From the NCBI GenBank assembly GCA_021812165.1, contig JAKAOO010000007.1:1-34316 (forward strand): 34,316 nucleotides of DNA, given 5' to 3'. This document shows positions 1 through 34,316 of the stretch, piece by piece. The position numbers and the translations under genes are program-made. Source of the stretch: Pseudomonadota bacterium (GTDB lineage: Bacteria > Pseudomonadota > Alphaproteobacteria > ATCC43930 > CGMCC-115725). Under the pieces are notes generated by a model. The model had not been told where the DNA came from, did not search any database, and saw only the letters and a program-made list of their open reading frames with translations. How positions within the stretch are numbered: the stretch's first letter is position 1; every line of letters starts with the position of its first letter.

Positions 1-773
1 TCGTGTTCCTCCTGCGTCGGGTAGAGCTTGGCCGTCCCCGGGCTCAAAGTGAGGCCGCGCGGATGGGTGAGAAGCCGGATGCGCGAGCGGTCCTCGATCC
101 ACGGGTCGAAAATATTGGGCAGCCATTCCGGGCAACGCTGCAGAATGCGCACAAAGCCGAGCCCCTTGTGGCGGAACGCCCTCTTGATGAGGTCGTAGAG
201 GACGTCGGGGATCCAGTCGGCGGCCTGCGCCACGAACGAGACGTTCTGCACGCCGAGCGTGACGGAAAGGGGATTGAGCGCGTCGAGATAGGCGCCGCGC
301 GGCGTGGTGTTGCTTTTGAGGCCGAGCGGCGAGGTCGGCGACACCTGCATCTTGGTGAGGCCGTAGATCTGGTTGTCGTGCAGCATCACCGTCAGGTTCA
401 TGTTGTAGCGGATGGCGTGGATCCAATGCGCCGCGCCGATGCTGCAGCAGTCGCCGTCGCCCGTATTGACGAAGACGGCGAGATCGGGCCGCGCCATCTT
501 GACGCCCTCGGCGATCGGCAGCGCGCGCCCGTGGATGCCGTGGAGGCCGTAGGTCTTCATGTAGTGCGGGAAGCGGCTCGAACAGCCGATGCCGGAAATG
601 AAGACGGTCTTTTCGGGCGCCAAATCCTCGTCGCGGCACAAACGCTGCACGGCCGTCAGGATGGCGCTGTCGCCGCAGCCGGTGCACCAGCGCGGCACGC
701 CGCTCTGATAATCCTCGAGCGCGTAATGCTCGTCGTGCAGCCGCAGCAGGCATTCGGTGGCGGAGGTGGACAT
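1..773 (-). CDS. korB: 2-oxoacid:ferredoxin oxidoreductase, beta subunit (partial, C-terminus off the window)
   Basis: This is the thiamine-diphosphate subunit of a 2-oxoacid:ferredoxin oxidoreductase, probably 2-oxoglutarate type. It decarboxylates a 2-oxoacid with CoA and passes electrons to ferredoxin. The frame is open from the ATG at 773 to the window edge, so the last part is missing. Near the N-terminus it shows WCTGCGDSAIL, then NTGDGD (TPP/Mg site) and HDNQIYGLTKMQVSPTS, the classic signature of this subunit. A GAGAGG Shine-Dalgarno lies about 6 nt before the ATG. The start is 14 nt after the korA stop, so the two are co-transcribed. The 2-oxoglutarate preference is inferred from family resemblance; pyruvate or another 2-oxoacid is possible. 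Confidence 0.93.
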   Translation of the reverse strand, partial: MSTSATECLLRLHDEHYALEDYQSGVPRWCTGCGDSAILTAVQRLCRDEDLAPEKTVFISGIGCSSRFPHYMKTYGLHGIHGRALPIAEGVKMARPDLAVFVNTGDGDCCSIGAAHWIHAIRYNMNLTVMLHDNQIYGLTKMQVSPTSPLGLKSNTTPRGAYLDALNPLSVTLGVQNVSFVAQAADWIPDVLYDLIKRAFRHKGLGFVRILQRCPEWLPNIFDPWIEDRSRIRLLTHPRGLTLSPGTAKLYPTQEEH

Positions 774-787
774 CGGCGCCTCTCTTC

Positions 788-2689
788 TCAATTCTGGCGC
801 AGTTTTTGGAGAATCGCGGCGCGGATGACCGCGGGCTTCATCGGCTGGCCCTTCACCTCGCACCAGCAATCGACATCGATGAGATAGCGCGCGCGCAACA
901 GCATCGCGAGCGCACTGTAGCGGCGGTTCGTCTCGTCGATCAGCGCGTCCTCGGGCTGGTCGCACCAGTTGCCTTCGATCGTCATCACCCGGCCGAAGCC
1001 GGCCATGATCTCCTTGAGGCCCGGCGCCATCGGCTGCAGGAAGGTCAAGTGCACCGAGGAGACCCTGTGCCCTTCCGCTTGCAGCCGCTCCACCGCCTCC
1101 TCGATCGCGCCGCGCGTGCTGCCCCAGCCGACCACCAGAAGATCGCCGCTCGCCGGCCCGAACACCGCCGGCGGCGCCAGAGTCTTTTGCAGCGCCGCCA
1201 GTTTGAGGCTGCGCGCATGGATGCTTTTCTGGTTGGTCTCGGCGTCGTAGGCGACGTGGCTCCGATCGTCGTGAGCAAGCCCCGTCACCGTATGCACGCC
1301 GCCCGCCTGGCCGGGCACGATGCGGCGCATGAGCCCCGTGACGGGATCCCAGTCGTAGGGCTTGGCGCCGGCGGGAAGGCTGCCCTCGTCGGCCGGCGGC
1401 GCGAGCCAGGCGGGATTGAACTGCGGCCGCGGGATCGGCTGCTGCGAGGTCGCGAGCGCCGCGTCGGAAAGCACCACCACGACCATGTTGAAGGTCTCGG
1501 CGATCTTGCGCGCGGTGATGACGGAATAGAAACAGTCTTCGATCGTGGAAGCGGCCATCACCACCTTCGGCGCGTCGCCGTGGCTGCCGAACATGGCGGA
1601 GAGGAGGTCGCCCTGCTCCGCCTTGGTCGGGAGCCCGGTGCTCGGACCGCCGCGCTGCACGTTGACGACGACGAGCGGGATCTCGCCCATGACCGCAAGC
1701 CCGATGCCTTCCTGCTTCAGCGAGAAGCCGGGACCGGAGGTGATGGTGACCGTGCATTTGTTGGCATAAGAAGCGCCGAGGGCGAAGGCGCAGGCGCTGA
1801 TCTCGTCCTCCGCCTGGTGCACCACGCCGCCCACCTTTTCGAACACATCGGCGAGATAATGCGAGGCGGAGGTCGCGGGGGTGATCGGGTACATGGCGCA
1901 AATCTCCATGCCCGAAGCGAGAATGCCCAAGGCGAGCGCGGTGTTGCCGTTGACGACGATCTGCGGCTCGTTCGCGCGCAGGGCGGGAATGCGGTACTGG
2001 AAGGCGAGATTCGATTCCGCCCACGCCGCGCCGGCCTCCAAGAGCCGCAGATTGGTCTCGACCACCTTGGCGTCCTTCTTGCCGAAGACGAGCGCCACCT
2101 GATCGGCCGCGAGCTGCATGTCGAGGTCGTAGATGTTGCAGAGGACGCCAAGGGCGAACATGTTCTTGCCGCGCCGCGGGTCGCTGACGATGGCGCGGCA
2201 TTCCTTCTCCATCGGGATCTCGTGCACGGCGTAGCCGGCCGCGACGAGCTCGTCGTACATCTCGCCGTAGGAGGCGGCGATCGCCGTGTTGCGGTCTTCG
2301 CGCCACATGTTTTCCATGAGGATCGTCGCGCCCGGTTTCAATGCGCCCTCGCGCACGCGCCCCAAAAGCACCTGCTCGTTGAAGGCAATGATGAGATCGG
2401 TCTCGTTGCCGCCATTGGTGATGCGGCGCGAGCCGAAGCGGATGCGGTTGCCGGAGGCGCCGGCAACGCTCCTCGCGGGCGGGCGGATTTCGGCCGGAAT
2501 GATCTCGACCGTCCACACGCCGTAACCCATGCGCGCGGCGATGGCGCCGAGGCACTGGCCGCAACGCTGCGCTCCCTCGCCGGAATCGCTGATCACTTCG
2601 ACGATGTGTTCGGAGGGCGTCGAGAGCGTCCTCGCGCGGGCGCCCTTGGGCGAGATGAGGGGTCGTTCAAGGAGAGTGGCTTCGTTCAT
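788..2689 (-). CDS. korA: 2-oxoacid:ferredoxin oxidoreductase, fused gamma-alpha subunit
   Basis: This 633-aa protein is the partner of the downstream beta subunit. The N-terminal part (about residues 25-200) is the gamma domain. The alpha (pyrimidine-binding) domain follows, with YPITPATSASHYLADVFE from residue 267, AEDEISA near 293 and ITSGPG near 318. The fused gamma-alpha form is a usual length for two-subunit enzymes. The start has only a weak Shine-Dalgarno (AGG two nt upstream), and the gene sits behind a palindromic repeat, so its expression may depend on read-through from nfnB. Substrate choice (2-oxoglutarate versus pyruvate) is an inference. Confidence 0.93.
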   Translation of the reverse strand: MNEATLLERPLISPKGARARTLSTPSEHIVEVISDSGEGAQRCGQCLGAIAARMGYGVWTVEIIPAEIRPPARSVAGASGNRIRFGSRRITNGGNETDLIIAFNEQVLLGRVREGALKPGATILMENMWREDRNTAIAASYGEMYDELVAAGYAVHEIPMEKECRAIVSDPRRGKNMFALGVLCNIYDLDMQLAADQVALVFGKKDAKVVETNLRLLEAGAAWAESNLAFQYRIPALRANEPQIVVNGNTALALGILASGMEICAMYPITPATSASHYLADVFEKVGGVVHQAEDEISACAFALGASYANKCTVTITSGPGFSLKQEGIGLAVMGEIPLVVVNVQRGGPSTGLPTKAEQGDLLSAMFGSHGDAPKVVMAASTIEDCFYSVITARKIAETFNMVVVVLSDAALATSQQPIPRPQFNPAWLAPPADEGSLPAGAKPYDWDPVTGLMRRIVPGQAGGVHTVTGLAHDDRSHVAYDAETNQKSIHARSLKLAALQKTLAPPAVFGPASGDLLVVGWGSTRGAIEEAVERLQAEGHRVSSVHLTFLQPMAPGLKEIMAGFGRVMTIEGNWCDQPEDALIDETNRRYSALAMLLRARYLIDVDCWCEVKGQPMKPAVIRAAILQKLRQN

Positions 2690-2740
2690 GGCCTGGTCAA
2701 AGCGCTCGGGTTGATCTCAAGCGGGCGCGGCTTTAGAAGC

Positions 2741-2971
2741 TGCGGAAAAACCTCCTGTCATTCCGGGACGGCCCGTGAGGGCCGGGCCCGGAAACCATGA
2801 ACACAGGCCAAGCCATCGATTTCTCGGGCCTGTGTTTATGGATTCCGGGCTCGCGTCCGCGGGCGACGTGCCGGGCACAGCCGCCGGAGGTTCGCTGCGA
2901 AGGCCGCGCAAGGCTGATAGCCCGCGGATCGACCGCGCCCCGGAATGACGACATTCCAGCATTTTTCCGCA
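2741..2971. repeat. 231-bp palindromic intergenic repeat (MITE-like), inside the nfnB-korA interval
   Basis: The ends are perfect inverted repeats: TGCGGAAAAA at 2741-2750 and TTTTTCCGCA at 2962-2971. A second pair follows inside, GTCATTCCGGG near 2757 against the complement of CCCCGGAATGAC near 2938. A large inner pair is CCCGGAAACCATGAACACAGG (about 2787-2807) against the near-complement at 2827-2850, with a short loop. The direct repeat TAGAAGCTGCGGA occurs at 2734-2746 and 2975-2987 and flanks the element like a target-site duplication; the right copy is the true end of nfnB. No coding content was seen. It resembles intergenic palindromes that are abundant in Hyphomicrobiales (recollection, not a search). 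The transcript of the operon must fold through it. Confidence 0.8.
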
Positions 2972-2973
2972 TC

Positions 2974-4464
2974 CTAGAAGCTGCGGATCCGGGCGAAGTT
3001 GCGTTCTCCGGCGGGGATGCCGAAGTGGCTCGCGGCGATGGCGCCGATCGGCTCCGGCTCCGAAATGCCGAGATACGCCTTCATGGCGCGCGCCGCCTTG
3101 CGGCCGGCGCCCATCGCCTCGATCACGGTCGCCGCGCCGGTGACGATGTCGCCGCCGGCGAAGACGCCGGCCATCGACGTCGCGAGCTCCTCGTCGGCCT
3201 CGATGTAGCCGCGCTTATTGAGCCCGATCTTCGAGGTCTGGCCGATGATCGGGTTGGCGTTGGTGCCGATGGCAAAGACCACCTGGTCGCATTCCACCTC
3301 GTGCTCGCTGCCGGCGACGGGCACGGGCCGCGCGCGGCCGGAGGCGTCGGGCTCGCCGAGCTCCATCGCGATGCACCGCAGCGCGCGCACATTGCCGCCC
3401 TCGTCGCCCAGAATTTCGGTGGGCGCCGTCAGCCATTTGAACACGATGCCTTCCTCTTCGGCGTGATGGACCTCCTCGGCGCGCGCCGGGCATTCGGCCC
3501 GGCTGCGGCGATAGACGCAGGTGACGCGCTGGGCGCCGAGACGCAGCGCGACGCGCATCGCGTCCATGGCGGTGTTGCCGGCGCCGACGACGGCGACATT
3601 CTTGCCGAGCGGGATCGGCGTGTCGTAACGGGGAAAGTCGCGCGCCCGCATCAGGTTGCAGCGGGTCAACAGCTCGTTCGCCGACAAGACGCCGTTCAAT
3701 GATTCGCCGGGTATGCCGAGCATCGCCGGAGTGCCGGCGCCGGTGCCGATGAAGACGGCGTCGAAGCCCAGATCGTCGAGCATCTCTTCGATCGTGAAGA
3801 GCCGCCCGATGAGGGTGTTGCACCGGAACGTGACGCCGAGCCGCCGCAGATTCGCGATCTCGGCGTCGACGACCGCGTTCGGCAGGCGGAAGTCGGGGAT
3901 GCCGTAGCGCAACACGCCGCCCGGCTCGTGAAACGCCTCGAACACGGTCACCTCGCAGCCGGCCTTCGCCATGTCGGCGGCGCAGGCCATGCCCGCGGGA
4001 CCGGAACCGATGATGCCGACCCGCCGCCCGCAGGGCTCGATATGCGGCAGGTTCACCCAGCCCTCGACGATGGCGCGGTCGCCGACAAAGCGTTCGAGAC
4101 GGCCGATCGCCACGGGTTCGAGCGTCTCGCCGACGACGCAGACCCCTTCGCACTGAGTCTCCTGCGGGCAGACGCGGCCGCAGACGGCGGGGAGGAGATT
4201 GGTGCGGCCGATCACCTCCCAGGCGCCGCGGAAGTCCTTCATGCCGATGCGCTCGATGAACCCGGGGATGTCGATGCCGACGGGGCAGCCTTCGATGCAG
4301 ATGGGATCGGGGCAAAAGAGGCAGCGCTCGCTTTCGACGAGCGCCGCCTTTTCGTCATAACCGAGACTGACCTCGCCGAAATTGGCGGCGCGCTCGCCGG
4401 CCTTCTGTTCGGAAACCGAAGTGCGGCTTTGCGGGATGGTGCGGATCGTTCGTTTCTTCGCCAT
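2974..4464 (-). CDS. nfnB: GltD-family NAD(P)/FAD oxidoreductase; NfnB / SudA-like large subunit
   Basis: This 496-aa iron-sulfur flavoprotein corresponds to the large subunit of NADH-dependent reduced ferredoxin:NADP+ oxidoreductase or sulfide dehydrogenase. Two N-terminal cysteine groups bind [4Fe-4S]: C48, C51, C56, C60 and C95, C99, C105, C109. A FAD-binding GSGPAG follows near 153, and an NADP-binding VVGAGNTAMDA comes later. The ATG at 4464 fits family N-termini, although it lacks a strong ribosome site. A GTG at 4497, overlapping the nfnA stop as GTGA, is in frame and would add 11 residues. Its neighbour nfnA supplies the other half of the complex, and the korAB genes follow. Whether the pair bifurcates electrons, or acts as a sulfide dehydrogenase or glutamate-synthase-like enzyme, cannot be told from sequence alone. 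Confidence 0.88.
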   Translation of the reverse strand: MAKKRTIRTIPQSRTSVSEQKAGERAANFGEVSLGYDEKAALVESERCLFCPDPICIEGCPVGIDIPGFIERIGMKDFRGAWEVIGRTNLLPAVCGRVCPQETQCEGVCVVGETLEPVAIGRLERFVGDRAIVEGWVNLPHIEPCGRRVGIIGSGPAGMACAADMAKAGCEVTVFEAFHEPGGVLRYGIPDFRLPNAVVDAEIANLRRLGVTFRCNTLIGRLFTIEEMLDDLGFDAVFIGTGAGTPAMLGIPGESLNGVLSANELLTRCNLMRARDFPRYDTPIPLGKNVAVVGAGNTAMDAMRVALRLGAQRVTCVYRRSRAECPARAEEVHHAEEEGIVFKWLTAPTEILGDEGGNVRALRCIAMELGEPDASGRARPVPVAGSEHEVECDQVVFAIGTNANPIIGQTSKIGLNKRGYIEADEELATSMAGVFAGGDIVTGAATVIEAMGAGRKAARAMKAYLGISEPEPIGAIAASHFGIPAGERNFARIRSF

Positions 4465-4493
4465 GACCAATGACCGGGTTCTTGCGATCGCTC

Positions 4494-5375
4494 TCACGCT
4501 CTGCCGCCGAGGCTCGTCATGCGGCAGTTCTCCGACCAGTGCTCGAGCGCCCTTTTCTCCTCCTCGCTGTAGCGCTTGAGGCGCCGCATCAGATCGTCGA
4601 AGTCGACAAGGTGGCCGTCGAAATCGGGCCCGTCGACGCAGGCGAATTTGACCGCTCCGCCGAGCTTGACGCGGCAGCCGCCGCACATGCCGGTGCCGTC
4701 GACCATGATCGGGTTGAGGGAGACGGTGGTCTTGATGCCGGAGGGACGCGTCACCTCCGCGCAGGCTTTCATCATGATGGGAGGACCGATCGCCACCACC
4801 TCGTCGATGTCGGGATGCGCGGCGAGGGCGGAGCGGATGCCGTCGCTGACAAAGCCTTTCATCCCCGCCGAGCCGTCATCGGTGCAGAGGATCACCTCGT
4901 CGCAGAACGCGCGAAACTTCTCTTCCCAGAAGATTAATGCGCGGTTACGGAAGCCGAGAATGCCGATGACATAGGCGCCCTTTTCCTTGAACGCGCGCAG
5001 CTGGGGAAAGATCGGCGCCACGCCGAGGCCGCCGCCGACGCAGGCAACCTTTTTCACGGTGCCGATATGCGTCGGGGTGCCGAGCGGCCCCACCAGCGCG
5101 TGGAGGCGCGCGCCCGCCCGACAGGTCTGCTGCATCTCGCGGGTGGTCTTGCCGACCGCCTGAACGACGAGGGTGACGGTGCCTCGGGCGCGGTCGAAGT
5201 CCGCAAGGGTGAGCGGAATGCGCTCGCCCTCTTCATGCAGCATGACGATGACGAATTGTCCGGCCCGCGCCGCCTTCGCCATCAGCGGATGGCGGATTTC
5301 GAGGAGATAGGTGACGTCGGAAAAATCCTGCCGGCGGACGATCTCGAAGCCATACTCTTCTAGGACGTCGTTCAT
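4494..5375 (-). CDS. nfnA: FAD/NAD-binding, [2Fe-2S] small subunit; NfnA / SudB-like
   Basis: This 293-aa protein resembles the small subunit of Nfn (ferredoxin-NADP reductase alpha, dihydroorotate dehydrogenase electron-transfer type). The N-terminal half is a ferredoxin-reductase-like FAD domain (GQFVIVMLHEEGERIPLTLAD), followed by an NAD-binding half. Near the C-terminus it has GTGMCGGCRV and KFACVDGPDFDGH, the cysteines that hold the [2Fe-2S] cluster. I use the ATG at 5375 because it has AGGGA about 4 nt upstream and fits the family start; a longer in-frame start at 5417 has no support. It is the first gene of the operon, 30 nt before nfnB, and has an FNR-type box about 90 bp upstream. 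Confidence 0.88.
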   Translation of the reverse strand: MNDVLEEYGFEIVRRQDFSDVTYLLEIRHPLMAKAARAGQFVIVMLHEEGERIPLTLADFDRARGTVTLVVQAVGKTTREMQQTCRAGARLHALVGPLGTPTHIGTVKKVACVGGGLGVAPIFPQLRAFKEKGAYVIGILGFRNRALIFWEEKFRAFCDEVILCTDDGSAGMKGFVSDGIRSALAAHPDIDEVVAIGPPIMMKACAEVTRPSGIKTTVSLNPIMVDGTGMCGGCRVKLGGAVKFACVDGPDFDGHLVDFDDLMRRLKRYSEEEKRALEHWSENCRMTSLGGRA

Positions 5376-5464
5376 TGTCCCTGGTCCTCGGCCCTCGCGA
5401 ATGAAGGCCGGTCGCAAATGAAGCCGTTGCGACTGCCCACTAAGCCAAAAGCCGGCGCGGGCAA

Positions 5465-5478
5465 TTGATATGGATCAA
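5465..5478 (-). promoter_or_regulatory. FNR/FixK-type box upstream of nfnA-nfnB-korAB
   Basis: The sequence TTGATATGGATCAA matches the FNR/FixK consensus TTGAT-N4-ATCAA at all ten defined positions. It is centred about 96 bp upstream of the nfnA ATG, in the 263-bp space (5376-5638) shared with the divergent cupredoxin gene at 5639. It is symmetrical, so it could serve either side, but it lies much closer to nfnA. An oxygen-sensing CRP/FNR-family regulator is the expected reader. Confidence 0.75.
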
Positions 5479-5638
5479 GATGTCCCGCGCATAGCTGGCG
5501 CGCGACCCAGACCCAGACCCATCCTTCCCGGCACGCTGACGGGAAAGAAGGCTGCGCTCCGCAGCTCCCGCCCGCGCGGCTTTGGCGAAAGAAGATGCCC
5601 GAAATTTTCCTCTTGTTTTCTTGCCGCTCCGGAGTAGG

Positions 5639-6007
5639 ATGCGAACAATTCTCGTTTGCATCAGCAGCCGGAGACATCCCGTGCGGCCTCTCGCCCAATT
5701 CCTCGCTTTTGCGCTTTTCGCCTTTCCGGCCGCGGCGCTCGCCGCCACTCCGCAGTTTTCGATCGCATTGAAGGCGCACCAATTCGTCCCGAAAGAACTG
5801 GAAATCCCCGCCGGCAAAAAGGTCGAACTCAGAGTCCGCAACAACGACCCCGCTCCCGCGGAGTTCGAAAGCACCTCGCTCCATCGCGAAGAAGTCGTTG
5901 TCGGCGGCGGGGAGATCCGCGTCTTTCTGGGGCCTCTCGATCCCGGACGCTACACGTTTTTCGACGACTTCCATCCTTCGACGCGCGGCACGCTCATCGT
6001 CAAGTAG
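5639..6007 (+). CDS. Exported cupredoxin-like protein
   Basis: This 122-aa protein has an N-terminal signal peptide: a basic start, then a hydrophobic stretch ending in AAALAA near residue 35. A single beta-rich cupredoxin-like domain follows. The segment QFVPKELEIPAGKKVELRV and the later SLHREEVVVGGGE and GRYTFFDDFHPST resemble EfeO/FtrB-type cupredoxin domains that sit in iron-uptake systems. The ATG at 5639 has GGAG 4-5 nt upstream. The mature domain shows only a few histidines and no cysteine, so a classical type-1 copper site is not evident. It is followed after 17 nt by a second exported protein. No FTR1 permease or ferredoxin is next to it, so a role in iron or copper handling is only a guess. 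Confidence 0.75.
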   Translation: MRTILVCISSRRHPVRPLAQFLAFALFAFPAAALAATPQFSIALKAHQFVPKELEIPAGKKVELRVRNNDPAPAEFESTSLHREEVVVGGGEIRVFLGPLDPGRYTFFDDFHPSTRGTLIVK

Positions 6008-6024
6008 CGGCGGGCGGCATCGCG

Positions 6025-6780
6025 ATGCGTCCGCCGGTCGCCGCGATTCTCTTCGCACTTCTGACGTTCCTCTTCGGTGCCTCGCGCGCGCTTGCCGATT
6101 TCAAGGTGTGGCAGCCCGACGCCGAGTTCGGCGAAACGGCGCTCGAAACGGTCGGCGACTGGGGCTACGATCCCCTCTCCAAAAAAAGCGACGAACGAAG
6201 CTTTACGGAAGAATTCGAACGCGGGGTGACGCCCTTCTGGCGCACGGAACTCGAACTCGAGGAAAACCGCCTTCCGGGACCCGACAATTCGACGAATTTC
6301 GCCCAAGCGACCTCCGAAAACCTGTTTCAGTTTACGCCCCGGGGGGAATATTGGCTCGATGCCGGGTTCTTCTTCGAGTACGGCCAATCGATGCTGCCCG
6401 ACACCCCCAGCGAGACCACCTTCGGTCCCGTACTGCGCAAGGAGATCTTTCACACGATCGACACCGTCAACCTCTTCATCGAGAAGGATCTCGGCAATTA
6501 TGCTGGCGGGAGGCCCAATTTTCTCTACGCCTGGGAGACGCGCATCGACCTCGGAACGAGCATCGAGCCGGGCTTCCAGGCGTATGGCTTCGTCGGCCCT
6601 TTGACCCATTTGACGCCGCTCCGGGAAGAAGACCATCGCCTTGGACCAATGCTCTTCGGCACGATTGTCGCGCTCGGCCCCGGGGCTTTGCGTTGGAACG
6701 GCGGGGTCCTGTTCGGCCTGACCGCGCCCGCGCCGCTCGTCACGCTGCGCTGGCAGGCGGAATACGAGATCCATTTCTGA
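6025..6780 (+). CDS. Exported protein, probably an outer-membrane beta-barrel; function unknown
   Basis: This 251-aa protein starts with a clear signal peptide (hydrophobic AAILFALLTFLFGASRALA, cut near residue 25). The rest alternates short aromatic and polar strands and ends in an aromatic-terminated strand (LRWQAEYEIHF), a common sign of an outer-membrane barrel. I do not recognise the family. It begins 17 nt after the cupredoxin-like gene, so the two form an operon and may work as a periplasm/outer-membrane pair. The start is the ATG right before the hydrophobic segment. Confidence 0.7.
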   Translation: MRPPVAAILFALLTFLFGASRALADFKVWQPDAEFGETALETVGDWGYDPLSKKSDERSFTEEFERGVTPFWRTELELEENRLPGPDNSTNFAQATSENLFQFTPRGEYWLDAGFFFEYGQSMLPDTPSETTFGPVLRKEIFHTIDTVNLFIEKDLGNYAGGRPNFLYAWETRIDLGTSIEPGFQAYGFVGPLTHLTPLREEDHRLGPMLFGTIVALGPGALRWNGGVLFGLTAPAPLVTLRWQAEYEIHF

Positions 6781-6805
6781 GAGCGGTCGACGGGCGAAGA
6801 AGATT

Positions 6806-6864
6806 GCGGGCCGGCGCCGGACCTGCCGCGGCGGGAGGTCCACAGTCCCCAGGGGCCGGCCCGC
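6806..6864. terminator. Nested hairpin, convergent intergenic region
   Basis: A perfect 10-bp stem (GCGGGCCGGC at 6806-6815 with GCCGGCCCGC at 6855-6864) encloses a second stem, GGACCT/AGGTCC. It lies between convergent genes (stops at 6780 and 6941), so it could end transcription in either direction. There is no T-run. Confidence 0.5.
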
Positions 6865-6882
6865 TCTCCCCCTACCGCTGAC

Positions 6883-6940
6883 CCGACGGGACCGGGGCCC
6901 CCCGAAGCGAGCGAACTCTTCGCAAACGGCAACCCGTCGG
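6883..6940. terminator. Second hairpin, directly after the MFS stop codon
   Basis: CCGACGGG at 6883-6890 pairs perfectly with CCCGTCGG at 6933-6940, which touches the stop codon of the minus-strand MFS gene. An inner CGAAG/CTTCG pair is present. It is probably a terminator for the cyclase-MFS operon, without a clear T-run. Confidence 0.45.
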
Positions 6941-8392
6941 CTAAGTGGCGGCGCGGCGCGCCGTCAGTTGCTCTTCGATCGCCTCGATCGAGCGCCCCTT
7001 CACCTCAAAGCCGAGAACTGCGTAAGCGAAACCCGCCAAAAGGGACCAGCCGGCCAGATAGATAAAGGCCGGAAGGATGGCGGAGACGGTGGCTTGCGGG
7101 GTGACGATATTCGACACGCCGGCGATGAGTGCAAGGCCCAAGGGGCCGATGATCTTGCCGATGCCGCCAAAGCCATAGGCCGAACCCATGCCGGTGGTGC
7201 GCAGGCGCGCCGGCCACACCTCGGCCGCATAGGGACCGACGATGGCAAAGCCGCCATCGGCGAAGAAATCGGTAAAGATGAGGAGAAGCCAGAAGAGGGA
7301 GGTCGTCCCGATCATCACATCACGAAATACGGCCGCAAGCACGAGGCCGAGGGCCGCACCGATGCCGAGGAGCCCGCCCGAGGCGCGCCGGCCGATGGCG
7401 TCGGACAAAAAGGAAAAGGCAATCCGCCCGAGGAGGCCGCCGGAGGCGATGAAAAACATCAGCCAAAAGGCCTTTGGCGGCGGGATCTTGAGAAGGAGAA
7501 CGAGAAGGCTCGGCGCCCACAGGGTAAGGCCGTAAACGCTCGTCTGAGCGCCAAGATTGCCGAGCCATGAGACGAGAAGGCTGCGCGGGTAGAGAAAGAG
7601 TTCGGAAAAGCGCGCCTTCTCCACTGCCGGAGCCGCGATCGCCGCGAGCGGAATGCTTTCCGGCGCGACCTCGAGCGCCCAGGCCAGCGATCGCCGGGCC
7701 TCCTCGGTGCGGCCTTGACGCGCCAGCCAACGCGGCGATTCCGGGACCCAGACGCGGATGAGGAGAGTGAGAAGGGCCGGGATCATGCCGACGGCGAACA
7801 GGCCTCGCCACCCTATCCAGTGCGTCAGTGTCGCCGCCAGAAGCGAGCCCAGCATGATGCCGAGAGGGATGAAGACCGTGACGAGACCGCCGATCACCCC
7901 GCGTTTGGAAGTCGGCACGAATTCCTGCACCAAAGGCAGATCGACCGAATAGAGCCCGCCGACGCCGAACCCTGCAATAAAGCGAAAGACTACAAGAAAC
8001 TGCCAGTTGTGGTGCGGTGTCAGGGCGAGGATGCCGGTGGCGATGGAGAAGTTGAGCACCGTCGCGATGAAAACGCTTCTGCGGCCGATGCGGTCGGCAA
8101 TATGGCCCCAGACAAAGGCGCCAAAGATGGCGCCGACGCCCGAAGAGAGAAAGACCATCGCCGCCTGCCCATAAGTCAGTTTCCACGGGCCGACGATGAC
8201 GATAAAGACAAAGGCGATGACGAAGTAGTCGAAGAATTCCATCATATCGCCGAGGATCGCGGCGAGGATGATCCGGTACTGGTTGCCTTTGAGCCGGGTT
8301 TGGCGATCGAGGATCGCCATCATCGAATCCGCCGCCGCGGCTGCGGGCGCGGCCCGCGCCGATCCGGAACTCCCGCTGCCTCGATCTGTCAT
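6941..8392 (-). CDS. MFS transporter, aromatic acid/sugar-porter-like
   Basis: This 483-aa inner-membrane transporter of the major facilitator superfamily has about 12 hydrophobic segments. The loop after helix 2 carries GHIADRIGRRSVF, the conserved D-R-x-G-R-R motif, and a VPESPRWLARQGRTEEA stretch follows helix 6, as in sugar and aromatic-acid porters. The N-terminus has a low-complexity Ala/Ser tail before the first helix. The start ATG at 8392 has GGGAGA about 7 nt upstream and lies 17 nt after the cyclase stop, so the two are one operon. The likely substrate is the compound handled by the cyclase-family enzyme, which is unknown. Confidence 0.9.
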   Translation of the reverse strand: MTDRGSGSSGSARAAPAAAAADSMMAILDRQTRLKGNQYRIILAAILGDMMEFFDYFVIAFVFIVIVGPWKLTYGQAAMVFLSSGVGAIFGAFVWGHIADRIGRRSVFIATVLNFSIATGILALTPHHNWQFLVVFRFIAGFGVGGLYSVDLPLVQEFVPTSKRGVIGGLVTVFIPLGIMLGSLLAATLTHWIGWRGLFAVGMIPALLTLLIRVWVPESPRWLARQGRTEEARRSLAWALEVAPESIPLAAIAAPAVEKARFSELFLYPRSLLVSWLGNLGAQTSVYGLTLWAPSLLVLLLKIPPPKAFWLMFFIASGGLLGRIAFSFLSDAIGRRASGGLLGIGAALGLVLAAVFRDVMIGTTSLFWLLLIFTDFFADGGFAIVGPYAAEVWPARLRTTGMGSAYGFGGIGKIIGPLGLALIAGVSNIVTPQATVSAILPAFIYLAGWSLLAGFAYAVLGFEVKGRSIEAIEEQLTARRAAT

Positions 8393-8409
8393 GGTGTTTC
8401 TCCCCGCCG

Positions 8410-9393
8410 CTATTTGATTGCCAGAGGATTGACGGGCGACCCGACCGCCCCCGTGATCGGCAACGCCGGTGCGACGAACAGGAACTCGTAGCGCCGGTCC
8501 TCGGCGCAGTCGTTTGAAAGCTCCGCCAGATGGAAGATCTCGCCCACCGAAAGGCCCATCATCGGGATCGCGATCCAGTGCCAGGGCTGGGCGGCGTCGA
8601 TCGTCTGGTTGGGTCGGACCTCGACGCCCCAGGTGTCGGTGGCGATGGCGGCGACCTCTTTCTCACGAAGCCAATCAAGCGTTTCGAAGGCGAGGCCCGG
8701 CGCATCCCCGCCGGCATAACCGTCCCAATTGCCGGCGGCGAGTTTCGCCTCGATCTGGCCGGTGCGCACGAGAAGGAAATCGCCGCGCTTGACGCTTACC
8801 CCGAAATGCCGCTCGGCCCGATCGAGGAGCTCGTTGGTGATGCCGAAGGCGTCGGGAAGGGTCTCCATCCCCAGCATCCGGGCGATGTCGAGCAGGACGC
8901 CGCGGCCGACCATTTTCGCCTTCGTCTGCTCGATCCCGCATTTCTGGGCGCCGAAACTCGAGACGGTGCGGCAGTCGCGCCCGTTCCACATGTTCTCGCC
9001 GAAAAAGATGTGGCCGAGACCGTCCCATTGCGTGCCCGCTTGCAGCGGCATGATGACGATGTCGTCGGCGCCGCGGATCTTGCGGTAATCGAGGGCGCCC
9101 GAATAGGCGTCGCTGCCGTCGCGCAGCATGACGTGGATCGGGTTGAAGCGCCCGATCGCGCCATAGCCGGTCTGCGCGCCCTGCGGTCCCTTGTCGTCGA
9201 AGGGAAGGGCGAGCGAGAAGACCCGGCCTTTTCTGACGAGCCGGGCGGCGGCGGCGATGTCTTCGGCGCTCGTGTAATTGAGCGTCCCGATCTCGTCATC
9301 GGCGCCCCATTTGCCCCAATTCTTGAGCCGCTCGGCGGCGGCGCGAAGGTCCTCCAGGCTGAGCCTCGGAAGTGCTGGCGCGTCCTCCGGCAT
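8410..9393 (-). CDS. Cyclase-family (kynurenine formamidase-like) metal-dependent hydrolase
   Basis: This 327-aa protein belongs to the 'putative cyclase' superfamily of metal-dependent hydrolases that includes kynurenine formamidase. The metal-site region reads MPLQAGTQWDGLGHIFF, where the long-form members have QWDGLGH in place of the canonical HxGTHxDxPxH. FLLVRTGQ and AIATDTWGVE further on fit the fold. Length matches the long form (about 320 aa). It is followed by an MFS transporter in the same operon, which suggests uptake plus hydrolysis of one small organic compound. An FNR-like box lies about 85 bp upstream. The substrate cannot be named. Confidence 0.85.
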   Translation of the reverse strand: MPEDAPALPRLSLEDLRAAAERLKNWGKWGADDEIGTLNYTSAEDIAAAARLVRKGRVFSLALPFDDKGPQGAQTGYGAIGRFNPIHVMLRDGSDAYSGALDYRKIRGADDIVIMPLQAGTQWDGLGHIFFGENMWNGRDCRTVSSFGAQKCGIEQTKAKMVGRGVLLDIARMLGMETLPDAFGITNELLDRAERHFGVSVKRGDFLLVRTGQIEAKLAAGNWDGYAGGDAPGLAFETLDWLREKEVAAIATDTWGVEVRPNQTIDAAQPWHWIAIPMMGLSVGEIFHLAELSNDCAEDRRYEFLFVAPALPITGAVGSPVNPLAIK

Positions 9394-9477
9394 GATCTTG
9401 CACCCTTTCTTGCAATCCGGAACGAAGATTGCGTTTGTTCCAAATCTAATATTGAGCGCCTGACGGCGCGGCGGGAA

Positions 9478-9491
9478 CTGATTTAGATCAA
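9478..9491 (-). promoter_or_regulatory. FNR/FixK-like box upstream of the cyclase-MFS operon
   Basis: CTGATTTAGATCAA matches TTGAT-N4-ATCAA at nine of ten defined positions (the first T is C). It lies about 85 bp upstream of the cyclase start at 9393, almost the same spacing as the perfect box before nfnA. On the other side lies the end of hemY, so only the cyclase operon can be its target. Confidence 0.5.
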
Positions 9492-9511
9492 GCCGGCAAG
9501 AGTTTGTAAAG

Positions 9512-9531
9512 AGGCGCCGCGCGCCGCGCCT
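9512..9531 (-). terminator. Possible terminator of the hemD-Mic60-hemY operon
   Basis: On the minus strand AGGCGC and GCGCCT form a 6-bp GC stem with an 8-nt loop, followed by CTTTA. It lies about 80 nt after the hemY stop. The stem is short and the T-run poor, so confidence is low. Confidence 0.35.
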
Positions 9532-9613
9532 GAGCGAGATCGCTTCTTCGCCCCGCTCGTCGCGATGACGGAAAATCGTGTCGCAACCTTCTCCTTCGGG
9601 ACACTCGCGCCAG

Positions 9614-11224
9614 CTACTGTCCCTCTCGTTCCGCTTGCCGGGGCAGAGGAAAGGCGGCGCCGCGCGGCGCGGCTTCGGGGAGGGAGACCGCGGCTCTCAG
9701 AGGCGGATTGGCGGCGCGTTGCGGGGTGCACCAGGAGAGCGTATCGAAACCGCCGCAAGAGGGACAGAGGGCGTCCCATTCGAGGCTTTCGCCGCCGCAA
9801 TCGCCGCAGACATAGAGCGGATCGGGCGCCGCCGCGAGCGCCTTCTCCCGCCAGTCGCGCGCCCGCGCGCTGTCGCCGTATTCCGCCTCTTCCAGTCGCG
9901 CCATCAAGAGGCAGAGCCGCAGGGTCGGCCTTGGGCTCTCCTCCCCTATTCCCGCATCGGCAAAAGAGAGGGCGCCCAAAGCCGTTTCATGGAGAAGTTG
10001 CCGGTTCGGCAATCCGCGGATCGACTGCGGGCCATGGGTGCCGGGGGAAGGCCATGAATCGACGAGCCCGCCTGATCCCTCTTCGAGCGGGCTGCCGCGG
10101 CTCGCCCGCGACCGCCCCACCGGCGCCGCTCGCTCGGGAAAGCGCAGCGGAGGCGCTGCGGCGAGCGCTGTTTCGAGACTGTGGCGCGCCTGGCCCCACA
10201 ACTCGGCCGCAAGCGCGGCTTCGGCGAGGGCGATCCGGCTCTCGCGCGCCTCGGGATTCTGCGCGGCCAGCCGCTCGAAGCGTTTGACCCTTTGAAGCGC
10301 CGGCTCGCCCGCGAAGATCGTGCCGTAAAGGCGCGACAGTTCGGGCGTGGGCGCGGTGCGCCAGGCGCTCTCGACGACCCGTGCGGCAGCCTTTGCGCGG
10401 CCTGCTTCGAGAAGGAGCCGGGCGTGGTGCGCGGCGGGCGCGGCGAGGTCGCGGCAGAACGCCTCGGCGCTGGCGGCGAGCGTCAGGGCGCGCCGGCGAT
10501 CGCCCGCCTTCTCCGCCTCCCGGCTCAGCTCGTAAAGGAGAACCCCGCGGTAATGCCGCGCCCGCTCCGCGGGAAAGACCTGCTGCGCCGAGGCATCGGC
10601 GAGCACGCGCTCGGCCTCTTGCCACCGTCCCTCGCGCGTTTCCAGGTCGAAGAGGCTCCTCGCGACCCACGGCGCGCGGGCAGAGAGAGCCTTCGCGCGC
10701 CGGGCGAAGCCGCGCGCGGCCTCGCGGTCGCCTTCGCCGAGCGCCCTCCTGAAAAGCCCGCGCAGGCCCAAGAGCTCGGTCTGCGGCTCTTCCAGCATCC
10801 GCGTCCAGTACCTCTCTGCCGCGATCTCGTCGCCTTCGAGCTCTGCCGCCCGCGCACTCAAAACGAGGCTTGGCGGTGCGCCGGCGAGCAGAATCTCCGC
10901 TCTTCGGGCAAGGCGCGCCCCTTCTCTCGGATCGCCCGCCGCAAGCGCAACGAAGCCGTCCGAGAGCGCCCGATACCCTTCCCGCCGCCGCTTCTCGCGC
11001 CGCGCGGCAAGCCATTGCCGCGGGGCTCGGATGATGGCCCGTGCCGCCAGCAGGAAAAACGCGAGGGCGAACGCGGCGAAGAGGGTCGCCCCGGCGAGGA
11101 CGCCGACCGAGGTGTCGACGCTCCAGCCCTGCCAGCGGATGGCGACCGCGCCCGGGTGGCCGGCGAAAAAGCCCGCTAGAAGAGCGAGCGCAAGGATCGC
11201 GAGAGCGACAAGGATCGCGCGCAT
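9614..11224 (-). CDS. hemY: HemY N-terminal-domain TPR protein with an in-frame insertion and C-terminal zinc ribbon
   Basis: This inner-membrane protein of the HemY_N family has been linked to late heme synthesis by gene position; its biochemical role is not settled. It has two N-terminal membrane helices (about residues 3-22 and 42-64), then helical TPR-like repeats. At the C-terminus YVCGDCGGESLEW and LCPSCGGFDTLSW give two CxxC pairs, a zinc-ribbon-like end seen in some alphaproteobacterial members. Residues about 359-432 (DNA about 9931-10150) are a proline/serine/glycine-rich stretch unlike the helical repeats around it and look like an insertion. The start is ATG at 11224, sharing one base with the stop of the preceding gene (TGATG); a GTG at 11227 is also in frame. 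Confidence 0.85.
   Translation of the reverse strand: MRAILVALAILALALLAGFFAGHPGAVAIRWQGWSVDTSVGVLAGATLFAAFALAFFLLAARAIIRAPRQWLAARREKRRREGYRALSDGFVALAAGDPREGARLARRAEILLAGAPPSLVLSARAAELEGDEIAAERYWTRMLEEPQTELLGLRGLFRRALGEGDREAARGFARRAKALSARAPWVARSLFDLETREGRWQEAERVLADASAQQVFPAERARHYRGVLLYELSREAEKAGDRRRALTLAASAEAFCRDLAAPAAHHARLLLEAGRAKAAARVVESAWRTAPTPELSRLYGTIFAGEPALQRVKRFERLAAQNPEARESRIALAEAALAAELWGQARHSLETALAAAPPLRFPERAAPVGRSRASRGSPLEEGSGGLVDSWPSPGTHGPQSIRGLPNRQLLHETALGALSFADAGIGEESPRPTLRLCLLMARLEEAEYGDSARARDWREKALAAAPDPLYVCGDCGGESLEWDALCPSCGGFDTLSWCTPQRAANPPLRAAVSLPEAAPRGAAFPLPRQAEREGQ
9931..10150 (-). repeat. Repeat-like segment inserted in frame into hemY
   Basis: This segment encodes the anomalous stretch of HemY. 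It holds CCGCGGATCGACTGCG at 10014-10029, which matches 15 of 16 bases of the palindromic element at 2922-2937 in the same orientation. The boundaries are estimates taken from where the TPR-like pattern breaks off (near LETALAAAP) and resumes (near RPTLRLCLLM). Confidence 0.5.
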
Positions 11225-12513
11225 CACCCGGGCTTTCCCGGGTTTGCGCCGGGCGGACTGGTAGTGGGCAAAGCAGAGCCCGAGCCGAAGGCGGCGGGCG
11301 CAGAAGCGGGGATTGCGGCGCTGATTTCAGCGACGAGGAGGTCTCGCAGACGGTGCAGCGCGCTGTCGGCGCGAAGGCGCCCCTCGGCGGCGGCGACCCA
11401 GGCCTTTACCGCCGGCGCGCCGCGCAACGGCTCCAGAGCGGCGACGGCGCCTTTGAGATCGCTGCGCGAGAGGTCGTGCCGGGCCGTCGCGATCGCCTTT
11501 TCGAGAGCGGGCTCGGGCCGAGTGCCGGTCCTCCGGATCCGCACCAGAGAACGCAGATGCGCGGCGATCCGCTCCGCCCAACTCGATGCCTTGGGCGCCT
11601 TTTGAGCCACCTTCCTCGGAGAAAGCGTGCCGAGGCGCTGCGCGAGCGCGGCAAGGCTCGGTACGCCCTCCTCGGCGAGCGGAGCAAGCATCGCGGCGCT
11701 CGCCGCAATCTCCGGGTCGCGCCTGAGGCGAGGCCGCTCATGGATCCGCGCCATCAACGCCTCGTAGGAATCTTTGAAGGGACGGCCCGCATCGACGGCC
11801 TCGCGCATCTCGATGAGCGCCAGGAAGATCCCCGCCTCGTTCCGCCGGGCGCCGAGGCGCGCGCCCAGCTCTTTGGCGAGTTGCGGCACGCGGTCGGCAA
11901 GGCTTGCGGTCACGGCGTCGATGCGCGCCACATCCCGCTCGATCTTGGTGATCGCGGCGTCCTCAGCGGCTGCCTTTTCCTCCCATTTTTTCTGGAAAGC
12001 CGCGAGCCTTTTGTTGAATTCGCCGACTCTTGCCGACGCCGCCTGCGGGGCGGGAGCCGCTCTATTCGCGTGCGGCGCCGCAGGAGGCGCTTTCGATGGG
12101 GGTGTCGCAGGGGCGGAAACGCCCTTCGCGAGACGTTTCTGCAAAGCCGCGATCCGGGCGGCGTTCTCGCGGCTCCGATGAACATCGGCGGCAAGCGAGC
12201 GGAGGCGCTCGCTTGCTCCCTCGACGCGCGATGTGAGGTGGGCGAACTCGCGGTTCATCCGCACTTCGAGCGCTCTAACACTCGCCGCAAGGGCGGCAAC
12301 GCGGTCCGGGGACGCCGTCGGCTTGGCGCTCCATGGCAGGAACGGCATCAAGAAAGGCGCCCAATAGGGCGAGGATCCGACGCCGCTCAAGACGAGAAGA
12401 AGAACGAGCGCGAGCGCGAGCGAGAGCCAGAAAAGGCCCCTTTGCCGGACCGGCGGGCCTGCTTCTTGCCGGGCCGGCTCCTCCCTTTCTTTTCCGCTCT
12501 CTTCCTCGGGCAT
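11224..12513 (-). CDS. Mitofilin-family (Mic60-like) inner-membrane protein
   Basis: This protein of about 429 aa has one membrane helix near residues 27-48 (GLFWLSLALALVLLLVLSGV). A long charged, coiled-coil-like stretch (about 70-210) with an Ala/Pro-rich interruption follows, then a helical C-terminal domain. Position between hemD and hemY and this architecture match the alphaproteobacterial mitofilin family (COG4223), proposed homologues of mitochondrial Mic60 that shape inner membranes. Older annotations call it HemX-like. Three starts are possible: GTG 12525, GTG 12519 (AGGGGG 5 nt upstream, best spacing) and ATG 12513. I list the ATG, so the protein may be 2-4 residues longer. It overlaps hemY by one base, so translation is probably coupled. 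Confidence 0.85.
   Translation of the reverse strand: MPEEESGKEREEPARQEAGPPVRQRGLFWLSLALALVLLLVLSGVGSSPYWAPFLMPFLPWSAKPTASPDRVAALAASVRALEVRMNREFAHLTSRVEGASERLRSLAADVHRSRENAARIAALQKRLAKGVSAPATPPSKAPPAAPHANRAAPAPQAASARVGEFNKRLAAFQKKWEEKAAAEDAAITKIERDVARIDAVTASLADRVPQLAKELGARLGARRNEAGIFLALIEMREAVDAGRPFKDSYEALMARIHERPRLRRDPEIAASAAMLAPLAEEGVPSLAALAQRLGTLSPRKVAQKAPKASSWAERIAAHLRSLVRIRRTGTRPEPALEKAIATARHDLSRSDLKGAVAALEPLRGAPAVKAWVAAAEGRLRADSALHRLRDLLVAEISAAIPASAPAAFGSGSALPTTSPPGANPGKPG
11227..11242 (-). promoter_or_regulatory. Hairpin overlapping the hemY ribosome-binding region
   Basis: CCCGGG-CTTT-CCCGGG is a perfect 6-bp stem with a tetraloop, in the last codons of the Mic60-like gene and ending 2 nt before the hemY ATG. 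It could hide the hemY start until ribosomes from the upstream gene open it. This is an inference from position only. Confidence 0.4.
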
Positions 12514-12541
12514 CGTCACATTCACCCCCTATTCGCGGAAC

Positions 12542-13258
12542 TCAGCGCCGCAGGACAATATCGAGCGCGTCCAAAAGCGCCAGCAGGTTCGGACTCGCGG
12601 CGACGCGGCGATCGCGCCAGCCGAGCCGCGCGAGAGCCGCATCCGTGGCGGCGCTCAGGGAAAAGGCGCGGATCGTCTCGAGATCGGAAGCGACACCTGC
12701 CTTTTCGGCAAGGCCTATGAAGGTTGCGGCCGTGCGCGGCGAGAAGAAAAAAGCGAAATCGAGCGCGCGCGAGGCCAGAGCAAGGCGCGCCTCTCGGCTG
12801 AGAGAAGAGGAAGGCCGGGCCTCGTAAAGAACGACCCTCTCGACGGCAAACCCGCACGCCTCGAGTTCGCCTTTGAGATCGCCCGCGACCGCGCTTCCGG
12901 CGACATGAACGAGCCGCCCCGCTTGCGGTTGCAAAAGCCGGCAGGCGAGCGCGACGAGGTCGCCGACGTTTCCCGCCGCGCTTTCGACGCGCGGGAACCC
13001 GAGAGCGCGGGCCGCTTCGGCGGTGGCGTCGCCGACGGCGAGGAGCCTTACCTCGCGCACCGCGGTGAGGCGCGCCAAAGCCCGCACTCCATTGGCGCTC
13101 GTGGCGAGGATCGCCTGCGCCCCCCCGACATCGGGAGCGGGGAGGGACAAGAAACGGATTGCGATCAGGGGTTCGAGGAGCGCGCCGATGCCGCGTTCGG
13201 CGAGCGCCGAGACCAGGCTTCCCGAATCCTCGAGGGGACGCGTGAGGAGCGCCTTCAT
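12542..13258 (-). CDS. hemD: Uroporphyrinogen-III synthase
   Basis: This 238-aa cytoplasmic enzyme closes and inverts the last ring of hydroxymethylbilane to give uroporphyrinogen III in tetrapyrrole synthesis. The N-terminus (MKALLTRPLEDSGSLVSALAERG) and the segments ILATSANGVRAL, LLAVGDATAEAARALGF and FAFFFSPRTAATFI are typical of the two-lobed fold. Sequence conservation in this family is low, but the context (Mic60-like and hemY next) supports it. The ATG at 13258 has GGAAGG just upstream; a longer start at 13333 would overlap the divergent promoter region. It heads the minus-strand operon and is divergent from the small ORF at 13327. Confidence 0.9.
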   Translation of the reverse strand: MKALLTRPLEDSGSLVSALAERGIGALLEPLIAIRFLSLPAPDVGGAQAILATSANGVRALARLTAVREVRLLAVGDATAEAARALGFPRVESAAGNVGDLVALACRLLQPQAGRLVHVAGSAVAGDLKGELEACGFAVERVVLYEARPSSSLSREARLALASRALDFAFFFSPRTAATFIGLAEKAGVASDLETIRAFSLSAATDAALARLGWRDRRVAASPNLLALLDALDIVLRR

Positions 13259-13326
13259 GCCTTCCCGTGGAAATTTTCGATCCTTCTCGATAATAATGGC
13301 GCCTCCACCCGCAAAGGAGAAATCCG

Positions 13327-13449
13327 ATGGCATCGACTGAGGCTCGCAGGCGCTTTGTCTCGGAAATTTCTTTCGAGCGCCTGCCGGCCGCCGCCTGTTC
13401 GGCGCTGCGCCGTCTCGCTCGGGCGCGCGCCCTCACGGCGATTCCCTGA
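13327..13449 (+). CDS. Possible 40-aa small protein upstream of the SIMPL gene
   Basis: The open frame ATG 13327 to TGA 13447-13449 encodes 40 residues. It starts MASTEARRRFVSEISFERLP and continues into an arginine/alanine-rich tail, for a strongly basic product. The Shine-Dalgarno AAGGAG at 13314-13319 is 7 nt before the ATG, stronger than those of most genes here. The stop is 16 nt before the ATG of the SIMPL-domain gene, so it could be a leader or a co-expressed small protein. There is no recognised domain, signal peptide or membrane helix. The ribosome site may be coincidental. Confidence 0.45.
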   Translation: MASTEARRRFVSEISFERLPAAACSALRRLARARALTAIP

Positions 13450-13465
13450 GGTGGGGGAGCGGCCG

Positions 13466-14203
13466 ATGAAAGGCTTTGCTCTCGCGCTCGCCCTCTTTCT
13501 CGCATCGGCGCCGGCGGGCCTCGCCGCCCGGCCGGCCGATCCGCCTCCGCCGCCGCCGCCGCCGCCGGGGCCGGCGATGACGGTCCTCACCTTGCGCCAG
13601 ACCGCCGAAAAGAGGGTCGTCCGCGATCGCCTGAAGGCCGCTTTGAGGGTGGAAAAAGAAGGCGCCGACCCGCAGGCGATTGCCGCCGCGATCAATACCG
13701 ACATGGCACATGCGCTCGCTCTCGCCCGCAAGGTTCTCGGCGTCGAAGCCGAAACCGGCTCCTACTCGATTTACAAGGTAGAGCCGCAGAACGCCCCCGC
13801 CTTTTGGCGAGGAGACGAGTGGCTGACCCTAACGGGCACCGATACGGGCGCGCTTTTGAAGCTTGCCGGCAAGCTGCAGGCCGCGGGACTGCTGATGGAT
13901 TCTCTCGCCTACGAGGTATCGCCGGACACCGTGCGCAGCGTCGAAGACGACCTGACGGCAAGCGCGCTTCTGGGGCTCAACCGCCGCGCGCAATTGATCG
14001 CGAAAGAATTGGAGATGCGGGTCGTGGGCTATCGCGATTTGCACGTCGGCAGCGCCGAGACGGGCGCCCCGCCGATGCCGATGTTCCGGGGAGTGGCGCT
14101 CCAGGCCGCCAAGGTGATGCCGCCGCCCGTGGCCGCGCCCGGGCGCGCGAGGGTCCGCGTCACGGTCAAGGCCGACATCCTGCTCGCGCCGCGCCACCCG
14201 TGA
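13466..14203 (+). CDS. SIMPL-domain (DUF541) exported protein
   Basis: This 245-aa protein has a signal peptide (FALALALFLASAPAGLAA) followed by an unusual run of ten prolines near residue 29. A SIMPL/DUF541 domain follows, recognisable from repeated segments such as DPQAIAAAINTDMAHALALARK, and LLMDSLAYEVSPDTVRSVEDDLTASALL with later RRAQLIAKELEMRVVGY. SIMPL proteins are periplasmic or outer-membrane proteins of unclear function, some linked to stress. The ATG at 13466 has GGGGGAG about 7 nt upstream and directly precedes the signal peptide. It overlaps thiE as GTGA, so the two are co-translated. Confidence 0.85.
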   Translation: MKGFALALALFLASAPAGLAARPADPPPPPPPPPGPAMTVLTLRQTAEKRVVRDRLKAALRVEKEGADPQAIAAAINTDMAHALALARKVLGVEAETGSYSIYKVEPQNAPAFWRGDEWLTLTGTDTGALLKLAGKLQAAGLLMDSLAYEVSPDTVRSVEDDLTASALLGLNRRAQLIAKELEMRVVGYRDLHVGSAETGAPPMPMFRGVALQAAKVMPPPVAAPGRARVRVTVKADILLAPRHP

Positions 14204-14829
14204 GCCGGCTGCCACAGCCTCCCCTTCTCGTCATCTCCGATCGCCGTCAGGCGCGCCGGCCGCTCGAGGAAATCGCCCATTCCATCTTCGCCGGCGGTTG
14301 CCGGTGGCTCTCCCTCAGGGAAAAGGATCTGCCGGCGGGCGAACGGCGCGACCTCCTGCGGGCGCTCGTCGCACTCGGCCGCCCGTTTGGCGCGGTCGTC
14401 ATGGCGCATGAGGACATCGAGGCGGTTTGGGCGGCGGGGGCGGCCGGCCTCCATCTGCCGGCCGGAGCCGATCCCGCTGCGGCGCGCGCCCGGCTTCCGC
14501 AGGCCCTGATCGGCGCCTCGACACACAGCGCCGAGGAAGCCTCGGCTCTCTTCCGCGCGGGCGCCGATTACGTCACGCTCTCTCCGATCTTCGCAAGCGA
14601 AAGCAAGCCCCGATACGGCCCGGCCTTGGGCCTCGAAGGCCTCGCGCGGGCGGTCCGCGAGGCGCCGGGAGCGATCGTCGCGCTCGGCGGCATCGATCCC
14701 GCAAACGCGGCGGCGGTCCTCGCCGCCGGCGCCTCGGGCGTCGCGGTCATGGGCGCGGTCATGCGGGCGCAAGAGCCGCAAGACATGGTCGAACGCCTCA
14801 TCGCCGCCATTGCCGGCCACGTAGGATGA
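14200..14829 (+). CDS. thiE: Thiamine-phosphate synthase
   Basis: This 209-aa TIM-barrel enzyme joins the thiamine pyrimidine and thiazole phosphates to give thiamine monophosphate. It shows CRWLSLREKDLP (substrate-binding R/K), LIGASTHSAEEA, YVTLSPIFASESKPRYGPALGLEGL and IVALGGIDPANAA in the family order. Length matches ThiE. The start GTG at 14200 overlaps the SIMPL stop (GTGA), which favours translational coupling. No TPP riboswitch is seen, as expected for a gene internal to an operon. The divergent related family TenI is an alternative name but the motifs fit ThiE. Confidence 0.88.
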   Translation: MSRLPQPPLLVISDRRQARRPLEEIAHSIFAGGCRWLSLREKDLPAGERRDLLRALVALGRPFGAVVMAHEDIEAVWAAGAAGLHLPAGADPAAARARLPQALIGASTHSAEEASALFRAGADYVTLSPIFASESKPRYGPALGLEGLARAVREAPGAIVALGGIDPANAAAVLAAGASGVAVMGAVMRAQEPQDMVERLIAAIAGHVG

Positions 14830-15194
14830 ACGGGCGAGCGGCTTAATCGCGACCGAGCGGAGTGTCGCCGAACTCCCTTGCAAGGGAACCGCTTTCCTCT
14901 TCGCCGCGCGGGATGAAGCGCGGGAGACGCGGCGTCCGGCAGCGTTTCCGATTCGCCCGTGTCGCGCCTCCGAACCATCGCGATCGCGGCGAAGAGGGCT
15001 CGCTGGCGGCCGCGGCTTCGACGCTCGATTCCCTGGATTCCCGCGAAGGGACTCGTCGTCGGCGCCCCCCAACTCTCGCGCCGAGGTTGAGGGCTTGCGG
15101 GGCAGCCGTCAATGGCGCAAGGATAAACGCGCGCCGGTCGTCCGGGGTCTTTGCGCGCCATCCCGAAGAGGGGAGCGAAAGCGGGGAGGTTACG
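14830..15194. other. 365-bp non-coding stretch between thiE and the DUF3311 gene
   Basis: No convincing gene is present; the open frames here lack coding character. It contains a perfect 14-bp palindrome TCCCTTGCAAGGGA (14874-14887) and a short hairpin CCGCGC-8 nt-GCGCGG (14904-14923) that could end thiE transcription. The promoter of the DUF3311-mctP pair must lie in the right half, but I cannot point to clear -35/-10 boxes. Confidence 0.6.
14874..14887. promoter_or_regulatory. Perfect 14-bp palindrome, possible operator
   Basis: TCCCTTGCAAGGGA equals its own reverse complement. It stands alone about 45 nt after the thiE stop, far from the next start, so it may be an operator or just a small hairpin. 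Confidence 0.3.
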
Positions 15195-15386
15195 ATGCGG
15201 CTTATCCATTGGCTCGCGGTCATACCGTTTATCGGGATGCTGATCGGCCCGGTCTTGCACAACCGGGTCCATCCCCTTCTTCTGGGGATGCCCTTCCCGC
15301 TCGGCTGGATCAGCATCTGGGTGGTGCTGACGGCGCTCATCATGGCGCTCGTCTATGTTCTCGACCCCCGCAACCGCGAGGAGTGA
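15195..15386 (+). CDS. DUF3311 small membrane protein
   Basis: This 63-aa protein has two membrane helices (about residues 5-20 and 35-57) with MLIGPVLHNRVHPLLLGMPF between them, the DUF3311 pattern. Such proteins are regularly encoded directly before sodium:solute symporters of the MctP/ActP group and probably act as an accessory subunit. The ATG at 15195 has GGGGAGGT about 6 nt upstream. It ends 3 nt before the mctP-like start. It is too short for many annotation cut-offs. Confidence 0.85.
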   Translation: MRLIHWLAVIPFIGMLIGPVLHNRVHPLLLGMPFPLGWISIWVVLTALIMALVYVLDPRNREE

Positions 15387-15389
15387 GCC

Positions 15390-16823
15390 GTGAGCGCCTT
15401 GATCCTCATCGCGCTCGCCGCGCTCATCGCACTCGGTCTCGGTCTCGCCGCACGGCGCGGCTACGACATGGGCCTCGAAGAATGGACGGTGGCCGGGCGC
15501 AGCTTCGGCTGGATCTTCGTGTTCCTGCTTCTGGCCGGGGAGATCTACACCACTTTCACCTTCCTCGGCGCCTCCGGCTTTTCCTACGGGCTCGGAGCGC
15601 CGGCCTACTACATCATCGCCTACGGCTCGCTCGCCTACGTCATCGCCTATTTCCTTTTGCCGCCGGTCTGGAGCTATGCCCGCGAGCATCACCTGGTCTC
15701 GCAGCCGGACTTCCTCGTGCACAAATACGACAGCCCGGCTCTCGGCGTGCTGGTGGTGGTGGTCGATATCGTGGCGCTCGTTCCCTATCTGGTCCTTCAG
15801 CTGACCGGCCTCGGGATCATCGTTGCGGCGGCGAGCTACGGCGCGGTGTCGGAGGATGCGGCGATCTGGATCGGGGCGGCGATCGTCACCGTCTACATCA
15901 TGGTCTCGGGCATCCGCGGTTCGGCCTGGACCGCGGTCGTCAAGGACGTGCTGATCCTGGCGGTGGTGGTGTTTCTCGGCCTTTATCTGCCGATCCACCT
16001 CTACGGCGGCATCGGCGCAATGTTCGAGAAGATCGCCGTCGCCAAGCCCGGATTCCTCGTCTTTCCGGCCAAAGGTACCAGCGTCAGCTGGTTTGTCTCG
16101 ACCGTCCTCTTGACCGCGCTCGGCTTTTTCATGTGGCCGCATGGCTTTGCCGCCGCCTTTTCGGCACGCGACGCGCGGGTGTTCCGGCGCAATGCGATCA
16201 TGCTGCCGATCTACCAGCTGATCCTGTTATTCGTGTTCTTTGTCGGCTTCGCCGCCGTGCTCAGCGTCCCCGGTCTCAAGGGAGCGGCCACCAACCTCGC
16301 CCTCTTCAAGCTGGCGACGGCGCAGTTCCCGCCGCTGGTGGTGGGCATCATCGGCGCCGCCGGCGTGTTCACGGCGCTCGTTCCGGGCTCGCTGATCGCC
16401 ATGACGGCGGCCACTCTCATCTCCCGCAACCTCTACGGCGCCGCGCGGAGAGACGCCGATCCGCAGCAGATCGTCACTCTCGCCAAGTGGCTGGTGCCGG
16501 TGGTGATGCTGGTCGCCGTCTACTTCACCGTGACCGGAAGCTCGACCATCGTCGCCCTGCTTCTCGTGGGCTACAGCTTTGTCACCCAGCTGTTTCCGGC
16601 GGTGGTGGCGAGCCTCTGCCGGGTCAACCCGGTCACCCGCGCCGGCGCCTTCGCCGGCATTCTGGTTGGAGTGGTGGTGGCGGCGGTCCTCACCTTCACC
16701 CACGCCAGCCTTGGCGGCATGCTGCCGTTTCTGCCGCAGACTTTGAAGGACCTCAATGTCGGCATCGTCGCCCTCGCCGCCAACGTCGTCGCGCTCTTTG
16801 CGGTGAGTGCGGTGACCCGCTGA
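15390..16823 (+). CDS. mctP: Sodium:solute symporter, MctP-like monocarboxylate permease
   Basis: This 477-aa SSS-family transporter has about 13 hydrophobic helices. Its N-terminal region YDMGLEEWTVAGRSFGWIF and the helix GEIYTTFTFLGASGFSYGLGAP fit the family. MctP in rhizobia takes up lactate, pyruvate, alanine and related monocarboxylates; that function is transferred by resemblance and by the paired DUF3311 gene. The start is GTG at 15390 with GAGGAG about 8 nt upstream. A related acetate/pyruvate permease role is equally possible. Confidence 0.85.
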   Translation: MSALILIALAALIALGLGLAARRGYDMGLEEWTVAGRSFGWIFVFLLLAGEIYTTFTFLGASGFSYGLGAPAYYIIAYGSLAYVIAYFLLPPVWSYAREHHLVSQPDFLVHKYDSPALGVLVVVVDIVALVPYLVLQLTGLGIIVAAASYGAVSEDAAIWIGAAIVTVYIMVSGIRGSAWTAVVKDVLILAVVVFLGLYLPIHLYGGIGAMFEKIAVAKPGFLVFPAKGTSVSWFVSTVLLTALGFFMWPHGFAAAFSARDARVFRRNAIMLPIYQLILLFVFFVGFAAVLSVPGLKGAATNLALFKLATAQFPPLVVGIIGAAGVFTALVPGSLIAMTAATLISRNLYGAARRDADPQQIVTLAKWLVPVVMLVAVYFTVTGSSTIVALLLVGYSFVTQLFPAVVASLCRVNPVTRAGAFAGILVGVVVAAVLTFTHASLGGMLPFLPQTLKDLNVGIVALAANVVALFAVSAVTR

Positions 16824-16972
16824 GCGTCCTCCGCTCGGAAAGCCGGCCCGCAATTCGGTCCTTGACCGCCTTCCGCGCGGCCGGCGCCGCCGCGTCGCGG
16901 CTTGCCCGGCGAGAATGAACGGATTGCCTCCGTGCGCCGTATAAGAGGATAGGACAGCGATGGAGGTTCGCC

Positions 16973-17200
16973 ATGAGAAAGCTGCTTTTAGCGGCGATCG
17001 CGGCAGCCGGGCTCCTGAGCGCCGGTGCCGGCATGGCGCCGGCGGCCCATGCCGCCGTGCGGCGGTGCTGGTGGACGGGACCCGTCCGCCACTGCAACAT
17101 TTATCACCCGGGCTGGAGGTACCATACGGCATGGTGGTGGCGTCACCATCATTGGGCATGGTGGCAGCATCCTCACCCCTGGCGGTGGTATCGCTACTGA
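16973..17200 (+). CDS. Small exported His/Trp/Arg-rich protein
   Basis: This 75-aa product has a clean signal peptide (KLLLAAIAAAGLLSAGAG, cleavage near AHA-A at residue 27-28). The mature part of about 47 residues has 11 tryptophans and 8 histidines, plus 2 cysteines, 5 tyrosines and many arginines, with clusters such as WWWRHHHWAWWQHPHPWRWY. GGAGG lies 7 nt before the ATG at 16973. There is no known domain. Similar short His/Trp-rich exported proteins occur in Hyphomicrobiales without assigned function; metal or heme binding or a cell-surface role is a guess. Confidence 0.75.
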   Translation: MRKLLLAAIAAAGLLSAGAGMAPAAHAAVRRCWWTGPVRHCNIYHPGWRYHTAWWWRHHHWAWWQHPHPWRWYRY

Positions 17201-17216
17201 CGAGCCGCTCAAAGGG

Positions 17217-17245
17217 CCGGTCGGCGGCGACGAGCCGCTGACCGG
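17217..17245. terminator. Strong bidirectional hairpin between convergent genes
   Basis: CCGGTCGGCGGC (17217-17228) pairs with GCCGCTGACCGG (17234-17245) over 12 bp with one G-U and a 5-nt loop GACGA. It lies between the His/Trp-rich gene and the end of the flavoprotein gene at 17277. No T-run follows on either strand. Confidence 0.6.
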
Positions 17246-17276
17246 TCTGCGCCCGCTGCGCTCCGGCCGCCGCTTT

Positions 17277-18770
17277 TCAGCGCTTTGAAGCTTTGCCGGC
17301 GCTCGTTCCGGCGATCTTGCCGAAGACCGAGCCCGAGACGAGGCCGGTGCCGCCGGGATAATTGAAGTAAAAGAGGCCGCCGACCAGCTCTCCGGCGCCG
17401 TAAAGGCCGGAGATCGGACGCTCGGCGGTGTCGAGAACGCGCGCGCTCGTATCGACTTTGAGGCCGCCAAAGGTAAAGGTGACGCCGCAGGTCGTGGCGT
17501 AGGCCTCGAAGGGCGGAGTGTCGATTTTGACCGCCCAATTCGATTTCGGCGGGTCGATGCCGGCCGTGCCTTTCCCGTCGAGGGCCGTTGGATTGTAGGG
17601 CACGTCCTCCCGCACCGCCTCGTTGTACCGGCGTATCGTTTCGAGAAAGCGCGGCTTGTTGACCGGGGCGTATTCGGCCATCTTGTCGGCGAGTTCCTCG
17701 ATGGTCGCTGCCGTCACCTTCGTCACCCGGCGGATGCGGTATTCGTCGCGCTGGAGGTGAACGGTCTTCTTGTCGAAGATCTGCCAGGCGAATTGATGCG
17801 GCTGCGCAAGGATGAGCCGCCCGTATTTGGCATAGGTGTAGTTGCGAAAATCCGCGCCCTCGTCGCAAAACCGCACCCCATCCGCATTGACCATGATCGC
17901 GAAGGGGTAGCTGTGCTTCTGGAAATTGTCGCCGACCGCGAGGTCGCCGAATTCGGGTGCGTTCAAGTCCCAGCCGACGGCATGGCAGCCCGACCAGTTG
18001 CCATAAGGCATGGCGCCGATCTCGAGCGCCATATTGATGCCGGCTCCGGTGTTGAAACGCGTCCCGCGCACCTTCGCGAGATCCCAGCCGGGACCCAAAT
18101 AGCGCGTGCGCATCTCGGCGTTTGATTCGAAGCCGCCGCAGGCGAGGATGACGGCCTTCGCCCGGATCGAGGTCGTCTTGCCGGAAAGCTTGGCGACGAC
18201 GCCGTGGACGCCGTCGTCGTCGGCGATGAGGGTTTGCCCGGCGGCCTCGTAGGCGATCTCGATCTGACGGTCCTCCGCCGCCTTGTAAAGCCCGTCGATG
18301 AGGCCCGGGCCGCCGCCCCAGGCTTCGAGCGCAAGGCCGCCCCAAAAGCGGAACTTACCTTCGTGCTTGAAGGCCTGGCGCGAATACATGGGCGCGAAGC
18401 GGACCCCCTGGCCGCGCATCCACAGGAGCGTCTCCTGGCTCTTCGTGATGAGGAGTTCGGCGAGATCGGGGTGGCTGCGATAATCGGTGAGGCGGCCCAG
18501 ATCGTCATAATACTGGTCGCTCGTATAGCTGCCGAACTCGCTCGTCTTGAGCTCGGTCTCCGAGAGGTCGCAAAGCTTCAAAAGGTCGTCGACCCCGTTA
18601 TAGACAAAGCGCATCGCCCCCGCGGTGTAGCGGCTGTTGCCGCCGCGCTCGTCGAAGGGCGCCGCCTCCAGAACGAGGACGCGCGCGCCCGCTGCGCGCG
18701 CCGCGAGCGCGGCGCACATCCCGGCGTTGCCGGCGCCGACGACGACCACATCGTATTCCGCGGCTACCAT
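17277..18770 (-). CDS. FAD-dependent dehydrogenase, TcuA / fumarate-reductase-flavoprotein family
   Basis: This 497-aa flavoprotein has an N-terminal Rossmann motif YDVVVVGAGNAGMCAALAA, then ERGGNSRYTAGAMRF typical of the FAD_binding_2 family. Near the C-terminus it has GLYGAGELVGGLFYFNYPGG and GTGLVSGSVFGKIAG. It resembles FAD-dependent tricarballylate dehydrogenases (TcuA), which oxidise tricarballylate to cis-aconitate. No tcuB or tcuC is next to it, so the substrate is open and a 3-ketosteroid- or succinate-like acid is possible. The start ATG at 18770 has GGAG 5 nt upstream. It is divergent from the CBS gene. Confidence 0.85.
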   Translation of the reverse strand: MVAAEYDVVVVGAGNAGMCAALAARAAGARVLVLEAAPFDERGGNSRYTAGAMRFVYNGVDDLLKLCDLSETELKTSEFGSYTSDQYYDDLGRLTDYRSHPDLAELLITKSQETLLWMRGQGVRFAPMYSRQAFKHEGKFRFWGGLALEAWGGGPGLIDGLYKAAEDRQIEIAYEAAGQTLIADDDGVHGVVAKLSGKTTSIRAKAVILACGGFESNAEMRTRYLGPGWDLAKVRGTRFNTGAGINMALEIGAMPYGNWSGCHAVGWDLNAPEFGDLAVGDNFQKHSYPFAIMVNADGVRFCDEGADFRNYTYAKYGRLILAQPHQFAWQIFDKKTVHLQRDEYRIRRVTKVTAATIEELADKMAEYAPVNKPRFLETIRRYNEAVREDVPYNPTALDGKGTAGIDPPKSNWAVKIDTPPFEAYATTCGVTFTFGGLKVDTSARVLDTAERPISGLYGAGELVGGLFYFNYPGGTGLVSGSVFGKIAGTSAGKASKR

Positions 18771-18980
18771 CTTCGCTCCTTCCGCCTTTTCCCTCCCGGG
18801 AACGAGTACGCGAGGCGCAGGAGAGAGGCAAGGGGCGAGGCGGCGGGAAGCGACGGCAAAATCCGCTTCGCGGGGTGCGACATTTTGTGCTATGCTGTAA
18901 AACGTTTGCGGCCGGCCCGACCGCAAGCCCAACCGCGAGCGATGACTGCGGCCGGCCGCACGAAGCTTTGCGAGGCGGCC

Positions 18981-19412
18981 ATGAATGTCGAGGCGATCCT
19001 CAAGAGCAAAGGCCGGTCGGTGGCGACGATCCGGCCGCAAGAGACGATCGGAGACGCGGTCAAGGCGCTGCGCGCGCAGAATATCGGGGCTCTCGTCGTC
19101 AGCGAGGACGGCGAGAGCGTCGAGGGGATCTTGTCGGAGCGCGACATCGTGCACGCGCTCGCCGATGACGGGGGGCGCCTCTTATCGGCGAGTGTGGAGG
19201 CCGTGATGACGCGCCTGGTGATGACCTGCGAGCCGGCCGACAGCATCAGCGATCTGATGGCCGAAATGACGCATCACCGCGTGCGCCACTTTCCGGTCGT
19301 GTGCGGCGGGCGGCTCTGCGGCATCGTCAGCATCGGCGATCTCGTCAAGAGCCGGCTCGACGAGATCGAATACGAGGCCCGCTCGCTGCGCTCTTTCATC
19401 CTCGGCTGCTGA
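18981..19412 (+). CDS. Two-CBS-domain protein
   Basis: This 143-aa cytoplasmic protein consists of a tandem CBS pair and nothing else. The first domain includes TIRPQETIGDAVKALRAQNIGALVV and GILSERDIVHAL; the second includes VMTRLVMTCEPADSISDLMAEM, HRVRHFPVV and GIVSIGDLVK. CBS pairs bind adenine nucleotides and sense energy state; the partner is unknown. The ATG at 18981 matches the family start (MNVEAILKSKG) and has GCGAGG about 5-6 nt upstream. It converges on the unknown gene at 19440. Confidence 0.9.
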   Translation: MNVEAILKSKGRSVATIRPQETIGDAVKALRAQNIGALVVSEDGESVEGILSERDIVHALADDGGRLLSASVEAVMTRLVMTCEPADSISDLMAEMTHHRVRHFPVVCGGRLCGIVSIGDLVKSRLDEIEYEARSLRSFILGC

Positions 19413-19439
19413 AGAGCGCGCGGCCCCGCCTTCAGGGTT

Positions 19440-19865
19440 TCAGTCGCGGCGATAGGGGTAGCAGCGCCCGCGTTCGAGCGAGAGCGCGAAATGCTGGCCG
19501 AGCACGCGGATCGCATCGGCATGGTCGATATAGGGATCGCTGTTCGCCATGCCGACGATGATCGAACGGAAACTCCTGTCGTCGCGCCCTCGGGGCGGAA
19601 GCATGGCGGTGGCGAGCGGATTTCCGTCGCCGTCGCGCAATGTCAGAAACAGCGGCATCTCCCGCTGAATGTGCGCTTTCAATCCAATCTCCTGCTCGAA
19701 ATACACCTTGGAGATCGGCTGATAGGTTTGCGCAGCCTTTTCCTGCTCTCGGCGAAAGAACTTTTCGACCGCATGATGCATGATGTCCGATTCTGTGACA
19801 GCCTCGGCTTCGGTCTCGATCCGGAACCAGGTTTTTCCGCCCGGGGCATCACAGACGTATCTCAT
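19440..19865 (-). CDS. Protein of unknown function (141 aa)
   Basis: I do not recognise the family. The product is soluble with no signal peptide or membrane helix. It contains VTESDIMHHAVEKFFRREQEKA, then a segment around DGDGNPLATAMLPPRGRDDRSFRSIIVG that looks structured. Its coding is supported by GGAGG 5 nt before the ATG and by normal codon use. It stands alone, convergent with the CBS gene. Confidence 0.7.
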   Translation of the reverse strand: MRYVCDAPGGKTWFRIETEAEAVTESDIMHHAVEKFFRREQEKAAQTYQPISKVYFEQEIGLKAHIQREMPLFLTLRDGDGNPLATAMLPPRGRDDRSFRSIIVGMANSDPYIDHADAIRVLGQHFALSLERGRCYPYRRD

Positions 19866-20147
19866 GCGTCCTCCAAGATTGCCTCTCGCCCGTCATCGCC
19901 CGTGAAGGGGCAGCCTTTTTTGGGAAAACGCCGCGCACTTCAAGGCATTGATATTCCTATAACCTCGTCCCGCCTGCGCCGCCGCCGCACGCATTGACCC
20001 GGCGGCGCCCTCTGCGGACTGCCCCCTTCCGAACTCTCGCCGGACCATGGCAGCGCCGTTACGATAGGCGATCAAAGCCGCTTTGTCATGGCCGGATTGC
20101 CGCATCTTTGGCGAGAAGAGAGAGGCTCGGCTGCCGGCGAAAAGAGA

Positions 20148-21329
20148 TCATCGGCGAATTCTCGCCCTCCTCTCTCTGACCTTCCGCAGGCGAGCCGCCG
20201 CGGCCGCACGCGTACCGGTCGCGTCGCGCCACAGCGAGGCGAGCGCCGCCATCACCGCCGGCCCCAGAAAGAGCCCCAGGATTCCGAACGTCTCCAAGCC
20301 TCCGAGAATCCCGAGCAGCACGGCGAGAAACGGCAGATGCGCCGCCCCGCCGATGAGGATCGGACGCACCCAGTGATCGGCGAGGAAGACGACAAGGAAG
20401 CCGACCGCGAGGACGGCAACGGCCGACACCAGCGCGCCCGTGCTGAAAAGATAGAGAGCCGCCGCGCAAAAGACGACGGGCGCGCCGAACGGGATGAGCG
20501 CGAGCACCCCTGTCAAGGCCGCGATCGGCACGGCGCTCGGCAGCCCCACGACGACATAAACGATGCCGATCAGGACCCCTTCGGCAAAGCCGATGAGGAC
20601 GAGACCGTAGACCGTACCCTGAACCGCCGAGATCATGTGAGCGGCCGTCACATCGCCGCGCCGGCCGAAGAGGCGGTGGTTGAGCCGGGAGAGCTGGTTG
20701 CTGAGCGTTGCGCCATCGCGCAGCACGAAAAACAACGCGAAAAGCATGAAGAAGAAGATCGTCAAGCGATGGACGACCTCGCCGCCGAGCGCCCGCGCCG
20801 TTTCGGCCAGAGTGGCCGTGTTGATCTCTGAGAGGAGCGCGCGGGCGGCGTAGGGATCGCCGAGGTAGTGGTGCCACCATTTGGCAGCCTGTCCGCCGAT
20901 GAACGGCAATCGTCGAAGCCAGTCGGGCGTGGCGATCCCGCTCTTGCGCAATTCGGTGACGAGCGCCACGGCCCTGTGCATCTCGCGCGCGATCTCGAGC
21001 CCGAGGAAGCTCAGCGGAACCGCAAAGAGCAGCCCGAGCGCGAGCGTGAAGAGAAGCGGCGCGACCGCCCTCTCGGCCCCGTTCGGGAGGGCGCGAACGA
21101 GGCGCCGGTAAAGCGGCCACGAGGCGATCGCGAAAACCGCGGCCCAGGCAAGCGCCGCAAGAAAGCCCTTGAGAATCCAGAGCCCGAGCCCCAGAAGCCC
21201 AAGCGCCGCCGCGATGCCGCCGATCCGCTGCGCGCTGCCGGAAGGGCTCTGCAGCATCCCTTGGGAGGGAAGAGGATCGGGATCGGCGGTCTTTGCCGGT
21301 TCGGAAATTGCCGGAGGGGTTTTTGCCAT
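20148..21329 (-). CDS. AI-2E family (PerM/UPF0118) membrane protein
   Basis: This 393-aa inner-membrane protein has about eight hydrophobic helices in the AI-2E exporter pattern: paired helices at the N-terminus (GGIAAALGLLGLGLWILKGF, AALAWAAVFAIASWPLYRR), a middle soluble part, and a C-terminal block with ALIPFGAPVVF and VRPILIGG followed by LLGILGGLETFGILGLFLGPAVMA. Despite the family name the substrates are mostly unknown; some members export autoinducer-2 or act as Na+/H+ antiporters. The ATG at 21329 has GAGG directly adjacent, which is tight; GTG 21359 is the alternative. Upstream sequence contains a short tandem repeat. Confidence 0.88.
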   Translation of the reverse strand: MAKTPPAISEPAKTADPDPLPSQGMLQSPSGSAQRIGGIAAALGLLGLGLWILKGFLAALAWAAVFAIASWPLYRRLVRALPNGAERAVAPLLFTLALGLLFAVPLSFLGLEIAREMHRAVALVTELRKSGIATPDWLRRLPFIGGQAAKWWHHYLGDPYAARALLSEINTATLAETARALGGEVVHRLTIFFFMLFALFFVLRDGATLSNQLSRLNHRLFGRRGDVTAAHMISAVQGTVYGLVLIGFAEGVLIGIVYVVVGLPSAVPIAALTGVLALIPFGAPVVFCAAALYLFSTGALVSAVAVLAVGFLVVFLADHWVRPILIGGAAHLPFLAVLLGILGGLETFGILGLFLGPAVMAALASLWRDATGTRAAAAARLRKVRERRARIRR

Positions 21330-21332
21330 CCT

Positions 21333-21372
21333 CACTCTCGCGACCCCCACTCTCGACACCCCCCCACTCTCG
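21333..21372. repeat. Short tandem repeat between divergent genes
   Basis: Three copies of CACTCTCG followed by a C-rich tail start at 21333, 21348 and 21365 (spacing 15 and 17). It lies at the 5' edge of the AI-2E gene and in the region divergent from the cupin gene, where it could space promoter elements. Confidence 0.55.
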
Positions 21373-21462
21373 CGATCTTGTGCGCGATTGTCTATGGCGA
21401 TAGCTTCTTGGCGCCGGCGGAAGAAACGCGCGGCATCACCCAGGGACAGAGGAGGTCGATCG

Positions 21463-21978
21463 ATGGGATACAGTCTTGAAGAATTCGCGAACGCTTGCCA
21501 TACGGCCCTCGCTCAAGAGCCGGGGGTCGCGGGGCGCAAAAAAGTCTGCGCGCTCGTAAAAGAGGTCCTCCAGGACGACGCCTTCGTCGCCCGTTACCTC
21601 GGAAACGACTTGCCGGAACGCAAGATCCTCTACGAAGACCCGGAATTCGGATTCTGCATCCTGGGTCACCTCTATCGTGGCGCCAAGGAAACGGCTCCTC
21701 ACGACCATGGCCCGACCTGGGCGATCTATGGCCAGGCAAAGGGAGAGACGGTGATGACGGATTGGGCTCTCGTCGAGCCGGCGAGCGAAGAGGAGCCGGG
21801 GAAGGTGAGGAAAGTGCGCGAATACACGCTCACTCCCGGGGAAGCCCATGTCTATAACGAGGGCGACCTCCACTCACCGCGTCGAACCGGCCCGACGACG
21901 CTCCTGCGCATCGAGGGCAAGAACGTCGAGAAGATCCGCCGCCTCGCCTTTCTGCCGGTCGAGACCGCGGGGGTCTGA
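21463..21978 (+). CDS. Cupin-like protein, possibly cysteine-dioxygenase-like
   Basis: This 171-aa soluble protein has a cupin-like metal centre: GHLYRGAKETAPHDHGPTWAIYG supplies the H-D-H pair and GEAHVYNEGDLHS a later histidine. The layout recalls thiol-dioxygenase-type cupins (cysteine or 3-mercaptopropionate dioxygenase), but the catalytic tyrosine and arginine cannot be assigned by eye. The ATG at 21463 follows AGAGGAGG by about 8 nt. The next gene is an MBL-fold hydrolase 176 nt downstream, with a folded leader between them. Confidence 0.7.
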   Translation: MGYSLEEFANACHTALAQEPGVAGRKKVCALVKEVLQDDAFVARYLGNDLPERKILYEDPEFGFCILGHLYRGAKETAPHDHGPTWAIYGQAKGETVMTDWALVEPASEEEPGKVRKVREYTLTPGEAHVYNEGDLHSPRRTGPTTLLRIEGKNVEKIRRLAFLPVETAGV

Positions 21979-22067
21979 GGGGTATTCGCGCCGGCGCGCC
22001 CTTTCGACGCATCGGCTAGGCGGGTTCCAGCCGATTGTCGTCTTCCGGCGTGGCCCGGCGAAGACCC

Positions 22068-22138
22068 TCGGCAATTTCCGGAAAAAAGGCGATAGGGACG
22101 CAAAGCGCCGGCCACAACCGCCGCGCCGGATTTGCCGA
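22068..22138 (+). ncRNA. Candidate GEMM-like (cyclic di-GMP-I) riboswitch
   Basis: A long closing helix pairs TCGGCAATTTCCGG (22068-22081) with CCGGATTTGCCGA (22126-22138). Between them GGGACGCAAAGC (22095-22106) is identical to the hallmark core of GEMM/c-di-GMP-I riboswitches, and GCCGGATTTGCCGAAG at the 3' end resembles their 3' strand (GCCGGGTTGCCGAAG in typical members). The GAAA-tetraloop helix expected between the two is weak here (CCGGAAAAAAGG), and the ligand-binding bases were not verified. The Shine-Dalgarno GGAGGAG follows directly, so translational control of the MBL-fold gene is likely if it is real. Confidence 0.4.
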
Positions 22139-22154
22139 AGGAGGAGCATCCCCG

Positions 22155-23051
22155 ATGACGACGCGCATCGACGACGGCCTCTGGGCCTGGAAGCAGCCCG
22201 ACAACAACAACCACATGGTCGCGCTTCAAGAGGCGAAACAGACGGAGGAGGCGGACCCGACGATCGAGCTCGCCTATTTCGGCGGCTCCGCCTTTCGGAT
22301 CACTTCCCCGGCGGGCCTCTCGCTGATGATCGATCCGTGGCGCAATCCGCCCTGGGGCGGCTGGGACTGGTATCTCTATGACTTTCCGCCGGAGCGCGTC
22401 GATATCGCGCTTTCGACGCATGCGCATTTCGACCATGACGCGCTGCATTGCCTCTCCGCCAACGTCATCCTCGACCGTCTCGTCGGAACCTACGCATTCG
22501 CGGATGTGACCATCACCGGGATCGCCGAAAAGCATGTGAGCGACAGCAGTCACAACCGCTATGACTGGGCCGAGATGACGCGCCGGCTGACCCCGGTGCG
22601 CACCGATCCGCCCGACAACTGGCGCTCGTTCGACAACAGCCTCTTCGTCATCGAGACCGCGGGATTGCGCATCCTGCACTGGGGCGACAACCGTCCGGAC
22701 CCGCCCGAATGGGTGTGGCGGCGTCTCGGCACGATCGATATCGCGCTGCTTCCCATTGACGGGTCCGAGCACATCCTGAGCTTTGCCCAAGTCGACCGGG
22801 TCGCCGAGCGGCTCGGGGCGCGCATCATCGTGCCGCATCATTATGCGATCTGGGATGTGACGACGCGCGGCTCGACGCTGCTCCCGCCCGACGCCTGGAT
22901 GGCTGGCCGGCCGGATCGCCGCTCGCTCGACCAGGGCAGCATCACCTTGCGGCGGAGCGAGGTGCGGGCTCGACGCGGCCTCGCGCTCTCTTTCGGCGAG
23001 AATGTCGCCTTTGACAAGGCGGCGCGGCGCGGGACGCGGATCGGCGCCTGA
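22155..23051 (+). CDS. MBL-fold metallo-hydrolase
   Basis: This 298-aa protein has a metallo-beta-lactamase fold, with the zinc motif HAHFDH at residues 89-94, GDNRPD near 172-180 and PHHYAIWD further on. It resembles UlaG-like and other small-molecule MBL hydrolases; the substrate is unknown. There is no signal peptide, so it is cytoplasmic. The ATG at 22155 has GGAGGAG about 7 nt upstream. It is preceded by the riboswitch-like leader, which would be its regulator. Confidence 0.88.
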   Translation: MTTRIDDGLWAWKQPDNNNHMVALQEAKQTEEADPTIELAYFGGSAFRITSPAGLSLMIDPWRNPPWGGWDWYLYDFPPERVDIALSTHAHFDHDALHCLSANVILDRLVGTYAFADVTITGIAEKHVSDSSHNRYDWAEMTRRLTPVRTDPPDNWRSFDNSLFVIETAGLRILHWGDNRPDPPEWVWRRLGTIDIALLPIDGSEHILSFAQVDRVAERLGARIIVPHHYAIWDVTTRGSTLLPPDAWMAGRPDRRSLDQGSITLRRSEVRARRGLALSFGENVAFDKAARRGTRIGA

Positions 23052-23248
23052 ACGGGGAGTACGACACGGTTCATCCACAAGAAGGCGCCGGGCTTGATGC
23101 GAAGAGCGCCGTGGAGCATCCCTCAGAACGAAGCTCTCTCCGGTTTCTCGGGGGCAACTCCCGCGAGCCTCCGCAACCAACCCCGGCGATCACGGCGCCC
23201 TTCTCGCGGGCACTTGCGTAGAGGCGCGAGCGCGGCGAGGATGCCGCG

Positions 23249-23335
23249 ATGAACCCACGCACGGCGATTTCTGTGATCGGCTCTTCGACCGCTTTTGCGG
23301 TGCGCCGCAAGATTCCACGCGATCGGCGCCCGTGA
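23249..23335 (+). CDS. Possible 28-aa leader peptide overlapping livH start
   Basis: ATG 23249 opens a 28-codon frame whose TGA overlaps the livH GTG (GTGA), with GAGG about 9 nt upstream. The peptide starts MNPRTAISVIGSSTAFAVRR. livH itself has no clear ribosome site, so coupling through this frame would explain how it starts. There is no family match. It has moderate weight because such short overlaps arise by chance in GC-rich DNA. Confidence 0.25.
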   Translation: MNPRTAISVIGSSTAFAVRRKIPRDRRP

Positions 23336-24288
23336 GCGTCGGACCCCTTTTCCTCGCCTTCTTCCAGGTTCTCATAGCGGGGCTGCTCGTCGGCGCGATC
23401 TACGGGCTGATGTGCGTCGGGCTCGGGCTCATTTTCGGCGTGATGCGGGTCATCAACTTCGCCCAAGGCGATTTCTTGATGCTCGGCATGTACTTTACCT
23501 TTTACGTGGTGAGCGCCTTCGGCGTCTTCTCCTTTCTGGGGCCGCAGGCGGCGCCGATTGCCGGGGCCCTTCTCGCCGGTCCGGTTCTCTTCGCCGGCGG
23601 CTGGATCCTGCATCGGCTTCTCATCTCGCGCGTCACCGGAACCCGCGCCGCGGCCGAGCGGGAGGCGGGTCAGGCGCAACTCATCCTGACCCTCGGCATC
23701 GCCCTCATCCTCGAAAACGGCGCGCTCATCGTTTTCGGCTCGACCCCGACGGCCGTCCACACGCCTTTGTCATGGAGCGCCTGGATGATCCCGTTTTTCG
23801 GCGGGGCCTCATCCGTCCTCTTCGTCAACAAGGCGCGCGCCGTCGCCTGCGTTGTCTCGGTTCTGATCGGCGCCGCGCTTTACTGGTTCATCGGCCGCAC
23901 TCGCCTCGGCAAGGCGTTGCGCGCCGCCGCCGACAATTCGGAGGCGGCGCTTTATATGGGGATCGATGTCGATCGCGCGCACAGCGTCGCCTTCGGCATC
24001 GGCACCGGCATCACCGCGATCGCGGGCGGCCTCGTCGCCACCTACTACACCTTCCAGCCTTATGTCGGCTTCGACTTCGTCATCATCATGTATGCGGGGG
24101 TCGTCCTCGGCGGCTTGGGAAGCATCTTGGGCGCATTCTGGGGTGGGATGACGATCGGTCTGGTGCAGCAGCTCGCCACCCTCGTCCTGCCGATGCAATT
24201 GCAGAATGCCGCGATCTTTGTCGTCTTCCTTCTGGTCGTCCAATTGCGCCCGCAAGGCTTTTTTGGACGCAGCGCGGAGCGGGTCTGA
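23332..24288 (+). CDS. livH: Branched-chain amino-acid-type ABC transporter permease LivH
   Basis: This 318-aa permease has about eight helices. GAIYGLMCVGLGLIFGVMRV, INFAQGDFLMLG and the later GKALRAAADNSEAALYMGIDVDR are the LivH hallmarks. It works with the fused permease-ATPase, LivF and the periplasmic binding protein encoded after it. The substrate could be a branched-chain amino acid, a short-chain amide/urea or an aromatic acid; the family is broad. The start is GTG 23332 with no good Shine-Dalgarno, overlapping the stop of a possible 28-codon frame. It ends 3 nt before the next gene. Confidence 0.9.
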   Translation: MSVGPLFLAFFQVLIAGLLVGAIYGLMCVGLGLIFGVMRVINFAQGDFLMLGMYFTFYVVSAFGVFSFLGPQAAPIAGALLAGPVLFAGGWILHRLLISRVTGTRAAAEREAGQAQLILTLGIALILENGALIVFGSTPTAVHTPLSWSAWMIPFFGGASSVLFVNKARAVACVVSVLIGAALYWFIGRTRLGKALRAAADNSEAALYMGIDVDRAHSVAFGIGTGITAIAGGLVATYYTFQPYVGFDFVIIMYAGVVLGGLGSILGAFWGGMTIGLVQQLATLVLPMQLQNAAIFVVFLLVVQLRPQGFFGRSAERV

Positions 24289-24291
24289 GCG

Positions 24292-26082
24292 ATGGCGACC
24301 GCCCGGCGCGGCATTCTCGTGCCGCTCGCCATCATCGGCGCACTCTCGTTTCTCTGGATCGGTTTGGGACTGCTGGTGGGCAACCCCTATTACCAGCTGA
24401 TGCTGACCCTGGTGCCGATCTGGGCGGTGATGGGTCTCTCCTGGAATCTGCTTTCGGGATATACCGGTTATATTTCCTTTGGACACGGCTCGTTTTTCGG
24501 GCTCGGCGCCTACACCGTGACGCTCGGGCTCGTGCTTTTCAACATAACCCCCTGGTTCGGCATCCCGATCGGCATGGTGGTGGGCGCGCTCGCCGGAGCC
24601 GCCATCGGCTATCCGACGTTCCGCCTGCGCGGCCATTACTTTGCTTTGGCGATGCTGGCCTACCCCTTGGCGCTCCTTTACGTTTTCGAATGGCTCGGCT
24701 ACCAGGAGGTGGCGCTGCCGATGAAGCGCGCGGCGCCCGCCTGGTTCATGCAGTTCAGGGATTACCGCGCTTATATTGCGATCGCGGTCGCCATGCTGGC
24801 TGCCGCGCTCGTCATCACGCTCGTCGTCGAGCGCACGCGCTTCGGCAATTCGCTTCTCGCGATCAAAGAGAACGAAGGCGCGGCCGAGGCTGCCGGCATC
24901 GATACCCTTTATTGGAAGATGCTGGCGATCGTGCTTTCGGGCGCCCTTGCCGCCGCCGCCGGCGGGCTTTATGCGGTCGTGCTTCTGGTGGTCACGCCCG
25001 ACAGCGTCTTTGGGCTTCTGGCTTCGGCGCAGGCCTTGATCGTTGCCCTTTTCGGCGGCGTCGCAACGCTGTGGGGTCCGTTGATCGGCGCGGCCGTGCT
25101 CGTGCCTCTCTCCGAAACCTTGCGAGCCGAACTCGGCAATATCCTCCCCGGCATCCAGGGCGTCGTGTACGGTTCCGCCATCATCCTCGTCATTCTTCTG
25201 GCGCGGGAGGGGATCTATTGGCGGATCCGCGACGCGCTGACGGCGCGGCGCCGCACCGCGCCATCGCCCGCGCCGGCAGCGCTTCCCGTCGCGGTGCTTC
25301 CCCTCGCAACACCCGCGCCGGAAGCGCGCCCGCTTCCCTCGATGCGCGATTCTCCGCTCCTCGCCGTCGCCGGACTGTCCAAATCCTTCGGCGGCCTCAA
25401 CGCGGTCGCCGAGGTCGCTTTCGACGTCGCCGAAGGGACGATCCTCGGGATCATCGGACCGAACGGGGCGGGCAAGACGACCCTCTTCAACCTTTTGAAC
25501 GGGTTTCTTCGCCCCGACGCCGGGCGGGTTCTGTTCGGCGGCCGCAATCTCGTCGGCCTCAAGCCCAACCAGATCTGCCGCCTCGGCATCGGCCGCACCT
25601 TTCAGGTCGTGCGCGCCTTCGCCAGGATGTCGGCGCTGGAGAACACGACCGTCGGCGCCTATGTCGCAGAGCGCTCGGATCTCGCCGCGCTTGCGGCGGC
25701 GAGAGCGGCGCTCGCCCGCGTCGGCCTTCTCGCGCGGGCGCAGCGGGTCGCCGGCGCCCTGACGACAAAGGAATTGCGCCTCATGGAGCTTGCCCGCGCT
25801 CTCGCCGGGCGGCCGCGCCTCCTCTTGATGGACGAACCCTTGGCCGGGCTCGGCGGCGGCGAGATCGAGGAGCTTCTGGCGATCATCCGCACCCTTGCGG
25901 GCGCCGGCATCACGATCGTCATCATCGAGCACACGATGCAGGCCGTGGTTCGGCTCGTCGACCGCCTCATCGTCCTCGATCACGGGCGCGTCATCGCCTC
26001 CGGGCGACCCGATGCGGTCACTCGAGACCCGCAGGTGATCGAGGCTTATCTCGGCCGCAAATGGGCGGCTCTCGATGCTTGA
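24292..26082 (+). CDS. Fused LivM permease-LivG ATPase
   Basis: This 596-aa protein joins a LivM permease (residues 1 to about 320, with GYTGYISFGHGSFFGLGAY and FRLRGHYFALAMLA) to a LivG ATPase (about 353-596) through an Ala/Pro-rich linker near 321-352. The ATPase has Walker A GPNGAGKTT (389-397), Walker B LLLMDEPLAGL and an IIEH switch histidine. Its signature motif reads LTTKELRLMELARAL instead of LSGGQ; similar altered signatures occur in part of this family. The ATG at 24292 follows the livH stop by 3 nt. The fusion looks intact, without a frameshift. Confidence 0.9.
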   Translation: MATARRGILVPLAIIGALSFLWIGLGLLVGNPYYQLMLTLVPIWAVMGLSWNLLSGYTGYISFGHGSFFGLGAYTVTLGLVLFNITPWFGIPIGMVVGALAGAAIGYPTFRLRGHYFALAMLAYPLALLYVFEWLGYQEVALPMKRAAPAWFMQFRDYRAYIAIAVAMLAAALVITLVVERTRFGNSLLAIKENEGAAEAAGIDTLYWKMLAIVLSGALAAAAGGLYAVVLLVVTPDSVFGLLASAQALIVALFGGVATLWGPLIGAAVLVPLSETLRAELGNILPGIQGVVYGSAIILVILLAREGIYWRIRDALTARRRTAPSPAPAALPVAVLPLATPAPEARPLPSMRDSPLLAVAGLSKSFGGLNAVAEVAFDVAEGTILGIIGPNGAGKTTLFNLLNGFLRPDAGRVLFGGRNLVGLKPNQICRLGIGRTFQVVRAFARMSALENTTVGAYVAERSDLAALAAARAALARVGLLARAQRVAGALTTKELRLMELARALAGRPRLLLMDEPLAGLGGGEIEELLAIIRTLAGAGITIVIIEHTMQAVVRLVDRLIVLDHGRVIASGRPDAVTRDPQVIEAYLGRKWAALDA

Positions 26083-26782
26083 GATCGAAAGGCTCTCTGT
26101 CAGCTACGGCGGCCTCTCGGCGCTCAGGGAAGTCTCGCTTCGCGTCGGCGCAGGCGAGTTCATCGCGCTGGTGGGGCCGAACGGCGCCGGCAAGACGACG
26201 CTCTTCAAGGCCATCTCGGGCACCGTCGCGCCGGCCTCGGGGCGGATCCGTTACGAGGGCCGCGACCTCGTTTCCGCCGCGCCTTCCGAGCGCGCGCATC
26301 TCGGCATCGCCCATGTCCCGGAAGGGCGGCAGGTTTTCCCCTCGCTCACGGTTCTCGAAAACCTCGAAATGGGCGCCTATGCGGCGGCCGGGCGAGGCGG
26401 CCTCGAGAGGAGCCTCGAACGGATCTTCGCGCTCTTTCCGATGCTCGCCGACCGGCGCCGGCAGCTCGCCGGCACGCTTTCGGGAGGGGAGCAGCAGATG
26501 CTGGCGATCGGCCGCGGCATCGCCTCTCTGCCGCGGCTTTTGATGCTCGACGAGCCCTCGATGGGCCTCGCGCCGACGGTCGCCGACCTCATTTTCGAGC
26601 GCATCGCCGAACTCCATCGCGACGGCGGGTTGACGGTGCTCCTTGTCGAACAGCGGGTTGCCGAGGCTCTGCAATCCTGCGACAAAGGCTATGTGCTCGA
26701 AACCGGGCGCATCGTTCTCGAAGGCCCTCGACAGGCGCTGCTCGCCGATGACCGCGTGCGCCGCGCCTATCTGGGGATGTGA
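26075..26782 (+). CDS. livF: Branched-chain amino-acid-type ABC transporter ATPase LivF
   Basis: This 235-aa ATPase has Walker A GPNGAGKTT, the canonical signature LSGGEQQMLAIGRG, Walker B RLLMLDEPSMGLAP and the VLLVEQR switch glutamine typical of LivF. It starts inside the end of the previous gene (8-bp overlap), so it is translationally coupled. It would pair with the fused ATPase that carries the altered signature, so this subunit may contribute the functional site of the asymmetric pair. Confidence 0.92.
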   Translation: MLEIERLSVSYGGLSALREVSLRVGAGEFIALVGPNGAGKTTLFKAISGTVAPASGRIRYEGRDLVSAAPSERAHLGIAHVPEGRQVFPSLTVLENLEMGAYAAAGRGGLERSLERIFALFPMLADRRRQLAGTLSGGEQQMLAIGRGIASLPRLLMLDEPSMGLAPTVADLIFERIAELHRDGGLTVLLVEQRVAEALQSCDKGYVLETGRIVLEGPRQALLADDRVRRAYLGM

Positions 26783-26809
26783 ACAAAATCCCGAAAAAGG
26801 AGAATGCCG

Positions 26810-28057
26810 ATGCCTAGGGGAATGGATCTCTCGCGGCGCTCGCTTTTGCTGGCCGGCGCCGCAACGATGACGATGGGGCGGGCGTGGGCCGCGACGGAAT
26901 CAAAGCCGGTCGAGATGGCGTTCGTCCTGCCGCTTTCGGGGCCGTGGGCACGCGACGGCCTTTTGGAGCGCGAAGGCGCCGAGATGGCCGTCGACGACGT
27001 CAACAAATCGGGCGGCATCAAGGCTCTGGGCGGGGCCAAGATGAAACTCATCATCGCCGACGCCGGGGACACGCCGGAAAAGGCGAAGGACGCCACGCAG
27101 CGGGTCATCTCCCAATATCCGGGCCTCGTTGCCGGCGCCGGCTGCTGGCTCAGTTCCCTGACGCTCGCGGCGACCGAAGTGAGCGAGCGCGCCCATCTGC
27201 CTTGGCTCACCCTCTCTTACGCGGATTCGATCACCGACCGCGGCTTTCACTACGTCTTCCAGACCTCGCCGCCCGGCAGCACGCAGGCGCGACAGACGCT
27301 TCCGGCGGTCATCGCGGTTGCCGTGGCGGCCACTGGCAAGAAGCCGGCGACCACCATGATCATCACCGACAACACGGCGGCGCCTCTCTCCGTCGTAAAG
27401 CCGATGGTAGAGGGCGGGCTCCTCAAAAAAGCCGGCGTCAAGCTGCTCGCCGAGGAGATCTTCACCCCACCCCTTTCCGACGCCACGCCGCTCGCCCAGA
27501 AGGTGCGCGCGCTGCGGCCCGACTTCCTTTTCCAGTTTACGAGCAACGTGCCGGACGACGCGTTGATGCTCGAAACCTTGACCGAGATGGGCCTGCCGCG
27601 TTCGGTTTTGCCGGTGGTCGGCAACGGCGCCCATATCGTCACTCCCGAGCTCCTCAAAGTCGCCGGCAAGAACATCATGGACGGGGTCATGACGGGCGTC
27701 GGCAACTGGCCGACAAAAAAGGCCGAGAGTCTGGTCGAGCGGTTCAAGAAACGAACCGGAGAGCCGTGGATGGGCCAGGACAGCATCTCCGCCTACGGCC
27801 ACGTGATGATCGTCAAATGGGCGCTCGAAAAGACGAAAGTCGCCAATCGAGAAAAAGTCAACGCCGCGATCCATGCGATGGGCACCTCGACCGGTCCCGC
27901 AGATTATTTCCCCGGAAAGGTGCTCAAATTCGACGCCAACGGCCGCCGCAGCGGAGCGCCTCTCGTCATCGTGCAATGGCAGAATGGCACCCCCGTCACC
28001 GTCGGCCCGCCGGAATTCGCCGTCGCCAAGGCGATCTGGCCGAAAAAGGCGGGGTAG
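26810..28057 (+). CDS. Periplasmic substrate-binding protein (LivJ-like), Tat-type signal
   Basis: This 415-aa binding protein of the Leu/Ile/Val-binding superfamily has an N-terminal SRRSLLLAGAATMTMG twin-arginine-like signal. The two-lobed fold follows: MAFVLPLSGPWARDG, AEMAVDDVNKSGGI, GAGCWLSSLTLAATEVSERAH and VTPELLKVAGKNIMDGVMTG. It feeds the LivH/LivMG/LivF importer. The ATG at 26810 is 6 nt after AAGGAGA; an ATG at 26804 lies too close to it. The next ATG at 26822 would still keep the signal. The ligand is unknown. Confidence 0.9.
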   Translation: MPRGMDLSRRSLLLAGAATMTMGRAWAATESKPVEMAFVLPLSGPWARDGLLEREGAEMAVDDVNKSGGIKALGGAKMKLIIADAGDTPEKAKDATQRVISQYPGLVAGAGCWLSSLTLAATEVSERAHLPWLTLSYADSITDRGFHYVFQTSPPGSTQARQTLPAVIAVAVAATGKKPATTMIITDNTAAPLSVVKPMVEGGLLKKAGVKLLAEEIFTPPLSDATPLAQKVRALRPDFLFQFTSNVPDDALMLETLTEMGLPRSVLPVVGNGAHIVTPELLKVAGKNIMDGVMTGVGNWPTKKAESLVERFKKRTGEPWMGQDSISAYGHVMIVKWALEKTKVANREKVNAAIHAMGTSTGPADYFPGKVLKFDANGRRSGAPLVIVQWQNGTPVTVGPPEFAVAKAIWPKKAG

Positions 28058-28078
28058 GTCGCTGCCGCCGCCGCTTGG

Positions 28079-28096
28079 ATGTCATAAATCTGTCAT
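28079..28096 (+). promoter_or_regulatory. Pho box (PhoB site) with -10 box at 28107-28112
   Basis: ATGTCATAAATCTGTCAT differs from the PhoB consensus CTGTCATAAATCTGTCAT only at the first base. A TATAGT sequence follows 10 nt later (28107-28112), the normal position for a PhoB-dependent -10. It lies 22 nt after the binding-protein stop and about 47 nt before the CYTH-CHAD start, so that gene is probably induced under phosphate starvation. Confidence 0.8.
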
Positions 28097-28142
28097 CGGG
28101 AAAGGCTATAGTCGGTACGCGGCGATCGGACGGAGATTTTCC

Positions 28143-29783
28143 ATCGGGACCGAGGTCGAACTGAGGTTCGCGGCGGCGGCGGCCGATTTGCAAAAATTGC
28201 GGGATGCGCTGCTCGTCATGGCACCGGGCGCCACCCCCTCGCGGTCGTGTCTCTGCGCGACCTATTACGACACCGCGGATCGTGCCTTGAACCGGCGCGG
28301 GATGAGCCTCAGGGTGCGCGAGGCCGACGGCCGGTTCGTGCAAAGCGTCAAAGCCGACGGCACAGCCGATGCGGGCGTGCCGATGCGGGGTGAGTGGGAG
28401 GACGAGATCGCGGGCGGCAAGCCCGATCTCGAGGCGCCTCTTTCCGGCGGCCGCCTGCCGCCGGGAATCGCCGACCATCTCAAGCCTCTTTTCGCGACCG
28501 CGGTCACGCGAACGACGATCGCCCTCGAACCCTCCCCGTCGCTCCTCATCGAGGCGGCGATCGAGGAGGGCGAGATCCGCGGGATCGCGTCTGCGGCCGC
28601 CGAGGAAATCGCCGAGGTCGAGCTCGAATTGAAGCGGGGCGAACCGGCCGCCCTCCTCGACGCCGCACTCCAATTGCTGCGGGCGGCGCCCCTTCATATC
28701 GAGGTGCGCAGCAAGGCCGAACGAGGCTACGCCGCCATTGCCGGCAGCGGGGAGGCGGCGCCGGCGGTGCACGCCCCGCCGATTGTCCTCGGCCGGGCGA
28801 TGCCGGCCGAGGCGGCCCTCAAAAGCATCGGCCGCGCCTGCGTCCTCCATCTTCTGCGCAACGAGAGGGCCGTCCTTGCGGGCGAACCCGAGGGAGTGCA
28901 TCAGATGCGGGTCGCGTCGCGGCGAATCCGGGCGGCGCTCCGGGCTATGAGGAAGGTGCTCTCCGGCGCAGAACGGCAGCAGGTCAAAGCCGAACTCGAC
29001 CGGCTCGACGAGGTCCTCGCACCGGCGCGCAACCTCGACGTGTTCGCGGGCGATCTCCTCTCGCCGGCCCGCGCGGCGCTCTGCGAGCCCCCTTCCGCGA
29101 AAGCCGGGGAGGCCGGTCTCGGCCACCTCGCCTTGGCGGTAGAGACGGCCCGCCAAGCCGCCCATGAGGGCGTCAGGGAGCTTCTCGCCTCGCCGCGCTA
29201 CACCGAGGCCGTGCTGCGCCTGTTGCGCTCTTTCGAGGCCGTCGGGGCGCCCCGCGAAGGATTGCCTCGCGGGCAACCCGGCCGGCGCGGCGCGCCGGGG
29301 CCCTCCGAGCCCATCGGCACTCTCGCGCCGCGGCTCTTCGATCGCTGCCTCAAAAGCGTCAGGAGGCGCGGCAAGGGCTATCGCCAAGCGAGCGCCGGAG
29401 AGCGCCACAAGCTGCGGATAGCGGTCAAGGAGTTGCGGTATGCGGGCGAGCTTTTGGCGAGCCTTTTCGATCCGGAACTTGTTCGCAGCTTCGGCAAGCC
29501 TTTGCGAACGCTGCAAGCCGATCTCGGCTACGAGAACGATGTGCGCGTCGGGCGCGAGCTTCTGGGCGAGATCGCTGCGCAAGCCGCCGACCGGGAGGCG
29601 ATTGCCGCCGAGGGAGCCTCCATGCTCGGTTGGCACGAGGAGCGGGTCCGTGAGAGGGAGCGCAAGGTCGCCAAGCACCTGAGGCGGCTGAACCGGGCCG
29701 AGCCGTTCTGGAGATCGGCGCCCTCGGCGGAGGCGCCGTCGCCCGACCCGCCTACCGACGCGGCGCCCCCGGCCTTGCAGTAG
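28143..29783 (+). CDS. CYTH-CHAD domain protein (probable polyphosphate binding), apparent AUC start
   Basis: This protein is about 546 aa from the proposed start. A CYTH domain comes first, with the signature E-V-E-L-R close to the start, YYDTADRALNRRGMSLRVR and FVQSVKA; it hydrolyses triphosphates in known members. A CHAD domain follows (about 225-530), with GVHQMRVASRRIRAALRAM and HKLRIAVKELRYAGELL, a histidine-rich fold that binds polyphosphate. No ATG, GTG or TTG lies between the promoter and the domain. An ATC at 28143 sits exactly where the start methionine belongs, 7 nt after GGAG. The signature has Arg where Lys is usual. A Pho box drives it. Confidence 0.85.
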   Translation: MGTEVELRFAAAAADLQKLRDALLVMAPGATPSRSCLCATYYDTADRALNRRGMSLRVREADGRFVQSVKADGTADAGVPMRGEWEDEIAGGKPDLEAPLSGGRLPPGIADHLKPLFATAVTRTTIALEPSPSLLIEAAIEEGEIRGIASAAAEEIAEVELELKRGEPAALLDAALQLLRAAPLHIEVRSKAERGYAAIAGSGEAAPAVHAPPIVLGRAMPAEAALKSIGRACVLHLLRNERAVLAGEPEGVHQMRVASRRIRAALRAMRKVLSGAERQQVKAELDRLDEVLAPARNLDVFAGDLLSPARAALCEPPSAKAGEAGLGHLALAVETARQAAHEGVRELLASPRYTEAVLRLLRSFEAVGAPREGLPRGQPGRRGAPGPSEPIGTLAPRLFDRCLKSVRRRGKGYRQASAGERHKLRIAVKELRYAGELLASLFDPELVRSFGKPLRTLQADLGYENDVRVGRELLGEIAAQAADREAIAAEGASMLGWHEERVRERERKVAKHLRRLNRAEPFWRSAPSAEAPSPDPPTDAAPPALQ

Positions 29784-29866
29784 TGGCCCTGGCGCTGCGA
29801 TCGGGACGATAGGGGGGCGGTCACTCGGAGGGGGCGCCGATGCGTCTGCGCCGCCCGCCTGCGCGT

Positions 29867-30958
29867 TCAAGACGCTGGGGAGCGGGTGACGGCACCCCGC
29901 TCGTACCATCTGCGCGTCCGCCGCACGATCCGCACCACCGAGAGCATGACGGGCACTTCCACGAGCACGCCGACGACGGTCGCGAGCGCCGCCCCGGACT
30001 GGAAGCCGAAGAGCGCGATCGCCGCCGCAACCGCCAGCTCGAAAAAGTTCGAGGCGCCAATCAGCGCGGAAGGGCAGGCGACGGTGTACGGAACCCGCAG
30101 CATCCGGTTGAGCGTATAGGCGATCGCCGCGTTCAGATAAACCTGGACCACGATCGGAACGGCGAGGAGCGCGATCACGGCCGGCTGCCGGAGGATCTCT
30201 TCCCCCTGGAACCCGAAGAGGAGAACGAGGGTGGCCAAGAGCGCGAGGAGAGAGACCGGTTGGAGCCGCCGCATGGTTCCGGCCAGAGCCGCCTCGCCAC
30301 CGGCCGCCACGAGCGATCGCCGCCACAATTGCGCGGCGATGACCGGCACGACGATGTAGAGGACGACCGAGAGGAAGAGCGTCTCCCACGGCACGCGGAT
30401 CGCGGAGAGGCCGAGCAGAAGGCCGACGATCGGTGCGAACGCGAACACCATGATCGTGTCGTTGAGCGCGACCTGGCTCAGGGTGAAGTTCGGGTCGCCG
30501 TCCGTCAGGTTCGACCACACGAACACCATCGCCGTGCAAGGCGCGGCGGCAAGGAGAATGAGGCCGGCGATGTAGCTGTCGATCTCTGCCCCCGGCAGCC
30601 ACGTGCGAAAGAGATAGCCGATGAAGAGCCAGCCGAGCGCCGCCATGCTGAACGGCTTTATGAGCCAGTTGACCCCAACCGTCACCGCGATGCCGCGCCA
30701 TTCTTCGGCAACCCGACGCAAGGCCCCGAAATCGACCTTCATCAGCATCGGCACGATCATCAGCCAGATCAGCACCGCAACCGGAATGTTGACCGCGGCC
30801 ACCGTCATGCGGCCCAGATCCTCGAACGGGCCCGGCAGAAGCCGGCCGAGCGCGATGCCGGCAAGGATGCAGAGCGCGACCCAGAGCGTCAGGTAACGCT
30901 CGAAGGCGCCGAGCGCGGGAGTGGTAGGGCGCGGTGGTGCATCGACAACCGAACTCAT
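29867..30958 (-). CDS. acr3: ACR3-family arsenite efflux permease
   Basis: This 363-aa inner-membrane exporter of As(III) has about ten helices. The conserved cysteine sits in LLAAAPCTAMVFVWSNLTDGDP, and later blocks QVALNDTIMVFAFAP and ACPSALIGASNFFELAVAAAIALFG are ACR3 hallmarks. The ATG at 30958 has GGAGG about 5 nt upstream. It is downstream of arsR, arsC and a phosphoesterase on the same strand, so it likely belongs to their regulon. No own promoter is obvious in the 148-bp space before it, but a hairpin there could end read-through. Confidence 0.92.
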   Translation of the reverse strand: MSSVVDAPPRPTTPALGAFERYLTLWVALCILAGIALGRLLPGPFEDLGRMTVAAVNIPVAVLIWLMIVPMLMKVDFGALRRVAEEWRGIAVTVGVNWLIKPFSMAALGWLFIGYLFRTWLPGAEIDSYIAGLILLAAAPCTAMVFVWSNLTDGDPNFTLSQVALNDTIMVFAFAPIVGLLLGLSAIRVPWETLFLSVVLYIVVPVIAAQLWRRSLVAAGGEAALAGTMRRLQPVSLLALLATLVLLFGFQGEEILRQPAVIALLAVPIVVQVYLNAAIAYTLNRMLRVPYTVACPSALIGASNFFELAVAAAIALFGFQSGAALATVVGVLVEVPVMLSVVRIVRRTRRWYERGAVTRSPAS

Positions 30959-31031
30959 GGTTCCTCCATCAGGGCGCAGGGGCCGATCTCGTCGGCGCCG
31001 CTCCAGCGTCTTGGACTTGCGTAGAAATTCA

Positions 31032-31075
31032 GCGAAGGAACGGGCCGAGCCGTCGCCGCGGCTCGGCCCCTTCGC
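31032..31075 (-). terminator. Strong hairpin downstream of the phosphoesterase
   Basis: GGGCCGAGCC (31042-31051) pairs perfectly with GGCTCGGCCC (31060-31069), and GCGAAG/CTTCGC extend the stem past a 4-nt bulge. It lies about 32 nt after the phosphoesterase stop and before acr3. On the minus strand no T-run follows, so it may only partly stop transcription or protect the mRNA end. Confidence 0.6.
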
Positions 31076-31106
31076 TCTCCTTTTTGAAACGGGCACAATG
31101 AAGCGG

Positions 31107-33017
31107 CTAATTCCGGCCGAAGCTGAACATGCCCGTCAGGTTGCCGATCGCCGGGCTGTTTTCGGGGACATAGGGGTTGTTTTTCGCGGCGATCGGGTTC
31201 GGGAGGTTGTCGCGGCTGTCGGCCGAGATCGTCTGGCCGATATTCCAGTTTCTCTCGACAAACTTGTCGAAGGAGACGTGATCGTAATAGGTGTGCACCA
31301 TCCCGACGCCCTTCGACAGAGGCGAAACGACAAGGAGCGGGACGCGCGTGCCGTCGCCGAAGAAGTCGATCGGCTGGATATAACCGGAATCGTAATATCC
31401 GCCGCCCTCGTCGAAGGTGATCATGATCGCGGTGTGCCGCCAAAGCGACGGGTTGGCTTGGATCATATCGATGATCTTGCGCGAGAACCCTTCGAGCAGT
31501 TCGAGCTTGGAGGAGGCCGGGTGGCCGTCGAGGAAGCCGTCCGGCTTGACGATCGAGACTGCCGGCAAGGCATTATTCTGGATATCTGCATAAAGCTGGT
31601 GAATGCCTTGCAGGTTCTGGCGCAAGGCCGGGTTGGTCATGATCTGCGTCGAATAGAGGAAGGGATCGCAGATGTTGCAGTAGCCGCCGCTGCCGTTGTA
31701 TTTTTCCCCGTCCTCTTTGCCGCCGTCCCAGCCTTCGCCATAATATCTCCACGAGATGTCATGCGCCGTCAAAAGCAGGCCGAGATTGGGCTCCTCGCTT
31801 GGCGGAATCGTGAAGTCGGTGGCTCCCAAAGGCGCCGGGGTGCCGTTCCCGAGGTAACCGGGATTATAGTTGTTGACGAGATAATACGCGTTGCTCTCGC
31901 AATCGCCGCCGTTGAACGGCTGGTAGGGGAGCGAGGTCAGATAGCCCATGACGGGCGCGACGCCCGGCTGGGTCGGGTCGGAGCAACCGACATAAGAACC
32001 GCCCCCGTATCCGTCCTCGGTGTACCAGTTGTTCGTTCCCGCCATCGGATTGGGATTCTCGATCTGGTTCGAGGGCGGCGTGCCGGGAGTGCCGCCGGGA
32101 TTGGCGTAAAAGATCGTCGTGCCGAAGCCGAAGGCGATGTGGTTCGCCCCGGTGCCGCCGAGGATCGCCTGATGGTAGTTGTCGGCAAGCGCATATTCGT
32201 GGGCGAGTTTGGTAAAATAGCTCACGTCGCCTGCCGCCACATTGTAAAAGCCCATCGAATTGGCGCCTTCCTCGGTGCTCTCGTCGGTAAAGGGCGAGGG
32301 CGGAGGGTTGCCGTTGCCGCCGGTGCCGACCGTGACTCCAACCCATGGGAAAAGGTCGTTTTTGCAGCCGCTCGGGTTCTGTGCGGTCGCTGTGGTCCCG
32401 TCGCAATCGATCTCCTGCCACATCTGGAAGAAGCGATGCACGATGTCGCCCGTGTAATCGTCGTAGGAAACCGAGCTTGTCAGGTCGAACGGGCCGTTCG
32501 GCAAATTCGAGGGAAAGCGGCTGTCGGCCGAATTCGCAGGCAGACCCGTTCCGCCGATCGTCAGGAGGTTATAGGCGTTGTTTGGAAGCGCCGGCTCGAC
32601 CGATTGCGCAGCGGCCACGGAAGGAAAGGGCGCGCTGATGTGGGCGTAGTTGGTATTTGGCTGCGGCAGGACGCCGAAGGGCGAAGTCTTGGTGGGGTGG
32701 ATCGAATACGTCCCTGTGTCGGAGGCCTGCCATTGTTGGGCTGAAGCGAAATTAGGCCCGGGAGTGCCGTCGGCATTGACGATGCCTTCGGAAAGCAGGT
32801 TCCAAACCGTCTGTCCCTTGTTGGGGACAAAGGTGCCGAAAACGTTGTCGAACGTGCGATTCTCCCCGATGATCAGGATCACGTGCTTGATCGGGGTCCT
32901 TGTCGCGTCGTCGCCACGCCCTTCCTGCGCGTAAGCCTGCGGCGCGGCAAGCGCCCCGCCCAGCACGCCGGCAAGCATGAGAGGGGCGAGCCATATCTTA
33001 GAGCGCTGTGCTTTCAT
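31107..33017 (-). CDS. Secreted phosphoesterase (phospholipase C / acid phosphatase family)
   Basis: This 636-aa exported protein has a signal peptide (MLAGVLGGALAAPQAYA, cut near residue 30). It has the PF04185-type phosphoesterase pattern: KHVILIIGENRTFDNVFGTF, then AILGGTGANH, TAIMITFDEGGGYYDSG and DGTRVPLLVVSPLSKG with YYDHVSFDKFVERN. Known members are phospholipase C and acid phosphatase A, which release phosphate outside the cytoplasm. The ATG at 33017 has AGGGA about 8 nt upstream. It lies between arsC and acr3, an unusual place, and phosphate scavenging next to arsenic genes fits the neighbourhood. The exact substrate is unknown. Confidence 0.88.
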   Translation of the reverse strand: MKAQRSKIWLAPLMLAGVLGGALAAPQAYAQEGRGDDATRTPIKHVILIIGENRTFDNVFGTFVPNKGQTVWNLLSEGIVNADGTPGPNFASAQQWQASDTGTYSIHPTKTSPFGVLPQPNTNYAHISAPFPSVAAAQSVEPALPNNAYNLLTIGGTGLPANSADSRFPSNLPNGPFDLTSSVSYDDYTGDIVHRFFQMWQEIDCDGTTATAQNPSGCKNDLFPWVGVTVGTGGNGNPPPSPFTDESTEEGANSMGFYNVAAGDVSYFTKLAHEYALADNYHQAILGGTGANHIAFGFGTTIFYANPGGTPGTPPSNQIENPNPMAGTNNWYTEDGYGGGSYVGCSDPTQPGVAPVMGYLTSLPYQPFNGGDCESNAYYLVNNYNPGYLGNGTPAPLGATDFTIPPSEEPNLGLLLTAHDISWRYYGEGWDGGKEDGEKYNGSGGYCNICDPFLYSTQIMTNPALRQNLQGIHQLYADIQNNALPAVSIVKPDGFLDGHPASSKLELLEGFSRKIIDMIQANPSLWRHTAIMITFDEGGGYYDSGYIQPIDFFGDGTRVPLLVVSPLSKGVGMVHTYYDHVSFDKFVERNWNIGQTISADSRDNLPNPIAAKNNPYVPENSPAIGNLTGMFSFGRN

Positions 33018-33198
33018 CGCGATTTCCCTTCTTTTGATGAAACCGCGCGAAAGATAGAGTCTCGTGGTTACACTATTTTGTCGGAAAAAAGTCAGTGCGA
33101 TGACGGCCGGTCGCTTTTGCAAAGCGCTGCGGGCGGGGCCAGGGGCTTCGCTCGCGCCGGCCGGCGATGCAGCGAGGAGAGCGCTCACGCTTTTTCCG

Positions 33199-33696
33199 TC
33201 AGAGGCGCCGGCCGAGCGCATCGGCGCGGCGCTTCAGAGACAGGCGGTCGAGCTTGTCGATCGGCAGCGCGAGGAAGAGCTTGATCCGCGTCTCGAGCCG
33301 CCGGCAGGCGTTATCGAAGGCTTGCCTGCGCTCCTCTGCCGTGCCCTCGACGGCAGCCGGGTCGGGCACGCCCCAATGCGCGGTGACGGGATTGCCCGGC
33401 CAAAGGGGGCAGGCTTCGCCGGCCGCCTCATCGCAGACCGTAAAGACGAAATCCATGACCGGCGCGCCCGGCCGCGTGAATTCCTCCCAGCTTTTGCTGT
33501 AGAGCCCGCTCGTGCGCAGACGGCGCCGTTCGAGCAGCTCGAGTGCGAGCGGGTGCACGGCCCCCTTCGGGAAGCTTCCGCCGCTATAGGCTTTGAAGCG
33601 TCCCTTGCCCCAATGGTCGAGCAGGGCCTCGGCAAGGATGCTTCGCGCCGAGTTGCCCGTGCAGAGAAAGAGAACGTTGTAGACATTGTTGCTCAT
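33199..33696 (-). CDS. arsC: Arsenate reductase, low-molecular-weight phosphatase type
   Basis: This 165-aa enzyme reduces arsenate to arsenite. It has the phosphatase loop CTGNSARS at residue 12 (Cys12, Arg18), and Cys88 and Cys96 in VCDEAAGEACPLWPG serve the thiol relay. DPAAVEGTAEERRQAF follows, as in the family. Its length is slightly above the thioredoxin-linked form. It starts 25 nt after the arsR stop on the same strand, so the two form an operon. The start ATG at 33696 precedes the family N-terminus directly. Confidence 0.92.
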   Translation of the reverse strand: MSNNVYNVLFLCTGNSARSILAEALLDHWGKGRFKAYSGGSFPKGAVHPLALELLERRRLRTSGLYSKSWEEFTRPGAPVMDFVFTVCDEAAGEACPLWPGNPVTAHWGVPDPAAVEGTAEERRQAFDNACRRLETRIKLFLALPIDKLDRLSLKRRADALGRRL

Positions 33697-33721
33697 TTGG
33701 GCCGGCCGAGGATCGGCGCCG

Positions 33722-34081
33722 TCACGCTGCCGTGGTCTTCGGTTGGGAATCCGCGACCGCAGCCGCGGGGTTGCAGAGGGGCCTCGATGCCGCCCCGTCT
33801 CGGCCGCAGCAGTTTTCGGTCAGGTAGGCGAGGAGCGCGTTCATCGTTCCGTATTCGGCCGAATAGAGGAGCTGCCGGCTTCTGCGGCGCTGCGCGATGA
33901 GTCCGCAGTGGACGAGCTGCGCCAGGTGAAAGGAGAGCGAGGAGGGATGGACGCCAAGGCGTTTCGCAATGATCCCCGCGGGCAAGCCTTCGGGGCCGCA
34001 TGCGACGAGCAGCCGATAGAGTTCGAGCCGGGTCTCCTGGGCGAGCGCGCCCAAGGCGGCGATTGCCCGGATTCGATCCAT
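33722..34081 (-). CDS. arsR: ArsR-family arsenic-responsive repressor
   Basis: This 119-aa winged-helix repressor has ALAQETRLELYRLLV at the N-terminus, the recognition helix region VHPSSLSFHLAQLVHCGLI, and RSRQLLYSAEYGTMNALLAYL. Cysteines 91-92 (ENCC) and Cys103 form a C-terminal triad like the As(III) site of Acidithiobacillus-type ArsR, unlike the E. coli site in the DNA-binding helix. The ATG at 34081 matches the family start. It controls arsC and probably the genes downstream, and has its own AT-rich promoter region between itself and the Pho box. Confidence 0.92.
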   Translation of the reverse strand: MDRIRAIAALGALAQETRLELYRLLVACGPEGLPAGIIAKRLGVHPSSLSFHLAQLVHCGLIAQRRRSRQLLYSAEYGTMNALLAYLTENCCGRDGAASRPLCNPAAAVADSQPKTTAA

Positions 34082-34114
34082 GGGACGTCACATTCCGATT
34101 CTTCAGCAAGTATC

Positions 34115-34143
34115 AAAATAATAGCCGCCGTCATGCGAGTCAA
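34115..34143 (-). promoter_or_regulatory. Likely arsR promoter with a TCAAAATA repeat over the -10
   Basis: On the minus strand TTGACT (34143-34138) and TATTTT (34120-34115) are spaced by 17 bp. The sequence TCAAAATA occurs at 34113-34120, over the -10, and again at 34153-34160, 40 bp away; these may be ArsR half-sites that shut the promoter without arsenite. Confidence 0.5.
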
Positions 34144-34190
34144 CGATAATTCTCAAAATATCGGAGGATGCGATCCTACCACCGCCGAGA

Positions 34191-34208
34191 GGGTCATAAA
34201 TCTGTCAT
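34191..34208 (+). promoter_or_regulatory. Second Pho box, driving the gene at the right edge
   Basis: GGGTCATAAATCTGTCAT matches the PhoB consensus except its first two bases. A weak -10 (TAGGGT, 34219-34224) is placed 10 nt later, exactly as in the first box. It faces away from arsR towards the plus-strand gene at 34278. Confidence 0.7.
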
Positions 34209-34277
34209 CGAAGGACGCTAGGGTGCCGCTCGCTTTCGGGGGGCCGAGAGCGCGCTCCGCTTGTCGCGGTGCGAGGC

Positions 34278-34316
34278 ATGACAGATGAAATGACAGATGA
34301 AAGGAACTTTTTCGAT
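34278..34316 (+). CDS. Start of an unknown gene, cut by the window edge
   Basis: An ATG at 34278 begins a frame open to the end of the window, reading MTDEMTDERNFFD. The 12-base sequence ATGACAGATGAA is repeated exactly, so a second ATG at 34290 is an equal candidate. Upstream GCGAGG is very close to the first ATG and 13 nt before the second. The Pho box about 70 nt upstream suggests a phosphate-starvation gene, but the product cannot be named from 13 residues. Confidence 0.5.
   Translation, partial: MTDEMTDERNFFD

Follow-up and report, generated by a model that had tools for sequence, protein, structure and literature searches.

The window, a stretch of 34,316 nucleotides on contig C24 of a fragmented draft genome (3.66 Mb, 96% completeness), begins inside an operon that is read on the reverse strand and encodes the two subunits of an Nfn enzyme together with the subunits of a 2-oxoacid:ferredoxin oxidoreductase (Table 1). 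The 14-mer TTGATATGGATCAA, the sole perfect match to TTGATN4ATCAA in the window, is located in the divergent intergenic region between nfnA and a cupredoxin-like gene on the opposite strand. The cupredoxin-like gene is paired with one at 6025-6780 for an exported-looking protein of 251 aa, which belongs to no Pfam family. The box is present exactly as the earlier note had placed it, and the genes after it, of the NfnA, NfnB, KorA and KorB families, bear out the Nfn-Kor operon named there.

Table 1. Genes and predicted regulatory sites in the first part of the window.
Feature	Coordinates	Strand	Remarks
korB, TPP-binding beta subunit, cut by the contig end	1..773	-	3' end on contig C76
korA, fused gamma-alpha subunit of 2-oxoacid:ferredoxin oxidoreductase	788..2689	-	OAFO family
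nfnB, Nfn large subunit (two [4Fe-4S] motifs, FAD, NADP(H))	2974..4686	-	NfnB/GltD-like ORF
nfnA, Nfn small subunit (FAD, NAD(H), [2Fe-2S]), first operon gene	4494..5375	-	NfnA/sulfide-dehydrogenase-like
FixK/FNR-type box TTGATATGGATCAA	5465-5478	.	Centre 96 bp 5' of the nfnA ATG
Cupredoxin-like gene, divergent	5681..6007	+	Box centre ~210 bp 5' of the likely start
MFS transporter	6941-8392	-	Closest to the aromatic acid:H+ symporter family, below its cut-off
PF04199 cyclase	8410-9393	-	First of the gene pair after the second box
Second, near-perfect box CTGATTTAGATCAA	9478..9491	.	~92 bp 5' of the cyclase start at 9393; position only

The start of nfnA, the ATG at 5375, was inferred from the N-terminus of homologous proteins. 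The nfnB reading frame is open up to 4686, but similarity to homologous proteins sets in only near 4430, which places the actual start of this gene downstream of 4686. NfnA and NfnB align over their full lengths with the Nfn proteins of Pyrococcus furiosus and Thermotoga maritima, with the cluster motifs kept, and the two separate subunits carrying one [2Fe-2S] and two [4Fe-4S] motifs correspond to Nfn pattern A. KorA scores above the cut-off of TIGR03710, and its best solved match is the 2-oxoglutarate:ferredoxin oxidoreductase of Magnetococcus marinus (6n2n), a likeness at the family level that does not fix the substrate. The truncated KorB falls below the TIGR02177 cut-off and above that of Pfam TPP_enzyme_C. 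The continuation of korB was found on contig C76, which overlaps the start of the window contig in reverse complement by 126 identical bp, the basis for joining the two contigs.

On C76 (L138) the end of korB is followed by a fifth gene (391-2619) encoding a protein of 742 aa. Among the 59 loci with room for it, 57 have a homologue of this gene 3' of korB in the same orientation. A Pfam search of the product returned nothing beyond a sub-threshold C-terminal ferredoxin-I-like domain. For one relative, the modelled N-terminal part (mean pLDDT 72) has pyruvate:ferredoxin oxidoreductases (PFOR) as its best structural matches, which cover a partial chain with E about 2e-4 and low TM-scores. The product is read here as a putative PFOR-like protein that has diverged and carries a ferredoxin tail. 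In Rhodoplanes serenus (L065, 6001-10287), nfnA, nfnB and the fifth gene are found without korAB, while the second copy in the same strain (L078) is complete.

The genome contains 24 copies of the exact palindromic motif and a single occurrence of the reversed-pattern control, and the majority of these sites are intergenic and shortly 5' of a start codon. Its companions include hemN and one FixK-like gene, and further exact boxes are located near genes that encode universal stress, CBS-domain and molybdopterin oxidoreductase proteins. The same motif recurs in front of nfnA in other organisms. Gathering of 80 loci with NfnA relatives gave 73 non-redundant upstream regions, and a site with at most two mismatches is present within 250 bp upstream in 58 of these, compared with a mean of 5.4 and a maximum of 11 for shuffled upstream regions and 7.1 for random stretches from the same loci. 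Ten exact sites were found where 0.025 were expected, and a control word gave 5 of 78. When six upstream regions from Acetobacteraceae and other Alphaproteobacteria (two of the six are identical) were aligned with the window, the box stood out as the single invariant island. The order nfnA-nfnB-korA-korB is retained in most loci. In none of the loci examined was the divergent cupredoxin pair of the window found beside nfnA. The invariance of the box in close relatives and the lack of conservation of its cupredoxin neighbour therefore assign the box to the Nfn-Kor operon, of which the palindrome is a genuine, evolutionarily conserved predicted FixK/FNR-type site. Conservation at nfnA homologues was the check that the earlier note had proposed for its claim of a box before this operon, and the claim is supported by this conservation as well as by the motif enrichment and the kept gene order.

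The pattern is not uniform across lineages. Many betaproteobacterial loci carry related, partly drifted palindromes (TTGCGCTARATCAA and TTGACN4GTCAA), and the family member that binds the box may therefore differ between lineages. A good box in the usual place upstream of nfnA is absent from the marine gammaproteobacterial loci L038, L053, L058, L069 and L075, and such box-less loci with rearranged korAB act as an internal control. In these five and in L059, another marine gammaproteobacterial locus without the usual upstream box, nfnA is located apart from the rearranged korAB, and nfnB is inverted in four of them.

Three CRP/FNR-type proteins above the HTH cut-off are encoded in the genome, and the N-terminal cysteine cluster of FNR is absent from all three. 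For two of them, encoded on contigs C285 and C93, the nearest solved chain is FixK2 (4i2o, E 3e-33 and 2.4e-23), with both scoring below the NCBIfam FixK equivalog cut-off. The FixK-like gene on C93 is itself preceded by an exact box. In Alphaproteobacteria, FixK without the cluster and FnrN and AadR with the cluster share the motif TTGANCNNGATCAANG, whose targets include hemN and fixK (PMC4999443). With no cysteine-cluster protein and two FixK-like proteins at hand, "FixK box" is the better label, so that of the "FNR/FixK" assignment made earlier the FixK part stands and the FNR part falls; a true FNR was rejected as the regulator. Low-oxygen induction is the natural inference from the box, predicted low-oxygen control of the operon is well supported on comparative grounds, and regulation by a FixK/FNR-type protein appears highly probable from the sequence evidence.

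Some of the other exact boxes lie near genes of anaerobic aromatic degradation. Contig C307 (L122) carries the genes for benzoyl-CoA reductase A, B and C, cyclohexadienecarbonyl-CoA hydratase and 6-oxocyclohexenecarbonyl-CoA hydrolase/hydratase, all of which pass equivalog cut-offs except the contig-truncated BcrA. These genes (bcrA/B/C, dch and oah) are divergent from a second korA-korB pair, and the region that separates them contains an exact box. The second korB is followed by a small [2Fe-2S]-type ORF that resembles by eye the gamma subunit of 4-hydroxybenzoyl-CoA reductase. On C76, where the operon continues, a ligase gene with an exact box is closest to 3-hydroxybenzoate-CoA ligase HbdA, its product being below the HbdA model cut-off and above that of the benzoate-CoA ligase family. 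BcrC is present in 15 of the 50 genomes with the Nfn-Kor operon, compared with 14 of 384 others of the window's class (p 2.5e-8), and in 6 of 22 records in an alphaproteobacterial-only subset assigned by name (p 3e-4), both p-values being approximate because the samples are unmatched by lineage. Within the organism's own family the co-occurrence of NfnA and BcrC (2/3 against 4/36, p 0.056) is suggestive only.

The mechanism proposed from these observations is as follows. At low oxygen, a FixK-type protein of the CRP/FNR family would bind the box and activate an operon composed of nfnA-nfnB-korA-korB and the fifth gene, which is located on C76. The Kor part would oxidize a 2-oxoacid, most likely 2-oxoglutarate to succinyl-CoA, and its low-potential electrons would presumably flow to ferredoxin, while the Nfn part would link NAD(P)H with the ferredoxin pool. 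The most likely user of the reduced ferredoxin in this organism would be the class I ATP-dependent benzoyl-CoA reductase. In addition, the Kor reaction may take over the step of the TCA cycle for which 2-oxoglutarate dehydrogenase is normally responsible. Benzoyl-CoA reductase as the main electron acceptor is put forward tentatively, at somewhat less than an even chance. The bcr cluster already has its own korAB, and 35 of the 50 operon genomes are without a BcrC of the kind on C307, which makes ring reduction one use of the operon and not its general role; benzoyl-CoA reductase as the general partner was rejected on this ground. A further point against the proposal is that strains of Rhodopseudomonas palustris carry either the Nfn-like AadN or KorAB, not both (PMC9973337). 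At the level of the promoter and the assembly, the -10 element at class II spacing from the box is weak (TAGTGG), and the draft is fragmented, with the operon running across the 126-bp overlap between contigs.

The most serious competing explanation keeps the same low-oxygen site and regards the module as a 2-oxoglutarate:ferredoxin/NAD(P)+ oxidoreductase of general function, serving the TCA cycle and low-oxygen redox balance, with the korAB of the bcr cluster as the dedicated donor to benzoyl-CoA reductase. The lack of such a BcrC in 35 of the 50 operon genomes and the second korAB adjoining bcr both favor it, as does a search for the C-terminal domain of 2-oxoglutarate dehydrogenase E1, which detected this domain in the control genomes of E. 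coli and Caulobacter but not here. Given the 96% completeness, the result suggests that the Kor enzymes may carry the TCA step of 2-oxoglutarate dehydrogenase, even though the missing E1 could be a draft gap. However, the enrichment of BcrC with the operon and the hydroxybenzoate-CoA ligase close by on C76 are less easily accommodated, and this general function is considered a real but somewhat doubtful possibility. The genome encodes six POR_N-type oxidoreductases, including a NifJ-type PFOR, with three more alpha subunits besides NifJ and the two kor operons. The "mainly aerobic" lineage assumed in the earlier note is doubtful in view of the benzoyl-CoA reductase, the NifJ-type PFOR, the four ferredoxin-type alpha subunits in addition to that of the window, and the lack of a detected 2-oxoglutarate dehydrogenase E1.

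The signal could also be something other than oxygen itself, if the site were used by another CRP/FNR-family protein of the NO- or redox-responsive Dnr/NnrR type. This would fit the drift of the betaproteobacterial palindromes and the AAVSR sequence that replaces the E-x-x-S/C-R recognition motif in one of the two FixK-like proteins, but the exact TTGATN4ATCAA form in this genome and its close relatives, FixK2 as the best regulator match and hemN among the box sites make it unlikely. A role of the box for the divergent cupredoxin pair, alone or additionally, is improbable: the box does lie between both genes and a palindrome has no direction, but it tracks nfnA across lineages and is closer to nfnA than to the likely cupredoxin start. 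The pair was rejected as the main target since it is not beside nfnA in relatives.

Nitrogen fixation, which the earlier note had considered a use of the operon, does not fit this organism. No nifH was found in the genome, the best match being a P-loop of 37 residues, and 9 of the 50 operon genomes pass the nifH cut-off. These nine genomes and the ability of a mutated AadN to feed nitrogenase in R. palustris are the points in favor of a supply of reduced ferredoxin to nitrogenase, but wild-type AadN does not support nitrogenase (PMC9973337), and this genome contradicts the idea unless the 4% of it that is missing contains nif genes. It is therefore rejected as highly implausible, and electrons for anaerobic aromatic degradation, possibly with a TCA role, are the better reading. 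A chance palindrome can be dismissed as next to impossible, for although the window alone is marginal, with two boxes of at most one mismatch against 0.39 expected and 8 of 100 shuffles reaching two, the genome and orthologue statistics are against it.

The box as such is unremarkable. Of greater interest is the conserved operon of five genes, the fifth of which is directly testable. A speculative idea is that the operon may encode an unrecognized five-subunit complex, in which NfnA, NfnB, KorA, KorB and a diverged PFOR-like protein with a built-in single-cluster ferredoxin would directly couple 2-oxoacid oxidation to flavin-based electron bifurcation or confurcation, with a low-oxygen switch across facultative Proteobacteria and with aromatic-ring reduction as the process driven in some of them.

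Several known systems resemble parts of this operon. The products of its first two genes resemble NfnAB (NfnI) of P. furiosus and T. maritima, similar in both full-length subunits and in the kept cluster motifs, whereas the genes in this organism are part of a fixed operon with korAB and the PFOR-like/ferredoxin gene. KorABC of Azoarcus evansii, described by Ebenau-Jehle and coworkers in 2003, is reportedly a 2-oxoglutarate:NADP+ oxidoreductase, and, as far as the title of that work tells, it likewise combines Kor subunits with an NADP-linked activity. KorAB of Thauera aromatica is cited in PMC9973337 as oxidizing 2-oxoglutarate to provide the electrons for ring reduction, and, within what such secondary mention conveys, the likeness of both Kor systems to the present one is this use of 2-oxoglutarate as the electron source. 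The FixK/FnrN regulon of Alphaproteobacteria is similar in the palindrome, its intergenic position and the companions hemN and a fixK-like gene (PMC4999443), while aromatic-degradation and ferredoxin-oxidoreductase genes are prominent here. No kor or nfn targets are listed by those names in the survey of that regulon (PMC4999443). In facultative Proteobacteria the FixK/FNR oxygen regulon would gain a conserved 2-oxoacid/ferredoxin operon, one that is also linked to the anaerobic degradation of aromatics, for which it is only partly understood where benzoyl-CoA reductase obtains its low-potential electrons. A further parallel is AadN of R. palustris, an Nfn homologue linked to the same process, which is required for growth on benzoate and has been proposed as the electron source to benzoyl-CoA reductase (PMC9973337). 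AadN has fused subunits, no korAB partner and a place in an anaerobic aromatic gene cluster; here the aromatic genes are on C76 and C307, and the Nfn subunits are encoded by separate genes in one operon with korAB and the fifth gene.
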